Shown here: positions 1 to 64,000 of the stretch, piece by piece
How positions within the stretch are numbered: position 1 is the stretch's first letter
How the letters are laid out: each line of letters opens with the position of its first letter
Assembly (NCBI GenBank): GCA_022072455.1
Contig: JAJVHY010000028.1
Coordinates: forward strand, 1-64,000
DNA length: 64,000 nucleotides
Direction: 5' to 3'
Source of the DNA: Verrucomicrobiia bacterium
GTDB taxonomy: Bacteria > Verrucomicrobiota > Verrucomicrobiia > Palsa-1439
The notes under the pieces: generated by a model
Told to the model about the DNA's origin: nothing
Database searches by the model: none
What the model saw: the letters and a program-made list of their open reading frames with translations, nothing else
Translations under genes and position numbers: made by a program

Positions 1-40
1 TCAGTTCGGCCACGTCAATGCTATGCTTCTGCCGGGTCAT
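1..40 (-). CDS. 5' end of an unidentified gene, cut by the window edge
   Basis: Only the first 13 codons are present, read leftward from an ATG at 40-38 (MTRQKHSIDVAEL). An AAGGAG-type ribosome binding site (complement of 51-56) lies about ten bases upstream, which supports this as a genuine start. The peptide is too short to assign. The neighbouring recombinase remnant makes a mobile-element gene possible, but that is inference. Confidence 0.45.
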   Translation of the reverse strand, partial: MTRQKHSIDVAEL

Positions 41-227
41 GGATTGGTTCTCCTTGTGTTTGTTGTTTGGCTAGCAGGGAGAACTACCATGACCCTTCTA
101 TTTGCTGAACCTTTCAGACACTACCGCATCAAAGGCCACGGAACAGACGTACCGAGGTTGGCGGCGCGTTCCGGGGTAGGGGCGAGCCGCCGGCTCGACC
201 GTAGCGTATCACCCGACGGACGACGCG
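41..227. other. non-coding gap between partial gene and integrase remnant
   Basis: No convincing coding region is seen here. A short inverted repeat (GTTCTCC at 47-53, GGAGAAC at 78-84) flanks the upstream region of the partial minus-strand gene. It could be an operator or part of a mobile-element end, and there is not enough sequence to decide. Confidence 0.4.
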
Positions 228-446
228 GTGCGGATATTTCTCCTGCGCGAAGCGTTGGCAAAACCGTTGGCGGATTTCAGCACGTTTACGCGCGCCCGCA
301 AGATCGAGCGCATCCCGGTCGTGCTGTTCGGTGACGAATGCCACCGGTTGTTTGCCGCACTCGATGGCACGGCGCAACTCATGGCGGAATTGATGTATAG
401 GAGCGGCTTGCGGCTGCGCGACGCCGACTTGTCGCCGCTGGTGTGA
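228..446 (+). pseudogene. fragment of tyrosine recombinase / integron-integrase-like gene
   Basis: The translation contains RIPVVLFGDECHRLFAALDG followed by TAQLMAELMYRSGLRL. This is the pattern around the start of the catalytic domain of IntI/XerC-type tyrosine recombinases, where the family reads roughly LPVVLT-DEV-LL-ALDG then LMA-LLYGSGLRL with the first catalytic Arg in GLRL. After GLRLRDADLSPLV the frame stops, so the remaining catalytic residues (His-x-x-Arg and Tyr) are missing, as is the N-terminal SAM-like domain. I read this as a decayed remnant, not a functional gene. The exact left boundary is uncertain and may extend somewhat upstream without a start codon. Confidence 0.6.
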
Positions 447-459
447 GCCGGCGTTCCCG

Positions 460-2265
460 CTACTGCCTCAACTGGAGCACCGGGCAGTATTGCCCTTTCA
501 ACTCCCGCATCCACCATTGGCCGGTGGCCCGGCGTTCGGCGGGTGTCGTGAACCGATATTCGTAGAGCAGCGCGCGGACATACCGGGGTGGTTGGGTGGG
601 GAAAGGGTTGATGGCCAGCAACCGGGTCACCGCCGGTTTGTCTTGGAGGAGGCGCGCGCAGAAAGTGATGAACCACGGGTTGTTCTGGTAGTTGCCCAAC
701 GCGGCAAACCACATCTGCCAGTCGAGCCTGGGTTGGTGAGGCCAGACGAACCCCGGTCGGCGCTGAAGGTCGCCGGGTTTGTAGTTGAATTCATATGCCT
801 GCCACGTTTCACCATCACGACTGCCTTCGACGATGATTTCCGGGCGAGAGGTGGTCAGCATGGCAAACAAGCCATAGCCGTTCACGCTCTGCAACGGCCC
901 GATGGCCATTTGCACGTTGGCATGTGCCGTCAGGAACCAGCGGGGCCACGCGACGCGTACGTGGCAGGTGCGAAACAGATTGGGGATGGTCACCCACAGA
1001 ATGATCGCCGCCACCGGCGCAAACAACCAATTCCGCCAGCGCGGCGCAGTTGCCACTGCTCGGTGAGCCGCATGACGGTGCCAGACGCAGTCGTCCAACA
1101 CTGGCACGCACAACAAAACGGTCAGCAGATTGAAGAAACAATAATTGCCGGTCACGGAAATCAAAACCATCAACAGCGTAAACCCGGCTGCGGCCACCAC
1201 CCGCAGCCAGCGCGGCCCGAAAATGAAAAACGGCAACACCAATTCAATCGCAAACATCGCGCCGCAGGAAAACTTCTGCCACCAGACCGGCAACTGATGT
1301 GCGTACCACGCCGTCCACGGCGGCAACGGCTGCGTCTGGTAATGCACGAGTAACGCGGTGAGCGAATTCCACGTCGGATCACCGCTTGCCAGTTTCACGA
1401 CGCCGGAAGCGAACATCAGCCGGAACGCAAGCCAGCGCAGCAACCATAAAACCAAGCGCGGCGGCTCCGTTTGCCGGAAGCTGCGCGGCAAGAATCCCCA
1501 CGGCGCAAACCAAACCGCGAGAAACCCGACCTCCACCAGCAACGCGTCCCACTGAAAGCCGAGGAACACGTTGCCGACGTGCATTACCGACAAATACAAC
1601 GCCCACAACCCCAGCAACGCCGGTCCCGCGGCAATCCCGGCAATCACGCACAGTGACAACGCCGTGCCCAATCCGCACACGACATGCAGCGCGGTATCGC
1701 TCCAGCCCAACCAAAACACAGTCGGGGTCCGCCAGAACGTTGCGAACCATTCCCGGCTGAATGCAGGTGGTGCGAGCTGGCCCAGCCATTCTTCGACCGG
1801 CAAAATGCCGGCGCTGCCGATCAAACCGGTGATTTGCGTCCACAACGACACGAATGCGATGAAGTAGATGACTCCCAGTGCCCGCACGAAAATCTCGCGC
1901 GTCAGGACGTGGCTCGTCGGCGCGGGAGTCAACGCGGAAAACACGCGCCGGTTATTCGCGACGAGGCGGTAGGCCCATTCGCTGACGGGGGCGACACCCG
2001 GTAGGCGATAAAGCCATTGCCGGTTCAGCGACCGGAAAACAGCCGCCGCGCCTGAATACACGGTCCCGTCCGGTTCGATGAGTTGGACGGATTGGGTAAA
2101 GGCGTCGCGCGGGATTTCCGGGAAGCGGTCGCCCAACTCCTGCGCCGCCAGGTAGTCCACGCGGTCGCCGGTGCGTCGTTGCCACCGGGCGATCCACCGC
2201 CGGCAGAAAGTGCAATCGCCGTCGAAAATCAACAGCGGTTTGCCGGGCGGTTGAGCGACACGCAT
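460..2265 (-). CDS. DCC thiol-disulfide oxidoreductase fused to lipase-maturation-factor-like membrane protein
   Basis: The 601-residue protein starts with a DCC1 (DUF393) thioredoxin-like domain, residues about 10-120, carrying the FDGDCTFC signature with a C18-x-x-C21 redox pair. From about residue 125 it becomes a polytopic membrane protein resembling lipase maturation factors. Typical segments are ITGLIGSAGILPVEEWL, FLGFQWDALLVEVGFL and MFASGVVKLASGDPTWNSLT, plus a C-terminal soluble part with NPWFITFCARLL. LMF proteins assist folding of disulfide-containing secreted lipases in animals. In bacteria the role is unproven, but a fused redox domain fits a disulfide-handling or folding function. 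It is the last gene of a leftward block, 38 bases after the second lyase. No signal peptide is needed because the first membrane helix would anchor it. Family assignment is confident; the substrate is unknown. Confidence 0.8.
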   Translation of the reverse strand: MRVAQPPGKPLLIFDGDCTFCRRWIARWQRRTGDRVDYLAAQELGDRFPEIPRDAFTQSVQLIEPDGTVYSGAAAVFRSLNRQWLYRLPGVAPVSEWAYRLVANNRRVFSALTPAPTSHVLTREIFVRALGVIYFIAFVSLWTQITGLIGSAGILPVEEWLGQLAPPAFSREWFATFWRTPTVFWLGWSDTALHVVCGLGTALSLCVIAGIAAGPALLGLWALYLSVMHVGNVFLGFQWDALLVEVGFLAVWFAPWGFLPRSFRQTEPPRLVLWLLRWLAFRLMFASGVVKLASGDPTWNSLTALLVHYQTQPLPPWTAWYAHQLPVWWQKFSCGAMFAIELVLPFFIFGPRWLRVVAAAGFTLLMVLISVTGNYCFFNLLTVLLCVPVLDDCVWHRHAAHRAVATAPRWRNWLFAPVAAIILWVTIPNLFRTCHVRVAWPRWFLTAHANVQMAIGPLQSVNGYGLFAMLTTSRPEIIVEGSRDGETWQAYEFNYKPGDLQRRPGFVWPHQPRLDWQMWFAALGNYQNNPWFITFCARLLQDKPAVTRLLAINPFPTQPPRYVRALLYEYRFTTPAERRATGQWWMRELKGQYCPVLQLRQ

Positions 2266-2303
2266 GCCGAAATTAACTCACACTCCATCACCGCCGGCAA
2301 CCG

Positions 2304-4505
2304 TTATTGTACCGGCGCGCGGCGCACGCGCAGTTTGTGGACTTGGCCGTTGGCGGAGGTGGAGAGGATATTCGCGGGGAAGGGCCGGCCTTCGTAGGTT
2401 TTCAGCGTGACGGATTCCTGCGCAAATCCGGACGGCAGGAGGATCTCGGTGCTGGCCTGTTCGCTGCGGACGAACCGGCGCGGGGCGGTGATTTCGAGTT
2501 CGGTGGCGGAAGTCCACCGCGCGATGCTGCCCCATTGATGTTGCTCGGCACCCCAGTACGAGCAGCCGATCGGTTTGCGCCAATCACCGGGGAAACGCAC
2601 TTCGCCGCCGATCTGCCCGACGTCCACCCGGTGGTGATTGTCCTCGTGGAGGATTTTGCATTCGGTCGGCTGCCCGATGGTGATGATCGCACCGTACCGG
2701 GCGTTTTTCGGGCGGATGCCGTGGTTGACGACGAGGTAAACCCAGCGGTGTTCATGGACGGTGTGGAAACCTGGCTTGTCGGCTTCGCCTTGCCAGACTT
2801 GCGGCATGTTCAAGTCGGCATACGAGCCGCGGCGGGTTTCGACGATCAACTGCGCGTCGCAGAGGAGCTGGATGCTGACGTTGCGGATTCGCAGTGTCGT
2901 CCCGGCTTGGAGGGTCCGGCTGCTGAGGTTTTCGTCGCGGAGCGGCGAGTGAAACAATGTGGTCACGACCGGTTCGCTGGAGTCGCAGCGGATTTGGCTG
3001 CCGAGCAGGATGAGGGCGGTCGGGGTGATGAAGAGGCTTTTGTTCGCGCGTAACGTATCCTGCCCGGCGGGGGCGAGAAGATATTGTAGTCCGAGCAGGC
3101 CCAACTCGTCGCCGGCCAGTCCGCCACAGAATGCGCTTTGCCCGTAGCTTTCCGGTGGCGGCTCGATGGCGTCGCAGCGCGTGACGCCCATGAGCCGTTT
3201 CCAGTTCATTGTCGGGATGGTGGTGTGATCGAATTCCCGGCCATCGGTCATGAATGCGATGGAAAATTCGGCCATCGAAGAGGCGTGGATGTTGTAACCG
3301 AGCATCGAGTTCCACATTTTGGTCCGACCGGAACTCAGGCGCACTGCCGCGAACCAATCGGCCTGTCGGGCGAGGAGATACTCGCTGCAAGGATAATAGC
3401 GGATGCCGGCGAGGAGGTTCAGGTTGGCTGGAATGGGTTGGGGGACACGGGTCAGCAAAAAGTTACCGGCGGGCTTGCGTGGTTGGCCGGTCGGATCGAG
3501 GCCGCTGAGAAAATCGGCGGCGGCAGCGGCGAACACGGTCTCGTCTTGTGGCGGGAGACCGGCGAGCAGACCGAACAAGGTTGCGCCGAACAAGGCGCCG
3601 GCGTGGCCACCGTAGATCGTGCCCGGCGTTGCGATGCCGCGATCAATCGTGTAGGGCGCGATGCGCCCACGCCACATGTTGCGCGCGAAAAACTCGCGGA
3701 CCATGCCGACGAAGAGTTCGCGAACGGTGGCCGGCACTTCCCACGGCGTGCCTTGAGTCAAATAAATCCAATGGCCCTGCACCCAGAGATCGTTCGTACC
3801 GTAACCGGCGTTCACGCCGTGGCCGTGAAACTGGTAGCTCCAATCTGGCTGCAAGCCTTCACTCCCGCTGGCGCGGCCCATCACGACCGGAATCTGGGGC
3901 AGGACGGAATCGAGCCATTGGGGATCGCCTTGGATTACAGCACGCGTCAGGGCGAGATTCAGGATGCTCATGTGATTGGAGCCGCTGGTCAACGCCGGTT
4001 TGGTTATCCCGCGCAACCGGTCGAGCGCAAAAATCTTCGCCGGCATGAAATCGAGGTCGGCCAAAATCGCCTCCCGCAACTCCGCTGGCAACTGGTCGCC
4101 ACACAACAGCAGGATCGAGCAGAGTTTGGTGGGGAACGCGATGTCCCACGAATGCCAACTCCCATCGCGCGGCTGATCGGGGCGAACAAACGGTTCGCCG
4201 AATCGCAAGCCGGCCACGATGCGTTCGTGGATGGCCGGTTGCTGGAAGTACCGGGAAAACGGGCAGCGCCAGGCGCTGGCGAGCTTTTCGATTTGTGCGA
4301 AAACATCCGTCCCAAAAGTAAACTCCGCCCGACTGAGCGGGCGCCCGTACGGATTGCCATCGGCAGTTTGGCGGTCGATGATTCGGGCCGCGGTCCGGTC
4401 GATTCTCTCGACAACATCGGCGACAACGGCCTGACTGGCGGCTGGCGCGCCGACACCCGCTTGCACGAAGAGCCAGCGGTCCCGGATCGTTTCCAGTGGA
4501 TTCAT
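2304..4505 (-). CDS. family 8 polysaccharide lyase (chondroitin AC/hyaluronate lyase-like), copy 2
   Basis: This 733-residue protein is a paralogue of the gene immediately upstream. The start is the ATG at 4505, which overlaps the previous stop as ATGA; the longer open frame reads out-of-frame through the neighbour and is rejected. An N-terminal alpha/alpha-toroid carries GSNHMS (candidate catalytic Asn) and SYQFHGHGVNAGYG (His and Tyr in PL8-like spacing), followed by IDRGIATPG with an Arg. Then comes a beta-sandwich region with FDHTTIPTMNWKRLMGVTR. PL8 enzymes cleave uronate-containing chains (hyaluronan, chondroitin, xanthan) by beta-elimination. There is no signal peptide, unlike most characterised members, which suggests cytoplasmic action on imported oligosaccharides. 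The exact substrate cannot be told from sequence. Confidence 0.8.
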   Translation of the reverse strand: MNPLETIRDRWLFVQAGVGAPAASQAVVADVVERIDRTAARIIDRQTADGNPYGRPLSRAEFTFGTDVFAQIEKLASAWRCPFSRYFQQPAIHERIVAGLRFGEPFVRPDQPRDGSWHSWDIAFPTKLCSILLLCGDQLPAELREAILADLDFMPAKIFALDRLRGITKPALTSGSNHMSILNLALTRAVIQGDPQWLDSVLPQIPVVMGRASGSEGLQPDWSYQFHGHGVNAGYGTNDLWVQGHWIYLTQGTPWEVPATVRELFVGMVREFFARNMWRGRIAPYTIDRGIATPGTIYGGHAGALFGATLFGLLAGLPPQDETVFAAAAADFLSGLDPTGQPRKPAGNFLLTRVPQPIPANLNLLAGIRYYPCSEYLLARQADWFAAVRLSSGRTKMWNSMLGYNIHASSMAEFSIAFMTDGREFDHTTIPTMNWKRLMGVTRCDAIEPPPESYGQSAFCGGLAGDELGLLGLQYLLAPAGQDTLRANKSLFITPTALILLGSQIRCDSSEPVVTTLFHSPLRDENLSSRTLQAGTTLRIRNVSIQLLCDAQLIVETRRGSYADLNMPQVWQGEADKPGFHTVHEHRWVYLVVNHGIRPKNARYGAIITIGQPTECKILHEDNHHRVDVGQIGGEVRFPGDWRKPIGCSYWGAEQHQWGSIARWTSATELEITAPRRFVRSEQASTEILLPSGFAQESVTLKTYEGRPFPANILSTSANGQVHKLRVRRAPVQ

Positions 4506-6772
4506 GAGTTGCGGCGGACGCGCAGCTTGATGACCTGCCCTTTGGCAGAGGTGGAAATGAGGTTCGCTGGAAACGGCTGGCCGGCGTACGTTTTGAGGGT
4601 GACGTTTTCCTGAAAAAATCCTGCCGGCAGGAAAATTTCGGTGTTGGCTTGTTCGCTGCGGACGAACCGGCGTGGCGGCGTGATTTCGAGATTCGCGTAG
4701 CCGGAGTCGCTCGCCGGGGACCAACGGGAAATGCTGCCCCATTGATGTTGCTCGGCGCCCCAGTACGAGCAGCCAATCGGTTTGCGCCAATCACCGGGGA
4801 AGCGCACTTCGCCGCCGGTCTGCCCCAGATCCACCCGGTGGTGATTGTCGTTGTGAAGGATTTTGTACTCGGCTGGTTGGCCGGCTGTGATGATCGCGCC
4901 GTACCGGCCATTGGCAGGCTGCACGCCATGATTGACGATGAGGTAAACCCAGCGGCGTTCGTATTCGTGGTACCAGGCGGCGCGTTTGGCGGGATCATCC
5001 GGCGCGCGTTCTTTCCGGTTGAGGTTGCCGTACGAGCCGCGGCGGGTTTCGACAATCAATTGCGCGTCGCAGAGCAGTTGGATGCTGACGTTGCGGATGC
5101 GGAGCGTTTCACCGGCTTTGACTTCCCGGCTCGTGAGGTTGTCGTCCAGAAGTGGCGCGTGAAATAACGTGGTGACGACCGGTTCGTCAGAGTCGCACCG
5201 GATGAGACTGCCGAGCAAAATGAGGGCATCCGGTGTGGCGAACAGACTTTTATTGGCGCGCAACGTATCCTGTCCGGCGGGGGCGAGGAGGTATTGCAGA
5301 CCGAGCACGGCGAAGTCATCGCCGGCCAAGCCGCCACAGAACGCGCTTTGTCCATAGCCTTCCGGCGGCGGCTCGATGGCGTCGCAGCGGGTGACGCCCA
5401 TGAGCCGTTTCCAGTTCATCGTCGGGATAGTGGTGTGATCGAATTCCCGGCCATCGGTCATGAACGCGATGGAAAATTCCGCGCCTGACGAACCGTGCAG
5501 GTGCGATCCCAACATGGATTTCCAAGTGGAAGTCATGCCGGAACTCATGCGAACGGCGGCGAACCAGTTGGATTGGCGGACGAGCAGGTATTCGCTGTGT
5601 GGGTAGTAGCGCATCCCGCCGATGATGGCCGGATCGGCTTGGATCGGTTGGGGGATGCCGGCCAGCAACAGGCCCGGCAGGAGGCTGACTTCGCTGGGGG
5701 TGTCGCTTTCGGAATACTGCAGCGGTTTGCCGTCGGGATCGAGGCCTTGAAGATAATCGGCAGCGGCAGCCGCAAACACGGCTTTATCCGCCGCCGGCAA
5801 GTCGGTGTGGAGTCCGAGCAAAATCGTCGTCAAGAATGACCGGCAATAAAGTCCGCCGGGGCCGGCAATGCCGCGGTCAACGGAGTACGGCGCGACGCGG
5901 CCCCGCCAGAAGTCGCGGGCGAAAAATTCACGGACCATGTTGACGTGGAGTTCGCGGAGCTGGTCCGGCAATTGCCACGGGGTGCCGTGCGTGAGGTAAA
6001 GCCACTGGGCTTGGGCGCTGAGGCAATGCAGACCGTAGCCGGCATTCACGCCGTAGCCGTGGAAGTGGTAGCTCCAATCGGGTTGCAGACCTTCGCTGCC
6101 AGTGGCCGGGCCCATGGCGATGGGGACTTGGGTCATCACCGTATCGAGCCATTGAGGGTCGTCGAGTACGAGGCCGCGGAGGAAACCGACGGAGAGGGCT
6201 TCGAGATTGTTGGAGCCGCTTTGGACTGGCGGGCGGATAATGCCGCGTTCCCGGTCAAGCGTGAAAACTTTCGACGGCATGTGCGCGAGGTCTTCGAGGA
6301 TCAGTTGGCGCAGATCGGCCGGAAGGCTGTCGCCGAGGAGCAGGAGTTGGATGCTCAACGAGCTGGGAAATCCGAGATCCCACATGTACCAACTGCCATC
6401 GCGCGGTTGGTCGGGACGGACGTAACGTTCGCCAAACCGCAATGCGGCAATACAGCGTTCCAAGACTGCCGGTTTTTGATAATGCCGGGAGAACGGACAG
6501 CGCCACGCGGTGATGATGCGCCGGACGTCGCCGAAGTAGTGGGTGCCGAAAGTGAATTGAGCATGGGTGAGCGGTTGGCCGTGAACGTTGCCGTGTTCGG
6601 GGCTGGTCGGATCCCAGATTTGCCGGGCGAGGATGGTGTCGGCGACGGCGTCCACGTTCGCGATGATCGGTGCGAGGATCGGGCTGGCTGACGGTGGCGC
6701 GCCGGTCGCGGTGAGGAGGTAAAGCTGGCGTTGCCGGATGGTGGCGAGGGCGGAAAGTTTGGATGAAGTCAT
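4502..6772 (-). CDS. family 8 polysaccharide lyase (chondroitin AC/hyaluronate lyase-like), copy 1
   Basis: A 756-residue lyase with the PL8 architecture: helical toroid to about residue 380, then supersandwich beta domains. Candidate active-site elements are GSNNLEA (Asn), SYHFHGYGVNAGYG (His, Tyr) and VDRGIAGPG (Arg). The beta region holds TIPTMNWKRLMGVTRCDAIE and the PL8-like segment RCDSDEPVVTTLFHAPL. It lies 60 bases after a small membrane-anchored protein and couples by an ATGA overlap to its paralogue. Large parts of the central and C-terminal regions are almost identical to copy 2, indicating tandem duplication with later homogenisation. The N-terminus (MTSSKLSALATIRQRQLYLL) has no export signal. 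Uronate-glycan lyase activity is a family-based inference; the substrate is not known. Confidence 0.82.
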   Translation of the reverse strand: MTSSKLSALATIRQRQLYLLTATGAPPSASPILAPIIANVDAVADTILARQIWDPTSPEHGNVHGQPLTHAQFTFGTHYFGDVRRIITAWRCPFSRHYQKPAVLERCIAALRFGERYVRPDQPRDGSWYMWDLGFPSSLSIQLLLLGDSLPADLRQLILEDLAHMPSKVFTLDRERGIIRPPVQSGSNNLEALSVGFLRGLVLDDPQWLDTVMTQVPIAMGPATGSEGLQPDWSYHFHGYGVNAGYGLHCLSAQAQWLYLTHGTPWQLPDQLRELHVNMVREFFARDFWRGRVAPYSVDRGIAGPGGLYCRSFLTTILLGLHTDLPAADKAVFAAAAADYLQGLDPDGKPLQYSESDTPSEVSLLPGLLLAGIPQPIQADPAIIGGMRYYPHSEYLLVRQSNWFAAVRMSSGMTSTWKSMLGSHLHGSSGAEFSIAFMTDGREFDHTTIPTMNWKRLMGVTRCDAIEPPPEGYGQSAFCGGLAGDDFAVLGLQYLLAPAGQDTLRANKSLFATPDALILLGSLIRCDSDEPVVTTLFHAPLLDDNLTSREVKAGETLRIRNVSIQLLCDAQLIVETRRGSYGNLNRKERAPDDPAKRAAWYHEYERRWVYLIVNHGVQPANGRYGAIITAGQPAEYKILHNDNHHRVDLGQTGGEVRFPGDWRKPIGCSYWGAEQHQWGSISRWSPASDSGYANLEITPPRRFVRSEQANTEIFLPAGFFQENVTLKTYAGQPFPANLISTSAKGQVIKLRVRRNS

Positions 6773-6832
6773 GATAGTTGTGGGATTGGTTGGTAACTCG
6801 CTGCAAGGCTGAAAGCAATGCCGCGCGAGTAA

Positions 6833-7474
6833 CTAATCAAGTGCATCGAGATTGGCTGACGTGAAGAGTTGATAATACTTGTCAAACATCTCGCGTGAGG
6901 TGGTGGCGCCAGTCGGAGGTGAAGACGGTGGATTTTCACGATTGGCAATGAATGCGACAATTAATTTGTCGCGCAAGTAAGTTTTCCCCTGAGTAATGTT
7001 CATGTGCGCGGCGAGAATTTTAGGGTGGGCAGCCGGTAGATCCAGTGGTTGTTCGGGAGTGAGAATTGGGAGTTCAATAAACGTCACCAACGCATCGGCA
7101 TCGCGATGCTCATTCAGGAGTTGCTCGTAGAATGTTCTGATGTCGTGTCCAAGATCGGTCGTAGGGGTCTCGATGAAAGTATGGGTGATCGTTTTCGTGA
7201 TCTGAAGCTGGGGATGTTTTTTGACTTCGCGGAGGAAGCCATCCACCTCATAGTATTGTTCGGTACCGGATTGGTTCCGCGCAGTGCCGACCAAAAGAAC
7301 TATTTGTCCCCGGCCCGACAGCACTTTGGCAGTTTCTTGGGCCAAAACTTCTCCAAGGCCAAGGAATGGTCCCGGATTGATCTTTGCTGATTTGGTGGAG
7401 AAAAGCGACCAGAGCGAAATGGCAACAACCACAATGCAGCCGATAGCAACCGATGTGGCGGATGGTTTTTGCAT
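6833..7474 (-). CDS. membrane-anchored protein of unknown function
   Basis: The 213-residue product has a single N-terminal hydrophobic helix (about residues 8-25, ATSVAIGCIVVVAISLWSLF) that should act as an uncleaved anchor. The rest would be in the periplasm. The soluble part includes GQIVLLVGTARNQSG and repeated short helices, but I recognise no catalytic motif. It sits between the prepilin-like gene (29 bases upstream) and the first PL8 lyase (60 bases downstream), so it is probably in the same transcript. It could serve the pilin-like protein rather than the lyases. No function is proposed. Confidence 0.65.
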   Translation of the reverse strand: MQKPSATSVAIGCIVVVAISLWSLFSTKSAKINPGPFLGLGEVLAQETAKVLSGRGQIVLLVGTARNQSGTEQYYEVDGFLREVKKHPQLQITKTITHTFIETPTTDLGHDIRTFYEQLLNEHRDADALVTFIELPILTPEQPLDLPAAHPKILAAHMNITQGKTYLRDKLIVAFIANRENPPSSPPTGATTSREMFDKYYQLFTSANLDALD

Positions 7475-7503
7475 ATCGTGGCGCAGTGACTTTGAGTTGG
7501 CGA

Positions 7504-8436
7504 TTACTGCTTGTAGAATCTGAACAGGTTGTCAGTGAAGTCGGTGAGGAGTCGGGTTGATTGGGAATCTACATGCCCGTCAACATACGAAAAGTTAGCG
7601 ACGCCCCCATGAATAAAACCCATGGCCGGCATGAAATTGAGATTGTAGCTCGTGTTGAGGGTACGGTCGCGACCACCTCCGCGGTATTGAGTATTTGCGG
7701 TCGCCGGGGTGGCCCCATAGGAAAACTGGAAGCGGTACGGATTGATATCGAAGTTTAGCACGGTCGATTCCGGTCGAGTAATGTGACTGGTCCGGGCAGT
7801 CTTGAGTGCGTAGGCACTCGTATCGGCGGAGATACCGGCCATCGGGGTGGGGTAAAAGCCTGTCGGGTAACCAACCTCCAGGGGGCGACCCGGTCCGTGA
7901 CCATTGTGACCAAAGAATGGATTCTGTCGATAGTGGCTGTAGACCAGCGCCGAATGAGGTCCAGCCTCGACATAGAGCGAGGAAAACTTCCGATATGAGG
8001 CGGAGGCGGGAGGGGTCGCCAGTTTTGACTGGAGGGTAAGTTGGGTCGGGCAGGTAAAAATTGCTGCGTTTTTGAGATACCGATAATAGTTCCAGGCAAA
8101 GGTGCGTGTGTTGTAGGGAAAGCCCGAGGTTGAAGAAGCTGGCCAACCGGTTCCGGTGATCCAGAAGTCGCCATTCTGAAAGTAACCGCCTGGTGCGGTG
8201 GTCCAGTGTTGGTCGTCACTTAGGTTCCAACTATATGGCAACCCCTGGCCCCAATCATCTGTATACGAAAAAAATGCGAGTCCTAACTGTCGCAGCTGCG
8301 ATTGGCACACTGAACGCCGCGCCCGTTCCCGTGCCGAATTCAACGCCGGCAACAGCAGTGAGGCTAGGACGGCGACAATGGCAATCACCACCAGCAGCTC
8401 AATGAGCGTAAACGCGTTTTTTAGTCGCACTCTCAA
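7504..8436 (-). CDS. prepilin-type N-terminal cleavage/methylation protein with H-X9-DG motif
   Basis: The 310-residue product begins [20 protein letters not shown]. This is a type IV prepilin / type II pseudopilin signal with cleavage expected between A8 and F9 and the conserved Glu at position 5 of the mature chain (E13). Near the C-terminus [16 protein letters not shown] fits the H-X9-DG motif of the large pseudopilin-like families found in Planctomycetes, Verrucomicrobia and Lentisphaerae. TTG at 8436 is the assumed start; GTG at 8430 is equally possible. It is the first gene of a leftward block containing the PL8 lyases and is divergent from the GH38-like gene. Members often sit beside catabolic loci in these phyla. 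Their role (surface scaffold or secretion) is not established. Confidence 0.85.
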
Positions 8437-8487
8437 TCTAGTAAAATATAGTTAATTGTCTTCAATGGCGCAAGCCTGCGTTATTTC

Positions 8488-8517
8488 GTTGAATATCACG
8501 CTTCAACTTCATATGAG
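8488..8517 (+). promoter_or_regulatory. palindrome overlapping a possible promoter of the GH38-like operon
   Basis: GTTGAA (8488-8493) and TTCAAC (8502-8507) form an inverted repeat with an eight-base spacer. The left arm overlaps a -35-like TTGAAT (8489-8494), which is 17 bases from a -10-like TATGAG (8512-8517). Such an arrangement would suit a repressor. If this promoter is right, transcription starts near 8524 and the ATG at 8531 is the likely start. This is pattern-based only. Confidence 0.35.
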
Positions 8518-8530
8518 TCGCAGCAATTCA

Positions 8531-10462
8531 ATGACCTCAAGCCGAAGTAGATCCCTCCGCGAAATCCTCGTCGTCCATCATACACATACCGATTGGGGAT
8601 ATACTTCGCACCCCGTCATTGTCGAACAACAACACTTCCAGTACATTGACCAAGCCGTCGCCCTGTGTCGCGCCAACACCGACCGCGATCCTGCGTTCCG
8701 GTACCGGTGGACTTGTGAGTGCGCGTGGATCGTTCAGGGTTATCTACGCGCGCGGTCGGTTAAACAGCGGCGCGCGTTTCTTGACTGCATCGCCCGTGGC
8801 GACATCGAAGTGGCCGGGTTGCCATTGCATCCAACGCCGCTGGCCGATGCGGCGACGATTCGCGCGGCGCTTGGAATTCTCGATGAGTTGCGGGCGGAAG
8901 GCATCCCGGTGTCGGTTGCTGTTGGGTGTGACATCAATGGCCTGAGTTGGCCGTGGGCCGACGCGTTGCTCGATGCGAAAATTGATGCGCTCGGGATGGC
9001 CATGAATTTCGTCTGCGGTGACGGGATGAAACGCTGGACAGCCTTCCACTGGCAAGCGGTGTCGGGGCGCAAGCTGTTTTGCTGGCAAGGCACGCATTAC
9101 AATCAAGGCGCTTACTGGGGGCTCAATCACGACGCCTGGCCGATTTCCAAAGTTGCGCCGCTGCGCATCGCGCAATTAAGCCGGTATCCTTACGAGAAGC
9201 TGCTTCTGCAAGTGACCAATATCCCACCGGACAACATGGGACCGCACCCCCGGTATCTCGATTACCTGGCGCGTTACAACCAACTCGCCGCCGCGAACGA
9301 CTGGCCACGGATGCGGACAGCGACGTTGCGAGAGTGGTTTGATTTTCTCAAACCGGTCGCACCGAGCGTGCCGACCTATGCCGGTGACTGGACAGATTGG
9401 TGGGCGTCCGGCGTCGGGTCGAGCCCGCGGCAAACCGCCACGTTACTGGAAGCACAGCGGCGGACCGCGGTTGCCGAACTGCGCGGAGCGGTAAGTACCG
9501 CCGTTAGGCGTCAACTCTTTCTGGCCGCCGAACACACTGCCGGCGCGAGCAGTTCAGCCACTGCGCCCTACGAAGTCGCGGCGCAAGCTGGCGATGCCGC
9601 GAAACAGAATAGCGTCTACGAAGCCGCCTATGCCGCCAATGAACTGCTCCGGCAATCCTTGCAACCGCAGTACGCGATGTTTGACCGGCGGTTTGAGCAT
9701 TTCGATCCGTTCTGGCGCGCCTTGGCGGACACCGCACGCGACCAGCCGGCAACGCATCCGCTCCAAACGCGCGTCCCCGGGGCCGCGCCGGACTGGAAAA
9801 AATGGTTGGGGAAAAATTTTGGCAAAATCGTTTTGGAACGACCGGCCGACGGCTCCCGCAACACGTGGTATGTCACCGGTAAGTTCAATAAGCCGGAAGC
9901 GCACGGTTACTGGCCGGAGAAGCCCCGCTGGAAACGCACGACGCTCCAGCCGACGAAGTTCGACCGGCAGCTCGACGGCGATGTGGCGCGTTTTGAGATT
10001 CGCGTGAAGCTTGCCGCCACGGAAGAGACGCGGGCGCTCTATCTTTCCTTTCCGTTTCGATTTGCCGGCGATGTGCTGGCCGACGTGGGCGGGGCTTGGG
10101 CGGATCCGCGGCAGGAAAATGTGCCCGGCTCATGCCACAACTGGTGGACGGTGCATCGCGGTGTTCTGATGACGAGCACGAAGGCGTCGTTGTTGTGGAC
10201 TTCGTGGGATGTGCCGCTGGTCATGTTCGACGCGCCGTGTCCAAATCCGCCCAAACGCCGGAATCGCCTGCGTCCGCCAATCTTGATCGCGTGGGCGTAT
10301 CACAATTACTGGGGGACGAATTTTCCCGTGCATGTGGCCGGGGAATTGAAATTCCGTTTCCGGATCAAATTCTGGCCGCGCCGTGTCACCGTGGCGGAAG
10401 CCGAAGAATTTTGCGCCAGCGATCCGCTGGCCGATTACCCTGAGGTTGCCAAAATCAAATGA
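8531..10462 (+). CDS. GH38-like (alpha-mannosidase N-terminal-type) glycoside hydrolase
   Basis: The start is taken as the ATG at 8531 (643 residues); ATG 8513 and TTG 8456 are in frame but lack better support. Close to the N-terminus REILVVHHTHTDWGYT carries the H-x-H-x-D-x-G pattern that binds zinc in GH38-type mannosidases (HSHxDxGW/Y). An alpha/beta-barrel-like region follows, with VAVGCDINGLSWPWADALLD where the catalytic Asp would be expected, and a C-terminal beta-rich part follows. No signal peptide is seen, so it is predicted cytoplasmic. The stop overlaps the heparinase-like gene by four bases. The barrel is much shorter than full alpha-mannosidases, so the sugar specificity is open. 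It is plausibly an exo-acting enzyme on lyase products. Confidence 0.65.
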   Translation: MTSSRSRSLREILVVHHTHTDWGYTSHPVIVEQQHFQYIDQAVALCRANTDRDPAFRYRWTCECAWIVQGYLRARSVKQRRAFLDCIARGDIEVAGLPLHPTPLADAATIRAALGILDELRAEGIPVSVAVGCDINGLSWPWADALLDAKIDALGMAMNFVCGDGMKRWTAFHWQAVSGRKLFCWQGTHYNQGAYWGLNHDAWPISKVAPLRIAQLSRYPYEKLLLQVTNIPPDNMGPHPRYLDYLARYNQLAAANDWPRMRTATLREWFDFLKPVAPSVPTYAGDWTDWWASGVGSSPRQTATLLEAQRRTAVAELRGAVSTAVRRQLFLAAEHTAGASSSATAPYEVAAQAGDAAKQNSVYEAAYAANELLRQSLQPQYAMFDRRFEHFDPFWRALADTARDQPATHPLQTRVPGAAPDWKKWLGKNFGKIVLERPADGSRNTWYVTGKFNKPEAHGYWPEKPRWKRTTLQPTKFDRQLDGDVARFEIRVKLAATEETRALYLSFPFRFAGDVLADVGGAWADPRQENVPGSCHNWWTVHRGVLMTSTKASLLWTSWDVPLVMFDAPCPNPPKRRNRLRPPILIAWAYHNYWGTNFPVHVAGELKFRFRIKFWPRRVTVAEAEEFCASDPLADYPEVAKIK

Positions 10463-12672
10463 ACACTGCCCAGAACCTGATTGCTGAAGCCCAACCACTC
10501 CCATTGGAAACCACTGCCGACGGTACGATCCGGTTCCGGTTCAAAGCGTTTCCGGGGTTGTGCCAGTTTTCTGTCGTGGCCGATGCGCGCGAGTTCAACT
10601 GGGACGAACTCTACACCGTCTTGAATGACTGGCACGGCATCAATGGCGAACGGACCGGGCCGTGGGATTTCCATCTCTTCGAGCAAAGCCGGCCGCTCGT
10701 GCCGAGTTATTGGGTAACGATCAACGGCAAAAAAATCGGGCTCTGGTTTTTCCAACGCGTGTCCATCGAAGATATCGCCGCCAAACGGTTTCGGGGGCGG
10801 ATGGCGTTTTACGTGCCCAATGCCAGTGAGACAGTGGTGGAACTCCAGCCGTACCGGCCGGTGCAGATCCGGTGGCTGGCGGCTACGCTGGAGCGCGATC
10901 CCGAAGACCGGCTCGATTTGATGCCGGATGTTCGCGGGATTGGGCCGGCTGCGCAGTGGGCGGACACCGGCTTTTGGGAGAAACGCCGGCAGGAGTTGGC
11001 GACGACGCATGCCATGTATCGCGAGCCGTTGCAACGGGCATTCGAGTGGATTTTGAAAAGTGCCTATCAACCGAGCCATGTGCTGATGCTGACGGCGGCT
11101 TACCGGATGGAAAACAACGCGGCTTACCGGGAGAAGCTGTTTACTGTGTTGGATGAGGCGATTGCCCGGCCCCATTGGGGCAACCCGAAGGAGGACGGTT
11201 ACAGTCACAATGGCGACATGGGAGCGGCGGCGAGTCTCTTTGCGCTGGCGTGGGCGTGGCACGCGTTGAGCGCTGAATTGGGCGACGAGCGACGGGCAAA
11301 ACTCAAGGCGAAGCTCGCGTTACAGGGAGACCGGTTTTTCCATCTCACATTGCTGAATCGCGATTACTGGGGTGGGTCGGTGATGCAAGATCATGGCCGG
11401 ATTTCGATTCCGTTGTTTGGCGTGGCGGCGTTGCATTTATTGGGTGTCGTGCCGGATGCGCCATTATGGGTGCAGTACATCATCCCGCGTGTCCGCCGGG
11501 CGGTTCACGCCATGCCGCGCGACGGTGTGATTCCGATCAGTTCGTACTGCAATCTGCCCAGTTATCTCGATCACCAAACGTGGTTCCGCGACACGTTGCT
11601 GGCATTGACCGGCCAAGACCTGTTCGACGAAGGGCCGTTTTTGCCGGTCATTGATTACATCAACGCCACCCTGCGACCGGAAGATTTTGTGACGATCATT
11701 GATATGGGGCCGCTGCCGTTTCTCGGTGGGAACGCGTTCTTGAATCGAATGGCGACCAAGTACGGTGACGCGCGCGCCGCATTTTTGCAGGCGGTCGCGG
11801 TGAAGTCGCCGCCGATCAAGTTTTCACATCCGGTGCAGGAGGAGGCGTTCTACAACGGCGCGCTCTGGGGATTTCTCAGCTACGATCCACGCGTGCCGCC
11901 GGTCGCGGAGTTGCCGGCGGCCAAGCCGTTGGCATTCTTTCAGGACAGCGGTTTGGCATATCATCGCAATCCCCAAAAGGACGTGACGTTTGCCGTTCGG
12001 TGCGGACCGTGGCTGGGGTATCACGCGTACCGGCACGCGCAAGGACCGTGTGACCGGATGGGGATGGGAGTGGCGCCGGGGCCGGGGCATTTTACGATTG
12101 CGCGCGGCCATACCTATTTGCTCACGACGCCGGACACCGGGTACAAACTCCGCGCAACAGTCAAATCCTGTTTGCTGGTCGATGGCGGCGGCCAGTACGA
12201 CGATGTCGGCTACCCGATGTCCATTCCGTCGAAGCGCGACCGCGGCGAGGAAATCCAGTTCGCGAAATGGGATGACGCGACGCAGACGGGCTGGGTGCGG
12301 TTGAATCTTGCGCCCGCGTACCGGGACGAATTGCAGATGGCGGTGTATTACCGGGATTTCTTGATCCACCCTGACCGGCTGATTTGCCGGGATCAGGTGG
12401 TGTTGAACGATCCGCACCAACTGGCGTGGTTGTTCCAAGGCAACCGCGAGACGGGAATCGAACTCGTCGGCGCGGTTTGTCGCTTCGGCAAGGATGCGCC
12501 GATTGATCTCACCGCGCGGCCGGCTGGCTTCGAGTTGCAGGCCCGCATCCAACAAACGCCGGTCGTCTGGAGCTACTCCAGCGGGTCCGGCTTCAAACCT
12601 TTTGACCATGTCCGCTATGAAGCCACGCAGCCTTTGCACACGGCGACGGTCGAATTCGTATTCAAATGGTGA
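10459..12672 (+). CDS. heparinase II/III-like polysaccharide lyase
   Basis: 737 residues, starting at an ATG that overlaps the previous stop (ATGA, 10459-10462). The middle is helical toroid-like (YSHNGDMGAAASLFALAWAW, QDHGRISIPLFGVAALHLL, VIPISSYCNLPSYLDHQTW). The C-terminal third matches the heparinase II/III beta-domain style: DVTFAVRCGPWLGYHAYRHA, then GPGHFTIARGHTYLLTTPD and SCLLVDGGGQYDDVGYPM. Family members cleave heparin, heparan sulfate, alginate oligomers or related uronates. No signal peptide is visible, so cytoplasmic action is inferred, as for the two PL8 lyases on the other side of the divergent promoter region. The start of the next gene lies only five bases after the stop. Confidence 0.75.
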   Translation: MNTAQNLIAEAQPLPLETTADGTIRFRFKAFPGLCQFSVVADAREFNWDELYTVLNDWHGINGERTGPWDFHLFEQSRPLVPSYWVTINGKKIGLWFFQRVSIEDIAAKRFRGRMAFYVPNASETVVELQPYRPVQIRWLAATLERDPEDRLDLMPDVRGIGPAAQWADTGFWEKRRQELATTHAMYREPLQRAFEWILKSAYQPSHVLMLTAAYRMENNAAYREKLFTVLDEAIARPHWGNPKEDGYSHNGDMGAAASLFALAWAWHALSAELGDERRAKLKAKLALQGDRFFHLTLLNRDYWGGSVMQDHGRISIPLFGVAALHLLGVVPDAPLWVQYIIPRVRRAVHAMPRDGVIPISSYCNLPSYLDHQTWFRDTLLALTGQDLFDEGPFLPVIDYINATLRPEDFVTIIDMGPLPFLGGNAFLNRMATKYGDARAAFLQAVAVKSPPIKFSHPVQEEAFYNGALWGFLSYDPRVPPVAELPAAKPLAFFQDSGLAYHRNPQKDVTFAVRCGPWLGYHAYRHAQGPCDRMGMGVAPGPGHFTIARGHTYLLTTPDTGYKLRATVKSCLLVDGGGQYDDVGYPMSIPSKRDRGEEIQFAKWDDATQTGWVRLNLAPAYRDELQMAVYYRDFLIHPDRLICRDQVVLNDPHQLAWLFQGNRETGIELVGAVCRFGKDAPIDLTARPAGFELQARIQQTPVVWSYSSGSGFKPFDHVRYEATQPLHTATVEFVFKW

Positions 12673-12676
12673 TCTT

Positions 12677-14290
12677 ATGATCTTTTTCGATGCCTTCACA
12701 GAGATTGGGCCGCGTCCGCGCAAGCATCCCGCGGCCCCTTGGAAACTATCGCAGTTGCTCGCTGACATGGAGTATTGTTCCGTGTCCGGGGCGTTGGTGG
12801 CTTCGACGCTGTCCACCATCTATGAGGCGATGCATTCCAATCTGGAACTCAGCGCCTGGCTGAATCCCCACGCGCACTTGTTTGCGATTTGGAATGTAAT
12901 GCCGCATCAGTGCGGCGATTTTCCTGCGCCAAAGCAGCTCGGCACCCTCATGCGCCAGCACGACGTCCGCGCGGTGGCGCTGAACCCGCGCTTGAACGGT
13001 TGGGATTGGAACGCCGATCACAGCCAGGTCTTGTTGCGCTGGCTCGAAACCAACCAGACTCTGGTTGTGTTACCCCGGTCGGAATTCGGGCCGTACCCGG
13101 AATTGGATCGCTTCCTTGAAAAACATCGTCGGTTGAAAGTTCTGCTCGTGCATGCCGGCTGGCCGGAGCAACACTACGTCCTCCCGTTGCTCCAGAAATA
13201 CCGGAACCTGCACATCACATTCGACCATTACCAGATCAACTACGGTCTCGAAGACTATGTGGCGCTGGGGCTGGAAAACCAACTGCTCTTCGGCTCGAAC
13301 GCACCGGCCATGTCCATCGGCGCGCACCGGTTCTACGTGGATTACGCGGCGATACCGGCGGAGGCGAAACGGAAGATTGCCGGTGGGAATCTTACGCGGT
13401 TGCTGCACGGTCAGCAACCGCCGCGCTCCTGTGACAATAACAACGACGACAAAATCATCGCCGCGGCGCGCCGCGGGGAGCCGTTGCCCGTGCCGGTCAT
13501 CGACATGCACATGCACATCCTTCACGAGGGGATGAACACGGGCGGTGCCGGTTATTCGATGTCGCACGGCGGCCCGAAAGGCACGTTCGCGCTCTTGAAA
13601 CGGCTGGGTGTGGTCGGCGGCGGGTTCATGAGCTGGAATGGACCGGTCAGTTGCGATTCGCTCGCCGGCAACCGCACCACGACCGCTGCGCTCGATGCCG
13701 CACCTCCGGGGTATTTCGGTCTCGCGACTTTTGACCCGACGCATTACACGCAGGCCGAATTGGCGCAAGCCATCCCGGCGGTCTACGCGGACAAACGGTT
13801 CATCGGCATGAAACCCTACGTTCAATACGGCGTGGAATACCATCATCACTCCTACGATCTCTGGTGGAAGTATGGGAACGCACGAAGTTTCTACGCCGGG
13901 ATCCATCGCAACCGCGGGGATTTCCTCGAAGTGGACACGCTCGCGAAGAAATACCCGCGCGTCCGCTGGGTCGTCTATCACGTTGGGTCGGATTACCGGA
14001 CGGCCGACCAACTCATTGAGTGCGTGAAAAAACATCCGAACGTTTACGGCGAAATCACGCTCACCCCCGTGACCGGCGGGATCATCGAATACCTCGTGAA
14101 TGGTGCCGGGGCCGACCGGATTCTCTACGGCAGCGATTTGCCGATGCGCGACCCGCGCCAGCAACTCGGGTGGGTCGTCTACGCCCGGCTGCCGCTGAAG
14201 GTGAAAGAGCAATTGCTCTGGCGGAATGCGCTGGACGTCATTCGCCCGTGCCTGAAACGTTTACCGGCTTACAATCGGCCGGTGACTTAA
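12677..14290 (+). CDS. two-domain amidohydrolase (Amidohydro_2 family), N-half degenerate
   Basis: 537 residues from the ATG at 12677, five bases after the heparinase-like stop. The C-terminal half, from about residue 272, is a metal-dependent amidohydrolase-2 TIM barrel: VIDMHMHILHEG (metal ligands H278 and H280), VVYHVGSDYRTADQLIE and DRILYGSDLPMRDP. The N-terminal half looks like a second copy that lost its metal site. It begins FFDAFTEIGP where a D-x-H-x-H would be expected, has LVHAGWPEQHYVLPLLQKY, and ends LLFGSNAPAMS with Asn in place of the final Asp. The family hydrolyses or decarboxylates small carboxylates and lactones. A role on a sugar-acid product of the lyases is an inference. 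The gene ends the rightward operon. Confidence 0.75.
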   Translation: MIFFDAFTEIGPRPRKHPAAPWKLSQLLADMEYCSVSGALVASTLSTIYEAMHSNLELSAWLNPHAHLFAIWNVMPHQCGDFPAPKQLGTLMRQHDVRAVALNPRLNGWDWNADHSQVLLRWLETNQTLVVLPRSEFGPYPELDRFLEKHRRLKVLLVHAGWPEQHYVLPLLQKYRNLHITFDHYQINYGLEDYVALGLENQLLFGSNAPAMSIGAHRFYVDYAAIPAEAKRKIAGGNLTRLLHGQQPPRSCDNNNDDKIIAAARRGEPLPVPVIDMHMHILHEGMNTGGAGYSMSHGGPKGTFALLKRLGVVGGGFMSWNGPVSCDSLAGNRTTTAALDAAPPGYFGLATFDPTHYTQAELAQAIPAVYADKRFIGMKPYVQYGVEYHHHSYDLWWKYGNARSFYAGIHRNRGDFLEVDTLAKKYPRVRWVVYHVGSDYRTADQLIECVKKHPNVYGEITLTPVTGGIIEYLVNGAGADRILYGSDLPMRDPRQQLGWVVYARLPLKVKEQLLWRNALDVIRPCLKRLPAYNRPVT

Positions 14291-14291
14291 G

Positions 14292-14349
14292 AACCCATCC
14301 CAAAACCACCGGCGGGTGGTGGAGAAATTCCTCGTGGGATAGGTTTTTA
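14292..14349. terminator. bidirectional terminator between convergent genes
   Basis: A long imperfect stem (AACCCATCCCA at 14292-14302 with TGGGATAGGTT at 14335-14345, one mismatch) encloses a perfect six-base inner hairpin ACCACC-GGCG-GGTGGT (14305-14320). TTTTT at 14344-14348 follows on the plus strand. It sits exactly between the convergent amidohydrolase and oxidoreductase genes and would stop transcription from the left. The minus-strand tail is less T-rich. Confidence 0.7.
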
Positions 14350-15381
14350 AATCGGCGTGGCGACGATGCGGCGCGCATCCCGGCGGGCCCGCGCCATCAA
14401 TTGCATGACCGCCAAAGTTTCGGCGGGTTTCACATACGGCTCGCCGCCGGTGCGAATGGCCTGCGCCAGATCAGTGTAAGCATTCACGGCATGCTGCGGG
14501 TCAATCGGGATCGCCTCGTCGTAGAACTTCGCGCTGTCGCGAGGATATCGTCGGCCAGTGCTGGCGAGGGAGGTTTCCAATTCGATGGGCGGCAATTCTT
14601 CGGGGCGGAAATACCGGAGCTTGAGCGTATTGACTTCTTTCCAGAGCACGCCGTGGGTGCCGTAAACTTCCAACTCATAACCGGGGCGCGGGGAAGCCTG
14701 ATTGATTTCCACTTCGCCCAACATACCGGCTTTGGTGTGGTAGACGAGTTTCACCACATCCTCCGCATCTCCCAAAGTGGCAACCCGGCCCAGCCGGCAG
14801 AAGACGCGTTCGACATCCCGGCCTGTCAGATCGAGGAGTTGGTCAATGAAATGCGCGCCGTGATTGTTCAACATGCCGCCGCCGAACTTCGTCAAGGTCT
14901 GCCAGTCGTTGCGCCGGCCCCAGCCGAAGGCGCCGCGTTTGACGTGGTAAACTTGGCCGATCTTGCCGGTGGCGATAAGTTGCCGGATCTGCTGGTGGTA
15001 AGGCATCAGCCGGTGGGGTTGATAGACAGTCAGAATCCGTTTCACCCGGTGTGCCGCCTGGGCGATGGCCCGCGCGTCCGCGACCGTGACGGCCATGGGT
15101 TTTTCCAGCAAGACATGCAGACCGGCTTTGAAGGCGCCGACCGCCATCGCTTTGTGGAGATGCGTCGGCGAGGCGATGACGATCACATCCAGAATGCCGG
15201 CGGCGACCAGTTCTTCATGCGTCGCGAAAACGGCACAGCCAAATTTCGTCGCCGCTTCGGCCCGGCGTTCCGCGACGGGATCAGCGACGCCAGCCAGCGA
15301 ATAGTCCGGGTGCTCCGCCAAACCCCGGCAATGTTCCCACCCGATGCGGCCCAAACCAGTCACACCGATACGCAGTTTCAT
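14347..15381 (-). CDS. Gfo/Idh/MocA family NAD(P)-dependent oxidoreductase
   Basis: 344 residues from the ATG at 15381, one base after the regulator's stop; an ATG four codons upstream is possible. The N-terminal Rossmann fold shows GVTGLGRIG (G-x-G-x-x-G). The family EKP motif follows at 93-95 (LLEKPMAVT), then a C-terminal alpha/beta domain with GGGMLNNHGAHFIDQLLDL. Members oxidise or reduce sugars, inositols or sugar acids, using NAD(P). It is translated behind the GntR-type regulator in a leftward block, which suggests that the regulator controls use of the same sugar. Substrate is unknown. Confidence 0.9.
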   Translation of the reverse strand: MKLRIGVTGLGRIGWEHCRGLAEHPDYSLAGVADPVAERRAEAATKFGCAVFATHEELVAAGILDVIVIASPTHLHKAMAVGAFKAGLHVLLEKPMAVTVADARAIAQAAHRVKRILTVYQPHRLMPYHQQIRQLIATGKIGQVYHVKRGAFGWGRRNDWQTLTKFGGGMLNNHGAHFIDQLLDLTGRDVERVFCRLGRVATLGDAEDVVKLVYHTKAGMLGEVEINQASPRPGYELEVYGTHGVLWKEVNTLKLRYFRPEELPPIELETSLASTGRRYPRDSAKFYDEAIPIDPQHAVNAYTDLAQAIRTGGEPYVKPAETLAVMQLMARARRDARRIVATPI

Positions 15382-15382
15382 G

Positions 15383-16504
15383 CTAGCGGCCACCGGCTTC
15401 TTTGATGTGACCGCGAATCACAATCGGCAAATCCGGCAACGGTTCATCGGCCATGCGTTTCCACAAGAGGTCGAGCAGATTCTTGGCGATATCCGTGACC
15501 GAGAATTCGTAACGCGTTACCGGCACGCCATAGTGAAGATCCACGCCGTCGTTGGCCAAAGTCAGGACCGGTAACTCCTGCGGCACCTTGATGCCGGCAT
15601 GCGCGAGGGCGAGCGCCACGGGCCGCATGACGATGTCAGAACTGACAATCATCGCGTCGGGCCGCGGTGACGTGCCTTCGCGCCAGCGCTGGAAGAGTTG
15701 TTGGACTTTGGTAAACACTTCGCGCTCCATGTTGCCGCCCTGTTCGGTCACGAGGAAGGATTCAACCTGGGGTTGGGGGAGATTCAGTTTGGTCGCCGCG
15801 TCGAACAGTCCGTCGAGGTCCGCCGACCGCGACGAAAGATGCCACGACGCACGCAAGTACAGAATTTCCCGGCTACCGCGCAAGGCCAGATGCGCCACGG
15901 AATCGGCCGTGAACTGCGCGAGGTCGAGGACGATGTCGGTATGCGCGGGGGGCGATTCGTAGACGACGCGGGGCATCTCCACGGTGCGTTCCCACTCACC
16001 GAGGCCGCGGACGCCGGGCGCGAACTCGATCAACCCCTTGAATGCGTGATTGCGGAGATCGGCGGTGAGATGCCGGATCACTTCCGCCTCTGCCGGCAAT
16101 GGCAACCCCCGCGAGCCGGTCAGTCCGTCATACGCTCGGCAACTCCAGTTGTATTTATCCACCTGTTGCCGGAGGGCGTTGAGCACGGCGCGATAAAAAT
16201 GCGCGCTCTCTTCGGTAAGATTCGGGCCGAAGAGGACGCCGATGACCGCGCGGTCGGTGGAGTTGCTGACGAACGTGCCTTGCCGGGGACGGCGAGCGAT
16301 GAGGCCGGCGGCGGAGAGACGGGACATGGCTTTTTGCAGCGCGGTGCAACTGACGTGCAATTGGCGCGCCAGCACCGGTGTGGGCGGCAGCCGATCACCG
16401 GGGGCCAGTTTGCCGGACAAAATTTGCTGGCGGAGTTGTTGCTCGATCTGGGCGTCAATACTCAGTCCCGTTTCGAGGCGCACTGAGGTCTTGGAAGATT
16501 TCAT
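15383..16504 (-). CDS. GntR-type transcriptional regulator with LacI-type sugar-binding domain
   Basis: The 373-residue protein has a winged helix at about residues 15-80 (QQLRQQILSGKLAPGDRLPP, then MSRLSAAGLIARRPRQGTFV), the GntR signature. The rest is a periplasmic-binding-protein-like sensor domain (VIGVLFGPN, IVSSDIVMRPVALALAHAGI, LTLANDGVDLHYGVPVTRYE) as in AraR-like regulators, which release DNA on binding a sugar. It lies between the long enzyme operon (ends 16605) and the oxidoreductase. It is a good candidate for the locus-specific repressor. The 100-base upstream gap probably contains its own promoter, but I could not define one. Confidence 0.88.
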   Translation of the reverse strand: MKSSKTSVRLETGLSIDAQIEQQLRQQILSGKLAPGDRLPPTPVLARQLHVSCTALQKAMSRLSAAGLIARRPRQGTFVSNSTDRAVIGVLFGPNLTEESAHFYRAVLNALRQQVDKYNWSCRAYDGLTGSRGLPLPAEAEVIRHLTADLRNHAFKGLIEFAPGVRGLGEWERTVEMPRVVYESPPAHTDIVLDLAQFTADSVAHLALRGSREILYLRASWHLSSRSADLDGLFDAATKLNLPQPQVESFLVTEQGGNMEREVFTKVQQLFQRWREGTSPRPDAMIVSSDIVMRPVALALAHAGIKVPQELPVLTLANDGVDLHYGVPVTRYEFSVTDIAKNLLDLLWKRMADEPLPDLPIVIRGHIKEAGGR

Positions 16505-16604
16505 CGTGCGGCAAGTCTAGCGAACCGCGCCGGGAAGGAAAGTATTATTTGATATTGTTCGCGCGGAGATAGCCGAAAAACGTGAAAATATTCAGGTAAA
16601 TTAG
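16505..16604. other. gap upstream of the GntR-type regulator
   Basis: AT-rich near 16540-16600. No clear terminator hairpin or well-spaced promoter boxes could be fixed, although the position implies that both are needed. Confidence 0.3.
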
Positions 16605-18269
16605 TTATCGGTTTGCTGACCGGGCCAGGCGCGCGATGATGCCGTCTTGGGCGGTCGTGAGCGGTTGCCACGTGGCCGGCGGATAAGCCGTGAGCGAACG
16701 TTCCAGTGCGCCGGCAAGCCAGTCCACATCGAGCGGGTCGGTCGCGGTCTGGGCGAGTTTGACAAACGCCGGGATTTGCGAAGCCGGGATTGGGTCGGGA
16801 TGCCGGTGGAGGCTTTGCCAGGCCGGGGTGAGTCGATCGACTGCTTCGTAAAAATTCTTCAGGATTGCCAAGCCAGTGGGGTCACTCCAATTTCGCAATT
16901 GCCGGCGGCCGGCCGTGCGATAAATGCGGAGGTAGAGACTGACCCGGCGATTCATCGCGAGGACGCGCGTCAGTCCGTCCGGATCGCCCAGACGGTACAG
17001 CGCCAACGCCGCCTCGGTCGCCGGGACGGCTTGGTCACGGGCGAAAATCTCCGGGCGAAACCATTCCGGCTGGTTGGGGATTTGCGCCGTGCGCAACGCT
17101 TGATTGAAAGTTTGGGTGAGCATCGGAATCGCCTTGGGATCGCCGGCCAGTCCGAGCGCTTCAATGGCGGCATTGGCGGATTCGGGTTGTTTCAGCGCAC
17201 CGAGCAGGCGGGGCAAGGCGGTCGGCATCCGCGACGCGCCGAGTAACACGAGGGCCGCGTTGCGGTCGTCGCGATTTGGGTTAAAGGATTCGGTGCGCTC
17301 GACGAGGCGCTCACCCCATTCGGGTTTGGCAAACCGGCGCAGGACCGGCAAGGTGGTGGCGAGATTGAGTTTGGATTCGGAGTCGGGCGTCGTGATCTGC
17401 GTGAAAATTGCCTGGGCCACTTCGGCGTTGGGATGTGCCAGTGCGCGGCGGAGTAGGTCTCTCGGAATTTTCAACCCCAGCGCGAACTCGTTCAGCTCGT
17501 CGGTAGTAAGTGGCGGTGTAAGATTTGCCGCGGGCAAGCCGGCAGGCCGCGCGCCTGCGGCCCAATCAATCGCTTGTCCCAGCAATTTCGGCCAGGCGGG
17601 CCAATCCCAAAATGCGGTCAGCCCCGGCGGCGGTTCGCCCATGGCCGTCAGTCCGACGGCGACGACGCGTCCTTGGCCGAATGTGCCGGCAATGACTGCC
17701 GGTTTGTCGCCGGCCAGAAGTTGAACCGCAGCCCCCGATTTCGGAATCAGGTGGTGAACATAGAACGCCGCCGGTTTTGCCCCCCCGTCGAATGCCGGCA
17801 ACCACGTCGCACCGGGCGCGCGGGTCAGAACGAGGCCATTGGTATAGCGCGGGATGAGGTGTGTGAAGGGAAATGCAACCGGCAGAATTTCTTCGAGCGG
17901 GGTATTTGTGTAGCCGCCGCGGCTGAAGGCGCATTCGCCACCGAGGACGACGAGACCGCCGCCGTTGGTGACGAATTCTTTAAGTCGCGCCAGCCGGGGC
18001 GGTTTCATCTGGAGGATGTCCACATTGCCCAGAACGATGACGGAGTAACGATTCAAACCGGGATCGTCGGCAGTCAATTCATTGACGGTGATGCGGGTCG
18101 AGGGCAGGCCGGCGCTGTGAAGGGCAGGGACGATGCGGAAGTAGTCGCTCCACAAACCTTCGATTACGTAGGCGTGGGGCAGGATGGTGGCCTGCCATTG
18201 CCAAGTGTTGGTTGCCGCCGTGGCGATGGAGGCGGTCAGCAGGAGGATGGCGAGGGTGGTCTTTTTCAT
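16605..18269 (-). CDS. secreted glutamine-amidotransferase-like protein with HEAT-like repeats
   Basis: A cleavable signal peptide (MKKTTLAILLLTASIATAA) leads a 554-residue protein. Residues about 20-240 resemble the class I glutamine amidotransferase-like fold used by putative GATase/DUF1355 proteins, with VIVLGNVDILQM, FVTNGGGLVVLGGECAFSRG and GTFGQGRVVAVGLTAMGEP. The C-terminal half is helical and repeat-rich (RRALAHPNAEVAQAIFTQI, AALVLLGASRMPTALPRLL, AIEALGLAGDPKAIPMLTQ), typical of HEAT repeats. It is the last gene of the five-gene leftward operon and overlaps its upstream neighbour by ATGA. The catalytic triad of true amidotransferases is not evident, so a binding or structural role is as likely as catalysis. 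Confidence 0.65.
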   Translation of the reverse strand: MKKTTLAILLLTASIATAATNTWQWQATILPHAYVIEGLWSDYFRIVPALHSAGLPSTRITVNELTADDPGLNRYSVIVLGNVDILQMKPPRLARLKEFVTNGGGLVVLGGECAFSRGGYTNTPLEEILPVAFPFTHLIPRYTNGLVLTRAPGATWLPAFDGGAKPAAFYVHHLIPKSGAAVQLLAGDKPAVIAGTFGQGRVVAVGLTAMGEPPPGLTAFWDWPAWPKLLGQAIDWAAGARPAGLPAANLTPPLTTDELNEFALGLKIPRDLLRRALAHPNAEVAQAIFTQITTPDSESKLNLATTLPVLRRFAKPEWGERLVERTESFNPNRDDRNAALVLLGASRMPTALPRLLGALKQPESANAAIEALGLAGDPKAIPMLTQTFNQALRTAQIPNQPEWFRPEIFARDQAVPATEAALALYRLGDPDGLTRVLAMNRRVSLYLRIYRTAGRRQLRNWSDPTGLAILKNFYEAVDRLTPAWQSLHRHPDPIPASQIPAFVKLAQTATDPLDVDWLAGALERSLTAYPPATWQPLTTAQDGIIARLARSANR

Positions 18270-20674
18270 TGCGCGTCCTCCCAGACAAGCAGCGTCCAGA
18301 GCCGGTGTTCGGGAATGGTGACGGCAAAGCCATCACCGTCGGGCCGGGGTTCGAGTTTCTCGCGTTGGATGTCCGGCTCGGCGCTCAGTCGCCAGACGGT
18401 GGGCGGCGCGGTGCCGCGTTTGCGGACTGTGATGTTGTTCAACCACGTCGTCGCCTGCGCCGCCGCGCCTGGCTGGATCGCGTCATTGACTGGCGGGGAG
18501 ATGAGGTTGATGACAGTTTGCGTTGTGCCGTTCGGAAGTTTGCGGAACCGGGTGTACTGCTTCCACCAGAGAGGCGCGCTGACGGCGAGGCCGGCTTTCT
18601 CGGTGTCGACGTTGCGGAAGTCGAGATCCCAACAGTATTCACCGTAGCGGGTCATGAAGGGTGTGTAGCGACCTTGCATCGGTTGCGCCCAACCGTAGTC
18701 AAGATACGGATGCGAGCCGGCGGCGAATGTGAAAATCGCGGCATAGGAGCGGTGCGCGCAGGAGTTCAACGCGACGCACTCGTGGAAGCCGCCGTGCTCG
18801 CGGGCGATGCCGGCTTCCTGCCGGGATTCGCGTGCGTACGATTCCCAAGTCCCAAAATTGCGAATGCGTTCGTCCATGATCTGCCCACCGTTCCGGCAAC
18901 ACTCGGCGAAGAAACGCGTGTCCGCCGCCGGGACGCCTTCGGCACTCACCATCTCGGAAAAATTGTAGCCGACGGCAAACCGTGGGCCGAGTTCGGTCGC
19001 CAGCCGGTGCCGGATATAGCGGACATTCCGGGTCGAGGTGGCGACGCCATCCCACTGGCCGGTCTTGATGCCATAGTATTCCGGCAGCAGTTTCTGCATC
19101 AGGTCAGACACACCCATTTCCGCAAATTGCCGGTGGACGTCGGCGGCATCCCACGCGCCCCAGCCCTCGGGTGGATAATCAAAGCGCACCCCATCCCAAC
19201 CGAACGTCTTGGCGGATTTGATGATCTCGCTGACGCCGACTTCGATGGCGGGAAGCATGCCGAGGTTGACCCAGATGTGATGCCAGTTGCCTTGGCGCAA
19301 CGGCCAGAGTTCGCCGCGTTGCGTGGTGATCTCGTCGAGCCGGAAATCGTCGATGTCAAAATTACTACCGAGGCCAATGGGATTGCGGGACATCAGCCAC
19401 GGGTTGCGGCGGCACCATTCAAACCCGGCCGGGCCACTGGCGGTCGGCCAGTTGTACGTGATCAGTTTGATGCCCTGACTGTGGCTGAGACTCATCCAGA
19501 GATCGAGACCGCGCCGGCTGTTGTGCGCGCCACCTTGGCCGGTAAACCAGTGGTCGTTCGTCGGATTCAAGTCCGTCCAACTCGACGGCTGCCAACTGAA
19601 CGCTTCTTCGACATTGATATAGTTATTCCGGTTGCGCTGGACGTGCTCGGGAAAAAGATGCTCCCGATTGTACCAGGTCAGGAAGCCTGGGCCTTGGATC
19701 TGGGTTTTCCAAATCGGCGTGGACACCGAAAAATATTCCGTGCGCGAGTGGACGACCTTGCCGGCGACGAGAAGTTCGGCAGTGGCGCCGTGACCGTATT
19801 CGCGGTTGCCGGATTTCCAATCGAACCGGCAAGTCGCCGTCCCGGCAGCGGGTGCGGTGATGGATTGTTCCTGGGGCGCGCTGACTTCGTTCAAGCCGGT
19901 GTGCACCGTGAAGCGGACGGTCGCGGTGGCCGGTTGCGATTGGAAATTGCGGACGGTGACGGTGACCGGGTTCGGTTCGCCGTCCGGGTAGACGTGGATT
20001 TTATCCGGCCAGACTTTCGCGATCACCAAGCCGTCGTGGAGCCGCTGCAATTCAACTGTATCAATCAACACGACCGGGTCGGTAAATGCGGTGAGCGGCT
20101 TGGGTTTTTCGGCGGCAAGCGATTTGGCAAATGTCTTGGCAAAATCCTCGCCCGTGGTGGCGACATCATCAAGCGTCGGGATTTTTGCCGGTCGGACCGC
20201 GCGCTTTTTCACGGTGGGTGGCAGGGCGGTGAACACGTATTTGAAATGCAACACGGGCTTGGCCGGCTGGAGTAGTGTGAATTCGCGTGTGAAAGTCGTG
20301 AACTGACCGGCCCGGCCGTCGAAGACCGCCCAATCCAGATTGAATGTCGTCAGCACGTTTTTTTCATCGTTCACGGTAACAGTCATGACGAGTCGCGTGG
20401 AGTCGAAGTCCTTCGGCAGATGCAACCGGAGTTTGAGCGCGCACCGGTACAGACCCGGGCCGAGCGGTTCATTGACGAGCGGCCACTGATTGGTCGCGCC
20501 GAGATCGGCGCCGTCCATTGGCACGGTGACCGCCACGCCGCCGGAAGCAGCGGGGTCGGCGGCCAGGCCCATTTCCTCATTGGTGCGTTCGAGTTCAATT
20601 GGCTGGCCCACCGCAGTCGTGAGCAACGCGCAGAAGCCGGCAATTCCAAGCAAGTGCATCGGTATCCTTTTCAT
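18266..20674 (-). CDS. secreted glycoside-hydrolase-like TIM-barrel protein, family uncertain
   Basis: 802 residues with a signal peptide (MKRIPMHLLGIAGFCALLTTAVG). The N-terminal 330 residues are beta-rich. From about residue 340 a barrel-like domain appears, with FLTWYNREHLFPEHVQRNR, GIKLITYNWPTASGPAGFEW, FGWDGVRFDYPPEGWGAWD and RFAVGYNFSEMVSAEG. The VRFD motif after a conserved Gly-Trp-Asp is typical of the nucleophile strand in retaining glycosidases, for example GH66-like or clan GH-D enzymes. A C-terminal beta domain follows (TVWRLSAEPDIQREKLEP). I cannot assign a CAZy family from memory. It is coupled by four-base overlaps to both neighbours, so it is made with the esterases. Confidence 0.6.
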   Translation of the reverse strand: MKRIPMHLLGIAGFCALLTTAVGQPIELERTNEEMGLAADPAASGGVAVTVPMDGADLGATNQWPLVNEPLGPGLYRCALKLRLHLPKDFDSTRLVMTVTVNDEKNVLTTFNLDWAVFDGRAGQFTTFTREFTLLQPAKPVLHFKYVFTALPPTVKKRAVRPAKIPTLDDVATTGEDFAKTFAKSLAAEKPKPLTAFTDPVVLIDTVELQRLHDGLVIAKVWPDKIHVYPDGEPNPVTVTVRNFQSQPATATVRFTVHTGLNEVSAPQEQSITAPAAGTATCRFDWKSGNREYGHGATAELLVAGKVVHSRTEYFSVSTPIWKTQIQGPGFLTWYNREHLFPEHVQRNRNNYINVEEAFSWQPSSWTDLNPTNDHWFTGQGGAHNSRRGLDLWMSLSHSQGIKLITYNWPTASGPAGFEWCRRNPWLMSRNPIGLGSNFDIDDFRLDEITTQRGELWPLRQGNWHHIWVNLGMLPAIEVGVSEIIKSAKTFGWDGVRFDYPPEGWGAWDAADVHRQFAEMGVSDLMQKLLPEYYGIKTGQWDGVATSTRNVRYIRHRLATELGPRFAVGYNFSEMVSAEGVPAADTRFFAECCRNGGQIMDERIRNFGTWESYARESRQEAGIAREHGGFHECVALNSCAHRSYAAIFTFAAGSHPYLDYGWAQPMQGRYTPFMTRYGEYCWDLDFRNVDTEKAGLAVSAPLWWKQYTRFRKLPNGTTQTVINLISPPVNDAIQPGAAAQATTWLNNITVRKRGTAPPTVWRLSAEPDIQREKLEPRPDGDGFAVTIPEHRLWTLLVWEDAQ

Positions 20675-21846
20675 TCTGTTTCAATCTTCAACACCGCGCC
20701 CGTCGCGGTGATTGAGACACGGGGGAGCGTCAGCAACCCATCCGCGCCGATTTGGACACGGCCCGATTGTTCGCCCGACTGCCACCGGTAAGTCCGGCCG
20801 TGCGTCATCCGAAACTGTTGGGCCCGGCGAATAGTGACATCCGCCACCGCAAGCGCCGGCAATTCCACAGGCCGGCTCAATTCGTTTTGGCGCACGAGCC
20901 GCAGTTCCATCGCGAACAGGCCGAGAGTGTCGGTGATGGTTTTCCAACGGAAAAGCGCGTTGATCTGGCCGGTCTGGTCGGGGGCGGTGGTGTTTTGCAG
21001 GCCGGGGTAGGTTTGGTCCGTCGTCGCGCCGGTGAACACCGGGTAGGCGACGTTCTTGCGGATGCTGCGCCATGGGAACTCCACCGCTGCCGGGTGATAC
21101 TCCGCGAACCGGCCGCCATGGCCATACGGCCCCCAAGCAAAGATGAATGGATACCGGCGGGCGCGAGACTCGGCGATGAATTTCTCCTGGCCGGCAGCCC
21201 ACGCATCCGTCTGCGAGGAGCAATTGAGCACCGGCGGCGGGTCGGCTTGACCGGGCGAATTCAACCGCCATTGCGCATGGCCAACGCCGGCCGGTACGAG
21301 GACGACAATCGCAGCAAAAATATCCCCGTGATTCAACCCGATCCCCAAGCTGCCGCTGCCGCCCATCGAAACGCCGACCAATTGAAGACGATTCCGGTCG
21401 ATCGGAAAATTCTGACAGACCCACTCGACCGTCGCCAACACCCGTTTCTCCGTCGGCCCGAGTTTGGACTTGAAGCGGGCGCCGGCTTTCTCCAGCGCGT
21501 GATAACCCCACCACCAATCGGTTGCCTGATTTTGCCGGCAATCGAGATACAGCCCGTAGCTGGTGGCCGCGCATTCCAGTGGGTTGTGCGGGATCTTTAG
21601 CGACTGGTGCATTTCCGATTCGCCCCCGCCGCCGGCGCTGTGGAGAAAAACCTGGAGCGGGGCGGGGCCAGTGCCGGGATTTTTGGGCGGGACGACGTAG
21701 AAATAATCACGTTGCGGGCGCGGATACTGCCACTCAGCGAGACTTGTGTGTTCGTACCGAATGGCAGTGCGACCGGCGACATTTGTCTCGTTGATTCGTG
21801 TCATCTCCGGCAGTGCCGCGGCGAGCAGTAGCATGGGCAAGATCAT
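20671..21846 (-). CDS. alpha/beta hydrolase, probably an exported esterase
   Basis: 391 residues with a short hydrophobic N-terminus (MILPMLLLAAALP) that may be a signal sequence. The nucleophile elbow is QLVGVSMGGSGSLGIG with S160, and an oxyanion segment LQVFLHSAGGGGESE precedes it. A His in the region FAWGPYGHGGRFAEYHP is a candidate for the triad. A C-terminal beta segment (about 330-391) follows. Overlaps of four bases join it to the O-acetylesterase upstream and the glycosidase-like gene downstream. Removal of ester groups from a decorated glycan fits the context but is not shown directly. Confidence 0.75.
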   Translation of the reverse strand: MILPMLLLAAALPEMTRINETNVAGRTAIRYEHTSLAEWQYPRPQRDYFYVVPPKNPGTGPAPLQVFLHSAGGGGESEMHQSLKIPHNPLECAATSYGLYLDCRQNQATDWWWGYHALEKAGARFKSKLGPTEKRVLATVEWVCQNFPIDRNRLQLVGVSMGGSGSLGIGLNHGDIFAAIVVLVPAGVGHAQWRLNSPGQADPPPVLNCSSQTDAWAAGQEKFIAESRARRYPFIFAWGPYGHGGRFAEYHPAAVEFPWRSIRKNVAYPVFTGATTDQTYPGLQNTTAPDQTGQINALFRWKTITDTLGLFAMELRLVRQNELSRPVELPALAVADVTIRRAQQFRMTHGRTYRWQSGEQSGRVQIGADGLLTLPRVSITATGAVLKIETE

Positions 21847-23300
21847 GGATCAGTCCGAAACGGCACAGCCGGTAACCCTTCATGATTGTAGAGGTTCACA
21901 TCTGGCACATTGCTCCAGCCGTACCGGACGGCAACAGGTTGGGGGATGGCCGGACTGGAAACGATCACTTGATTGCCGGCGATTTGCGCGTTGGCGTTGG
22001 TGAAAATCTTATCGGCACCGGCAATCGTGAATCCTTTCAGGTTGTCACCCTTGGCGACGAGGCCGGTGCCGGTGTGTTGAAAGTTGAGGACGATCCGGTT
22101 GCCGTCCACTTTCAGCGAATCGTAGAGTGGACCGGAATATTCAATCTTCTCGCCATACGCGATGGCGCGGGCGGCGCGGGCGAGCCGTTGGCCGACTGGC
22201 TCTTTCCAGCGGGGATGGATGTCAAGCGCGTCGCCGCAATCCGTGGTCACGACCATGGCGGTGTTGGTGGTTTGCTGCCAGACGCGCAACTGCGCTTCGC
22301 GCAATTTTGGCGTCATCGTGCGGAACGGAGCGATTTGCACAAACAAAAACGGAAAATCGCCCTGCTGCCATGCGTTGCGCCAGTCGCGAATCAAAGTGGG
22401 AAAGAGCGTCTGATATTGGGCCGGGTTGTTGACGTTGCTCTCGCCCTGATACCAGATGACGCCGCGAATCGCGTAGGGCAGCAGCGGCGCAATCATGCCA
22501 TTGAACAGACAGCCCGGCCCACGGTCAACAGGACTGACCGGCGCGGCTGGTTTTTTCGGTTCCGGTCGTGCGTCGGCTTTGGCTTCGGCGGCTTCGGCTT
22601 GCCATTTCGGGAGGAGTTCGTCGGTGTACTTTGCCAGCGCCGCGAAATAGTTGCTGATCGATTTGTCGTGGCCGGTAAAGAACTCGCTGTACTGCGGATC
22701 ACCGCGCATTGATGGGGCGCTCGCCCAAGCCTGCGCCGGGGTGCCGCCGACGGAAGAATTGACCAGCCCGACCGGCACTTTCAATGCCTGCCGCAACTCA
22801 CGCCCGAAGTAATAGCCGACCGCCGTAAAATGGGGTGCGGTATTTGAACTACAAATGCGCCATTGCGCGTTGATGTCCAATTGCGGCTCGGCTATGAATG
22901 TGGCCGGCACTGTCAGTACTCGCAGGAGGGGGTCGTTCGCTCCGGCAATGGCGGCGGCGGCATTGGTCGTCTTTTGGAGCGGCCATTCCATGTTTGACTG
23001 GCCGCTGCACACCCAAACTTCGCCGACGTGCAGGTCGGTGATTTCGCGGTCGGCAATGCTCATTGTGAATGGGCCGCCGGGCTTAAGCGGCTGCAGTTTC
23101 ACAAGCCACCGGCCATCCTGCGCGACGGTGGATACTTCTTGGCCTTGAAATTTCACGGTGACCTTGTCGCCGGTGTTCGCCGTGCCCCAGACCGGGACCT
23201 CGACGCCTTGTTGCAACACTCCGCCGTTGGAAAAAAGCCCGTGGGGTTGGATGGCGGCGTGGGTGGTGGCGGTCAGCAGGCAGAGCAAAAGAATTTTCAT
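21843..23300 (-). CDS. sialate O-acetylesterase family protein, copy 2
   Basis: The start at 23300 (MKILLLCLLTATTHA, a signal peptide) overlaps the previous stop by ATGA; the longer reading is rejected. The 485-residue protein has an N-terminal beta domain, then the SGNH/SASA block with VWVCSGQSNMEWPLQK (nucleophile S102). The later RGVIWYQGESNVNNPAQY and the DALDIHPRWKEPVGQRLA segment carry the Asp and His of the triad. Such enzymes deacetylate sialic acids or, in bacterial glycan loci, other acetylated sugars. The first 75 residues are almost identical to copy 1 although the rest has diverged. Confidence 0.88.
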   Translation of the reverse strand: MKILLLCLLTATTHAAIQPHGLFSNGGVLQQGVEVPVWGTANTGDKVTVKFQGQEVSTVAQDGRWLVKLQPLKPGGPFTMSIADREITDLHVGEVWVCSGQSNMEWPLQKTTNAAAAIAGANDPLLRVLTVPATFIAEPQLDINAQWRICSSNTAPHFTAVGYYFGRELRQALKVPVGLVNSSVGGTPAQAWASAPSMRGDPQYSEFFTGHDKSISNYFAALAKYTDELLPKWQAEAAEAKADARPEPKKPAAPVSPVDRGPGCLFNGMIAPLLPYAIRGVIWYQGESNVNNPAQYQTLFPTLIRDWRNAWQQGDFPFLFVQIAPFRTMTPKLREAQLRVWQQTTNTAMVVTTDCGDALDIHPRWKEPVGQRLARAARAIAYGEKIEYSGPLYDSLKVDGNRIVLNFQHTGTGLVAKGDNLKGFTIAGADKIFTNANAQIAGNQVIVSSPAIPQPVAVRYGWSNVPDVNLYNHEGLPAVPFRTDP

Positions 23301-24706
23301 GGTTTGTCCGTCCGAAACGGCGAAGCCGGCAAGCCGTCCTGATTGTAGAGCGTCAGCTTCGGAACAACCGCCCACCCGTAGCGCACGGCGATCGGCTCTG
23401 GCACGAGCGGGCTGGAGACGATGACTTGCGTGCCGGTAATTTTGGCGGTCGCATTCGTGAAAACCTTGTCCGCGCCGGCAATGGTAAAGCCGGTAAGTTC
23501 TTGCCCCTTCACCGTCAAGCCCGCGTCGGTGTTTTGAAAGTTAAGCACCACCCGGTCGCCCTCGACACGCATCGAATCGAAGACCGGGCCGGCGTATTCG
23601 ACCGTCTCGCCGTACGCGACCGCGCGAGCTGCGAGCGCGAGACGTTGCCCGACCGGTTCCTTCTCCGGGAAGTGCACTTCACGCGCGCCTTCGAGGCAGT
23701 CGGCGCTGACCACCAACGCGGTGTTGGTGGCGCGCCGCCACACGTCCACTTGCGCTTCGCGGATTTCCGGCGTCACGAACGGGCCGAGTTGGCCGACGAG
23801 AAACGGAAAATCGCCTTGCCCCCAGTCCGCGCGCCAGCCGCGCAGCATTTCGAGAAACCACCCGGCGTACGCCTGTGCAACCGTCGAGTTTGATTCACCC
23901 TGAAACCAGATCACGCCGCGAATCGCGTAGGGCTGCAATGGCGCAATCATGCCGTTGTAAACTTTACCGATGGTGCGCTCGACGCGTTTCGGTGGGGGAT
24001 TCGTGCCGGGAGATTGCTGATACTTCGTCAACGCCGCTTGATACCGGGCTTCCGCAACTTTGCCGGCATCCACCCAACCTTGATAGGCCGGGTTGGCTTC
24101 GATACCGCGCCAACTCATCCAGAATTGCACACCCGTGCCACCGACCGACGAATGAATCAGCCCGACCGGCACCTGGCGCGCCCGGCGCAAATCGCGTCCG
24201 AAAAAATAGCCGATGGCCGAAAAGTCCGCCACGTTGGTGGGCGTGGAACTTTTCCATTGCACCGCCACGTCGCGCAATGGTTCGGGGCCGCCGGCATTGG
24301 GAATCGTACATAAACGCAATTCGGAATCGGTGGCCGCAGCGATGGCGGCGGGGCCGGTGGTCGCGCGTTTGAGCGGAAAATGCATGTTGGATTGACCGCT
24401 GCACACCCAGACTTCACCGATGAGAAGGTCGGTGATCTCGGCGTCGTTGATGTGCATCGTGAATGGTCCGCCGGGTTTGAGCGGCTTCAGTTTCACGAGC
24501 CACCGGCCCTCCTGCGCGACGGTGGATACTTCTTGGCCTTGAAATTTCACGGTGACCTTGTCGCCGGTGTTCGCCGTGCCCCAGACCGGGACCTCGACGC
24601 CTTGTTGCAACACTCCGCCGTTGGAAAAGAGTCCGTGTGGTTTGACAGCGGCGTGACTGCTTGCCGCCAGAAAAATGAGCCAAACCAGACCGAGGGTCAC
24701 CTTCAT
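23297..24706 (-). CDS. sialate O-acetylesterase family protein, copy 1
   Basis: 469 residues from the ATG at 24706, where MKVTLGLVWLIFLAASSHA is a clear signal peptide. The SASA elements are VWVCSGQSNMHFPLKR, RGVIWFQGESNSTVAQAY and EGAREVHFPEKEPVGQRLA. It heads the run of five genes down to 16605 that are joined by ATGA overlaps, so all five exported proteins should be made from one transcript. A short AT-rich gap (24707-24770) separates it from the creatininase gene and may hold a promoter. Physiological substrate: an O-acetylated glycan, not necessarily sialic acid. Confidence 0.88.
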   Translation of the reverse strand: MKVTLGLVWLIFLAASSHAAVKPHGLFSNGGVLQQGVEVPVWGTANTGDKVTVKFQGQEVSTVAQEGRWLVKLKPLKPGGPFTMHINDAEITDLLIGEVWVCSGQSNMHFPLKRATTGPAAIAAATDSELRLCTIPNAGGPEPLRDVAVQWKSSTPTNVADFSAIGYFFGRDLRRARQVPVGLIHSSVGGTGVQFWMSWRGIEANPAYQGWVDAGKVAEARYQAALTKYQQSPGTNPPPKRVERTIGKVYNGMIAPLQPYAIRGVIWFQGESNSTVAQAYAGWFLEMLRGWRADWGQGDFPFLVGQLGPFVTPEIREAQVDVWRRATNTALVVSADCLEGAREVHFPEKEPVGQRLALAARAVAYGETVEYAGPVFDSMRVEGDRVVLNFQNTDAGLTVKGQELTGFTIAGADKVFTNATAKITGTQVIVSSPLVPEPIAVRYGWAVVPKLTLYNQDGLPASPFRTDKP

Positions 24707-24750
24707 CAAAGTATAATATGAATCCAAGCAACCGAATCTTATCACGGGGT

Positions 24751-24773
24751 TAAGACAAATCGGAAGTGTCTTA
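24751..24773. repeat. inverted repeat between creatininase and esterase genes
   Basis: TAAGACA (24751-24757) and TGTCTTA (24767-24773) pair perfectly around a nine-base loop. The repeat contains the creatininase-family stop codon. There is no U-run after the hairpin on either strand, so an operator or mRNA processing element is as likely as a terminator. Confidence 0.45.
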
Positions 24774-25661
24774 TGACTCGAGCGTTTCCCAGTCAGGAAT
24801 CTGCCCGTACGTCCAAACGCGTTTGAGATCGGCGTACGTGGGCGTCCAATACTTACGGGTTAGCCGGTCGAAGTTCTGCCAGATTGCCTCCGTTTGGTTA
24901 AAGTCCGGGGCCTTCCAGTCAGTGCGCGGCCGATACTCCGCCAGCAACCGTTGCGCCGCACCCGCCAGATTGCGGATTTGCGACGCGACAATTTTGTCGC
25001 CGATTTCCTTCGACGGAATCGGTCCCTTGGTAAAGTTCACACCAGCTGCGAAGCCCGTTCCCAATTCAGCGCTGACAGTCTGCCGGGACAAATCCACCAT
25101 CTCCGGGTGCAACGCCATTAGTTGCGAAGTCTCACACACCCCGGCATGATCGCCGCGATGGGGCAGGTTGGCATCAATGCATTCGCAATCCGCAATCGCA
25201 TATAAGCGCAGCGGTGAGCCGGTCTGCCGCAGGTAGTATTCGCAAATCTTCCGCAACACCAGTTCCACCCCGCCATAATGGCCCGTCACCAAAACTCCGC
25301 CGCGAAATCCCCGGGCGTCCATGGCGCGGATCTGATAGAAAACCGACCGATAAAACAAATCCGCCGGCAATGAACTACACAACGATTGCCGCACCCCGAC
25401 ATCTGCCAGCCAGCCATTCCCCTTGCCGTCATCATGAAACTCCGGCACGTCCTGAATGTGCCAGGCGAAGGGCGGGGCCACGATACCGCCGGCCGCTTTC
25501 GCCACTGCCTCAACGAGTCCCTGCGCCTTGAGCCAGTCCAACCCGACGGCGTTATACCCGCCATGCGGTTCGGCCAAACCGTACGCCATATAGCAGACAG
25601 GAAACCGGTCGCGCGCCTCGACAAATTCATGCGGCAACATTTCCTCCCAACGGACCTTCAT
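24771..25661 (-). CDS. creatininase-family metal-dependent amidohydrolase
   Basis: The start is the ATG at 25661, overlapping the upstream stop by ATGA (296 residues). The longer open frame runs through the neighbour and is discarded. Near the N-terminus YGLAEPHGGYNAVGLDWL corresponds to the family's E-x-HG-x-H-x-P-x-G-x-D metal motif, with E31, H33 and D42 retained but the second His replaced. GGVLVTGHYGGVELVL matches the family's NGHGGN region. The family includes creatininase, lactonase-like and formamide hydrolases acting on small molecules. No signal peptide. In this setting it may open a cyclic amide or lactone of a sugar derivative, but that is inference. Confidence 0.75.
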   Translation of the reverse strand: MKVRWEEMLPHEFVEARDRFPVCYMAYGLAEPHGGYNAVGLDWLKAQGLVEAVAKAAGGIVAPPFAWHIQDVPEFHDDGKGNGWLADVGVRQSLCSSLPADLFYRSVFYQIRAMDARGFRGGVLVTGHYGGVELVLRKICEYYLRQTGSPLRLYAIADCECIDANLPHRGDHAGVCETSQLMALHPEMVDLSRQTVSAELGTGFAAGVNFTKGPIPSKEIGDKIVASQIRNLAGAAQRLLAEYRPRTDWKAPDFNQTEAIWQNFDRLTRKYWTPTYADLKRVWTYGQIPDWETLES

Positions 25662-26884
25662 CGATTTTTCCAGCGTGGCAATTTTGAGATGTTGATGTGC
25701 CGCGCGGCGTCGAGTGGCGCGGCCTCTGGTCCAACGGCGGGAAATTTTCTCGGCTTCTGCAAACGCACGGAGCGTTTCTTGCCGGCAATCACCGCACAGG
25801 TGTTTTCGGCAAAATAGATTTCGGAACAGCCGGGGCCGACCAGCAAGGCTTTGCCGGTGCGCGGGCGGATTTCGTTGCCAATGATGCAAAGTTGGTGAAC
25901 GTCGCGGTCGAGAACGATCTCAGCCGCACCGCCGTTGTTGGCGAGTTCATTGCCTTCGATCCAGAGCCGGTCGCCTGTTTCCAGAAACGGTTCGCGGAGG
26001 TGAATGCCGGGACCGCCGTTGTCGGTGATGTGATTGTGACGCAACATGTGGTTGGTATCGCGTTCGCCGACGGAAATGCCGGCGCGACCATTGTGGGCGA
26101 TGAAGTTGTGTTCGCAATTGGAGTACTTGGTGCGCAGGCAATAGAATATTCCACAGCCGGAATTGTGTTCGCTGCAGTTGTCGGTCATCACATAGCGCAC
26201 TGTCCCACTGCCGGGGTGGAGGCCGGAGCCCTTGTTATGATGGACGTGGCAATGCCGGACGAAAATATCCGTGCCGCGTTGGAAGCTGATCGCATCGCCG
26301 TTGAAATTTGTCACCTCGACGCCTTCGATGACCACGCGATGCGCGCCCAAGAGGTTGATTCCACCGCCCCGGCAACCGTTTATGCCGACTTTTTCCTGTG
26401 GATTGCCATCGAGCGTGAGTTGTCGGATCGAGGTATCGGTCACATTATGACCACTAATCAGCGAAAACGTGCTCCGCACCAACGCGCCAGCCGGCGGTGA
26501 GTAGTCATGCGCAAACGGCCGGTCGATGAAGAATGTATCGCCCTCCCGGCCGACAATGGTTGCGACGGTTTCGTAAAAACCGAACGCGTTCTTGTCGCCG
26601 ATGGTGACGCCCATGCCGACCTTGAATTTGCCGGGTTCTTTGACCTGAAATTCGAACTGCCCGTAGCCCACCCACGGCACCAGTGCACTGCTGACACTCG
26701 GCACCTTTCGCAAAATCGTCCCGGGTTCACCGACGATATGGACGCCGGTTCGCAAATGCAGCGCGTCATCCATCCGGTAAGTGCCGGCGGGAATCTCGAC
26801 GGTCCCGCCGCCAGCACGGGCAGCTTTATCCACGGCGGCTTGGAGGGTAACATTGGTGCGACCAGAGGCGCGAATTTGTTTCAT
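25658..26884 (-). CDS. right-handed parallel beta-helix protein (pectate-lyase-like)
   Basis: 408 residues from the ATG at 26884 (MKQIRASGRTNVTLQAAVD); an ATG 12 codons upstream is an alternative. The opening LQAAVDKAARAGGGTVEIPAG followed by TYRMDDALHLRTGVHIVGEPG is the typical entry of Pectate_lyase_3-type helices. Repeated rungs follow (HRVVIEGVEVTNFNGDAIS, IFVRHCHVHHNKGSGLHPGS, SNCEHNFIAHNGRAGISVGE, NHMLRHNHITDNGGPGIHL, RLWIEGNELANNGGAAEIV). Such folds belong to glycan lyases, hydrolases, epimerases or binding proteins. No signal peptide is seen, which again suggests a cytoplasmic enzyme. It is coupled to the creatininase-like gene. Confidence 0.78.
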   Translation of the reverse strand: MKQIRASGRTNVTLQAAVDKAARAGGGTVEIPAGTYRMDDALHLRTGVHIVGEPGTILRKVPSVSSALVPWVGYGQFEFQVKEPGKFKVGMGVTIGDKNAFGFYETVATIVGREGDTFFIDRPFAHDYSPPAGALVRSTFSLISGHNVTDTSIRQLTLDGNPQEKVGINGCRGGGINLLGAHRVVIEGVEVTNFNGDAISFQRGTDIFVRHCHVHHNKGSGLHPGSGTVRYVMTDNCSEHNSGCGIFYCLRTKYSNCEHNFIAHNGRAGISVGERDTNHMLRHNHITDNGGPGIHLREPFLETGDRLWIEGNELANNGGAAEIVLDRDVHQLCIIGNEIRPRTGKALLVGPGCSEIYFAENTCAVIAGKKRSVRLQKPRKFPAVGPEAAPLDAARHINISKLPRWKNR

Positions 26885-26914
26885 GGCGCGTACTCTCGTA
26901 AGTTGTCGCCCGCG

Positions 26915-26936
26915 AGTCAATCCTTCACGATTGACT
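26915..26936. promoter_or_regulatory. perfect inverted repeat in divergent region before thrS
   Basis: AGTCAATC (26915-26922) and GATTGACT (26929-26936) are exact reverse complements around a six-base loop. They lie midway between the divergent beta-helix gene and thrS. The right arm ends in TTGACT, a -35-like box for thrS, but no good -10 follows. It may be an operator for either direction. Confidence 0.45.
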
Positions 26937-26967
26937 TTGGATTCCTTGCGCCGTAACCATCTTTTCG

Positions 26968-28944
26968 ATGGAACGCAAATCTTTAGATCAACGCGCGCAG
27001 ATGACCGACCTCGAACGGCTCCGACATTCGGCCGCCCACGTGATGGCCACCGCCATTTTGCGGCTCTGGCCCGATGCGCAGTTCGCCGCCGGACCGCCGG
27101 TCGATGACGGATTTTACTACGATGTCGATCTGAAACACCGGATCACGCCGGAGGATTTTCCGGCGATTGAAGCGGAGATGAAAAAGGAAACGAAGGCGAA
27201 CAATATCTTCGAGAAGATCGTCGTCACGCGCGAGCAGGCGATCAAGGACGCGGAGAGCGGCCGGCTCGGCGGGTTGAGCGAGCGGCCCGGTAATCCGAGC
27301 AAGTTCAAGCTCGGTAATCTCGAAAAGATTCCCGCGGGCGAAGAGATTACTTATTTCAAGAACGGCGATTTCATTGACCTCTGTGCCGGGCCGCATGTGA
27401 TGCGGACCGGCAACGTCGGCGCGTTCAAGCTCACGAACGTCGCCAGCGCGTATTATTTGGGCGACGAGAAAAACCCGCAGCTCCAGCGCATTTACGGGAC
27501 GGCGTTCAAGAACAAGACCCAGATGGATGAGTACTTCGCCATGCTGGAAGAGGCGAAAAAGCGCGACCACCGGAAGCTCGGCGCGGAGATGGGCTTGTAC
27601 GTGATGGACACCGAATACGTCGGCCCCGGCCTGCCGCTCTGGTTGCCCAAAGGCACGGTGATCGTCGAGGAACTGGAAAAGCTCGCGAAAGAAACCGAAT
27701 TCGCCGCCGGCTACGTCCGCGTGAAGACGCCGCACTTGGCGAAGGAGAAGATGTACAAAACCTCCGGCCACTTGCCGTACTACGCCGAAAGCATGTTCCC
27801 GCCGATGGAGTTGATCGAAGGTGACGAAGAGAAACGCCAGCGAGAACTTGACGATGAATATGCCCGATTAGGAAAAGAGCATGGCGAGATTCTGGGACTC
27901 GGTCAGAAAGAACGCGCAGCGCGACTGTCTGAGATCGCCGATCGGCTCAAAGCCATTGGCGAAGAAATGGGAAGACTCGGCGAGCGCTATTACCTCAAAG
28001 CGATGAACTGTCCGCATCATCATCGGATTTTTGCGGCCGAGCCGCGTTCTTACAGGGATTTGCCGTTGCGGTTGGCGGAGTATGGGTGCTGTTACCGGTA
28101 CGAGCAGTCGGGCGAACTCTTCGGCTTGATGCGCGTGCGTTCGCTCAACATGAACGACGCGCACATCTATTGCACGCCCGAGCAGTTTGCCGCCGAGTTC
28201 AACGCGGTCAACGAGATGTACCTGAAGTATTTCAAGATTTTCGGTTTCGAGAAATATCAGATGCGTTTCAGCACCAGCGCGCCGGAAGGTTTAGGCAAGA
28301 AGTACGTGGACGAGCCGGCGTTGTGGAAGCAGACCGAGGACATGGTGCGCGACGTTCTGGTCTCCAGCGGCATCAACTACGTCGAGGTCGCCAACGAAGC
28401 GGCGTTTTACGGCCCGAAGATCGACGTGCAAGTCTGGAGCGCTATCGGCCGCGAGTTCACCATCGCGACGAACCAAGTGGATTTCGCCGTGCCGAAACGG
28501 TTCGGCCTCGTGTACAAGGACCGCGACAACACCGAGAAGACGCCGCTGTGCATTCACCGCGCGCCACTCGGCACGCACGAACGGTTCATCGGTTTCCTGA
28601 TCGAGCATTACGCCGGTAACTTCCCGCTCTGGCTCGCGCCGGAGCAGGTGCGGGTGCTGACGTTGGGCGAGGAAGAACCGCTGTTGAATTACGCGAAGGA
28701 TGTCGTGAACCAACTCCGCGCCCAGCAAGTCCGGGCGGAAGGGGATTACGGCAACGATCCGATCAAAGCGAAGATCGCCAACGCGGAGAAAGCCAAAGTC
28801 CACACGATGCTCGTCATCGGCGGCCGCGACATGGAAGCCGGAAACGTCTCGGTTCGCCTCCATGGCAAGGGCAACGTCGGGGCGAAACCGAAGGCGGAAA
28901 TGATTGCGGACATCTTGGCGGCAATTCGGGAGCGCAGAGCCTAA
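26968..28944 (+). CDS. thrS: threonyl-tRNA synthetase lacking the TGS domain
   Basis: 658 residues; charges tRNA-Thr with threonine. The usual N-terminal TGS domain is absent and the protein opens almost at once with the editing domain (LRHSAAHVM with H20 and H24, later DLCAGPHVMRTG). The class II core follows: LPKGTVIVEELEKLA (motif 1 area), then zinc ligand C348 in MNCPHHHR, RYEQSGELFGLMRVRSLNMND, IHRAPLGTHERFIGFLIEHY and an anticodon-binding domain at the C-terminus. Between FPPMELIEGDEE and YYLKAMNCPHH lies a charged helical insertion of roughly 55 residues (283-340), where the family has only a few residues. It begins the thrS-infC-rpmI-rplT cluster. Confidence 0.96.
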   Translation: MERKSLDQRAQMTDLERLRHSAAHVMATAILRLWPDAQFAAGPPVDDGFYYDVDLKHRITPEDFPAIEAEMKKETKANNIFEKIVVTREQAIKDAESGRLGGLSERPGNPSKFKLGNLEKIPAGEEITYFKNGDFIDLCAGPHVMRTGNVGAFKLTNVASAYYLGDEKNPQLQRIYGTAFKNKTQMDEYFAMLEEAKKRDHRKLGAEMGLYVMDTEYVGPGLPLWLPKGTVIVEELEKLAKETEFAAGYVRVKTPHLAKEKMYKTSGHLPYYAESMFPPMELIEGDEEKRQRELDDEYARLGKEHGEILGLGQKERAARLSEIADRLKAIGEEMGRLGERYYLKAMNCPHHHRIFAAEPRSYRDLPLRLAEYGCCYRYEQSGELFGLMRVRSLNMNDAHIYCTPEQFAAEFNAVNEMYLKYFKIFGFEKYQMRFSTSAPEGLGKKYVDEPALWKQTEDMVRDVLVSSGINYVEVANEAAFYGPKIDVQVWSAIGREFTIATNQVDFAVPKRFGLVYKDRDNTEKTPLCIHRAPLGTHERFIGFLIEHYAGNFPLWLAPEQVRVLTLGEEEPLLNYAKDVVNQLRAQQVRAEGDYGNDPIKAKIANAEKAKVHTMLVIGGRDMEAGNVSVRLHGKGNVGAKPKAEMIADILAAIRERRA

Positions 28945-29068
28945 AAAGGTTGTTGCAAACCTGCGCGGAAAGCCTTAAAGGACAGCGCCTAGATGGTAGT
29001 CACCACCACAAATCAAGTCGAAGTCAACGCCCTGCGCCGGCCATTCTGATGTCGCGCGCTGTGTAACC

Positions 29069-29084
29069 GGAGGTCTTGCCTATT
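29069..29084 (+). promoter_or_regulatory. Shine-Dalgarno and AUU start of infC
   Basis: GGAGG at 29069-29073 is followed eight bases later by ATT (29082-29084) in the infC frame. The in-frame TTG at 29076 is only two bases from the GGAGG and is poorly placed. This matches the AUU start by which E. coli infC is autoregulated by IF3. Confidence 0.65.
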
Positions 29085-29672
29085 CAACAGTTCATTCGCG
29101 TCAACCACAAGATTCGCGCCCGCGAAGTGCGGGTGATCGATTCCGATGGAAAACAACTCGGCGTCATGCCGACCAGTCAGGCGCTCGGCGCCGCCCAGCA
29201 AGTGGGCTTGGATTTGGTGGAGATCGCTCCGAACGCCGCGCCGCCGGTCTGTAAGATCGTTGAGTACGGCAAATATAAGTACGAGCAGGAAAAGAAGGAA
29301 CGCGAATCACGCAAACATCACCACGGCGGCAAGCTCAAGGAAATCAAGCTGCGCCTGAACATTGACGACCACGACTACCAGACCAAACTCAATCACATGA
29401 AAGAGTTCCTGGCAGATGCGATGAAAGTGAAGGTCTCGCTGTTCTTCCGCGGTCGCGAGAATGCGCATCCGGAGTTGGGTCAACAGTTGTTCCAGCGGGT
29501 GATCAAAGACATGGAAGGTTACGGACACGCCGAGGTGCCGCCACGGCAGATGGGCAAAAGCATCAACATGATGCTCTCCCCCGAACGCGGCGCCGCCAAG
29601 AAGTACGAGCAGGAATTTAAGCGGGACGACGACGACGCGACCGAGCCGGCCGAAGCCAGCGCAGAGAAGTAA
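29082..29672 (+). CDS. infC: translation initiation factor IF-3
   Basis: 196 residues when started at the ATT at 29082 (TTG at 29076 would add two residues). IF3 binds the 30S subunit and proofreads the start codon and initiator tRNA. The N-domain contains VNHKIRAREVRVIDSDGKQL and LDLVEIAPNAAPPVCKIVEY. The linker is the lysine-rich YKYEQEKKERESRKHHHGGK, and the C-domain has VKVSLFFRGRENAHPELGQQ. A charged tail (DDDDATEPAEASAEK) follows. It lies between thrS and rpmI in the order conserved in many bacteria. An AUU start would let IF3 repress its own synthesis. Confidence 0.96.
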   Translation: MQQFIRVNHKIRAREVRVIDSDGKQLGVMPTSQALGAAQQVGLDLVEIAPNAAPPVCKIVEYGKYKYEQEKKERESRKHHHGGKLKEIKLRLNIDDHDYQTKLNHMKEFLADAMKVKVSLFFRGRENAHPELGQQLFQRVIKDMEGYGHAEVPPRQMGKSINMMLSPERGAAKKYEQEFKRDDDDATEPAEASAEK

Positions 29673-29696
29673 ACAATTTCAGGAAGGAAAAAACAA

Positions 29697-29912
29697 ATGC
29701 CACGTTGGAAGTCAGCTAAAACAAAGAAGGCCGCCGCCAAGCGGTTCAAAATCACCGCCACCGGCAAAGTCATGCGCTTCGGCGCCGGCAAACGCCATTT
29801 GAACGGCCACAAATCATCCAAACACAAACGCCGCCTCGGCCAAACCAGAGCCGTTCACGAAACGATGGCGCATCACGTCACCGACGTCATGCCCTTCAGC
29901 CATCGCGGTTAA
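29697..29912 (+). CDS. rpmI: 50S ribosomal protein L35
   Basis: 71 residues of a basic ribosomal protein of the large subunit, with family features KTKKAAAKRFKITATGKVMR and HKSSKHKRRLGQ. An AGGAAGG ribosome binding site precedes the ATG. It is 24 bases from infC and 24 from rplT, as expected for co-transcription. Slightly longer than typical (about 64-66) because of a C-terminal extension, TDVMPFSHRG. Confidence 0.96.
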   Translation: MPRWKSAKTKKAAAKRFKITATGKVMRFGAGKRHLNGHKSSKHKRRLGQTRAVHETMAHHVTDVMPFSHRG

Positions 29913-29936
29913 CCCATTTTTTAGGAGACTCACACC

Positions 29937-30281
29937 ATGCCTCGCGCCACAAACGCCCCCAGCAGTATCGCCCGTCGCAAACGAATGCTCCTCGCCGCGA
30001 AAGGCTATCGCGGCTGGCGCAGCACCAAATTTCGGTACGCCAAAAATGCCGTCTGGCACGGCCTGACCTACAGCTTTGCGCATCGCAAAGACAAGAAGGC
30101 CGATTACCGCGCGTTGTGGACCCAGCGCATCAACGCCGCCTGCCGCGCCCAAGGCACAACCTACAGCCGGTTCATCGAAGCGTTGAAGAAAGCGAAGATC
30201 GATCTCGACCGCAAGATTCTCGCCGAATTGGCGACGAACGACGCCAAAGCGTTCAGCGCAGTTTTGGCGGCGACGAAGTAG
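29937..30281 (+). CDS. rplT: 50S ribosomal protein L20
   Basis: 114 residues; an early-assembling 23S rRNA-binding protein. Family features include [40 protein letters not shown] and [25 protein letters not shown] lies nine bases before the ATG. In many bacteria L20 represses rpmI-rplT translation; no leader structure was tested here. It is the last gene of the cluster and is followed by a short hairpin. Confidence 0.97.
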
Positions 30282-30284
30282 CCT

Positions 30285-30304
30285 CACCCGTTAGGGTGCG
30301 TTTT
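30285..30304 (+). terminator. weak intrinsic terminator after rplT
   Basis: CACCC (30285-30289), a GTTA loop and GGGTG (30294-30298) form a five-base GC-rich stem, followed after CG by TTTT (30301-30304). The stem is short, so this is a modest candidate. Confidence 0.45.
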
Positions 30305-30306
30305 CA

Positions 30307-30320
30307 CAGGCTAAAGCCTG
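30307..30320. repeat. short REP-like palindrome in convergent gap
   Basis: CAGGCT-AA-AGCCTG, followed by CGGCTAC, is a perfect palindrome between the convergent rplT and racemase-like genes. Similar AAGCCTGCGGCTAC strings are commonly seen as intergenic repeats in related genomes (from memory, not checked). Only one copy was noticed in this window. Confidence 0.4.
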
Positions 30321-30323
30321 CGG

Positions 30324-31451
30324 CTACAACTCGTCCCACAGATTCGCAGGGCCGAGCACCTCAATGGTGTCTCGGCCCTCAATTTCTTGGCGCACCGCCT
30401 CCGAGACAATCAGTGTTTCGAGGTGGAGCGTGTTCTTGATCCGTGCGATTCGCCGGCCACACACCGCCTCATCATCCGCATCCACTACCGGCGGAATCAC
30501 GCCGCGCAACGTGAACCCGCTTGTTTCCACATTCGTCCGCGTCACGCTCCAATCCGTGCGCGCGACCAATCGCCGTGTCGTCACATCCGCCAACCCAATC
30601 CCATACGCGCTGTCCCCGCGCACATCGCGCACAAATATCTTTTCGATCCGCGGCCGGACCGGCTCCGCCTCGCCGGCAATCCGCAGCCGCCCGATCACAT
30701 TCGTATCCATCCCCGTCCCGCTGATCTCTTTCCCAATCTCATCCACGATCAACAGATCCAATTCTTCCACCGGCAAGCTCGGCATATTCGCCCGCGCCAA
30801 TTCCAACAACGCCGGTTCGTCTTCCGGTATCCGCCGCGTGACCTTGATCGCCAACGTCTCGTCGTAAGCATTCTCGACCAGGGCCACGCCGAACAAAATC
30901 TTCCCGGTCGCCAACACTTGCCGGGCCACTTCCGGCATCTCATCGCGCAATCCCGGGATTCCCAACCGGTGAATTGCCGCCGCGCCGGTTTGCTTCCCGA
31001 GGCCGACCGCGATCATCTTCATCAACCCACTCTCATACCGGCCATGGAAGGACGTGTGCGGCTTGACGCGATTGATCACGATCACCCCGTCGGCCTCCGC
31101 CGCCGCCTTGTCCATGAACACCCCCGGCGCCAGTTCCACCACTTCCATCGAGGAAACGATTGGCGCGCCGGTAATCCCGAAACTTTCGAGGAGTTTCCGC
31201 TGTCCCTCCGCCGTCGCCCCGGCATGACTGCCCATGGCCGGCACGATGAACGGCTCGGCACCTTGCGCCCGTACCCAATCCGCCACCCCGAGCACAATCG
31301 CCGGTAAATTCGCGATCCCGCGACTGCCAACGGCCAGCGCCACGCGCGCGCCCGGTTCGATTGCCTGCGTTTTCAGGCCCACGGCCAGTGTCCCGGCAAT
31401 ATCCGCCAACTGCCGGGTATCGAACCGCTGCCGAATCCGAAAATAGTTCAT
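30324..31451 (-). CDS. lactate racemase N-terminal (LarA/DUF2088)-like protein
   Basis: 375 residues from the ATG at 31451, which overlaps the PHP phosphatase stop by ATGA. Characteristic segments are ALAVGSRGIANLPAIVLGVA, FIVPAMGSHAGATAEGQRKL, VIVINRVKPHTSFHGRYESG and MIAVGLGKQTGAAAIHRLG. This corresponds to the LarA N-terminal fold and its close DUF2088 relatives. LarA uses a nickel-pincer cofactor to racemise or epimerise 2-hydroxyacids. No larB, larC or larE biosynthesis gene is near, and the C-terminal half diverges from LarA. The activity is therefore uncertain; it may be a related 2-hydroxyacid or sugar-acid isomerase. Confidence 0.75.
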   Translation of the reverse strand: MNYFRIRQRFDTRQLADIAGTLAVGLKTQAIEPGARVALAVGSRGIANLPAIVLGVADWVRAQGAEPFIVPAMGSHAGATAEGQRKLLESFGITGAPIVSSMEVVELAPGVFMDKAAAEADGVIVINRVKPHTSFHGRYESGLMKMIAVGLGKQTGAAAIHRLGIPGLRDEMPEVARQVLATGKILFGVALVENAYDETLAIKVTRRIPEDEPALLELARANMPSLPVEELDLLIVDEIGKEISGTGMDTNVIGRLRIAGEAEPVRPRIEKIFVRDVRGDSAYGIGLADVTTRRLVARTDWSVTRTNVETSGFTLRGVIPPVVDADDEAVCGRRIARIKNTLHLETLIVSEAVRQEIEGRDTIEVLGPANLWDEL

Positions 31452-32212
31452 CCGAGTGGAACGAGTTCGCGTTTCCGCTGCGTGAATCGGCAAATCTGGT
31501 TGTACCCGCACCGGCGCGCGAGGGCGACTGCCTTGTCAAAATCCGCGCCGGTATCTTGCGGAATATGCGCATCGCTGCCGAGGGTGATCGGGATCTCGAA
31601 TTGTCGAGCCAGCGTCAGAAACTCTTCGGCTGGATAGATCTCCCGGCACGGCTTGCGCAATCCGGCCGTGCTGACTTCAATCGCGCACGTCACATCTTTG
31701 AGATACGGCCGGTAATCGAAGTTCTTCGCGCGAAAGCCAAATTTCTTCGGCAAGTCCGGGTGGGCGAGCGAATCAAACACGCCGGCGCGCGCCGCTTGGC
31801 CCCACAGGTCAAAGTATTGCCGCCAACGTTGCTCGACGTCGGTATTCGCCCAGTCTTCCGTACAGCGGTCTACAGGGAAGTCGCCGATGAAATGGACGCT
31901 ACCGAGAAAATAATCCCACGGATACATTCCGGCGAGTTCGCGCACCCACGGCTCGCAGCCCGGCACGAAATCCACTTCGAGGCCGAGTTTGACGTTGAGT
32001 TGCGGGAACTGCCGGCGCGCCTCACTCACCATTGCGACGTACGCCGGCAAGTCGGACTGCTTCATGTTGCACTCGGCGAGAAACGTCGGGGTGGGGCAGT
32101 GGTCGGAGATGCCGATCTCATCCAGCCCGCGTTCCATGGCCACGCGCGCGTACTCGACCGGCTCGCCGACGCCGTCGGTCAGCCGGGTGTGCATGTGATA
32201 ATCAATCAGCAT
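31448..32212 (-). CDS. PHP-family phosphatase, histidinol-phosphatase (HisJ/HisK)-like
   Basis: 254 residues with a PHP metal site: DYHMHTRLTDG at the start, ISDHCPTPTF, LEVDFVPG, LGSVHFIGDFPVD, SLAHPDLPKKFG and LGSDAHIPQDTG. This succession of His and Asp ligands for a trinuclear metal centre is the pattern of HisK/HisJ histidinol-phosphatases, which make histidinol in histidine biosynthesis. No other his biosynthetic gene is near (hisS at 52 kb is a synthetase). The short PHP form could have another small phosphoester substrate. Its stop overlaps the racemase-like start. Confidence 0.78.
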   Translation of the reverse strand: MLIDYHMHTRLTDGVGEPVEYARVAMERGLDEIGISDHCPTPTFLAECNMKQSDLPAYVAMVSEARRQFPQLNVKLGLEVDFVPGCEPWVRELAGMYPWDYFLGSVHFIGDFPVDRCTEDWANTDVEQRWRQYFDLWGQAARAGVFDSLAHPDLPKKFGFRAKNFDYRPYLKDVTCAIEVSTAGLRKPCREIYPAEEFLTLARQFEIPITLGSDAHIPQDTGADFDKAVALARRCGYNQICRFTQRKRELVPLG

Positions 32213-32238
32213 GCCGGCAGTGTAGGGAGCAGGGCGTT

Positions 32239-32259
32239 GCAGGACAAGCCTTGTCCTGC
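32239..32259. repeat. long palindrome in divergent promoter region
   Basis: GCAGGACAAG and CTTGTCCTGC are exact ten-base arms around one base. They lie between the divergent PHP phosphatase and the small His-rich gene, with AGTTTTCACTAGATTG following. Its position before two starts argues against a terminator. It may be an operator or a REP-type repeat. Confidence 0.5.
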
Positions 32260-32286
32260 AGGGAAGTTTTCACTAGATTGAGCGCG

Positions 32287-32430
32287 ATGAAGAAAGCGCT
32301 GCTGCCGTTGTTGCTGATCGTGGCCGGGATGGTGTTGCTGGCCGGCGTGGCGTATTGGGGCGAAAGCCGCGGGTGGGATCATTTCTTTTGCGGCGACGAA
32401 GGACACGACCATCACGGACATTCCCATTGA
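32287..32430 (+). CDS. small single-pass membrane protein with His-rich tail
   Basis: 47 residues: MKKALLPLLLIVAGMVLLAG and following residues form one membrane helix. A short soluble tail holds one Cys and ends GHDHHGHSH. The tail could bind a divalent or transition metal. The stop overlaps the TTG start of rpe (TTGA), so translation is probably coupled, which supports this being a real gene despite its size. No family recognised. Function unknown; a metal sensor or chaperone is speculation. Confidence 0.6.
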   Translation: MKKALLPLLLIVAGMVLLAGVAYWGESRGWDHFFCGDEGHDHHGHSH

Positions 32431-33080
32431 TCATCGCCCCCTCCATTTTAGCTGGTGACTTCGGTAACTTCGCCGGCGAGGCGCGGCGCGTGGAGTTGGC
32501 TGGGGGCGATTGGTTGCATTGTGACGTGATGGATGGGCATTTTGTGCCGAACCTCACATTTGGGCCGGACGTGATCGCGGCGTTGCGGCAGGCAACGCGG
32601 GTGCCATTGGATGTGCACCTCATGATTGAGCGCCCGGAACGATTTGTGGAGCGCTTCATTGAAGCGGGTGCCGATCACATCACGGTCCATGTCGAAGCCG
32701 AAGCCAAACACGACGTGGCGTGGACGCTGCAACTGATCCGGTCGCGCGGAAAAAAGGCCGGGCTATCACTCAACCCGCCCACACCGGTCGAGAAAGTCTT
32801 CCCTTTCCTTGACCAGGTGGATTTGCTGCTGGTGATGACCGTGAATCCCGGCTTTGGCGGGCAAGCCTTCATACCGGAATGTTTGGATAAGATCCGCGAA
32901 ATCCGCCGCCGGGCCCCCAAACTTGCCATCAACGTGGACGGCGGCATCAACCCAACGACGGCTCGGCAATGCGTCGCCGCCGGCGCCACGATCCTCGTCG
33001 CCGGCAACTCGCTGTTCCGGCACAAAACTCTCGGCTTGCCGGAGGCAATCAAGGAATTGCGAACTCATGTCGAAAACTAA
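32427..33080 (+). CDS. rpe: ribulose-phosphate 3-epimerase
   Basis: 217 residues if started at the TTG at 32427, which gives the normal N-terminus (M)IIAPSILAGDF and overlaps the preceding stop. It interconverts ribulose 5-phosphate and xylulose 5-phosphate in the pentose phosphate pathway. Metal and catalytic motifs are CDVMDGHFVPNLTFG, PLDVHLMI, MTVNPGFGGQ and INVDGGINPTT. The normal size for the family supports this start over the longer frame. The 3' end overlaps the next gene by 14 bases. Confidence 0.95.
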   Translation: MIIAPSILAGDFGNFAGEARRVELAGGDWLHCDVMDGHFVPNLTFGPDVIAALRQATRVPLDVHLMIERPERFVERFIEAGADHITVHVEAEAKHDVAWTLQLIRSRGKKAGLSLNPPTPVEKVFPFLDQVDLLLVMTVNPGFGGQAFIPECLDKIREIRRRAPKLAINVDGGINPTTARQCVAAGATILVAGNSLFRHKTLGLPEAIKELRTHVEN

Positions 33081-34449
33081 AATCAAATTCGGAACCGACG
33101 GCTGGCGCGGAATCATTGCGGACGATTTTACGTTCGAGAACGTTCGACGCGTCGCTCAGGCGACGGCGGATTACTGGAACGCACAGCCACTCCCGAAGAA
33201 AGCCATCGTTGGCTACGACAACCGGTTTTTCTCGGAAGTATATGCGAAGCTCGTTTGCGAAGTTCTGACCGGTAATGGGATTGAGGCGCTTTATCCACCC
33301 GAAGCCGTCCCGACGCCGGCCATCAGCTATGCCGTGCGCGACCAGCAACTGTGCGGGGCCGTCATGATTACGGCTAGTCACAATCCGCCGCAGTTTAATG
33401 GCTACAAGCTGAAGGCTGACTTTGCCGGCCCCGCGACGCCGGAAATCTGCGCGGCCATCGAAGCTCGCATTGATGGCTCGTCGGTGAAAACAGGAACTTC
33501 CATCAAGGAATACGATCCGCGACCGGCGCACGTGGCGGTGGTGAAGAAAATGGTGGACCTCAAAACGATCAAACGCGCGAAGTTGCGGATCGCGATCGAT
33601 TCGATGCATGGCTGTGGCGGGCGCGTGCTGGAAAAACTTGTCGGCGGGACGACGGTGCGGGCGACGCGGGATCCGTTGTTCGGCGGCGTGAACCCGGAGC
33701 CGATCGGGAAAAACCTCAAAGCCTTGAGCGCCGCAGTAAAGAAAATGCGCGCGCACGTTGGACTGGCGACCGATGGTGATGCGGACCGGTTGGGGATTGT
33801 GGACGAGAAAGGCCGGTACTTGTCGATTCAACTGGTGTTCGCGATGTTGCTGCTGCATCTCCTGCGGAATCGCAACGAGCGGGGTGGGGTGGTCGTGAAG
33901 TCCGGCAACTCCACAGTGCTGATTGACCGGATTTGTGCGGCGTATGGGTTGAAGTGTGTCGAGGTACCGGTCGGCTTCAAATGGATTTGCCAGCAGATGC
34001 GTGAACAGGACGTGTTGATTGGCGGCGAAGAGAGTGGAGGCATCGGTTTTCGTGGCCACATACCGGAGCGCGATGGGATGCTGGCGAATTTGATGTTGTT
34101 GGAACTGCTGGCTGCGACCGGTAAGTCGGTCACGAAGATTGCAGGTGAGATTCAGAAGGAATTCGGCGCGAGTGCGTATGACCGGATTGACATGCACTTT
34201 CCGTTGGAGCAGCGGCACGCGTTCATCGAACACTTGGCGAAGTCCCCGCCGGCAAAGTTGTTGAACTCGCCGCTGAAAGAAGTGAAGACGTATGACGGTG
34301 TGAAGTATATCGCAGCGGACGATTCGTGGTTAATGTTCCGCACATCAGGAACCGAGCCAATTATCCGTATTTACAGCGAGGCGGCGAGTGGGTTGAAGGT
34401 GAAGCAACTGCTCGCGCAAGGCCGACAGACAGCGTTGTCAATGAAGTAG
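33067..34449 (+). CDS. phosphoglucomutase/phosphomannomutase family protein
   Basis: 460 residues from the ATG at 33067, overlapping rpe by 14 bases. The four alpha-D-phosphohexomutase landmarks are present: the phosphoserine loop MITASHNPPQFNGYK, the metal loop DGDADRLG, the sugar-binding loop GGEESGGIGFRG, and the phosphate-binding RTSGTEPIIRIYSEA. The FGTDGWRG start is typical. It could act on glucose, mannose or glucosamine phosphates; sequence alone does not choose. Feeding glucose from the downstream giant glucosidase into glycolysis or cell-wall precursors is plausible. Confidence 0.92.
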   Translation: MSKTKIKFGTDGWRGIIADDFTFENVRRVAQATADYWNAQPLPKKAIVGYDNRFFSEVYAKLVCEVLTGNGIEALYPPEAVPTPAISYAVRDQQLCGAVMITASHNPPQFNGYKLKADFAGPATPEICAAIEARIDGSSVKTGTSIKEYDPRPAHVAVVKKMVDLKTIKRAKLRIAIDSMHGCGGRVLEKLVGGTTVRATRDPLFGGVNPEPIGKNLKALSAAVKKMRAHVGLATDGDADRLGIVDEKGRYLSIQLVFAMLLLHLLRNRNERGGVVVKSGNSTVLIDRICAAYGLKCVEVPVGFKWICQQMREQDVLIGGEESGGIGFRGHIPERDGMLANLMLLELLAATGKSVTKIAGEIQKEFGASAYDRIDMHFPLEQRHAFIEHLAKSPPAKLLNSPLKEVKTYDGVKYIAADDSWLMFRTSGTEPIIRIYSEAASGLKVKQLLAQGRQTALSMK

Positions 34450-34461
34450 TGAAGATAGTAG

Positions 34462-34500
34462 TTGACGAAACCAGGTAAAGCGGTTTACCTAATTGTGGAG
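34462..34500 (+). promoter_or_regulatory. LacI-type operator and promoter of the GH31-GH15 gene
   Basis: AGGTAAA (34473-34479), GCGG and TTTACCT (34484-34490) form a perfect seven-base-arm palindrome centred on CG, the layout of LacI/CcpA-family operators. A -35-like TTGACG (34462-34467) is 17 bases from a weak -10 TTACCT (34485-34490), so the operator lies over the promoter spacer. GGAG (34497-34500) serves as ribosome binding site. No LacI regulator is encoded next door. Confidence 0.6.
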
Positions 34501-34505
34501 TTGCC

Positions 34506-37500
34506 ATGATGCGATACCTCTTATCCCTACTTATCGTCCTTTCACTGAACTCAATCTCTAACGCCGCCGTGAGCACCGTTGGACCGGTGACCAACATCAC
34601 CATTACGGTGAGCGGAAACCTTACAAACGTGAACTTTTGGGTCAACAACGGCGCCAATAGTGGCGTCGCCCAGGTGACACCATTCGCGGCTGATGTAATC
34701 CGTGTCCGTTACTACTTCGCGGCGTTATGGTCCAAAGAAGAGCCGATGATCGCCAAGCAAACAAACCAATGGGCTACCGTCGCCGGCACGACTTACACCG
34801 ATCAAGGCAGTACGTATCTCATCGCCACACCGCAAGTTGACGTTGTGATCACCAAGAGTCCGAACTTCAAAATCGATTTTAAAGACAAGAGCGGCTACAC
34901 GCTGTTGCAGGACGACAAGATTCAGTTCGATCCAGACTACTTTTATACCGGCCAGAGCAGCTGGTCATCAGGCGGTTTCAAACTCAAGGCCACCAAAGTT
35001 ATGCCGGAGGGGCAGGCGTATTTCGGGGTCGGCGAAAACGGCGGCCCGATGAATCGGCGGGGGCGGGAAATGGAATGCTGGAACACTGGCACCTACAAAT
35101 GGGGCGAATTCCAAAACCCCACCTACCTGAACGTGCCGTTCTATTACGGTGTGCAACCCGCGGCGGGCAACGTCCCCGCTTTTGTTTATGGTGTGTTCTT
35201 CAATAATCCCTGCCGGCCACTCTTTTCGTTCGGAGCGAACAAGTCCGGCGCCAGTCGCGTCTCATTCGAGGCTGGTGACGGCCAGATGGATTACTTCTTT
35301 TTTGGCGGCGGAGCCAATCACACGATGGCCGGTGTCATTGACCGCTTTTCAGAACTGACCGGCCGTGCCACGTTCCTGCCAAAGTGGGCGTTTGGCCACC
35401 ACCTCAGCCGATTCAGCTATGACAGCCAGTCGTGGGTTGAATACATCGCCAACGAAGCCACCGTCCAAGACATCCCTTTGGATGCCGTCTATATGGACAT
35501 TGACTACATGCAGTATGGCTCGTTGGGCGACGGCAACATCCGCCAACTGACGGTTCGTCCCAGCACATTCTCCAACCCTGCCGGCATGATGAACTACTGC
35601 AACGCGCGTGGTGTCAAAGTGGTGCCGTTGATTGAGCCTTGGCTCCAACCCAATGACACCACCCTCTACAACGATGCCAACGCCAATTTCCATTTCATCA
35701 AGGACAATGGCAGCGCCACGGTCACGCGCAATATCTATGTCGGCCCCGTTTCTTGGTTTGATTACACCAGCACCAGCATGCGCACTTGGTGGCGCGACAA
35801 GATCGTCAACTGGTTCAACTCCTACAACTCCGGCAATCCCTCCTTCGCCGGCATCTGGAACGACCTGACCGAGCCGGAAGGCGGCGATGCCATTCCGTAC
35901 AACGGTTTGCTGTGGGCTGATGGCCGGTATGGCAACTCCACCACCGACAGCCGCCGGCATTGGTCGAACGAACGGAACTATTTCGGCCTCCGTTGCGCCT
36001 CGCAGAGCTATGAAACGATGCTGGCGAAGAATCCCAGTAAAAGGCCCTTTGTTCTCAGCCGCTCCGGCAACGCCGGCCTCCAACGGTATGCCGTCAGTTG
36101 GAGTGGTGACACCGGTGCCGATTGGTTCTACCAGCGGGCGACCATCCGGTTCGGCATGGGCGCGATGTTGGCCGGGGTGGGGTGGTACGGTAACGACGTC
36201 GGCGGATTCGTTGGCAATCCCGGCGATGAACTGCTCGTTCGCTCCTACGAGTTCAACATGTATACGCCGTTCTTCCGTAATCACGCGGACAAAGCTGCTG
36301 CCGACCGCGAGCCGTGGCGCTTTGGCGAGCCAACAAAAAGCCGGCTACGCAATCTCATCAAATACCGGTATCGATTGATGCCATATCTCTATTCACTCGC
36401 GTACAAATTCACCCAGACCGGCGAACCAATGAACGTCCCGCCGGTGTTTGATTATTATTCTGACGCCAACACCACCAATCTCAACGAGTACGAATTCATG
36501 ACGGGCGACTTCATTCTCGTCCCGCCAGTCTACCAGCAGGGCGCGACCACGCGGACCGTTTATCTGCCGTGGGCGAAAGATGTGGCTTGGTACTATTATC
36601 CAACCGGTGCGCGCTACAACGGCGGTCAACAGGTCACCGTCAATACACCGGTCGGCGGCACCAACATCTTCATCCGCTCCGGCGCGATTATTCCGATGGG
36701 GCAGACTGAGCAGTTCCTCGGGCAAACCAGCGTGGATTACCTCGATGTGCAATGCTGGCCGGAAGGCAACTCTACGTTCACCCTGTACGAGGATGCCGGC
36801 GATGGTTGGGATTACACGAACTCCACCGGCCGTTCCGAAATCACCTTCACCAGCTCCCGCGGTTCGACCAACTGGAACTTCACCGTGGGCTCCCGGCAGG
36901 GTGGCTACACCAACGCCATTGCGCGCAACTTCTACATCTACGCCAACAATCCGTCGCCCACGGTTTACGGCGTCAAGCTCAATGGCTCGGCGCTGCCGCA
37001 ACTGGCGAACTTCGGTGCAGGCCCACAGGGCTGGCTGATTACTGGCGGGAAACTTGGGATCAAAGTGCCGGACGACGGTTTGCAGAAAGTGCTCGAAGTG
37101 GATTGGGAAGAGTTCATCCCTGGCGATGCCGGCTCCGCCTTGGGCATCCCCGGCACATGGAGCGGCTGGGCTGACAGCACGCCACCGTGGGCGCTCCGCA
37201 AAGTTAATCCACCCGGCACACCAGCCGGTGTCAAGTGGTACACCAACACGATCCACGTCGCCGCGTCCGGCGGCAACATCACCGCCGGTACGTACCAATT
37301 CAAACTCCGCACTAACCAGGATTGGGCGAATAACTGGGGCGGCGGTGCGACCGTCAACATCAACGGCACCACCGCGCTTGGCTGGGGTGGCGCAGATGCC
37401 TCGATCACCCTGCAGAACGATTTCTACTACTCGTTCCGCGTCCTCGAACCGACGCTTAACTCCAGTGCGACCATCGCGGTCATGCGCACACCGTCGCGAC

Positions 37501-40500
37501 CGGTCGGTGTGACGTTCGCCGGTGTCTCACCTGGTTTCCCCACTGGCAATGACCCGGTCACAGTCAACATCACCCTCACCGCAGCGAAATCGGCGGACGA
37601 ACATATCTATGTCCGCTACACGACGGACAACTGGGCAACCAGTTCCTTTGTCGAAGCGACCGGCTCCGGGACCAGTTACTCCGCGGTCATCCCGGCAGCG
37701 CCGAACGGCACCACGGTCCGGTACTACCTCTTCAGCACCACCGTCACAACGGGTGGCGGCTTGAACCATTCCACCGCCGACGCGCTCGCGCTGAATCTCG
37801 ATACCAATGGCGGCATCAACTACAACTATACCGCCGCGCCGATCCCGTGGCCCGGTTTTGGTTATCCCAGCGACCCAGCGCAAAACATCCATCACTGGAA
37901 AGAAGAAGCCGTTGTCGGCAACGGGCACATGACAGTGATGCTTGATCAGAACGGCACTCTGTATGACTTCTATTTTCCGACTGTCGGTGGCGTGAGTGGC
38001 ACCGGTACCGCCAACGAAGGCTACCGTGGTCCGCAAGCCTGGCCACCGGGGTGCGAAGGTCTCGACCTCCAGGCCAATGGTCAGATGAACCTTATCGCCG
38101 CCATGGCCGGGATCGCGTTGCCCACTGACGACACCAATCCGGTCTATTGGCTCAAGAACGAAACGTTCACGAACTACGTTGACGTTGGCCAACGCTGGCT
38201 TAATGACGAAGTCAACATCGTCGTCACTTCCAATCGGCTCAACGTCGCTGGCGCGAATATCAAAGTCGTCCAATACGACTTCGTGCCCTCGGAAAATGCC
38301 CTGCCGGATATCACCAACGGCACCCGCACAAACAAGGCTGTTCACGTCAAACGTGTCCTGCTCACCAATAACGAGGCTTCGAGCAAGACCATCAACTTCT
38401 ACTGGGACGTCAACTTCAACGTCAAAGGCGACAACGCCTACGACGAGATGTTCTGGGAAGGCACGGTCGGCGGCACCAATTACAACGCGCTCATCGTCCG
38501 CGACAATGTCGGGCGCATGGCGACTGGCGGGTGGTGTGATCCCAACGGGTACGGCGGCGTCAGTTGGAAGGAATACAATCTGTCCGGCGTCGAAGGCGGC
38601 TGGGCCAAGAGCAACTCCGTCTATTTCGCCACCGTGATGAAAGTCGTCACCAACTCCGGCAGCGGCCTCGGCTTGCCGGCGGAAGGCAGTTGGCGCGATC
38701 ATACCGCCACCGACAATCAGGAGGGCTGGATTGGCCGGCAAATTATTATTCCGGCTGGCGAGACTGTCGAGGTGGACGTCATGACTGTTGGTTCGTGGGA
38801 TAACTTCCCGAACACCACCGGCACCCACAACTTCTGGGGGCGGCCGATGATCACGTGGTTCTACAATAACAACATGAGCACTGTGCAGGATGCCACCTCG
38901 ACCTGGTGGACGAACTGGCTGGCCGGCGGCGTCACCGTGAACTTCCCGGATCCCGACTACAACCGGTTGTTCAAACGCTCGTTGTTGATCAGCAAACTCC
39001 ATGCGGATCCCGTGCACGGCGGCATTCTCGCCGGTATGCATAACGGTGCGTATCCCTACGTATGGCCGCGCGACGGCATCTATGCGGCGATCACGTTCAA
39101 CCGCACCGGTCACCCCACCGAAGCGGCCGCGTTTTACCAGTGGCTCAACAACGTCGAACGCCCCAACGAATCGTGGGGTAAAGGTTTCTTCTTCCAGAAA
39201 TACACCACCGACGGGAAGCCCGTCTGGCGGACACCGCAGGTGGACGAAACCGCCGGCGTCCCGTGGGGCATGTGGTACTACTACTTGGTGACCGGCGATG
39301 GCGCGTTCCTCTCCAACAACTGGAATCTCGCCTACACTTCCGCCCGTGCCTCCAGTGAAGACAGCACGTTCGACTCCCGGTTGTATTTCCACGACATCAA
39401 CCGGCTGGTTGGCAGCATGAACATCTGGGAAGACCAGAATGATGAATTCCTCTATTCCAACGCCAGCGTCGTTCGCGGGCTGCGCGATGCAGCCACCATC
39501 GCCAGCTTCGTCGGCAGCAACAGTTGGACGACCGAGTTCAACAACCGCGCCACCGACATTCGCGATAACGGCATCATTCCGCGCATTGACGCCCGCACGG
39601 AAACCTCGGATATCAGTCAAATGGGCCTGGTGGTGCCGTTCGAAATTTTCGAGCCCACCGACCCGCGCATGACCAACATGGTCGAATGGCTGCATGGCCG
39701 GCAAGTGGCAGGCGGCTTTAGCGGTGCAGATGGCGATCTGCTTGAGCCCAGCGGCACCTCAGCCGGCTGGCTCCGGCGGTACAACTTCAAAACCGTCAGC
39801 CCCAATGAAGCAGACATATACTGGAACGGCGGCCCGTGGACTTTGGCCAACTGCTGGTACGGCATGTACTACACCCGCTGGCAGGACTATTCCGCCGGTA
39901 AGTCCCAGGTGGACATCAGTAAAGACAAAATCGATCTCGTGATCGATAAACTCGGCCCTATGGGATTGGGTGCCGAACAGATTGCCGCCAACGTCGGCGA
40001 ACAGAAATATCCTGACTTCTGGCTCCAGACCGCGTGGCCGAATGTCTGGGAATCGCATGCCTTGTTGCTCGATCAGATGATGATGTTCCTCGACTACCGG
40101 CCCGAGACTAACAACACCTGCGCTTTCGCGCCAAAACTCCCGAGTGATTGGAGCACGTTGACTTTTAACAACCTCCACTATCGCAACCACCGCCTGAACT
40201 TCACCATTCAGGAAGGCGCAACGGCCACAACCGCCACCATCAATAAGCTGACGACCGGCGCGCTCAACGCCGACCTTTGGTTGCGCTTGCCGGCGGGTGA
40301 AACCCCGGCACTCGTCCTCACCAATGGCGTTCGGGTCTTGGCGTTTACCTACGACAACGCGGCCCGGCGCGTCCGCATTGCCGGCCCATTGAACCCAGCC
40401 ACCGGTAACAACACCCTCACCGTCACCTACGGTGCGGCGGATACCGACAACGATGGGTTGACCGACGCGCAGGAGTTGGCGCTTGCTTCCGATCCGATGA

Positions 40501-40880
40501 ATCCCGACAGCGATGGCGATGGGATGACCGATGGTTTTGAGAATACTCATTTTGCAAGCCCCATCGCCGGTAACGCCAACGACGACAGCGATGGCGACGG
40601 CCAGAGCAACCTTGCCGAATTCCAGACCGGCACAATCCCGACGGACTCCGGCTCCGCCATGCGGATCCTGAGTGTTGCCCGGCAGCCGAACGGCGATGTC
40701 CTCGTGACAGCGTCCAGTGTCGTGAACAAGAAATACGTCCTGTTGGCGGCGACGAATCCGAGCGCACCCAGTTACGGCGCCATCAGTTCCACGAACACGG
40801 CAGTCGGGGTGACAATCACTTTCACCGACCCCGCCCCCGGTGGTTCAATGAAGGTCTACAAAGTCCAGTACATCCCGTAG
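34506..40880 (+). CDS. giant secreted GH31 alpha-glucosidase / GH15 glucoamylase fusion with TSP3 repeats
   Basis: 2124 residues. A signal peptide (about 1-20, MMRYLLSLLIVLSLNSISNA) is followed by a GH31 module. Its nucleophile is D453 in GIWNDLTEP and its acid/base D535 in SWSGDTGADW, with the usual beta domains after. Residues about 880-1000 hold a small beta-sandwich (YQFKLRTNQDWANNWGGG) like SusE/X25 starch-binding modules, and about 1000-1100 another Ig/CBM-like module. A second catalytic module, about 1115-1960, resembles GH15: HHWKEEAVVGNGHM, YVWPRDGIYAAITFNRTGHP (D1523), MNIWEDQNDEFLYSNAS (E1642) and IYWNGGPWTLANCWYGMYY. Residues 1979-2050 carry thrombospondin type-3 calcium repeats (DTDNDGLTD, DSDGDGMTD, DSDGDGQSN) and a C-terminal beta domain ends the chain. 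Both enzymes release glucose from alpha-glucans, so the protein probably degrades starch, glycogen or a branched glucan at the surface. Confidence 0.88.
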   Translation: MMRYLLSLLIVLSLNSISNAAVSTVGPVTNITITVSGNLTNVNFWVNNGANSGVAQVTPFAADVIRVRYYFAALWSKEEPMIAKQTNQWATVAGTTYTDQGSTYLIATPQVDVVITKSPNFKIDFKDKSGYTLLQDDKIQFDPDYFYTGQSSWSSGGFKLKATKVMPEGQAYFGVGENGGPMNRRGREMECWNTGTYKWGEFQNPTYLNVPFYYGVQPAAGNVPAFVYGVFFNNPCRPLFSFGANKSGASRVSFEAGDGQMDYFFFGGGANHTMAGVIDRFSELTGRATFLPKWAFGHHLSRFSYDSQSWVEYIANEATVQDIPLDAVYMDIDYMQYGSLGDGNIRQLTVRPSTFSNPAGMMNYCNARGVKVVPLIEPWLQPNDTTLYNDANANFHFIKDNGSATVTRNIYVGPVSWFDYTSTSMRTWWRDKIVNWFNSYNSGNPSFAGIWNDLTEPEGGDAIPYNGLLWADGRYGNSTTDSRRHWSNERNYFGLRCASQSYETMLAKNPSKRPFVLSRSGNAGLQRYAVSWSGDTGADWFYQRATIRFGMGAMLAGVGWYGNDVGGFVGNPGDELLVRSYEFNMYTPFFRNHADKAAADREPWRFGEPTKSRLRNLIKYRYRLMPYLYSLAYKFTQTGEPMNVPPVFDYYSDANTTNLNEYEFMTGDFILVPPVYQQGATTRTVYLPWAKDVAWYYYPTGARYNGGQQVTVNTPVGGTNIFIRSGAIIPMGQTEQFLGQTSVDYLDVQCWPEGNSTFTLYEDAGDGWDYTNSTGRSEITFTSSRGSTNWNFTVGSRQGGYTNAIARNFYIYANNPSPTVYGVKLNGSALPQLANFGAGPQGWLITGGKLGIKVPDDGLQKVLEVDWEEFIPGDAGSALGIPGTWSGWADSTPPWALRKVNPPGTPAGVKWYTNTIHVAASGGNITAGTYQFKLRTNQDWANNWGGGATVNINGTTALGWGGADASITLQNDFYYSFRVLEPTLNSSATIAVMRTPSRPVGVTFAGVSPGFPTGNDPVTVNITLTAAKSADEHIYVRYTTDNWATSSFVEATGSGTSYSAVIPAAPNGTTVRYYLFSTTVTTGGGLNHSTADALALNLDTNGGINYNYTAAPIPWPGFGYPSDPAQNIHHWKEEAVVGNGHMTVMLDQNGTLYDFYFPTVGGVSGTGTANEGYRGPQAWPPGCEGLDLQANGQMNLIAAMAGIALPTDDTNPVYWLKNETFTNYVDVGQRWLNDEVNIVVTSNRLNVAGANIKVVQYDFVPSENALPDITNGTRTNKAVHVKRVLLTNNEASSKTINFYWDVNFNVKGDNAYDEMFWEGTVGGTNYNALIVRDNVGRMATGGWCDPNGYGGVSWKEYNLSGVEGGWAKSNSVYFATVMKVVTNSGSGLGLPAEGSWRDHTATDNQEGWIGRQIIIPAGETVEVDVMTVGSWDNFPNTTGTHNFWGRPMITWFYNNNMSTVQDATSTWWTNWLAGGVTVNFPDPDYNRLFKRSLLISKLHADPVHGGILAGMHNGAYPYVWPRDGIYAAITFNRTGHPTEAAAFYQWLNNVERPNESWGKGFFFQKYTTDGKPVWRTPQVDETAGVPWGMWYYYLVTGDGAFLSNNWNLAYTSARASSEDSTFDSRLYFHDINRLVGSMNIWEDQNDEFLYSNASVVRGLRDAATIASFVGSNSWTTEFNNRATDIRDNGIIPRIDARTETSDISQMGLVVPFEIFEPTDPRMTNMVEWLHGRQVAGGFSGADGDLLEPSGTSAGWLRRYNFKTVSPNEADIYWNGGPWTLANCWYGMYYTRWQDYSAGKSQVDISKDKIDLVIDKLGPMGLGAEQIAANVGEQKYPDFWLQTAWPNVWESHALLLDQMMMFLDYRPETNNTCAFAPKLPSDWSTLTFNNLHYRNHRLNFTIQEGATATTATINKLTTGALNADLWLRLPAGETPALVLTNGVRVLAFTYDNAARRVRIAGPLNPATGNNTLTVTYGAADTDNDGLTDAQELALASDPMNPDSDGDGMTDGFENTHFASPIAGNANDDSDGDGQSNLAEFQTGTIPTDSGSAMRILSVARQPNGDVLVTASSVVNKKYVLLAATNPSAPSYGAISSTNTAVGVTITFTDPAPGGSMKVYKVQYIP

Positions 40881-40974
40881 CCGTGGCTGCAAATCTGATT
40901 CGAGGCTGTGTTCCGGCGTCGCGAGCGGCCGCTGTTTCTTGCCGGGTTCCGGAGGTGGGTGTTATATAGGTGCC

Positions 40975-41415
40975 ATGAAAGCCGCCGCGCATATCAAAAC
41001 ACCCGCCCAGTATCTCGCCAGCTTGCCCGAGCCGCGGCGGAGTGAGTTGACGGTATTGCACAAGGCGATCTGCAGGGCCGCGCCGGCGCTGAAGCCGCAC
41101 ATCGCGTATGGAGGACTCGGCTACGGCCGATATCATTACCGGTACGCGAGCGGATGGGAAGGGGACGCGCCGGTGGTCGGGTTGGCGAGCCAGAAACAGC
41201 ATATCGGTCTCTACACCTGCATGTGCGACGCTGAAGGATACTTGCCGGCAAAATACACGACGAGGTTGGGGCGGGTGTCACTTGGGAAGAGTTGCATCCG
41301 CTTCCGAAAACTCGAACACTTGAATCTCAAAGTCGCCATGGAGGTAGTGAAGCGCGCCGCAAAGATCGCCAAGGCGATGAAGTACTCGTACGACGGAAAG
41401 TGCGACTTGAAGTGA
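40975..41415 (+). CDS. DUF1801 (YdhG-like) domain protein
   Basis: 146 residues from the ATG at 40975. AAHIKTPAQYLASLPEPRRSEL, then LHKAICRAAPALKPHIAYGGLGYG and KLEHLNLKVAMEVVKRAAKI match the DUF1801 fold (iron-chaperone frataxin-like / YdhG). These small cytosolic proteins have no settled function. A stand-alone gene between the giant glycosidase and the fumarase pair, with about 95 bases upstream holding no clear promoter. Confidence 0.75.
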   Translation: MKAAAHIKTPAQYLASLPEPRRSELTVLHKAICRAAPALKPHIAYGGLGYGRYHYRYASGWEGDAPVVGLASQKQHIGLYTCMCDAEGYLPAKYTTRLGRVSLGKSCIRFRKLEHLNLKVAMEVVKRAAKIAKAMKYSYDGKCDLK

Positions 41416-41444
41416 ACCATGCCGGGTGAGTATGTTGCGGTGTC

Positions 41445-42323
41445 ATGAATACTTGGCAGGACTCAATTGTGGAATTGATTCGCCGAACTTCGGCGGAAAT
41501 ACCGGATGACGTGCAACGCGCGATTCTCGCGGCGTTGGAACGGGAAAAAAAGGGCACGATCGCCGCGAGCGCGATGAAGATCATTGAGCACAACATCGCG
41601 CTGGCGAAACAAAAGTCGCAGCCGATTTGTCAGGATACCGGCAGCGTGTTGTTTTATGTGGATTGCCCGGCGGGTTTCGATCAGATCGCCTTCACCGAAG
41701 CCGCGCGCGCGGCCGTGAAGGCGGCGACGCAGAAGGGGTATCTCCGGCAAAACTCAGTGGACTCGCTCACCGGTAAGAACGATGGGACAAACCTCGGGCC
41801 GGGCGCGCCGACATTACATTTTCACCAGCACAAAGATGCCGGCGTGACGGTGCGGTTGATGTTGAAGGGCGGCGGGTGCGAGAACGTTGGCGCGCAATAC
41901 TCGTTGCCGGATGAAGGCATCAAGGCGGACCGGGATTTGGCGGGTTGCCGGAAGGCGATTCTCGACGCGGTCTTGCAGGCGCAGGGGAAGGGCTGTGGGC
42001 CGGGGGTTCTTGGCGTGTGCATTGGCGGTGACCGAGCGACGGGCTATGAGTTTTCCAAGACGCAGTTGTTGCGGAGGCTCGATGACCGGAATCCGGTACA
42101 GGAACTCGACAAGCTCGAACAGGACATTCTCAATACCGCCAACGAACTCGGCATTGGACCGATGGGGTTCGGCGGGAAGACGACGTTACTGGGCGTGAAG
42201 ATCACGACGGCGAATCGGGTGCCGGCGTCGTATTTCGTGAGCATCAGTTACATGTGCTGGGCGTATCGACGGCAAGGCGCGCGGTTCGATGCGACCGGCA
42301 AGATTTTGGATTGGCTCTACTGA
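41445..42323 (+). CDS. class I fumarate hydratase / L-tartrate dehydratase, alpha subunit
   Basis: 292 residues. The iron-sulfur-dependent hydratase alpha chain is recognisable by SQPICQDTGSVLFYVDCPAG, NLGPGAPTLHFH, LKGGGCENVGAQYSLP and KGCGPGVLGVCIGGDRATGY. The Cys residues in ICQDTG, GGGCEN and GVCIGG are the expected ligands of the [4Fe-4S] cluster. It dehydrates malate or tartrate, or hydrates fumarate. The beta subunit follows after one base, as is usual for the two-gene form. Fumarase is the more likely role for a central-metabolism gene, but tartrate dehydratase cannot be excluded. Confidence 0.92.
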   Translation: MNTWQDSIVELIRRTSAEIPDDVQRAILAALEREKKGTIAASAMKIIEHNIALAKQKSQPICQDTGSVLFYVDCPAGFDQIAFTEAARAAVKAATQKGYLRQNSVDSLTGKNDGTNLGPGAPTLHFHQHKDAGVTVRLMLKGGGCENVGAQYSLPDEGIKADRDLAGCRKAILDAVLQAQGKGCGPGVLGVCIGGDRATGYEFSKTQLLRRLDDRNPVQELDKLEQDILNTANELGIGPMGFGGKTTLLGVKITTANRVPASYFVSISYMCWAYRRQGARFDATGKILDWLY

Positions 42324-42324
42324 C

Positions 42325-42897
42325 ATGAACATTTCCACTCCTCTGAATGAAGCTGCAGTGCGGAAACTGAAAGTCGGTGACGCGGTCGAGATTACCGGTG
42401 TGGTATTTACTGGACGCGATGCCGTGCACAAGTATCTCGCGAAGGGTGGGGAGTTGCCGGCGGGGGTGTCGTTGACCGGTGGCATCATTTACCACTGCGG
42501 GCCGGTCGTCATCAAAGACGACGCCGGTAATTGGAAAGTGACGGCGGCAGGGCCGACGACTTCGATCCGGGAAGAGCCATACCAAGGCGACATCATCAAG
42601 AAGTTCGGCGTGCGCGCGGTGATCGGAAAAGGCGGGATGGCGGACCGAACATTGGCGGCATGCCGGGAAGCCGGCGCTGTTTATCTCCACGCCATCGGCG
42701 GCGCGGCACAGGTTTTGGCGGAACACATCACGAAAGTGCGGAATGTGTATTTCCTCGAAAAATTCGGTTCACCGGAGGCGATCTGGGAATTGGATGTCGT
42801 GAATTTCCCGGCTGTCGTCACGATGGATGCCAACGGCAATTCACTCCACACGGAAGTCTTCGAACGCAGTCAGGCTGAGTTGGCGAAGCGCCTCTGA
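42325..42897 (+). CDS. class I fumarate hydratase / L-tartrate dehydratase, beta subunit
   Basis: 190 residues from the ATG at 42325, one base after the alpha stop. Family features are KLKVGDAVEITGVVFTGRDA, GIIYHCGPVVIKDD, AAGPTTSIREEPYQGDIIKK and IGKGGMADRTLAACREAGAV. It completes the substrate-binding half of the enzyme. The stop codon lies inside a palindrome shared with the convergent gene. Confidence 0.92.
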   Translation: MNISTPLNEAAVRKLKVGDAVEITGVVFTGRDAVHKYLAKGGELPAGVSLTGGIIYHCGPVVIKDDAGNWKVTAAGPTTSIREEPYQGDIIKKFGVRAVIGKGGMADRTLAACREAGAVYLHAIGGAAQVLAEHITKVRNVYFLEKFGSPEAIWELDVVNFPAVVTMDANGNSLHTEVFERSQAELAKRL

Positions 42898-42910
42898 CGC
42901 GGAGCGTCAG
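42894..42910. terminator. palindrome spanning both stop codons of convergent genes
   Basis: CTGACGC-GGA-GCGTCAG is a perfect seven-base-arm hairpin. The TGA stop of the fumarase beta gene (42895-42897) and the TGA stop of the proline-rich gene (complement of 42907-42909) occupy symmetric places in it. TTTT follows at 42921-42924 on the plus strand. A bidirectional terminator is likely. Confidence 0.5.
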
Positions 42911-43347
42911 TTCGAGAGGCTTTTCGGTGGGCCGATGATTTCGGCACCGATGATAATGTTGCGGATGTTGCTCCGGTCACGCAAAGCACCGGCCCACTGC
43001 GCGGCACGGTTGGGAGTGGCCGGGGCTGCCGCGGCGGCAACGGGGGTTGGTTTGGGTGGAGGTGGTGCGGCCGGCCGTGGGGCCGGCATCACCGGTGGCG
43101 GGGGTGGCGCGACGGGTTGCCGGGGGCGGGTCAGGCGTTCCATCATTTCATGGATCTGAATCGGCGCAACGGGAGGCGGAGCGGCTGGTTTGGCACGGGG
43201 CCGCGGACGCGGGCGCGGCGCCGGTGGTTCTTCGGCTGCCGATTCTTCATCCTCAGGCGTGGCCAATTTACCCAGCCCTTTCGCGACCATCACCACGATG
43301 GCGATGATGATCCAGATGATGAAGTCAATGCTGATGGCGAGTGGCAT
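42907..43347 (-). CDS. membrane-anchored proline/alanine-rich protein linked to floA
   Basis: 146 residues. An N-terminal membrane helix (MPLAISIDFIIWIIIAIVVMV) precedes an acidic patch (ATPEDEESAAEE) and a low-complexity Pro/Arg/Ala segment (APRPRPRPRAKPAAPPP, VAPPPPPVMPAPRP). A short C-terminal conserved-looking part ends WAGALRDRSNIRNIIIGAEI. It begins two bases after the floA stop, so it is the last gene of the nfeD/floA operon. The disordered tail could recruit partners to FloA membrane domains. Not a known family to me. Confidence 0.65.
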   Translation of the reverse strand: MPLAISIDFIIWIIIAIVVMVAKGLGKLATPEDEESAAEEPPAPRPRPRPRAKPAAPPPVAPIQIHEMMERLTRPRQPVAPPPPPVMPAPRPAAPPPPKPTPVAAAAAPATPNRAAQWAGALRDRSNIRNIIIGAEIIGPPKSLSN

Positions 43348-43349
43348 GG

Positions 43350-44381
43350 TTAGACGGTCCCGCCGCCTTTCCCGGTATCTTCACCGGCAATGGCTTGGCG
43401 CATCTTGGAATCGGCTTGGACGTTTTGCATCCGGTAATAATCCATGACGCCGAGGCGACCAGCGCGGAAGGCTTCAGCCATCGCCATCGGGATTTGCGCT
43501 TCGGCTTCGACGACTTTGGCGCGCATTTCCTGAGTGCGAGCTTTCATTTCCTGTTCAGTCGCAACGGCGAGTGCGCGGCGCGTTTCGGCGGCGGCTTGCG
43601 CGATCTGTTTGTTGGCTTCGGCTTGCTCGGTTTGGAGGCGGGCACCGATGTTGTCGCCAACGTCCACGTCGGCAATGTCGATCGAGAGAATTTCGAAAGC
43701 AGTGCCGGCATCGAGGCCGCGTTCGAGGACGCGCTTCGAGATGCTGTCGGGATTTTCGAGGACGGCTTTGTAGGTGTCGGCAGAGCCGATGGTGGTGACG
43801 ATGCCTTCGCCGACGCGGGCGACGATGGTTTCTTCGGTCGCGCCACCGACGAACCGGTCGAGATTAGTGCGGACGGTGACGCGGGCTTTGGCTTTGACTT
43901 GGATGCCGTCTTTGGCGACGGCGTCAATGCTTTGCTTGCCGGATGCGGCGCCGGGGCAGTCAATGACCTTGGGGTTGACACTGGTCATGACGGCCTCGAA
44001 AACGCTCTTGCCGGATTGGTGGGTGGCGAGGTCAATGGCGGCGGCGCGGTTGAAGTCGAGGTTCAGTTGCGCTTTGTCGGCGGCAATGAGGGCGCGAACG
44101 ACCTGATTGACGTCACCACCGGCGAGATAGTGGGCTTCGAGTTGGTCGGTGTTGAGGGCGATACCGGCTTTGACGGCGGTGATGCGGCTTTGAACGACAA
44201 GGCCGATCGGGACGCGGCGCAGTTTCATGCTGAGCAGGTTCAGGAACGTGACCGGCGCGCCGGAGAAGCGTGCTTGAATCCAGACGTTGATGAACGAGAT
44301 GACAATGATGACAACGATAAAGGCGACGATTGCCGCAATGACCGCGATACCGAGCAAGAACAATTGGCCGATGTTTTCCAT
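43350..44381 (-). CDS. floA: flotillin-like protein FloA (SPFH family)
   Basis: 343 residues with one N-terminal hairpin-like hydrophobic segment ([19 protein letters not shown]) and the bacterial FloA core, [20 protein letters not shown]. An SPFH domain follows ([33 protein letters not shown]) and then an Ala/Glu-rich coiled coil (about 235-320, [20 protein letters not shown]). FloA organises functional membrane microdomains. An AAGGAG site precedes the ATG. Genes for a long and a short NfeD lie upstream in the same transcript, the standard partner arrangement. Confidence 0.95.
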
Positions 44382-44396
44382 GATGGATCTCCTTGG

Positions 44397-44870
44397 TTAG
44401 ATTTTTCGCACAATGATGCGGGTGCCGTCAATGGCGATGACTTCGACGGCGCTGGCGCGTTCGATCATTCCGGATTCGGCGACGACGTCGTAGCGTTTGT
44501 CGCCAATCAAAGCGGTCCCGCTGGGGCGCAGCATCGTGTGGGCGATGCCCGTTTGGCCGACGAGTTCAGGCGTGGGGTGATCGCTGGCGTGTTGCGCAAC
44601 TTGCTCGTGGCTGAGGATCATCTTTTTCCCGGTGCGTGTTTCCGGGCCGTACCGGATGGAGACAAAGGCCGCGCCGATGCCCAACACCGCCTCCGCGACA
44701 AACAATGCGGCTGCCCAGTTCAATCCGTAGTCCCGGTAGCAAATCGCCAGCGCCACCAGGAACAAAACCATGCCGATGCTGCCGAGTACGAAACCCGGCA
44801 GAAAGAAATCCACGCAGATCATCGCGATGCCCATCGCGACCAGCAACGTTATGAGCCAGATCGTTTCCAT
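44397..44870 (-). CDS. short NfeD-family membrane protein
   Basis: 157 residues. Two or three N-terminal transmembrane helices (IWLITLLVAMGIAMICVDFF, IGMVLFLVALAICY) precede an OB-fold domain typical of NfeD: LVGQTGIAHTMLRPSGTALI and VVAESGMIERASAVEVIAID. NfeD proteins pair with SPFH proteins, here FloA 15 bases downstream. It lies six bases after the long NfeD gene. Confidence 0.88.
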   Translation of the reverse strand: METIWLITLLVAMGIAMICVDFFLPGFVLGSIGMVLFLVALAICYRDYGLNWAAALFVAEAVLGIGAAFVSIRYGPETRTGKKMILSHEQVAQHASDHPTPELVGQTGIAHTMLRPSGTALIGDKRYDVVAESGMIERASAVEVIAIDGTRIIVRKI

Positions 44871-44876
44871 AATTGG

Positions 44877-46265
44877 TCAAGCCACCCGTGTGACGACGAC
44901 CCGGCTGCCGTGAACTTCGGTGATGCGGATGACGGCGCCTTTTTCGATCAAATCGCCTTCCGTGATCACGTCCACAAGTTGGCTGCCAAACCGGCCTTTG
45001 CCGGAGGGGCGGAGTTGGGTTTCGGCGGTGCCGGTGGCGTTGAGCAGGCTTGCGGCCGTGCCGGCAGAAGTCGTGTAGCCGGCGGCGACACTGGTGGAGG
45101 TCGATAATTCCAGTTTCTGAAACAGTGACGTTTGCGGCAGATATTTACCAAGCAACAGCATTATGATCACCGAACCAACAAATCCGCCGGCCACGCGCAG
45201 CACGGGGATTTCGAGTTCCGGCCAAGTGATCATCGGTGCGCCCGGCCAGCGTTCGACCATCGCCATCAGCAACGAGACGAGGATCAGCGCGATCCCCGAA
45301 ATGCCGGCAATGCCGAATCCCGGCAAGACGAAAATTTCGACGAGCAGCAAGGCCAAGCCGATGGCAAAGAGGACGATCTCCTCCTGACCGGCCAAGCCGG
45401 CGACGAAGAAGCCGAGGAAGTAGATCGCGAAAGCAATCACGGCCACCACAGTGGGAATACCGAGTCCCGGCGTTTTCATTTCGAAATAGATGGCCGCCAT
45501 GCCGATCATAATCAAGAGCGGCGACGCCAGTGAAATCCAGCGACCGAGAACTTCAAATCCATGTGGCTCAACTGTCGTCACGGCGGCATTCGTGTACCCA
45601 AACGTGGGGAACAGTTCGTCCAGTGATTTGAGCGTGCCGGCCGAGAGCAACGGCTTTGGTGGTTCACCGAACGCGCGAGCGGCTTCGTCGTTGGTCAGGG
45701 TCAAGAGCTTGCCTTTGGGGCTGATCGTGGTGCCGTCGCGGCTCAACTCGATGTCGGCGTCCACCATCGCCTCGAACACCTCGGCGTCATGGCCATTTTG
45801 TTGAGCGGTCGCCCGGATCAAAGCGCGCATGGCCGACCCGATCTTTTCCTCGTAACTCTTTGGCAGTTCCTGAACGCCCTGACCGGGAATCAACATGACC
45901 GGCGTCGCGGCGCCGATGACGCTGCCCGGGGCCATGTAGATCTTGTCAGTGGCCGCTGCGATGAAGGCGCCGGCAGAATAGGCTTTGGAGTTGACGTAGG
46001 TGGCAGTCTTGTAAGGCGACTGTTCGAGGAGTTTGATGATCTTTTCGGTGATGTCCACGCGCCCGCCGTTGGTTTCCATGTCGAGGACGAGCGCCGTGGC
46101 GCGAATTGCCGCAGCTTCGCGGAGACCGCGTTGGACGAGGAAAAGTGTGTTGTGGGTGATGTCTTCGCGGATGGCGATGACGCAGACCGTGGGCCGGTCC
46201 GCCGCGAACACCCACCCCGGAAGCGCGACGGCCAACAACAGGACTGGAAGCATCAACCGTTTCAT
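44877..46265 (-). CDS. NfeD1-type membrane serine protease (ClpP-like domain plus NfeD)
   Basis: 462 residues from the ATG at 46265, which starts a signal peptide (MKRLMLPVLLLAVALPGWVFA); an upstream in-frame extension lacks one. The ClpP-like protease part includes ALVLDMETNGGRVDITEKII and SKAYSAGAFIAAATDKIYMA, where the Ser in YSAGAF is the probable nucleophile, with APGSVIGAATPVML following. Several membrane helices come next, then a C-terminal OB-fold domain (LRPSGKGRFGSQLVDVITEG). Archaeal relatives cleave the SPFH partner. It heads the floA operon and is divergent from the desaturase. Confidence 0.9.
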   Translation of the reverse strand: MKRLMLPVLLLAVALPGWVFAADRPTVCVIAIREDITHNTLFLVQRGLREAAAIRATALVLDMETNGGRVDITEKIIKLLEQSPYKTATYVNSKAYSAGAFIAAATDKIYMAPGSVIGAATPVMLIPGQGVQELPKSYEEKIGSAMRALIRATAQQNGHDAEVFEAMVDADIELSRDGTTISPKGKLLTLTNDEAARAFGEPPKPLLSAGTLKSLDELFPTFGYTNAAVTTVEPHGFEVLGRWISLASPLLIMIGMAAIYFEMKTPGLGIPTVVAVIAFAIYFLGFFVAGLAGQEEIVLFAIGLALLLVEIFVLPGFGIAGISGIALILVSLLMAMVERWPGAPMITWPELEIPVLRVAGGFVGSVIIMLLLGKYLPQTSLFQKLELSTSTSVAAGYTTSAGTAASLLNATGTAETQLRPSGKGRFGSQLVDVITEGDLIEKGAVIRITEVHGSRVVVTRVA

Positions 46266-46361
46266 GCCGCAATGGATACCGCCAGCCGCCGCGCGGAGCA
46301 AGTCAATTGGAACAGCCCAACCGGTTCGGCGGGAGACGGAAAAACGGTCACAGATTTCCGA

Positions 46362-46390
46362 TGGCCAAGCGTTCGCGGGGCATTTATAGT
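46362..46390 (+). promoter_or_regulatory. sigma-70-like promoter of the desaturase-miaB operon
   Basis: TGGCCA (46362-46367) and TATAGT (46385-46390) are separated by 17 bases. The expected start of transcription (about 46396-46398) almost coincides with the ATG at 46399, which has no ribosome binding site, so the mRNA may be leaderless. Confidence 0.5.
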
Positions 46391-46398
46391 CCGCGCCC

Positions 46399-47478
46399 AT
46401 GTCACAGTGTGAGCGTAATGCAACTTCCGAAGCGGCCCGCCGCACTGCGGTGCGCCTGTTGGCGGATGCGGTGCGTCCATCGGCCGGCGCGGCGTGGCGT
46501 GAGTTTGCGGTGACGCTGGCGTCGGTAGTAGCGAGTTGGGTGCTGGCGGCCTGGGTTGTTTTCCCAGTGGTAGTGACACGGGACGGAGCTTGGTGGCTGG
46601 CGTGGCTTGCGAGTTGTCTGATGATGTCAGTGTCGCTGGTGCGGTTGTTCGTGGTCCAGCACGATGCTGGACACGGTGGGTTGTCGCCGTCGAAGCCGTT
46701 GAATCACTTTATCGGGCACGTTTGTTCGGTGTTTGAATTCACGCCGTTTCTGCACTGGCACCGGCATCACTGGCATCATCATCGGACGGCTGGACACTTG
46801 GAGAAACAAGATGGGTTGGGGGACATTTACACGTTGTCGGTGGCGGATTACCGGCGCTTGAAGCCGTGGCAGCAGGCGTTTTACCGGCTGGTGCGGAATC
46901 GAGTGCATTTTTTCCTGATCATGCCGACAAATCTGTTTTTGTTTTTGCACCGGTTTCCGCTCGTGCAATTTCCCTTGTCGCCGATCAAACAAAAACCCAG
47001 CGCCTCCGAGTGGGTGAATATCCTCGCGCTCGACGTCGTGTACGTCGCGCTTGGCTGGTGGGCGTGGACGCATTGGGAGATCGCGCAGCCGTGGGTGATT
47101 TCGTATGGAATCGCGTTTGTTGTGGCGGCGACGATTGGGATTGTGTTGTTCTATACGCAGCATCAGTTTGAGACGACGTACTATGCGCGCGACGGCGAGT
47201 GGTCTTTTTATGAGAGTTCGATGAAGGGCAGTATGACGTTGCGCTTGCCGTTTGTCTGGATGGAGTGGCTCATCGGTTACATCAACTATCATTCAATCCA
47301 TCACTTGAAGCCGAACATACCGATGTACGACTTGCGGCGGTGTTACGTCGCGCTCAGTGCTGCCGGAATTCGCATGGCCGAATGCCGGCTCGGTGAGATC
47401 TGGAAGACGTTTGATCTGGCGTTGTGGGATGAGGCGCAACAGCGTATGGTGTGCTTCACTGACGTCGAGACGCGATGA
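46399..47478 (+). CDS. membrane fatty acid desaturase
   Basis: 359 residues with the three histidine boxes of membrane di-iron desaturases: HDAGHGG, HWHRHHWHHHRT and NYHSIHHLKP. Four or more hydrophobic segments surround them (FAVTLASVVASWVLAAWVVF, WVISYGIAFVVAATIGIVLF). It would introduce a double bond into lipid acyl chains, using ferredoxin or a similar donor. The ATG at 46399 is used because the promoter leaves little room. Its stop overlaps the miaB start by ATGA, an unusual pairing of lipid and tRNA modification genes. Confidence 0.9.
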   Translation: MSQCERNATSEAARRTAVRLLADAVRPSAGAAWREFAVTLASVVASWVLAAWVVFPVVVTRDGAWWLAWLASCLMMSVSLVRLFVVQHDAGHGGLSPSKPLNHFIGHVCSVFEFTPFLHWHRHHWHHHRTAGHLEKQDGLGDIYTLSVADYRRLKPWQQAFYRLVRNRVHFFLIMPTNLFLFLHRFPLVQFPLSPIKQKPSASEWVNILALDVVYVALGWWAWTHWEIAQPWVISYGIAFVVAATIGIVLFYTQHQFETTYYARDGEWSFYESSMKGSMTLRLPFVWMEWLIGYINYHSIHHLKPNIPMYDLRRCYVALSAAGIRMAECRLGEIWKTFDLALWDEAQQRMVCFTDVETR

Positions 47479-48809
47479 AACAGGTTTACATCAAAACTTA
47501 CGGTTGCCAGATGAATGAGCGCGATAGCGAGGCTGTCGCGGCGATGCTGCGTGACCGGGGGTATGGGATAACCGGTGCCGAAGACGACGCGGACATCATT
47601 TTGCTCAACACCTGTAGTGTCCGTGATCTCGCGGAGCAGAAGGCACTCGGCAAGATGCGTTCGCTGGCACATGCCAAGAAGCAGAAGCCGGCGTTGATTC
47701 TGGGTTACATGGGATGCATGGCGCAGAGCCGCGGCGCGGAGTTGCTGGAAAATCCGGCGGTGAATCTTGTCGTTGGCACGCAGAAATTTCACAAAATCGC
47801 GGATTACCTGGATGAGATGGAATTACGCACGCCGTTCCAGATTGCCGACATCGCCGCAGAAGCCGGCAGCGAGTCCACGATCAAAGATCACATCCTCGGA
47901 AGCAACGGGGACCGGCAAGTCACGGCATTCGTCAGTATCATGCAGGGGTGTGACATGCACTGCTCGTTCTGCATCGTGCCGTCCACGCGCGGGACGGAGC
48001 GGAGCCGGCCAATCGCGGAGATTGTGGATGAAGTGCGCCGGTTGGCCGACCAAGGGGTGCGGGAAGTCACGTTGCTCGGGCAGATTGTCACCAGTTACGG
48101 GCGCAGAGATTCCGGCAAGTCGGCGTTCGCTAAACTGTTGGCGGCGGTCCATTCCGTTCATGGGATTGAGCGCATTCGCTTCACCTCGCCGCATCCGAAA
48201 GGGTTTGGCGATGATCTGGTCGCGGCGTACCGGGATTTGCCGAAATTATGTGAGCATGCGCATTTGCCGGTGCAGTGCGGCTCGAACCGGTTGCTCAAGG
48301 CGATGAACCGCGGTTATACACGGGAAACGTATCTCAAGATCATCGAGAAGCTCCGCACGGCGCGACCGGGAATTGCGATCACGACGGATGTGATTGTTGG
48401 TTTTCCCGGTGAGACGGTGGAAGATTTTGAACAGACGGCGGACTTGATGCGCTCGGTCGAGTTCGATCAGGCCTATATTTTCAAGTATTCCATCCGTCGC
48501 GACACGCCGGCGGCGGCATTGCCGGAGCAATTGCCAGAAGCGGTGAAGGAGGAACGCAACCAGATCTTGTTGGAGATTCTCGACACGCGGTTGTTGCGAA
48601 AGAACGAGGCGCTCGTCGGAACGACTGTGGAGATTCTGGTCGAGGGGCCAAGTAACAAGAAACCGTACCGGATGTTTGGCCGCACGCGCACGAACAAAGG
48701 CGTTGTTTTCGATGGCAGTGACCGCCATAAAGGTCACCTCTTGCCAGTCCGCATTGAACGGGCAACGGTCACGACCCTTTACGGCGATCCGGCAATACTT
48801 AATTTATGA
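47475..48809 (+). CDS. miaB: tRNA-2-methylthio-N6-dimethylallyladenosine synthase
   Basis: 444 residues. The N-terminal MTTase domain holds cluster cysteines in YGCQMNERDS, LLNTCSVRDLAE and GYMGCMAQS. The radical SAM motif is CDMHCSFCIVPSTRG (C-x3-C-x2-C), followed by REVTLLGQIVTSYGRRDSGK, PVQCGSNRLLKAMNRGYTRE and VGFPGETVEDFEQT. A TRAM domain closes the protein (EILVEGPSNKKPYRMFGRTR). It adds methylthio to i6A37 in tRNAs. The family usually reads GQNVNSY where this protein has GQIVTSYG, so RimO/MtaB-type assignment was considered, but the overall motif set fits MiaB best. Confidence 0.93.
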   Translation: MKQVYIKTYGCQMNERDSEAVAAMLRDRGYGITGAEDDADIILLNTCSVRDLAEQKALGKMRSLAHAKKQKPALILGYMGCMAQSRGAELLENPAVNLVVGTQKFHKIADYLDEMELRTPFQIADIAAEAGSESTIKDHILGSNGDRQVTAFVSIMQGCDMHCSFCIVPSTRGTERSRPIAEIVDEVRRLADQGVREVTLLGQIVTSYGRRDSGKSAFAKLLAAVHSVHGIERIRFTSPHPKGFGDDLVAAYRDLPKLCEHAHLPVQCGSNRLLKAMNRGYTRETYLKIIEKLRTARPGIAITTDVIVGFPGETVEDFEQTADLMRSVEFDQAYIFKYSIRRDTPAAALPEQLPEAVKEERNQILLEILDTRLLRKNEALVGTTVEILVEGPSNKKPYRMFGRTRTNKGVVFDGSDRHKGHLLPVRIERATVTTLYGDPAILNL

Positions 48810-49345
48810 GTTTGAAACTAATTTCGATCGCAGTCGGGCTGCTCGTTATTGCGACACGGGTGCCGGGTTTGGTGGCGACGGCCAAGTACCGGGAGTTCCT
48901 GATCAAATTTCCCCGGAATGTTTTACTGGGGCGCATCTTGATGGGCATCGTCGCGCTCATCGTCTGGCGGACGATGTATTACGCGGCGACCGACGAATGG
49001 AAATGGGCGCAACCCTTGATCGTCGTTGGTGTTCCGGTGGCGTACTGGCTGGTTTACCAATTCGGAACGCCCTATTTGTCCATGCGGGCTGTGGCGGCGT
49101 TGATGCTGTTGATCGCGAAACAAATGCTCGATGCTGCCGATGTCAGCGATGCGCCGCTGCGATTGATTGTCACGGTGTTCGCCTATCTGTGGGTGGTGGG
49201 CGCGATCTGGATGGCGTCGGCGCCGCATCATTTTCGGGATTTGATCGGCTACATGATGGCAAATGACCAACGTTGCCGGCTGGCGTGTGCGGCCGGAACT
49301 GCAGTTGGTCTGGCCTTTGTCGTGCTAGGAGTGGTGGCTTACTAA
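48806..49345 (+). CDS. integral membrane protein of unknown function
   Basis: 179 residues, coupled to miaB by an ATGA overlap. At least five hydrophobic segments are visible (LISIAVGLLVIATRVPGLVA, LLGRILMGIVALIVWRTMYY, PLIVVGVPVAYWLVYQF, LIVTVFAYLWVVGAIWMA, GTAVGLAFVVLGVVAY). No catalytic motif or family was recognised. A nucleotide-sugar dehydrogenase follows after 16 bases, so it may act in envelope polysaccharide assembly, but nothing in the sequence proves it. Confidence 0.7.
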   Translation: MSLKLISIAVGLLVIATRVPGLVATAKYREFLIKFPRNVLLGRILMGIVALIVWRTMYYAATDEWKWAQPLIVVGVPVAYWLVYQFGTPYLSMRAVAALMLLIAKQMLDAADVSDAPLRLIVTVFAYLWVVGAIWMASAPHHFRDLIGYMMANDQRCRLACAAGTAVGLAFVVLGVVAY

Positions 49346-49361
49346 CACTGGAGAATCAATT

Positions 49362-51017
49362 ATGAGTAACGCTGTTGAAGTTTCCATCAGTCCGGCCGGT
49401 GAGAGCTTTCCGTTGCCGGCGAAGGAAGAATACGCCGCCGAACACGCGCGGCTCGAGAAGCTGGCCGGGGCCGCACGCAAGTCCGGCAAGGAAGTGGTCG
49501 TGGTCATGGGCGTCGGGTTTGTTGGCGCGGTGATGGCGGCAATTGTCGCGGACACAACTGACAGGAAGGGCAAGCCGAGCAAGCTAGTCATCGGCTGTCA
49601 GCGGCCGAGTTCGCGGAGTTATTGGAAGATTCCATTGATCAATCGCGGCGTCGCGCCGGTCAAAGCGGAGGACCCTGAGGTTGACAAGATCATCGCGCGA
49701 ACCGTGAAGGAAAAAGAAACGCTCACAGCGACGTTCAATAGCGATTGCCTCAAGCTCGCCGATTGCGTTGTGGTGGATGTCCAGTGCGATTACAAGAAGA
49801 ACGCGCTCGGCGACATGCGCGATGGGGAAGCCGACATGGCCGCGCTTGAAGCGACGATGAAGACGATTGGTCAAAAAATTCCCGCCAAGTGCCTCGTGCT
49901 CATTGAAACCACCGTCGCGCCCGGCACGACGGAATTCGTGGCGTGGCCGATTCTGAAACGGGCCTTCGCCGCGCGTGGCATCAAGACAGAGCCATTGCTG
50001 GCGCACAGCTTCGAGCGCGTGATGCCGGGGCGCGAGTACGTTTCGAGCATCCGCGATTTCTGGCGGGTCTGTTCCGGCTGCAATCCTGCTGCACGGAAAC
50101 GGGTCGAAAAGTTTCTCCGGGAAGTTCTCAACACGAAAGATTTTCCCCTGACGGTCATGGATCGGCCCATCGAATCGGAGACGACGAAGATCGTCGAGAA
50201 TTCCTACCGGGCCACGATTCTCGCGTACCTGCACGAGTGGAGTTTGTTTGCCGAACGCAATGGGGTTGATCTGATCAAAGTAATCAAGGCGATCAAGATG
50301 CGGCCGACGCATAGCAACATCATTTTCCCCGGCCCCGGTATCGGCGGCTACTGCCTGCCGAAAGATGGCGGGTTGGGCTACTGGGCGTATAAGCACATCC
50401 TCGGCTTCGAGGACGGCGATAACGTCTTCAAAATCACGCCGACCGCGATTGATATCAACGACACCCGGGCACTGCATGTCGCCGAACTCACGCGCGACGC
50501 GTTACGCAATATGGGGCGATACATTGCCGGCTCGGACGTGTTGCTGTGTGGGGCGAGTTACCGGCAGGATGTGGGCGATACGCGGTATTCCGGCAGCGAA
50601 CTCGTTGTCCGTAAGTTGACTGAGATGGGCGCGGAATTGCGCGTGCACGATCCGTATGTCGAGCATTGGTACGAGCTCGAAGCCCAAGATAACTATCCCG
50701 CGCCCGGTCAGTCGTGGTCGCGGTTCTTCCGCAGTCAGGACGAGCTGCGGAATATCAAGATGCAGGCCGACTTGAAGGTCGCGCTCAAGAGCGTGGAAGC
50801 CGTCATTTTCGCGGTGCCGCACCGGCAGTACTTGGAGTTGCAACCGGAGGATGTGGTGAAGTGGGCCGGGCGAAAGATCGCGATCGTGGATTGTTACGGT
50901 ATCCTCAGCGACGACACGGTGCGCCGATATTTCGAGTTGGGCTGTGAAGTGAAAGCGTTGGGCCGCGGGCACATCCAACGGCTCAAAGAAGAAGTGCGGC
51001 GCAAAGCGAAACGGTGA
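49362..51017 (+). CDS. nucleotide-sugar dehydrogenase (UDP-glucose/GDP-mannose dehydrogenase family)
   Basis: 551 residues; GGAG lies eight bases before the ATG. The N-terminal Rossmann motif is VVVMGVGFVGAVMAA. The central region has LVLIETTVAPGTTE and ESETTKIVENSYRATILAYL. The catalytic cysteine is C331 in GIGGYCLPKDGG, with a C-terminal nucleotide-sugar-binding domain (LLCGASYRQDVGDTRYSGSE). The family oxidises UDP-glucose, UDP-ManNAc, UDP-GlcNAc or GDP-mannose to uronic acids with two NAD+. The protein is about 100 residues longer than most members, partly because of an N-terminal extension of about 45 residues. A family 9 glycosyltransferase overlaps it, pointing to surface polysaccharide synthesis. 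Confidence 0.9.
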   Translation: MSNAVEVSISPAGESFPLPAKEEYAAEHARLEKLAGAARKSGKEVVVVMGVGFVGAVMAAIVADTTDRKGKPSKLVIGCQRPSSRSYWKIPLINRGVAPVKAEDPEVDKIIARTVKEKETLTATFNSDCLKLADCVVVDVQCDYKKNALGDMRDGEADMAALEATMKTIGQKIPAKCLVLIETTVAPGTTEFVAWPILKRAFAARGIKTEPLLAHSFERVMPGREYVSSIRDFWRVCSGCNPAARKRVEKFLREVLNTKDFPLTVMDRPIESETTKIVENSYRATILAYLHEWSLFAERNGVDLIKVIKAIKMRPTHSNIIFPGPGIGGYCLPKDGGLGYWAYKHILGFEDGDNVFKITPTAIDINDTRALHVAELTRDALRNMGRYIAGSDVLLCGASYRQDVGDTRYSGSELVVRKLTEMGAELRVHDPYVEHWYELEAQDNYPAPGQSWSRFFRSQDELRNIKMQADLKVALKSVEAVIFAVPHRQYLELQPEDVVKWAGRKIAIVDCYGILSDDTVRRYFELGCEVKALGRGHIQRLKEEVRRKAKR

Positions 51018-51895
51018 AATTCCCGCGCATCCTCGTCATTCGCGGTGGGGCGATTGGCGATTTTATCATGACGCTGCCAGTGCTGGCGGCGTTGCGGGAG
51101 CGGTGGCCGGCGGCGCACCTCGAAGTGCTCGGGTATCCGCATATCGCCGGGTTGGCAGCCGGATATGTGAACGGGACGCGCTCGATGAGCGACCGGGCGC
51201 TGGCCGGGTTTTTCGTGCCCAACGGAATTTTGGACCCGAACTGGATGGACTATTTCGCGTCGTTCGCCGCGGTCATTTCCTATTTGTTCGATCCAGACGA
51301 GATATTTGCGAACAACGTGAAGCGCTGCGGTGTGAAACAGTACATCCCGGGGGCGCCGAAGCCGACGGACTTGCCGGCGGCGCGGCATTATTGCCGGGCG
51401 TTGGAGGCGTTAGCGATTTATGTGGACGCGCCGGTGCCACGCGTGAACGTCGTGGCGGGGCCGCGCACGCGTACGGTTGTGATTCACCCCGGCAGCGGGA
51501 GCGAGAAAAAGAACTGGCCGGTCGAAAAGTTTGGGTCATTGGGACGCTGGGTTGTGGACGAATTGAATCTGCCGGTCGCGGTTGTGCAGGGCGAGGCCGA
51601 TGAAAAATCGGTGGCACGATTGTTGGCCGAATTGTCACCGCGACTGGTGCGAGTGTTGGCCGGATTGAAGTTGCCGGAACTGGCGGTGGAGTTGGCGCAA
51701 TGCGGAGTGTTTGTCGGGAACGACTCCGGGATTACGCATTTGGCGGCGGCAGTGGGCACGCCGGTCGTGGCGATGTTTGGCCCGGCATCGCCGGCAATCT
51801 GGCAGCCGCCGCAGCCGAATGCGCGGGTGATCGCGTTTGGACCAACGGACTTGCCGGAAGTGCGGCGGACGATGATCGAGTTGTTCCCGCGCTGA
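51014..51895 (+). CDS. family 9 glycosyltransferase (heptosyltransferase-like)
   Basis: 293 residues from a GTG overlapping the preceding stop (GTGA). LVIRGGAIGDFIMTLPVLAA is the GT9 N-terminal signature. VVIHPGSGSEKKNWPVEKF and VFVGNDSGITHLAAAVGTPV with VAMFGPASPAIW are the donor-site motifs of ADP-heptose:LPS heptosyltransferases. It would transfer a heptose or similar sugar to lipopolysaccharide core or another surface glycan. This suggests an LPS-type outer membrane. Confidence 0.9.
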   Translation: MKFPRILVIRGGAIGDFIMTLPVLAALRERWPAAHLEVLGYPHIAGLAAGYVNGTRSMSDRALAGFFVPNGILDPNWMDYFASFAAVISYLFDPDEIFANNVKRCGVKQYIPGAPKPTDLPAARHYCRALEALAIYVDAPVPRVNVVAGPRTRTVVIHPGSGSEKKNWPVEKFGSLGRWVVDELNLPVAVVQGEADEKSVARLLAELSPRLVRVLAGLKLPELAVELAQCGVFVGNDSGITHLAAAVGTPVVAMFGPASPAIWQPPQPNARVIAFGPTDLPEVRRTMIELFPR

Positions 51896-51921
51896 AGTCG
51901 TTGGCGGACAAGCCATTTGGC

Positions 51922-51950
51922 TTGACGGCTTGCCGGGCGACCACTAGAGT
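51922..51950 (+). promoter_or_regulatory. sigma-70-like promoter of the IHF/HU gene
   Basis: TTGACG (51922-51927) and TAGAGT (51945-51950) are 17 bases apart, leaving a leader of about 28 bases. AGGGAG (51971-51976) lies eight bases before the ATG at 51985. This is one of the clearest promoters in the window. Confidence 0.6.
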
Positions 51951-51984
51951 GCGCGCGTTTGAATTTAATCAGGGAGATGGACCA

Positions 51985-52311
51985 ATGACCAAACGTGACC
52001 TTGTAATCCGCATCAGCAACGATACCGGCTTGATTCAACAGGACGTGATGGCGGTCGTGCAGAAGACGCTCGACTACATCACGGAAGCCATGATCAAGGG
52101 TGAAACCGTCGAACTTCGCAACTTTGGGGTGTTCGAGGTCAAGCTCCGCAAGCCCCGCGTCGGTCGCAACCCGAACGATCCCGGTAAAGACGTCCAAATT
52201 CCCGCGCGGGCCGTGGTGAAATTCAAGCCCGGCAAGGAAATGCGCGAGCAAGTTTTGGCATTGACCCAGAAAATCAATAATCCGCCGCCCGCGACTCCGC
52301 CGGCAGCCTGA
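51985..52311 (+). CDS. HU/IHF-family DNA-bending protein
   Basis: 108 residues from the ATG at 51985. MTKRDLVIRISNDTGLIQQD, ETVELRNFGVFEVKLRKPRV and GRNPNDPGKDVQIPARAVVK are the HU/IHF fold and DNA-binding arm, including the prolines that intercalate into DNA. The C-terminal tail NNPPPATPPAA is an extra proline-rich extension. The arm sequence looks more IHF- than HU-like, but alpha or beta type cannot be assigned. It has its own promoter and terminator. Confidence 0.9.
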   Translation: MTKRDLVIRISNDTGLIQQDVMAVVQKTLDYITEAMIKGETVELRNFGVFEVKLRKPRVGRNPNDPGKDVQIPARAVVKFKPGKEMREQVLALTQKINNPPPATPPAA

Positions 52312-52335
52312 GGTCAACTGGCAGCAAACTTCGGC

Positions 52336-52366
52336 AGGGGCGGGGGTGACCCGCCCCTCTGATTTT
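52336..52366 (+). terminator. intrinsic terminator after the IHF/HU gene
   Basis: AGGGGCGGG (52336-52344) pairs perfectly with CCCGCCCCT (52350-52358) around a five-base loop. TTTT follows at 52363-52366. The nine-base GC-rich stem is strong. Transcription of hisS must therefore start close to its ATG or read through. Confidence 0.7.
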
Positions 52367-52377
52367 CCCCAAACTCC

Positions 52378-53577
52378 ATGAACGCACTACCCGGATTTCG
52401 CGATTTTTATCCTGAGCAACTCGCCATCCGCCGGCACATATTCGGCCGGTGGCGTGAAGTTGCGCGTCGGTACGGCTTCCGCGAATACGACGGACCGCCA
52501 CTCGAACCGCTCGAACTTTTTACGCAGAAATCCGGTGCGGAGATCGTTGGGCAACTTTTCAATTTCGTGGACAAGGGCGACCGGGCCGTTGCGCTTCGCC
52601 CCGAAATGACGCCGACACTGGCCCGCATGGTTGGCGCGCATCACCGGGACTACAAGAAACCTCTCAAGTGGTTCGCGATCCCGCAATTGTTCCGGTACGA
52701 GAAGCAGCAGCGCGGACGGCTCCGCGAGCACTTCCAATTCAATGCCGACATCATCGGCGAAAGTGATGTGGCCGCCGATATCGAATTGATCGCGCTGGCG
52801 ATTGACTCGTTGCGCGCCCTCGGCCTGAAGCAGGACGACTTCGTCGTGCGCGTTTCTGATCGGCGCGCCTGGCAGCGGCACTTTGCCGCCGCCGGGATCA
52901 CGGACGACAAACAGTACGCGGCCTTTCAGGCGATTGATAAAATGGAACGCGAACCGCTCGAGAAGACACGCGAGAAACTCGCTGCCCTCACGACCAAGGT
53001 GGACGAAGTTCTCGCGTTTCCGAAAGACGATCTCCGAAACGTTCTCGATCAAATTGGCGATCTCGCGGCATTTTGCGAAGTGGACTTCAAAATCGTCCGC
53101 GGTCTCGCGTACTACACCGGCATCGTGTGGGAAATTCACGATCGCAAAGGTGAACTTCGCGCCATTGCTGGCGGCGGCCGGTATGACAATTTGTTGAAAC
53201 TCGTCAGCGGCGTGGACTTGCCGGCGTTGGGGTTTGGGATGGGGGACGTGGTGCTGGGCGAATTGTTAAAAGAGCGCGGACTCTTGCCCAAGGAAAACCA
53301 TGGCTTGGATTGCTATTTGGTGATTGCCGACGAAGGGTTGCGGCCGACGGCGTTGAAACTCGCGCACGATCTGCGCGATGCCGGAATCGCGGTGGACTAT
53401 GCACTGACAATGACCAAAGTCGGCAAACAGTTTCAGGCCGCCAGTCACTCTGGGGCCAGGTATGCGGTCACCATCGGACCGGAGGAGTGGGCTGCCGGCG
53501 AGGTGAAGTTGAAGGACCTCGCCGCCGGGAAGGAAGAGCGCGTGAGAATTGCCGAGCTAAAGGGAAAAATTTCATGA
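52378..53577 (+). CDS. hisS: histidyl-tRNA synthetase
   Basis: 399 residues, shorter than the usual 420-430. Class II motifs are visible: GFREYDGPPLEPLELFTQKS, ALRPEMTPTLARMV, FRYEKQQRGRLREHFQFNAD (motif 2) and the HisRS-specific RGLAYYTGIVWEI. AIAGGGRYDNLLKLVSGVDL and LPALGFGMGDVVL follow, then a C-terminal anticodon-binding domain (DCYLVIADEGLRPTALKLAH). It lacks the usual leading residues and begins at MNALPGFRDFYPEQ. No ribosome binding site is evident. The stop overlaps aspS by ATGA, a common hisS-aspS pairing. Confidence 0.94.
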   Translation: MNALPGFRDFYPEQLAIRRHIFGRWREVARRYGFREYDGPPLEPLELFTQKSGAEIVGQLFNFVDKGDRAVALRPEMTPTLARMVGAHHRDYKKPLKWFAIPQLFRYEKQQRGRLREHFQFNADIIGESDVAADIELIALAIDSLRALGLKQDDFVVRVSDRRAWQRHFAAAGITDDKQYAAFQAIDKMEREPLEKTREKLAALTTKVDEVLAFPKDDLRNVLDQIGDLAAFCEVDFKIVRGLAYYTGIVWEIHDRKGELRAIAGGGRYDNLLKLVSGVDLPALGFGMGDVVLGELLKERGLLPKENHGLDCYLVIADEGLRPTALKLAHDLRDAGIAVDYALTMTKVGKQFQAASHSGARYAVTIGPEEWAAGEVKLKDLAAGKEERVRIAELKGKIS

Positions 53578-55331
53578 AACGGACACATCACTGCAACGAA
53601 TTGCGTGCACAGCATGTCGGACAGAAAGCCAGTTTGGCCGGTTGGGTGCATGCGCGCCGTGACCTCGGCGGCATCGTGTTCATCGAACTGCGCGACCGGG
53701 AGGGGAACACGCAGGTCGTGTTCGACCCGCAACACAACAAGTCCTCGTGGGAACTCGCACAGTCGCTCCGCAGTGAATACGTCGTCGCGGTCGAGGGGGT
53801 GGTTCGGCAACGGCCGGAAGGCACGGTCAATCCGAAGTTGCCGACCGGCGAAGTCGAATTGCTTGTGCATCAACTCGCCATCCTGAACGCCAGCGAAACG
53901 CCGCCGTTTCAGATGGACGAACTCGCCAACGAAGACCTCCGCTTGCAATACCGGTATCTCGATCTGCGCCGGCCAGCGATGGCGAAGAACCTCATTTTGC
54001 GACACAAGGTCGCCAAGGTCACGCGTGATTATTTCGATGCGAACCGGTTTCTTGAAGTGGAGACGCCGATCTTGTTCAAGAGTACCCCCGAAGGCGCGCG
54101 GGAGTATCTCGTGCCGGCGCGGGTGAATCCCGGCAAGTTTTTCGCGTTGCCGCAGTCGCCGCAGCAGTTCAAGCAGATGCTGATGGTCTCAGGCGTCGAC
54201 CGGTATTTCCAGATCGCGAAATGTTTTCGCGACGAAGATTTGCGCGCCGACCGGCAGCCGGAGTTCACGCAGATCGACTTGGAGATGAGTTTCATCGACC
54301 GCGAAGATATGTACGCGATGATCGAAGGCCTGCTCGTCGCCGTCTGGCAGGCGGCGCGCGGCGAGAAGATCCCCACGCCGTTCCCGCGGATGCCGTACAT
54401 CGAAGCGATGGAACGGTACGGCGTCGACAAGCCCGACACCCGCTTTGGCATCGAACTGGTCGATCTCACGAAAGATTTCGCGACCAGTTCATTCAAAGTC
54501 TTCCGGTCGGCGGTGGATACCGGCGGCGTGGTGAAAGCCATCAATGCCAAAGGTCTCGCGTGCGCGACGCAGGGGCAGATCGAGCAACTGACCGAGACCG
54601 CGAAGAGTTTCGGCGCAAAGGGGCTGGCCTACATCAAAGTCGAAGCCGGTGAGTGGAAGTCGCCGATCGTGAAATTCTTCTCTGACTCAGAGAAGGCCGC
54701 ACTCACGTCCAAGCTCAAGATTGAAGAAGGCGATCTGATTCTGTTCGCCGCCGATAAACGCGAGGTCGCGTGGGACGTGCTCGGCCGGATGCGGTTGGTC
54801 GTGGCGGAACAACTCAAGATCGAGCGCACAGGTTGGAACTTCCTCTGGGTTGTCGACTTCCCGCTCATCAGTTTCGACAAAGACCGGAACCAATACTACT
54901 CGACGCACCATCCGTTCACCGCGCCGGTCGCGGAAGACATCCCGTTGCTCGCGACCGATCCGACGAAGGTGCGCGGGCAACATTACGACGTCGTGTTGAA
55001 CGGCGTCGAACTTGGCGGCGGCTCGATTCGGATCCATCAGCCGGATGTGCAGAAGAAAATCTTCGAGGAAGTCTTAAGGATCCCGGCGGACGTGGCGGAA
55101 AACCGGTTTGGTTACATGCTCCAAGCGTTCCGGTATGGCGCGCCGCCGCACGGGGGAATAGCGTTGGGGCTCGATCGGCTCTGTGCGATTCTGTGCGGTT
55201 CGGCCAACATTCGCGATGTCATCGCGTTTCCGAAGACGGCGAAAGCGGTGGACTTGATGACGAACTCGCCGGCGGAAGTTGAGCCGAAACAACTGCGCGA
55301 CTTGCACATCAAGCTCGATCTCGAAGCCTAA
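53574..55331 (+). CDS. aspS: aspartyl-tRNA synthetase
   Basis: 585 residues from the ATG at 53574; the longer frame through hisS is rejected. The N-terminal OB-fold anticodon domain shows ASLAGWVHARRDLGGIVFIE. The class II core has LRLQYRYLDLRRPAMAKNLI, FFALPQSPQQFKQMLMVSGV, RYFQIAKCFRDEDLRADRQP and EFTQIDLEMSFI. A bacterial GAD insertion comes after about 300, and the ATP site motif is GGIALGLDRLCAI. It charges tRNA-Asp. Whether it is discriminating or also makes Asp-tRNA-Asn cannot be judged from what is seen. Confidence 0.96.
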   Translation: MKRTHHCNELRAQHVGQKASLAGWVHARRDLGGIVFIELRDREGNTQVVFDPQHNKSSWELAQSLRSEYVVAVEGVVRQRPEGTVNPKLPTGEVELLVHQLAILNASETPPFQMDELANEDLRLQYRYLDLRRPAMAKNLILRHKVAKVTRDYFDANRFLEVETPILFKSTPEGAREYLVPARVNPGKFFALPQSPQQFKQMLMVSGVDRYFQIAKCFRDEDLRADRQPEFTQIDLEMSFIDREDMYAMIEGLLVAVWQAARGEKIPTPFPRMPYIEAMERYGVDKPDTRFGIELVDLTKDFATSSFKVFRSAVDTGGVVKAINAKGLACATQGQIEQLTETAKSFGAKGLAYIKVEAGEWKSPIVKFFSDSEKAALTSKLKIEEGDLILFAADKREVAWDVLGRMRLVVAEQLKIERTGWNFLWVVDFPLISFDKDRNQYYSTHHPFTAPVAEDIPLLATDPTKVRGQHYDVVLNGVELGGGSIRIHQPDVQKKIFEEVLRIPADVAENRFGYMLQAFRYGAPPHGGIALGLDRLCAILCGSANIRDVIAFPKTAKAVDLMTNSPAEVEPKQLRDLHIKLDLEA

Positions 55332-55337
55332 GAAAAC

Positions 55338-56171
55338 TTACGGTGTGGTCTTCGGAGTGGCGGGCACGTAGAGATTGATGGCCGGTTCTTCCTTTGCCGG
55401 AGCCGGCGCTTCTTCGGCGGGTTTTGCCGGCGTGGCTGGCATATACAAATTCGGGGCGGTTACGACCGGCGCTTCGGCTTCGGCTTTCGGCGGTTCTGGG
55501 GTGGCCGGCGCGGCTGGCGGCGGAGCGGTTTCCGCCTTCGGCGTTTCAGGCGCGGGTGTCGGAGCTGCCGGCGGCTGAGGGGGTGCGGCAGGGACTGCCG
55601 GGGTGGGTTCTGGAGTCGGGGTTGCTGGCGTGGCTGGTTCTTCGGTAATGGTCGGCGCGTCTTGGAGGAGCATTTTTTCGGAGTACTTCGCATACCGTGG
55701 TGGCAATCCTACCGGTGGTTCGTCAATCCAGCGAATGGCGACAACATTGACGTTGGGTCTAATGGAATCGGGGTTGAAACGATTAACCTGAGTTACCGAA
55801 GCTTTCTTGGCGGGGGCCGCTCCGCCGGGGGTTGCGTCGCCTCCGCGAACGCCGTATTGCGTGCTGAAAAACATCTGACCATCCACAAAGACCAATGCAT
55901 CAGCGCCAAGTTCCACGCCCTTTTTGGCCAAGGTGGACATATGACCTTCGACAGGCTGGGCAAACAATGGGCTGTTAATCCGCAACTCCGCGATGACTTC
56001 GTAAGCGGATGGCGGCAAGCTGGTGAAGACCGGCAAATCATAGCGGACATTGACGATCGAACCGTTGGAAGTCGGCCAGATTTGCTGTTCGCCGACGTAG
56101 GGGCGCACGATGGCAGTCGCACAGCCAAGGGTGAGTGAAAGTCCGAGGATACATAAGCAGTTCTTAATCAT
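55338..56171 (-). CDS. proline/alanine-rich lipoprotein of unknown function
   Basis: 277 residues. MIKNCLCILGLSLTLGC ends in a lipobox (LTLGC), so the protein is expected to be lipidated at C17. A folded part of about 160 residues (YDLPVFTSLPPSAYEVIAEL, KKGVELGADALVFVDGQMFF) is followed by a long disordered tail rich in Pro, Ala and Glu. The tail ends with a repeated motif, NLYMPATP and NLYVPATP, about 31 residues apart. Such tails often span the periplasm or bind peptidoglycan-associated proteins. No family recognised. It converges on aspS with a six-base gap. Confidence 0.7.
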   Translation of the reverse strand: MIKNCLCILGLSLTLGCATAIVRPYVGEQQIWPTSNGSIVNVRYDLPVFTSLPPSAYEVIAELRINSPLFAQPVEGHMSTLAKKGVELGADALVFVDGQMFFSTQYGVRGGDATPGGAAPAKKASVTQVNRFNPDSIRPNVNVVAIRWIDEPPVGLPPRYAKYSEKMLLQDAPTITEEPATPATPTPEPTPAVPAAPPQPPAAPTPAPETPKAETAPPPAAPATPEPPKAEAEAPVVTAPNLYMPATPAKPAEEAPAPAKEEPAINLYVPATPKTTP

Positions 56172-56234
56172 TATGGCTCCAGATGTTTTGTGGATGTGCT
56201 ACCATCACCGAATGCGAGGTTTCCATAGCACAGC

Positions 56235-56276
56235 CGCCGGGCACTTGTGAAGTCTAAACTCGTTGCGCCGGGCACT
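56235..56276. repeat. 11-base direct repeats upstream of proB
   Basis: CGCCGGGCACT occurs at 56235-56245 and 56266-56276, 31 bases apart start to start, about three helical turns. They lie in the divergent region between the lipoprotein and proB and may be paired regulator sites. Confidence 0.5.
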
Positions 56277-56299
56277 CGACACTGTCCGGTGATTTTGCT

Positions 56300-57355
56300 A
56301 TGCAACTTTCACCCATGAAACTTCGTCGCGAAATCCTCGCCCGCACCCGGCGCGTAGTGGTCAAGTTCGGTACTGGTTTGCTGACGGACGACCAGAACCG
56401 ACTCGCCGTCCCGGCCATCGAACGTCTGGCCCGGCAAGTGGCCACGCTGCACAGCGGGGGCCGGCAAGTTGTGCTCGTCAGCAGCGGTGCGATTGCGGCC
56501 GGGATGGGCGCACTCGGGTTTGCGCGCCGCCCGAAACACTTGCCGGAACTTCAAGCGGCGGCGGCGATTGGTCAGGGGAAACTCATGGCGTTGTACGGCG
56601 AAGTCTTTGGCCAACTAAATCTCCACGTTGCACAAATTCTGCTGACACACGACGACCTCAAATCCCGTGGCCGGCATCTGAGCGCACGCAGCACCCTCGA
56701 GACGTTGCTGGCGCGCGGCATCATCCCGATCATCAACGAAAACGACACTGTTGCTGTGGATGAAATCAAATTCGGCGACAACGACCGGCTCGGCGCGTTG
56801 ACCGCCACACTGATTGACGCGGATTTGCTCATCATTCTCTCGCACGTCGAAGGCTTGCTCGACCGGACCAGACAGCTCATCCCGGTCGTTCCGGAGATCA
56901 CCCGCGAGATCGAAGCGTTAGCCGGCGGCACCGATCGCGTCACCAGTGTCGGCGGGATGAAGTCGAAAATCGACGCCGCGAAAATCTGTACCCGGGCTGG
57001 AATTCCGATGATTATTGCCGATGGCGACCGGGGCGCCGTGATCGGGGACGTGGTGGACGGAGGCGATATTGGCACCATTTTTCTCCCGAAGACCGGCAAG
57101 CTCGAAAGCCGGAAGCGCTGGATTGCATTCTTCCAAAAGCCGGTCGGAAATCTGGTCGTTGACGACGGTGCGCGCCAAGCGTTGTGCACCAGTGGCAAGA
57201 GTTTGCTGGCGCAGGGAGTCGTGCGCACGGAAGGGAAGTTTACTGCCGGTGATCTCGTCACAATTTCTGATTTAGCGGGCAACGAATTTGCCCGCGGCCT
57301 TGTCAAAGGTTCAACTGGCGTCGTGGTGCATCGGGACGACTTGGTGATTTTATGA
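56300..57355 (+). CDS. proB: glutamate 5-kinase
   Basis: 351 residues; phosphorylates glutamate in the first step of proline synthesis. The amino-acid-kinase domain has VVVKFGTGLLTDDQ, VVLVSSGAIAAGMGALGF, GIIPIINENDTVAVDEIKFG and GGMKSKIDAAKICTRAGIPM. A C-terminal PUA domain follows (LVVDDGARQALCTSGKSLLA). The ATG at 56300 or the one at 56315 may be the start. The stop overlaps proA by four bases. Confidence 0.95.
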   Translation: MQLSPMKLRREILARTRRVVVKFGTGLLTDDQNRLAVPAIERLARQVATLHSGGRQVVLVSSGAIAAGMGALGFARRPKHLPELQAAAAIGQGKLMALYGEVFGQLNLHVAQILLTHDDLKSRGRHLSARSTLETLLARGIIPIINENDTVAVDEIKFGDNDRLGALTATLIDADLLIILSHVEGLLDRTRQLIPVVPEITREIEALAGGTDRVTSVGGMKSKIDAAKICTRAGIPMIIADGDRGAVIGDVVDGGDIGTIFLPKTGKLESRKRWIAFFQKPVGNLVVDDGARQALCTSGKSLLAQGVVRTEGKFTAGDLVTISDLAGNEFARGLVKGSTGVVVHRDDLVIL

Positions 57356-58536
57356 TGGCAATGCAACAACTGGCGGAGAATTCACGGCACGCGGCGCGGG
57401 CGCTGGCGAAGCTGGATACCACCTCAAAGAACAAGCTGTTGCTCGCGATGGCCGCCGGCATTGAACAGTCGGCCGCCAAGATCATCACCGCGAACGCCAA
57501 AGATCTCGCCGCCGGCAAGCACCTCCCGCCGGCCATGCTCGACCGGCTCAAACTCGACGCCAAACGCATTGCCGGTATCGCAGCCGGTGTGCGGGAAGTG
57601 GCGGCATTGCCGGATCCGGTCGGCACAACCATCAGCGAATGGACTCGTCCGAACGGTATTCGCATTCAAAAACAACGCGTACCCATCGGTGTCATTTTGA
57701 TCATCTTTGAATCCCGGCCAAATGTGACCGCCGACGCGGCGTGTTTGTGTTTCAAAACCGGCAACGCCGTCATCCTGCGCGGCGGCGCGGAGGCGATTCA
57801 CTCGAATCTGGCCCTTGCGGAGGCGATGAACGTGCCGGGCGTACCGGCGAATAGCATTACCGTCGTGCCCACGAAGGACCGGGCGGCGATTGATGAATTA
57901 CTGAAACTCAATGGCCTCATTGACCTCTGCATCCCGCGTGGCGGGGAAGGGTTGATTCGCGCGGTTGTCGAAAAATCGCGCATTCCGGTCATCAAACATT
58001 ACAAGGGCGTGTGCCACGTGTTCGTGGATCGCGAGGCCGACCTCGACATGGCGGAGAAGATCGTCATCAACGCGAAGTGTCAGCGGCCGGGGGTCTGCAA
58101 TGCGATTGAGACGTTGTTGGTGGACGCGCCTTTGGCCGGGACGTTTCTGCCGCGCATCGAGAAGGCGCTCGCTGCGCAGGGCGTCGAGATACGCCGCGAG
58201 GCTGATTGGACGACCGAATATCTCGACCTCATCATCGGCCTGCGGGTCGTGAACGGTGTGGAGGAAGCGATTGACCACATCACCCGGTACGGCAGCGCAC
58301 ACAGCGACGCCATCGTGACGACCAACCAAGCAACTGCGGCCAAGTTTCTGCGTGAAGTGGACAGTAGCAGCGTCTTTTGGAATGCCAGCACCCGGCTGGC
58401 GGATGGCGGACAGTACGGATTCGGCGCGGAGATCGGAATCAGCACCGACAAACTGCACGCCCGCGGCCCGATGGGGTTGGAGGAACTGACGAGTTACAAG
58501 TTTGTGGTTACGGGAGAAGGACAAATTCGCGAATGA
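57352..58536 (+). CDS. proA: gamma-glutamyl phosphate reductase
   Basis: 394 residues of an aldehyde-dehydrogenase-fold enzyme that reduces glutamyl-5-phosphate to the semialdehyde. Landmarks are IRIQKQRVPIGVILIIFESR, NVTADAACLCFKTGNAVILR, VIKHYKGVCHVFVDREADLD and the catalytic Cys in CQRPGVCNAIETLLV. AEIGISTDKLHARGPMGLEE closes the C-terminus. Overlapped by proB upstream and by the efflux adaptor gene downstream (ATGA at both ends), so proline synthesis and efflux appear to be translated together. Confidence 0.95.
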   Translation: MMAMQQLAENSRHAARALAKLDTTSKNKLLLAMAAGIEQSAAKIITANAKDLAAGKHLPPAMLDRLKLDAKRIAGIAAGVREVAALPDPVGTTISEWTRPNGIRIQKQRVPIGVILIIFESRPNVTADAACLCFKTGNAVILRGGAEAIHSNLALAEAMNVPGVPANSITVVPTKDRAAIDELLKLNGLIDLCIPRGGEGLIRAVVEKSRIPVIKHYKGVCHVFVDREADLDMAEKIVINAKCQRPGVCNAIETLLVDAPLAGTFLPRIEKALAAQGVEIRREADWTTEYLDLIIGLRVVNGVEEAIDHITRYGSAHSDAIVTTNQATAAKFLREVDSSSVFWNASTRLADGGQYGFGAEIGISTDKLHARGPMGLEELTSYKFVVTGEGQIRE

Positions 58537-59570
58537 TTAAAATCACGGCCGGGCTCATGGCGGTGGTGCTGGGGGCGCTGGGGTGTGGCAAGCCAGCCCC
58601 GAATGCTTCCCGACCGGCGGCCAAACCCTATCTGGTCGAAGTCATCACGGTGACCCGGCAACCGTTCCGCGAGACGTTGTTTGCGACCGGCTCGTTGCGC
58701 GCCAAGGAATCGGTCGAGTTGCCGGCGCAGCGGGCGGGGGTGGTCAAGGAGGTGCGGTTCGAGGAAGGACAACCGGTCAAGGCGGGCGATGCGCTCGTCA
58801 TCATGGATGCTTCCGAATTGCAGGCGCAACACAAACGTGCGCAGGCACAGTATGAACTAGCCACCACCGTTGAGAAGCGCAACCGGCAGCTGCTCGACAA
58901 CGGGGCTCTCGTCACGGAAGCGGTTTACGACGAGAGCCGCGCCAGTCTCAATGTTGCGCGCGCCGAACTTGATCTCATCCGGGCGCAATTGGAGAAAACG
59001 CAGATTGTGGCGCCGTTTGCCGGGGTGGCGGGGTTGCGCCGCGTGAGCGTGGGCGCTTTTCTGACGCCGGGAATGCCGGTGGCCGGCTTGCAGGATGTGA
59101 GTGAGTTGAAACTGGATTTTGCCGTCCCGGAACGGTACCTGCCGTATTTGCGCGCGGCTAAACAGGTCGAGTTTCGGGTTGCCGGCCACGCCGCGGCAAA
59201 GCCGGCAACGATTTATGCGATTGAGCCGGCCATTGATGTCACCACCCGGTCACTGCAGGTGCGAGCGCTGGCGCGGAATGATGACCAGCTTTTGTTGCCG
59301 GGGTCGTTTGCGGAAGTCCATGTGGCATTGGATGAGATTCCGGATGCGATTTTGATTCCGCCGATTGCCTTGATTCCTGGTTTGAAGGAGCAGCGGGTGT
59401 TTTTGCACAAGGCCGGCACGGTGGAGGCGCGCACAGTGCAAGTTGGATTGCGAACATCGCGCGCGTTGCAGATTGTCGCGGGCCTGGAGCCGGGAGAGGA
59501 AGTGATCGTGACCGGGATTCTGCAACTGCGACCCGGGATGAAGGTTCAGGCCAAAAGGGCGCAGCCGTGA
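58533..59570 (+). CDS. RND efflux periplasmic adaptor lipoprotein
   Basis: 345 residues from the ATG at 58533. MIKITAGLMAVVLGALGC ends in a lipobox, so membrane anchoring by lipid is expected. Membrane fusion protein features are ESVELPAQRAGVVKEVRFEE with GQPVKAGDALVIMD (lipoyl-like domain), a short alpha-hairpin (QAQHKRAQAQYELATTVEKR), QIVAPFAGVAGLRRVSVGAF, and the C-terminal VIVTGILQLRPGMKVQA. It links the inner-membrane pump to an outer-membrane channel. GTGA overlap with the pump gene. No TolC-like gene follows. Confidence 0.92.
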   Translation: MIKITAGLMAVVLGALGCGKPAPNASRPAAKPYLVEVITVTRQPFRETLFATGSLRAKESVELPAQRAGVVKEVRFEEGQPVKAGDALVIMDASELQAQHKRAQAQYELATTVEKRNRQLLDNGALVTEAVYDESRASLNVARAELDLIRAQLEKTQIVAPFAGVAGLRRVSVGAFLTPGMPVAGLQDVSELKLDFAVPERYLPYLRAAKQVEFRVAGHAAAKPATIYAIEPAIDVTTRSLQVRALARNDDQLLLPGSFAEVHVALDEIPDAILIPPIALIPGLKEQRVFLHKAGTVEARTVQVGLRTSRALQIVAGLEPGEEVIVTGILQLRPGMKVQAKRAQP

Positions 59571-62500
59571 CATTGTCGGACCTCAGCATCCGTCGGCCGG
59601 TATTGGCGACGGTGATGTCGGTGGTCATCGTCATCTTCGGGTTGGTGAGTTACCAGCAATTGGGGGTGCGGGAATTTCCGGCGGTGGATCCACCGATCAT
59701 CACGGTGTCCACCAGTTATCCGGGCGCGCCGCCAGAGGTGATGGAATCAGAAATCACCGAGCCGCTCGAAGAAAGCATCAACGCCGTTGCCGGCATCCGC
59801 ACGCTGACCTCTGTCAGCCGGGAAGGGCGAAGCACGATCACGGTGGAATTCCGGTTGGGTGAAGACCTCGAACGCGCCGCCAACGACGTGCGCGACAAGG
59901 TCGCGCTGGCGCAGGCAAATCTGCCGCCGGATGCGGACCCGCCGACCGTATCGAAAGCGGACTCCGACCGGCAGCCGGTGGCGTTCATTTCGGTGTTTAG
60001 TCCGGCGCGGGATTTGTTGGAAATATCCGAGATCGCGGACCGGCGGTTCAAGTCGGTATTGCAGACGATTGACGATGTGGCCGAGGTGGACATCTGGGGG
60101 GAGAAGCGCTACGCCATGCGGGTCTGGTTGGATCGCGACAAACTCGCGGCGTATGGGTTGACACCGGTGGACGTGCGCGATGCGTTGGCGCGGGAAAACG
60201 TGGAGTTGCCAACGGGACGGATCGAGGGGCAGCAGGTGGAGTTGACGGTGCGGGCGGCGGGCCGGTACAGCACGGCGGAGCAGTTCAATGAGATGGTGAT
60301 TCGTGAGAGTCCGGCGGGAGCAGTGCGATTGAAGGATGTGGGGCAGGCCGTGTTGGGGCCGTCCAATCTGCGCAGTTTGATGAAGCGCGACGGGGTGCCG
60401 GCAGTGGGCGTGGTGTTGCGGCCACAACCGGGCGCGAATCAGATTGCGATTGCCGATGAGATGTACAAGCGGCTGGAATTGATCAAGAAGGATTTACCGG
60501 CGGACATCGAGGCGACGGTGGGATTCGACACGTCGCAATACGTGCGGGCTTCGATCCGAGAAGTTCGGGAGACGATTTTTGTGGCGTTGGCGTTGGTGGT
60601 TGGGGTGATCTTTTTATTTTTGCGGACGGTGCGTTCGACGTTTGTGCCGGCGATTGTGATTCCGATCTGTCTGATCGGCGCGTTTTTCATCATGCAGGTG
60701 GCGGGCTTCAGCATCAATGTGTTGACGTTGTTGGCCATGGTGCTGGCGATTGGGTTGGTGGTGGATGACGCAATCGTGGTGTTGGAGAACATTTACCGGA
60801 AAATTGAGCAGGGATTGCCGGCGCGCCAGGCGGGGGTGGAGGGGACGAAGGAGGTATTCCTGGCGGTGGTGGCGACAACGGCCTCATTGGCGGCAGTCTT
60901 TGCGCCGATTCTGTTCATGGGCGGGATGGTCGGGCAGCTGTTCCGCGAATTCGCCATCGTGCTGGCCGGGACGGTGATCATTTCATCGTTTGTGGCATTG
61001 ACGTTGGCGCCGATGTTGTGTGTGCGGATTTTGCACGCGCACGAGCACAGCTGGTTCTACGAGAAGACGGAACCGATTTTCCAGATGGTGACCAATCATT
61101 ACCGGCGGGTGTTGACGCGGTTTTTGAAGGTGCGGTGGTTGGCGTTTCCGATTCTTGTCGTGGCCGGTGGTGTGGCGTGGTTTTGTTTCGGGCAACTCGA
61201 CAGTGAGTTGGCGCCGTTGGAAGACCGCGGGCGGTTGCGGGTGGTGGCAACCGCGCCGGAAGGTGCGAGTTTCGATTACATGTTCGGTTACATGGATCAA
61301 CTGGCCGAGCACGTCGCGACGGAGGTGCCGGAATCAGACGTAAGCATCTCGCTGACCGCGCCCGGCTTCGGCGCGTCGAGTTCGGTGAATTCAGGTTTCG
61401 TCCGGATCTTTCTGACCGATCGCTCCCGGCGGAACCGGACGCAGCAACAAATCACGGATTCGCTGCTCCAATCCACACGGAGTCTGCCCGGCGCGCGGGT
61501 GGTGGTGATTCAGGATCCAACGATTTCGCTAGGGGTGGGCGGCGGGGCGCGGTTGCCGGTGCAGTTTGTGATCGAAGCGCCGAGCTTCGAGAAACTGCGG
61601 GCGGTTTTGCCGGAGTTCATCCGTCGGGCAGAGACGAATGCGGCGTTTTCGCGCGTGGATGTTGATTTGAAGTTCAACAAACCGGAGTTGCAGGTCGAGA
61701 TTGACCGGGAACGCGCGCAGTCGCTCGGCGTGTCGGCGCGGGATATTGGCGACACGTTGAATCTGGCACTGGCGGAACAGCGGTTCGGGTATTTTCTGCG
61801 CGACGGGAAGCAGTATTACGTGATTGGCGCGTTGATGCGGGAACAGCGGGAGGACAATCTGGAGCTGCGGAGTCTCGCGGTGCCGAGCCGCAACGGTACG
61901 CCGATCCGCCTCGATAACGTGGTCAGCATGCGCGAGCAGGTTAGTCCGCCGCAATTGTACCGCTTCAACCGCTACAGCGCGGCGACAGTGGCGGCATCAC
62001 TCAATCCCGGTTATTCGTTAAGCCGCGGGGTGACGGCGATGGAAGACATCGCGCGTGAGGTATTGGATGAGACGTTCAAGACTGATCTGGCCGGTGAGGC
62101 GCGCGATTTGCGCGAGACGGCGGGCGGGACGACGTTCGCGTTCGTGTTTGCGCTGGCGCTGGTGTATTTCGTGTTGGCGGCGCAGTTCGAGAGTTACCGC
62201 GATCCGCTGGCGATTTTGCTGACAGTGCCGCTGGCGTTGGTCGGCGCGGCCGGGAGTTTATGGCTGACCGGACAGACGTTGAACATCTTCAGTCAGATCG
62301 GGATGATCATGTTGATCGGGTTGGTGACGAAGAACGGGATTCTGATCGTCGAGTTCGCTAACCAGCAACGCGAACTGGGCTTGGCGCCGTTGGAGGCGGT
62401 GAGGGAAGCCGCGGTGATTCGGTTCCGGCCAGTCTTGATGACGGCGCTTTCGACGATTCTGGGGATTTTGCCGATCGCCATGGCGTTTGGTGAAGGCTCG

Positions 62501-62632
62501 GAGAGTCGCCGGTCGATGGGCATCGCTGTCGTGGGCGGAATGACGCTGGCCACGGCGTTGACGCTCTTGGTGATCCCGGCGGTGTACACGTACCTGGCAA
62601 CGCGGCATTTTCATCGGGAGACGAAGGCATAA
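59567..62632 (+). CDS. RND efflux transporter permease (HAE1/AcrB-type)
   Basis: 1021 residues from a GTG overlapping the adaptor stop. It has the twofold repeat of RND pumps: twelve membrane helices, two large periplasmic loops, LSDLSIRRPVLATVMSVVIV at the N-terminus and the proton-relay pair in LAIGLVVDDAIVVLENIYRK. EITEPLEESINAVAGIRTLT is a pore-domain signature. IGMIMLIGLVTKNGILIVEF is the symmetric helix in the second half. Substrate unknown; drugs, bile-type detergents or metabolites are possible. Same operon as proBA. Confidence 0.94.
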   Translation: MTLSDLSIRRPVLATVMSVVIVIFGLVSYQQLGVREFPAVDPPIITVSTSYPGAPPEVMESEITEPLEESINAVAGIRTLTSVSREGRSTITVEFRLGEDLERAANDVRDKVALAQANLPPDADPPTVSKADSDRQPVAFISVFSPARDLLEISEIADRRFKSVLQTIDDVAEVDIWGEKRYAMRVWLDRDKLAAYGLTPVDVRDALARENVELPTGRIEGQQVELTVRAAGRYSTAEQFNEMVIRESPAGAVRLKDVGQAVLGPSNLRSLMKRDGVPAVGVVLRPQPGANQIAIADEMYKRLELIKKDLPADIEATVGFDTSQYVRASIREVRETIFVALALVVGVIFLFLRTVRSTFVPAIVIPICLIGAFFIMQVAGFSINVLTLLAMVLAIGLVVDDAIVVLENIYRKIEQGLPARQAGVEGTKEVFLAVVATTASLAAVFAPILFMGGMVGQLFREFAIVLAGTVIISSFVALTLAPMLCVRILHAHEHSWFYEKTEPIFQMVTNHYRRVLTRFLKVRWLAFPILVVAGGVAWFCFGQLDSELAPLEDRGRLRVVATAPEGASFDYMFGYMDQLAEHVATEVPESDVSISLTAPGFGASSSVNSGFVRIFLTDRSRRNRTQQQITDSLLQSTRSLPGARVVVIQDPTISLGVGGGARLPVQFVIEAPSFEKLRAVLPEFIRRAETNAAFSRVDVDLKFNKPELQVEIDRERAQSLGVSARDIGDTLNLALAEQRFGYFLRDGKQYYVIGALMREQREDNLELRSLAVPSRNGTPIRLDNVVSMREQVSPPQLYRFNRYSAATVAASLNPGYSLSRGVTAMEDIAREVLDETFKTDLAGEARDLRETAGGTTFAFVFALALVYFVLAAQFESYRDPLAILLTVPLALVGAAGSLWLTGQTLNIFSQIGMIMLIGLVTKNGILIVEFANQQRELGLAPLEAVREAAVIRFRPVLMTALSTILGILPIAMAFGEGSESRRSMGIAVVGGMTLATALTLLVIPAVYTYLATRHFHRETKA

Positions 62633-64000
62633 ACACTCCTCCTGAGTTTTTCAATTTCGCCACGGATGTGATGGATGATTGGGCGCGCCGGCAACCAGAG
62701 GGGCAGGCGTTGTGGTGCATTGATGAGAGTGGCCGCAAGGAGCGGAAGTTCACGTTCGCCGAACTCGCGACGGAAACGCGCCGGGCAGCGAACTATTTTC
62801 AGCAGTGCGGGATCAAACGCGGCGATTGTGTGTTGGTGATTTTGCCGCGGATACCGGAATGGTGGATCAGTCTGCTGGGGTTGATTCGCTTGGGCGCGGT
62901 GCCGATTCCGGGTGCGACGATGTTGACGGTGAAAGATGTCCGGTATCGCATCGAGGCGGCGGGGATTGTCGCGGTGATTACCGACGGCGAGGGAACGACG
63001 AAGTTGGACGGGTTTCACGGAATCCGGATTCTGGTCAGGCCGGCCGGCGCGGAGTGGACGAAGTGCGCGTCCGATTTCGCCGGTGAACCGACGCGCGCCG
63101 ATGACCCCGGCATCATCTACTTCACGAGCGCAACCACGGGACAGCCGAAGATGGTGTTGCACACGCAAGCCAGCTACGGTTTGGGGCATCGGGTGACCGG
63201 CGAGGTTTGGCTGGGCTTGAAGCCCGGGGAAGTGCATTGGTGCATCACGGATACCGGGTGGGCGAAGGCGGCGTGGTCGTGCTTCTATGGGCCGTGGCTG
63301 GCCGGCGCGTGCGTGTTCGCGGTGGACGGCCGCGGGAAGTTCGACGCGGGGTTGGCGTTGCAGATTCTAGCACGGTATCCCATTGAAAGTTGGTGCGCGC
63401 CGCCGACGGCATTGCGGTTGATCGTTCGGGAAAATTTGTCGGCGTACCGGTTTCCACATCTCCGGCATTGCACGAGCGCCGGCGAGCCGTTGAACCCTGA
63501 AGTGATCGCCGCGTGGCAGAAGGCGACCGGGTTGACAATTTACGAAGGCTACGGGCAGACCGAGACAGTGGCGCTGATCGTCAACCGTCGGTCGGATGAG
63601 GTGCGGGCCGGTTCGATGGGCAAACCGACGCCGGGCTTTGCGGTCGCTTTGTTGGATGCGGACTTGAATGAAGTGCCGATCGGCACCGAAGGCGAGATTG
63701 CGGTCCGCTGCAAACCGACCCGGCCGCTCGGTTTGTTCCGCGAATACTGGCGCAATCCCGACGAGAACGAACGCCGGTTTCGTGGGGATTGGTATCTGAC
63801 CGGCGACGTCGCGACGCGGGACGCGGATGGCTACTTTTGGTTTGTCGGCCGTTCAGACGACGTGATCAAGAGTGCGGCGTACCGGATCGGCCCGTTCGAG
63901 GTCGAGAGCGCGTTGCTCGAACACCCGGCGGTATTGGAGTCCGGTGTCGTCGGGGTGCCCGACGCGATTCGGGGGCAGATCGTGAAAGCTTACGTGGTGT
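62629..64000 (+). CDS. acyl-CoA synthetase (AMP-forming, MACS-like), truncated by window end
   Basis: About 457 residues are present. Homology-like sequence begins NTPPEFFNFATDVMDDWARR, upstream of the first ordinary starts (GTG 62668, ATG 62671). The only codon available at the expected place is ATA at 62629, overlapping the pump stop as ATAA and eight bases after GGAG (62617-62620). Adenylate-forming motifs are YFTSATTGQPKMVLHTQ (the phosphate loop, with Ala where the family has Gly), YEGYGQTE and GDWYLTGDVATRDADGYFWF. Close relatives activate short or medium-chain acids, including benzoate-type compounds. The missing C-terminus would carry the catalytic lysine. Confidence 0.85.
   Translation, partial: MNTPPEFFNFATDVMDDWARRQPEGQALWCIDESGRKERKFTFAELATETRRAANYFQQCGIKRGDCVLVILPRIPEWWISLLGLIRLGAVPIPGATMLTVKDVRYRIEAAGIVAVITDGEGTTKLDGFHGIRILVRPAGAEWTKCASDFAGEPTRADDPGIIYFTSATTGQPKMVLHTQASYGLGHRVTGEVWLGLKPGEVHWCITDTGWAKAAWSCFYGPWLAGACVFAVDGRGKFDAGLALQILARYPIESWCAPPTALRLIVRENLSAYRFPHLRHCTSAGEPLNPEVIAAWQKATGLTIYEGYGQTETVALIVNRRSDEVRAGSMGKPTPGFAVALLDADLNEVPIGTEGEIAVRCKPTRPLGLFREYWRNPDENERRFRGDWYLTGDVATRDADGYFWFVGRSDDVIKSAAYRIGPFEVESALLEHPAVLESGVVGVPDAIRGQIVKAYVV

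Follow-up and report, generated by a model that had tools for sequence, protein, structure and literature searches.

The gene for translation initiation factor IF3 (infC) in the 64,000-nucleotide stretch of Verrucomicrobiia DNA analysed here (the window) starts, on strong comparative support, at an AUU codon at position 29082 that is served by a GGAGG Shine-Dalgarno (SD) sequence. The complete explanation that we favour, in which this start and the placement of its SD are combined with feedback by IF3 on its own synthesis, a promoter dedicated to infC and possible modulation by short leader open reading frames (ORFs), is in our judgement very probably correct.

The infC start site

Read directly, the infC leader runs TAA (29064-29066) CC GGAGG (29069-29073) TC TTG (29076) CCT ATT (29082) CAA CAG TTC ATT CGC GTC AAC, with all features discussed here on the forward strand. 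The gene itself (29082-29672; 196 codons plus stop, with the start codon at 29082-29084) encodes IF3, as judged from its match to TIGR00168 (E=1.3e-58, single copy in the genome) and from PDB IF3 chains, which also match. An earlier sequence-only reading had placed GGAGG eight bases before an in-frame ATT at 29082; the coordinates agree, and the frame yields the full IF3. The same reading named TTG 29076 (29076-29078) as the only standard alternative, two bases from the SD, and this too is upheld, as the in-frame TAA bounds the stretch and TTG is the sole NTG between TAA and ATT, from which it is separated by CCT (29079-29081). The first NTG 3' of ATT is a GTG that lies 15 codons into the conserved N-domain. 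The 3' end of the 16S rRNA of the same genome, GGATCACCTCCTTT, carries CCTCC, the partner for the infC SD. The bare motif is not above chance, GGAGG-N5-9-ATT occurring 11 times in the window against 8.1 +/- 3.0 expected, and at infC it draws its weight from lying at the IF3 N-terminus and from being conserved, not from rarity. SD spacing elsewhere in the window ranges from 2 to 14 nt across 14 genes with reliable starts, too few to inform the comparison.

Conservation of the start codon within the family

The family sample comprised 11 genomes, of which nine have infC; the window's order and family coincide in these genomes. Comparison of the ATT and its SD spacing among relatives, which the sequence-only reading had proposed as a check, finds both conserved: the aligned start codon is ATT in eight genomes and ATC in one (L005, where the automatic start caller took another ATT and visual inspection of the alignment gave ATC), and an SD lies 6-9 nt 5' of it in all nine. 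Protein conservation begins at this codon. QQFVRVN is encoded after it in nearly invariant form, whereas the codons two before (TTG/CTG/ATG/TTG/GGA/GGA/TTC/GCA/GAG) and one before (CCT/CTC/CCT/CCC/GCA/GCA/GAT/GCA/ACA) are unrelated across the nine genomes, and such an abrupt edge of conservation is the mark expected of a start codon. In the five genomes L006-L010 no ATG, GTG, TTG or CTG occurs from the upstream stop to the body of IF3, leaving AUU as the sole plausible start there. The proposal that infC starts at AUU is thus well borne out by the family, in which the product is IF3, an AUH codon (AUU, AUC or AUA) stands at the N-terminus with normal SD spacing and is kept in 9/9 genomes, and there is no usable NUG.

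Gene neighbourhood, putative promoter and candidate leader ORFs

Directly upstream of infC, in the window as in most sampled relatives, lies thrS (threonyl-tRNA synthetase, 26968-28944; a 658-aa ORF named from sequence), whilst downstream are rpmI (ribosomal protein L35, 29697-29912), conserved at this position in relatives, and rplT (ribosomal protein L20, 29937-30281), both named by gene order and sequence. E. coli infC shares with the window this thrS-infC-rpmI-rplT order, the AUU start and the GGAGG SD at 8 nt, but differs in its thrS-infC gap, which is about 3 nt in E. coli and 137 nt in the window, where it holds a putative promoter and leader ORFs. The putative promoter, of sigma-70 type (28953-28981), consists of a -35 element TTGCAA (28953-28958), 17 nt, and a -10 element TAAAGG (28976-28981); since TTGCA[AT]-N17-TANW occurs between thrS and infC in 9/9 family genomes, against a chance expectation of about 0.9% for each region, it is probable that infC has a dedicated promoter in this gap. 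Within 24000-36000, neither an L20 leader nor any other Rfam family was matched at gathering threshold. A conserved GC-rich hairpin just 5' of the SD, striking in L004, L008, L010, L118 and L137 taken singly, was rejected as a general element, and mean pre-SD hairpin energy is hardly better than that of dinucleotide shuffles in family, class or phylum.

Two candidate leader ORFs follow the promoter. The first (28993-29049; 18 codons, MVVTTTNQVEVNALRRPF) ends in TGA (29047-29049), whereas the second and weaker candidate (29049-29066; five codons, MSRAV) overlaps it as TGATG and ends in the TAA at 29064-29066, which lies just before the SD and doubles as the in-frame stop upstream of infC. In 8/9 family genomes (the window, L003, L004 and L006-L010) the promoter-like element is followed by a short ORF of 6-28 codons, opening with ATG or GTG, whose stop (TAA, TGA or TAG) falls exactly 19 or 21 nt before the infC SD. 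Such spacing has a shuffle probability of 0.02-0.15 per genome, to be read in the knowledge that the genomes are related and that the criterion was set after looking, and is at most suggestive. The layout of the second ORF is found also in L003 (TAATG, 5 codons) and L005 (ATGA, 8 codons) and in no other family genome, and the two-step arrangement is present in the only other genome of the window's genus. The leader peptides are conserved in neither sequence nor length across the family, and a threonine attenuator based on the ACC ACC ACA codons of the first ORF was rejected, these codons not being common to relatives. A short upstream leader ORF may nonetheless, speculatively, modulate the supply of ribosomes to the AUU.

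infC starts across the class and phylum

Among 179 loci from the class and phylum, infC starts were assigned as ATT (63), ATC (25), ATA (21), TTG with a TTGA overlap (31), CTG (4), ATG (3) and other TTG/GTG (4), with 28 unassignable by the start rule, which, applied to E. coli K-12 infC as a positive control, returned ATT with SD GGAGG at a spacing of 8. AUH is the majority start in 33 of the 39 families sampled outside the class, and in Omnitrophota and other loci infC also starts mostly with AUH. Published starts are AUU in B. subtilis (PMC1805508), ATC in Streptomyces (PMC5472188) and AUA, mapped by retapamulin ribosome profiling, in S. aureus (PMC13009471); a non-NUG AUH start is hence common to these members of other phyla and to the window, although that of S. 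aureus was mapped experimentally and that of the window is comparative. AUU-started infC is a known and widespread bacterial arrangement, neither enterobacterial nor new, of which the window holds a well-supported new example. The sequence-only reading had described it as the classic enterobacterial arrangement: the type is indeed a known one, but it is not confined to enterobacteria, being seen in B. subtilis, Streptomyces, S. aureus and Verrucomicrobiota.

Several variants were noted in passing. Family f9 (L153-L155) has an infC without an NTG start, for which CTG is the likeliest start codon, with ATT farther inside, i.e. another case outside AUG, GUG and UUG. The infC start in family f4 (L092, L093, L096, L097, L099, L100, L103) is ATA, preceded by AGGAGGTG; a short ORF opening at an ATG ~30 nt upstream runs into the gene and terminates on the start codon itself, as ATAG, or else 14 nt into infC. 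In family f70 (L138, L211-L215) the stop codon of an upstream frame that is probably the 3' end of thrS overlaps the infC start as ATTAG, which suggests direct coupling of infC to thrS translation.

Proposed IF3 feedback and alternative explanations

In the mechanism that we propose, the GGAGG SD 8 nt upstream would position the ribosome for translation of infC from AUU 29082, IF3 would destabilise 30S complexes on this as on other non-NUG codons, and infC translation would consequently be lowered by plentiful IF3 and raised by a shortage of it, amounting to negative feedback on the IF3 level. Such feedback is expected because IF3 rejects AUU initiation complexes in the E. coli paradigm, from which we infer autoregulation of the window infC. 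Repression by IF3 of non-NUG starts, that of its own gene included, is described as established in E. coli (Butler et al. 1986, 1987; Sacerdot et al. 1996, as cited via PMC5472188), and a GTC start is repressed by IF3 in Streptomyces (PMC5472188). Compared with E. coli IF3, the window protein is changed at several C-domain arginines (R112N, R116E, R129F, R168K) and retains R99, K110, R131, R133 and R147 as well as the linker residues Y70, Y75 and K79. The residues compared are those that we take to be linked to codon discrimination in E. coli, and the changed arginines mean that discrimination equal to that of E. coli is not guaranteed.

Initiation at TTG 29076 would add two residues to IF3 (M-P-I-Q-Q...), the form that gene finders restricted to NTG codons would annotate, and would leave no codon-based feedback. 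The stretch holds no NTG besides this TTG, and in L005, L004 and L003 its position is taken by TTG, ATG and CTG, respectively; nevertheless its spacer is 2 nt here and that of its counterparts in these three relatives 0-1 nt, and spacers of 0-2 nt are too short for SD-guided initiation. As the position moreover lacks an NTG in the other five of the nine family genomes, and neither this codon nor the next is conserved, TTG is rejected as the start and we regard its use as highly improbable.

The remaining alternatives retain the AUU start. Were the main control exerted by the leader ORFs, ribosomes ending at 29049 or 29066 would re-initiate at the AUU, with re-initiation and the codon both subject to IF3. 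The recurrent stop spacing in 8/9 genomes and the conserved promoter in the thrS-infC gap are in keeping with this, as is the finding in E. coli of reduced re-initiation behind an upstream ORF when IF3 is overexpressed (PMC2268962), although that inhibition is weaker when an SD is present (PMC2268962) and the window infC has a good one. The variable leader peptides, the presence of the second ORF in only three genomes and the retention of AUH elsewhere in the phylum, where infC mostly lies directly after thrS with no leader ORF, make this explanation unlikely. It is also quite unlikely that AUU only holds expression at a constantly lowered level, with no feedback because IF3 here does not discriminate the codon: the altered C-domain residues would be compatible with that idea, but AUH is kept in most families of the phylum whilst ATT, ATC and ATA interchange, as fits selection for the class of codon that IF3 rejects, and AUH is retained across several phyla. 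Codon-based feedback from the AUU start is accordingly the reading that we prefer.

A related order with a TTG start and an overlapping leader ORF

A related order within the class has lost the AUH start: its infC begins with TTG, preceded by a weak GAGGG SD. The set comprises 43 loci from 32 families that passed a TTGAGY filter (including L091, L098, L101, L104, L200 and L264-L284); their IF3 is orthologous to that of the window, differing in the use of TTG and a TTGA overlap instead of AUH, and the loci form one clade in the IF3 tree (94/89 support, from few alignment columns). In 33/43 loci an ATG is located exactly 29 nt before the TTG, whereas other offsets average 0.9; 41/43 loci have some upstream ATG in frame. 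The resulting leader ORF has ~10 codons, typically MNKLQPxRVS*, and its TGA overlaps the infC start as TTGA. CAA occupies codon 5 in almost every case and is not replaced by its synonym, indicating that conservation may be of nucleotides and not of the peptide. Some genomes of this order carry a second IF3 gene (L285-L291, in G095, G563, G562, G577, G190, G572 and G157), the likely start of which is also TTGAG[CT].

Leaderless mRNAs are likewise repressed by IF3. A leaderless leader ORF was nevertheless rejected for this order, as no conserved sequence lies directly 5' of the ORF start; because a promoter-like TTGC element recurs, as judged by eye, about 80-110 nt upstream of the TTG, the ORF is probably not leaderless. 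A programmed frameshift from the leader ORF into IF3 was also rejected, since it would need the -1 phase and no slippery heptamer is evident on inspection. It is conceivable that the leader ORF provides a replacement for IF3 feedback, acting through re-initiation; the E. coli overexpression result noted above bears on this, whereas in vitro work points in the opposite direction to inhibition of re-initiation by IF3 (reviewed in PMC12548453). A literature search of incomplete coverage found no report of upstream ORFs of this kind on infC. Extended to the whole class, the proposal would be that IF3 synthesis is gated by the start codon together with short leader ORFs before infC, and that one large order has exchanged the AUH sensor completely for the TTG/TTGA leader ORF, with feedback via re-initiation instead of codon discrimination; we put this forward tentatively, as a generalisation that is more doubtful than probable.

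Implications

These observations extend a textbook autoregulatory arrangement to a little-studied phylum, in which it is the usual design of infC. Annotation programs that accept only NTG starts would place the beginning of IF3 wrongly in these genomes or shorten the protein, and infC misannotation of this kind has already been documented in Streptomyces (PMC5472188). Whilst the infC of the window is in itself of modest interest, the leader-ORF variants in the class merit further attention, and the order with a TTG start, which has lost AUH and carries a conserved overlapping leader ORF, offers a natural contrast in which to ask whether IF3 feedback can be rebuilt by other means.

Follow-up and report, generated by a model that had tools for sequence, protein, structure and literature searches.

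A GH31-GH15 fusion gene in a Verrucomicrobiia bacterium and the secreted α-glucan-degrading enzyme that it is predicted to encode

The locus described here raises the question of what could be gained when two glycoside hydrolases, each of which would release glucose but with opposite stereochemistry, are placed on one polypeptide chain. How did the two come to be joined, and are both likely to be active? The window, a stretch of 64,000 nucleotides from a Verrucomicrobiia bacterium, contains an unbroken frame at 34506..40880 on the forward strand, on which all of its parts given below also lie. The frame starts with ATG, has no internal stop and encodes 2124 amino acids; a GGAG motif is found a few bases 5' of the start codon, and base composition stays uniform from end to end in both GC and GC3 (GC3 of 0.69-0.81). 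A preliminary description had proposed that a GH31 α-glucosidase and a GH15 glucoamylase are combined here in one polypeptide, and the presence of both families within the one frame is borne out by Pfam and NCBIfam matches to each, making this a real, uncommon double-catalytic fusion among the multicatalytic glycoside hydrolases. The order of its domains is signal peptide, GH31 enzyme, two β-modules, divergent GH15 barrel, GH65-type C-terminal β-domain, TSP3 repeats and a family-wide C-terminal domain. The likely signal peptide, read from the sequence as residues 1-20 (MMRYLLSLLIVLSLNSISNA; 34506..34565), is the hydrophobic segment that points to secretion. The gene is flanked on one side by a phosphoglucomutase/phosphomannomutase-type gene and on the other by DUF1801 and fumarate-hydratase genes, in a neighbourhood that is mostly housekeeping and holds no starch cluster.

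The first half of the protein is a complete GH31 enzyme (residues 56-809), for which the models PF13802, PF01055 and PF21365 each score above cut-off. It begins with a mutarotase-like β-domain (Gal_mutarotas_2, PF13802, 2.3e-22) at residues 56-237 (34671..35216), continues with the TIM barrel (PF01055, 1.2e-79, also recovered in the own-genome search) at residues 290-631 (35373..36398) and ends with a C-terminal β-domain and DUF5110 (PF21365, PF17137) at residues 639-809 (36420..36932), within which GH31_3rd covers 639-729 and DUF5110 covers 746-809. The nucleophile D453 (35862-35864) lies in GIWNDLTEP at residues 449-457 and the acid/base D535 (36108-36110) in SWSGDTGADW at 531-540, exactly as first numbered, and neither varies among seven aligned sequences. 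The half also keeps the core -1 subsite motifs YMDIDYM, WND, RSG, WSGD, NDVGGF and RNH, and is predicted to be a retaining α-glucosidase, mainly of the exo-acting, glucose-releasing type.

The second half is more divergent. It opens with an N-terminal β-sandwich region (residues 1111-1489, 37836..38972) that is conserved in the family, has no Pfam match and is strand-rich in a low-confidence AlphaFold model. This is followed by the GH15 (alpha/alpha)6 barrel at residues of about 1490-1865 (38973..40100), which is recognised by alignment to known GH15 proteins, by the NCBIfam model oligosac_amyl (TIGR01577, GH15; 1e-33) and by PF00723 at 1490-1784, the latter with 22.9 bits, or 26.3 in a scan of this half by itself, where 22 is the cut-off. 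Pfam thus places the GH15 barrel above cut-off but marginally, with the relatives L001 (19.0) and L095 (20.9) falling under it, and because of this marginal score the specificity of the half is uncertain. The GH15-like motifs reported earlier are located at 1518-1531 (YVWPRDGIYAAITF) and 1639-1648 (NIWEDQNDEF). The second of these carries the candidate general acid, E1642 (NIWED; 39429-39431), in the alpha5-alpha6 loop, and the candidate general base is E1824 (GLGAEQIA; 39975-39977) in the alpha11-alpha12 loop. These two residues align with the WEE and SEQ motifs of TtGA and with L092-L094 (a bona fide glucoamylase from Verrucomicrobia, L093, and two trehalases of GH15), and hhalign with the glucoamylase agrees. 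The acid, base, Asp and Tyr of this half also align with both TtGA (1lf6) and AgGD (1ug9). The match of the A2 profile to TtGA (2.8e-41) is inflated since A2 includes the true glucoamylase L093, though the residue correspondence agrees with that of the hhalign run. At the level of sequence, then, both catalytic pairs, D453/D535 and E1642/E1824, are kept. A different placing of the base region, at the conserved WPNVWESH (residues 1846–1851), would have left the half phosphorylase-like with its base missing; this reading was dropped since the alignments put the base at E1824 in GLGAEQIA. Neither E1824 nor the GH65-type domain had featured in the preliminary description.

That GH65C-type β-domain (PF03633, above cut-off) is matched at residues 1869-1905 and extends to about 1970 (40110..40415). 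It is present in six of the six family members, five of five members that include the barrel also having the GH15 match, and has no match in any of the five other Verrucomicrobiota GH15 proteins scanned. The GH65 central catalytic domain gives no Pfam match up to E = 1, with GH65C the only GH65 match, and the mark of GH65 phosphorylases, phosphate-binding residues in place of a general base, does not apply, as the base Glu is present in the family. Among solved structures the clean family profile has one significant relative, dextran dextrinase 9ju0 (E 1.7e-7), with isomaltose glucohydrolase weak at 0.06, and a single-sequence phmmer match to FjGH65A (7fe3) stands at 0.0017. AlphaFold models of the two halves are too poor to place the active sites (mean pLDDT 50 for both, pTM 0.56 and 0.44), and the Foldseek ranking of the poor C-half model, in which GH65/GH94 phosphorylases come first and TtGA 30th, supports only a clan-type architecture. 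A GH15-type enzyme with its catalytic pair is what stands of the original 'glucoamylase' label, which is too firm for so divergent a protein with a GH65-type C-terminal domain. The GH15/GH65C half may merit a subfamily of its own, and such a hybrid is relevant to the divergence of GH15 and GH65 within clan GH-L.

What linkages might this half accept? Trp390 of TtGA is a marker for α-1,4 and Trp582 of AgGD for α-1,6 specificity (PMC12446779), and these residues align with W1574 and W1773 of the window protein, respectively, the W1773-Trp582 correspondence falling in a gappy stretch and being less certain than that of W1574 with Trp390. The alignment suggests a half tolerant of both α-1,4 and α-1,6 linkages. 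It is possible, though on balance doubtful, that the C half represents a separate clan GH-L family or subfamily, built of a GH15 barrel and GH65C, that takes both α-1,4 and α-1,6 ends, such that the fusion degrades branched α-glucan fully to glucose. If the C half does take both linkages, the GH31-GH15 fusion would provide a single-protein route from branched α-glucan to glucose, and an enzyme active on both of the main linkages in starch would be useful in practice for saccharification.

Between the two enzymes lie β-module 1, an IPGTW module at residues 877-990 (37134..37475), and β-module 2 at residues 991-1110 (37476..37835), both delimited by identity to GH15-type proteins. The former is the first GH15-derived part, with the fusion junction directly before it, and is 48-50% identical to the GH15-type proteins of the related genomes G005 and G048 and 64% identical to the GH31 protein of G066; the latter is 60.5% identical to the G005 and G048 GH15-type proteins and has a weak CBM53-like match. 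The β-modules described previously as starch-binding-like are present, but their CBM53/X25 identity is sub-threshold (in the window protein CBM53 scores 18.5 bits against a Pfam cut-off of 27.6 and X25 16.1 against 27), and because both matches are below cut-off starch binding is only suggested. At the other end, the calcium-type TSP3 repeats that had been noticed are recognised as two Pfam repeats (PF18884, 37.9 bits) at residues 1979-2050 (40440..40655). They are followed at residues 2051-2124 (40656..40877) by a C-terminal domain that homology search finds in many proteins of the window's bacterial family, and it is these two elements that would attach the fusion to the cell surface.

The origin of the fusion is best seen from the relatives. 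Across the 286 genomes searched within the class the GH15 half is confined to the window's own Verrucomicrobia family, other matches in the class being remote GH15. Identity to this half is 59% in G005, 58% in G048 and 55% in a paralogue on contig C30 of the same genome, with pieces of it also found in G039 and G066, and for the GH31 half it is 64% in G066 and 55–56% in G005 and G048. In the last two genomes, where the genes are complete, the halves are separate secreted proteins encoded on different contigs, with open-frame lengths of 1261 and 1243 residues for the stand-alone GH31 proteins and 1333 and 1296 residues for the GH15-type proteins. The module at 877–1110 is 55–56% identical over 234 residues to the N-terminus of the stand-alone GH15-type proteins and has short, weak and marginal matches to the GH31-only proteins, and for this reason the junction is placed, by alignment, near residue 873–877, ahead of the mature N-terminus of the GH15-type protein, with the GH31 tail lost. 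In G066, which belongs to another genus, the GH31 frame is 62% identical through residue 983, GH15-type module included (64%), before it meets the end of its contig, and the final ~350 residues of the GH15-type protein begin at the edge of another contig, the middle of that protein being absent from the assembly by homology search. The simplest reading is that G066 too has the fused gene and that assembly has split it. In G048/L001 the stand-alone GH15-type gene has GH13 and GH57 genes beside it and in G005 a GH13 gene, the own-genome paralogue adjoins a GH13 amylase, and in G066 a GH57 gene is on the GH31 contig and a 2908-residue GH13-type frame adjoins the GH15 piece; these neighbours in relatives and paralogue support an α-glucan substrate. 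As close relatives make both enzymes separately, fusion would not seem to be needed for activity. The case is a clear natural gene fusion whose two component enzymes also occur unjoined in close relatives, so that the benefit of linking a retaining to a predicted inverting glucosidase is directly measurable.

The fusion had been called unusual, which the genome counts uphold. A GH15 match at E ≤ 0.001 occurs in 40 of 388 Verrucomicrobiota genomes, a census that misses divergent GH15, and besides the window no GH15 frame in these genomes exceeds 1119 residues, a length that would not accommodate GH31 and GH15 together. Among the matches listed from a tblastn search of plasmids the GH31 half alone is represented and none of the records spans 80% of the protein, and among the 80 loci listed from a scan of genome contigs three match the GH15 half, all Verrucomicrobia. 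In the literature searched no paper uses the term 'GH31-GH15' or 'GH15-GH31', and the combination is likely to be new.

Taken together, the protein is probably a secreted double-catalytic α-glucan enzyme in which a retaining GH31 enzyme and a divergent, inverting GH-L/GH15 enzyme have been joined in-frame. Two secreted enzymes would have been fused just ahead of the point where the mature GH15-type protein starts, and given that position the GH31 enzyme would have shed the modules and tail of its own C-terminus and would use those of its partner. Exo-α-glucosidase activity is predicted for both halves, whose sites may trim glucose from the non-reducing ends of starch- or glycogen-like α-glucans or oligosaccharides and may cover complementary linkages, with the β-modules and the TSP3/C-terminal tail perhaps holding both on the substrate or cell surface. 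The gain from fusion would then be proximity and a fixed 1:1 stoichiometry. Channelling between the modules, as first suggested, has no direct support, with no shared path between the GH31 and GH15 sites apparent in the sequence or the low-confidence models, and the data are more simply accounted for by two exo-acting glucosidases of complementary linkage range within a single secreted enzyme.

Closest to that earlier suggestion is a make-and-break arrangement, in which the GH31 half acts mainly as a transglucosidase, forming for example α-1,6- or α-1,3-linked oligosaccharides that the GH15 half then hydrolyses. Among solved structures the best relative of the GH31 half is 6jr6, which we take to be FjDex31A, and the GH31 oligosaccharide 4-alpha-glucosyltransferase 4b9y also matches. 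FjDex31A both hydrolyses and transglycosylates isomaltooligosaccharides, and has been proposed to tune chain length to suit a partner glucosidase (PMC10316084). Hydrolases, however, match about equally, including ER glucosidase II, MGAM and MalA, the last at 310 bits and well under its equivalog cut-off of 800; the two modes cannot be told apart by sequence, and we regard this arrangement as unlikely. Transglucosylation might instead reside in the GH15 half, were it a retaining enzyme of the dextran-dextrinase type like 9ju0, the sole significant solved relative of its clean profile. Such enzymes are marked by a Gly-Glu dyad (PMC12446779), in place of which there is Ala1823-Glu1824 here and Ala/Ser-Glu in the relatives, and where the Phe-Tyr dyad would lie there appears to be Ile/Asn-Tyr; the Ala-Glu dyad suggests inversion and renders this alternative improbable. 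That one half is catalytically dead, serving as a binding or scaffold domain, would fit the divergence and marginal Pfam score of the GH15 barrel but is very improbable, as those family members that cover the positions concerned retain both glutamates (acid and base), WPRD and the partner Tyr, and the core -1 subsite motifs of GH31 are intact. Finally, the genome is a 36-contig draft and the fusion could in principle be an assembly or frameshift artefact, a reading that is hardly credible given the unbroken frame and even composition, and misassembly is unlikely because G066 has the same junction, with 64% identity over the module.

How does the favoured secreted two-enzyme fusion compare with known systems? 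Sucrase-isomaltase and maltase-glucoamylase each carry two glucose-releasing GH31 units with complementary linkage preferences on one secreted or surface polypeptide. The window fusion resembles them in having two such predicted units in one chain, but its second unit belongs to GH15/clan GH-L and is expected to be inverting, whereas both of theirs are GH31. FjDex31A-type GH31 enzymes and MalA, to which the N half is closest among solved or curated proteins, are single-catalytic, unlike the fusion. GH66–GH15 fusions are known, as in the Thermoanaerobacter thermocopriae CITase, where a GH15-type domain likewise sits C-terminal to another α-glucan-active catalytic domain, but the partner is GH66 and the GH15 domain falls in the retaining dextran-dextrinase cluster (PMC12446779). 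With the GH15 enzymes TtGA and AgGD the C half shares the order of N-terminal β-domain and (alpha/alpha)6 barrel, but the similarity is low, there is no recognised Glucodextran_N and a GH65C-type C-terminal domain is added. The kojibiose hydrolase FjGH65A (GH65; PMC8626586) similarly belongs to the hydrolases of clan GH-L and has a general acid/base pair, but the window half has no Pfam match to the GH65 central domain and its barrel fits GH15 models far better.

The TSP3 repeats of the fusion are followed by a C-terminal domain of about 75 residues (window 40656-40877), which is also present in many large proteins of the same bacterial family, both within its own genome (G000) and in those of G005 and G048, two relatives where the GH31 and GH15-type enzymes are separate proteins, as well as in other genomes of the family. 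Matches to this domain, with overlap into TSP3 counted in, number 26 in G005 and 40 in G048. Because so many large family proteins carry it, the domain appears to be a general tail for export or surface sorting.

In G066, from another genus, a 1155-aa protein (L128 2823-6287, contig C202) is encoded with the GH31 gene on one side and a gene of the GH57 type on the other; its sole domain match is to TSP3, and the two C-termini, its own and that of the fusion, share 52% identity. The GH15-type gene of G066 adjoins a 2908-aa frame (L133 3666-12389, contig C218) with a GH13 match close to the N-terminus and TSP3 repeats at the end.

Within the fusion's own genome, an unfused paralogue of the GH15/GH65C half (L097 6587-10156, contig C30) is adjoined by a GH13 amylase. 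Two more distant GH31 relatives, at 40-42%, are proteins of about 1390 aa (L131 and L132, in G212 and G270) where the GH31 domain precedes several tandem beta-modules, possibly a carbohydrate-binding array.
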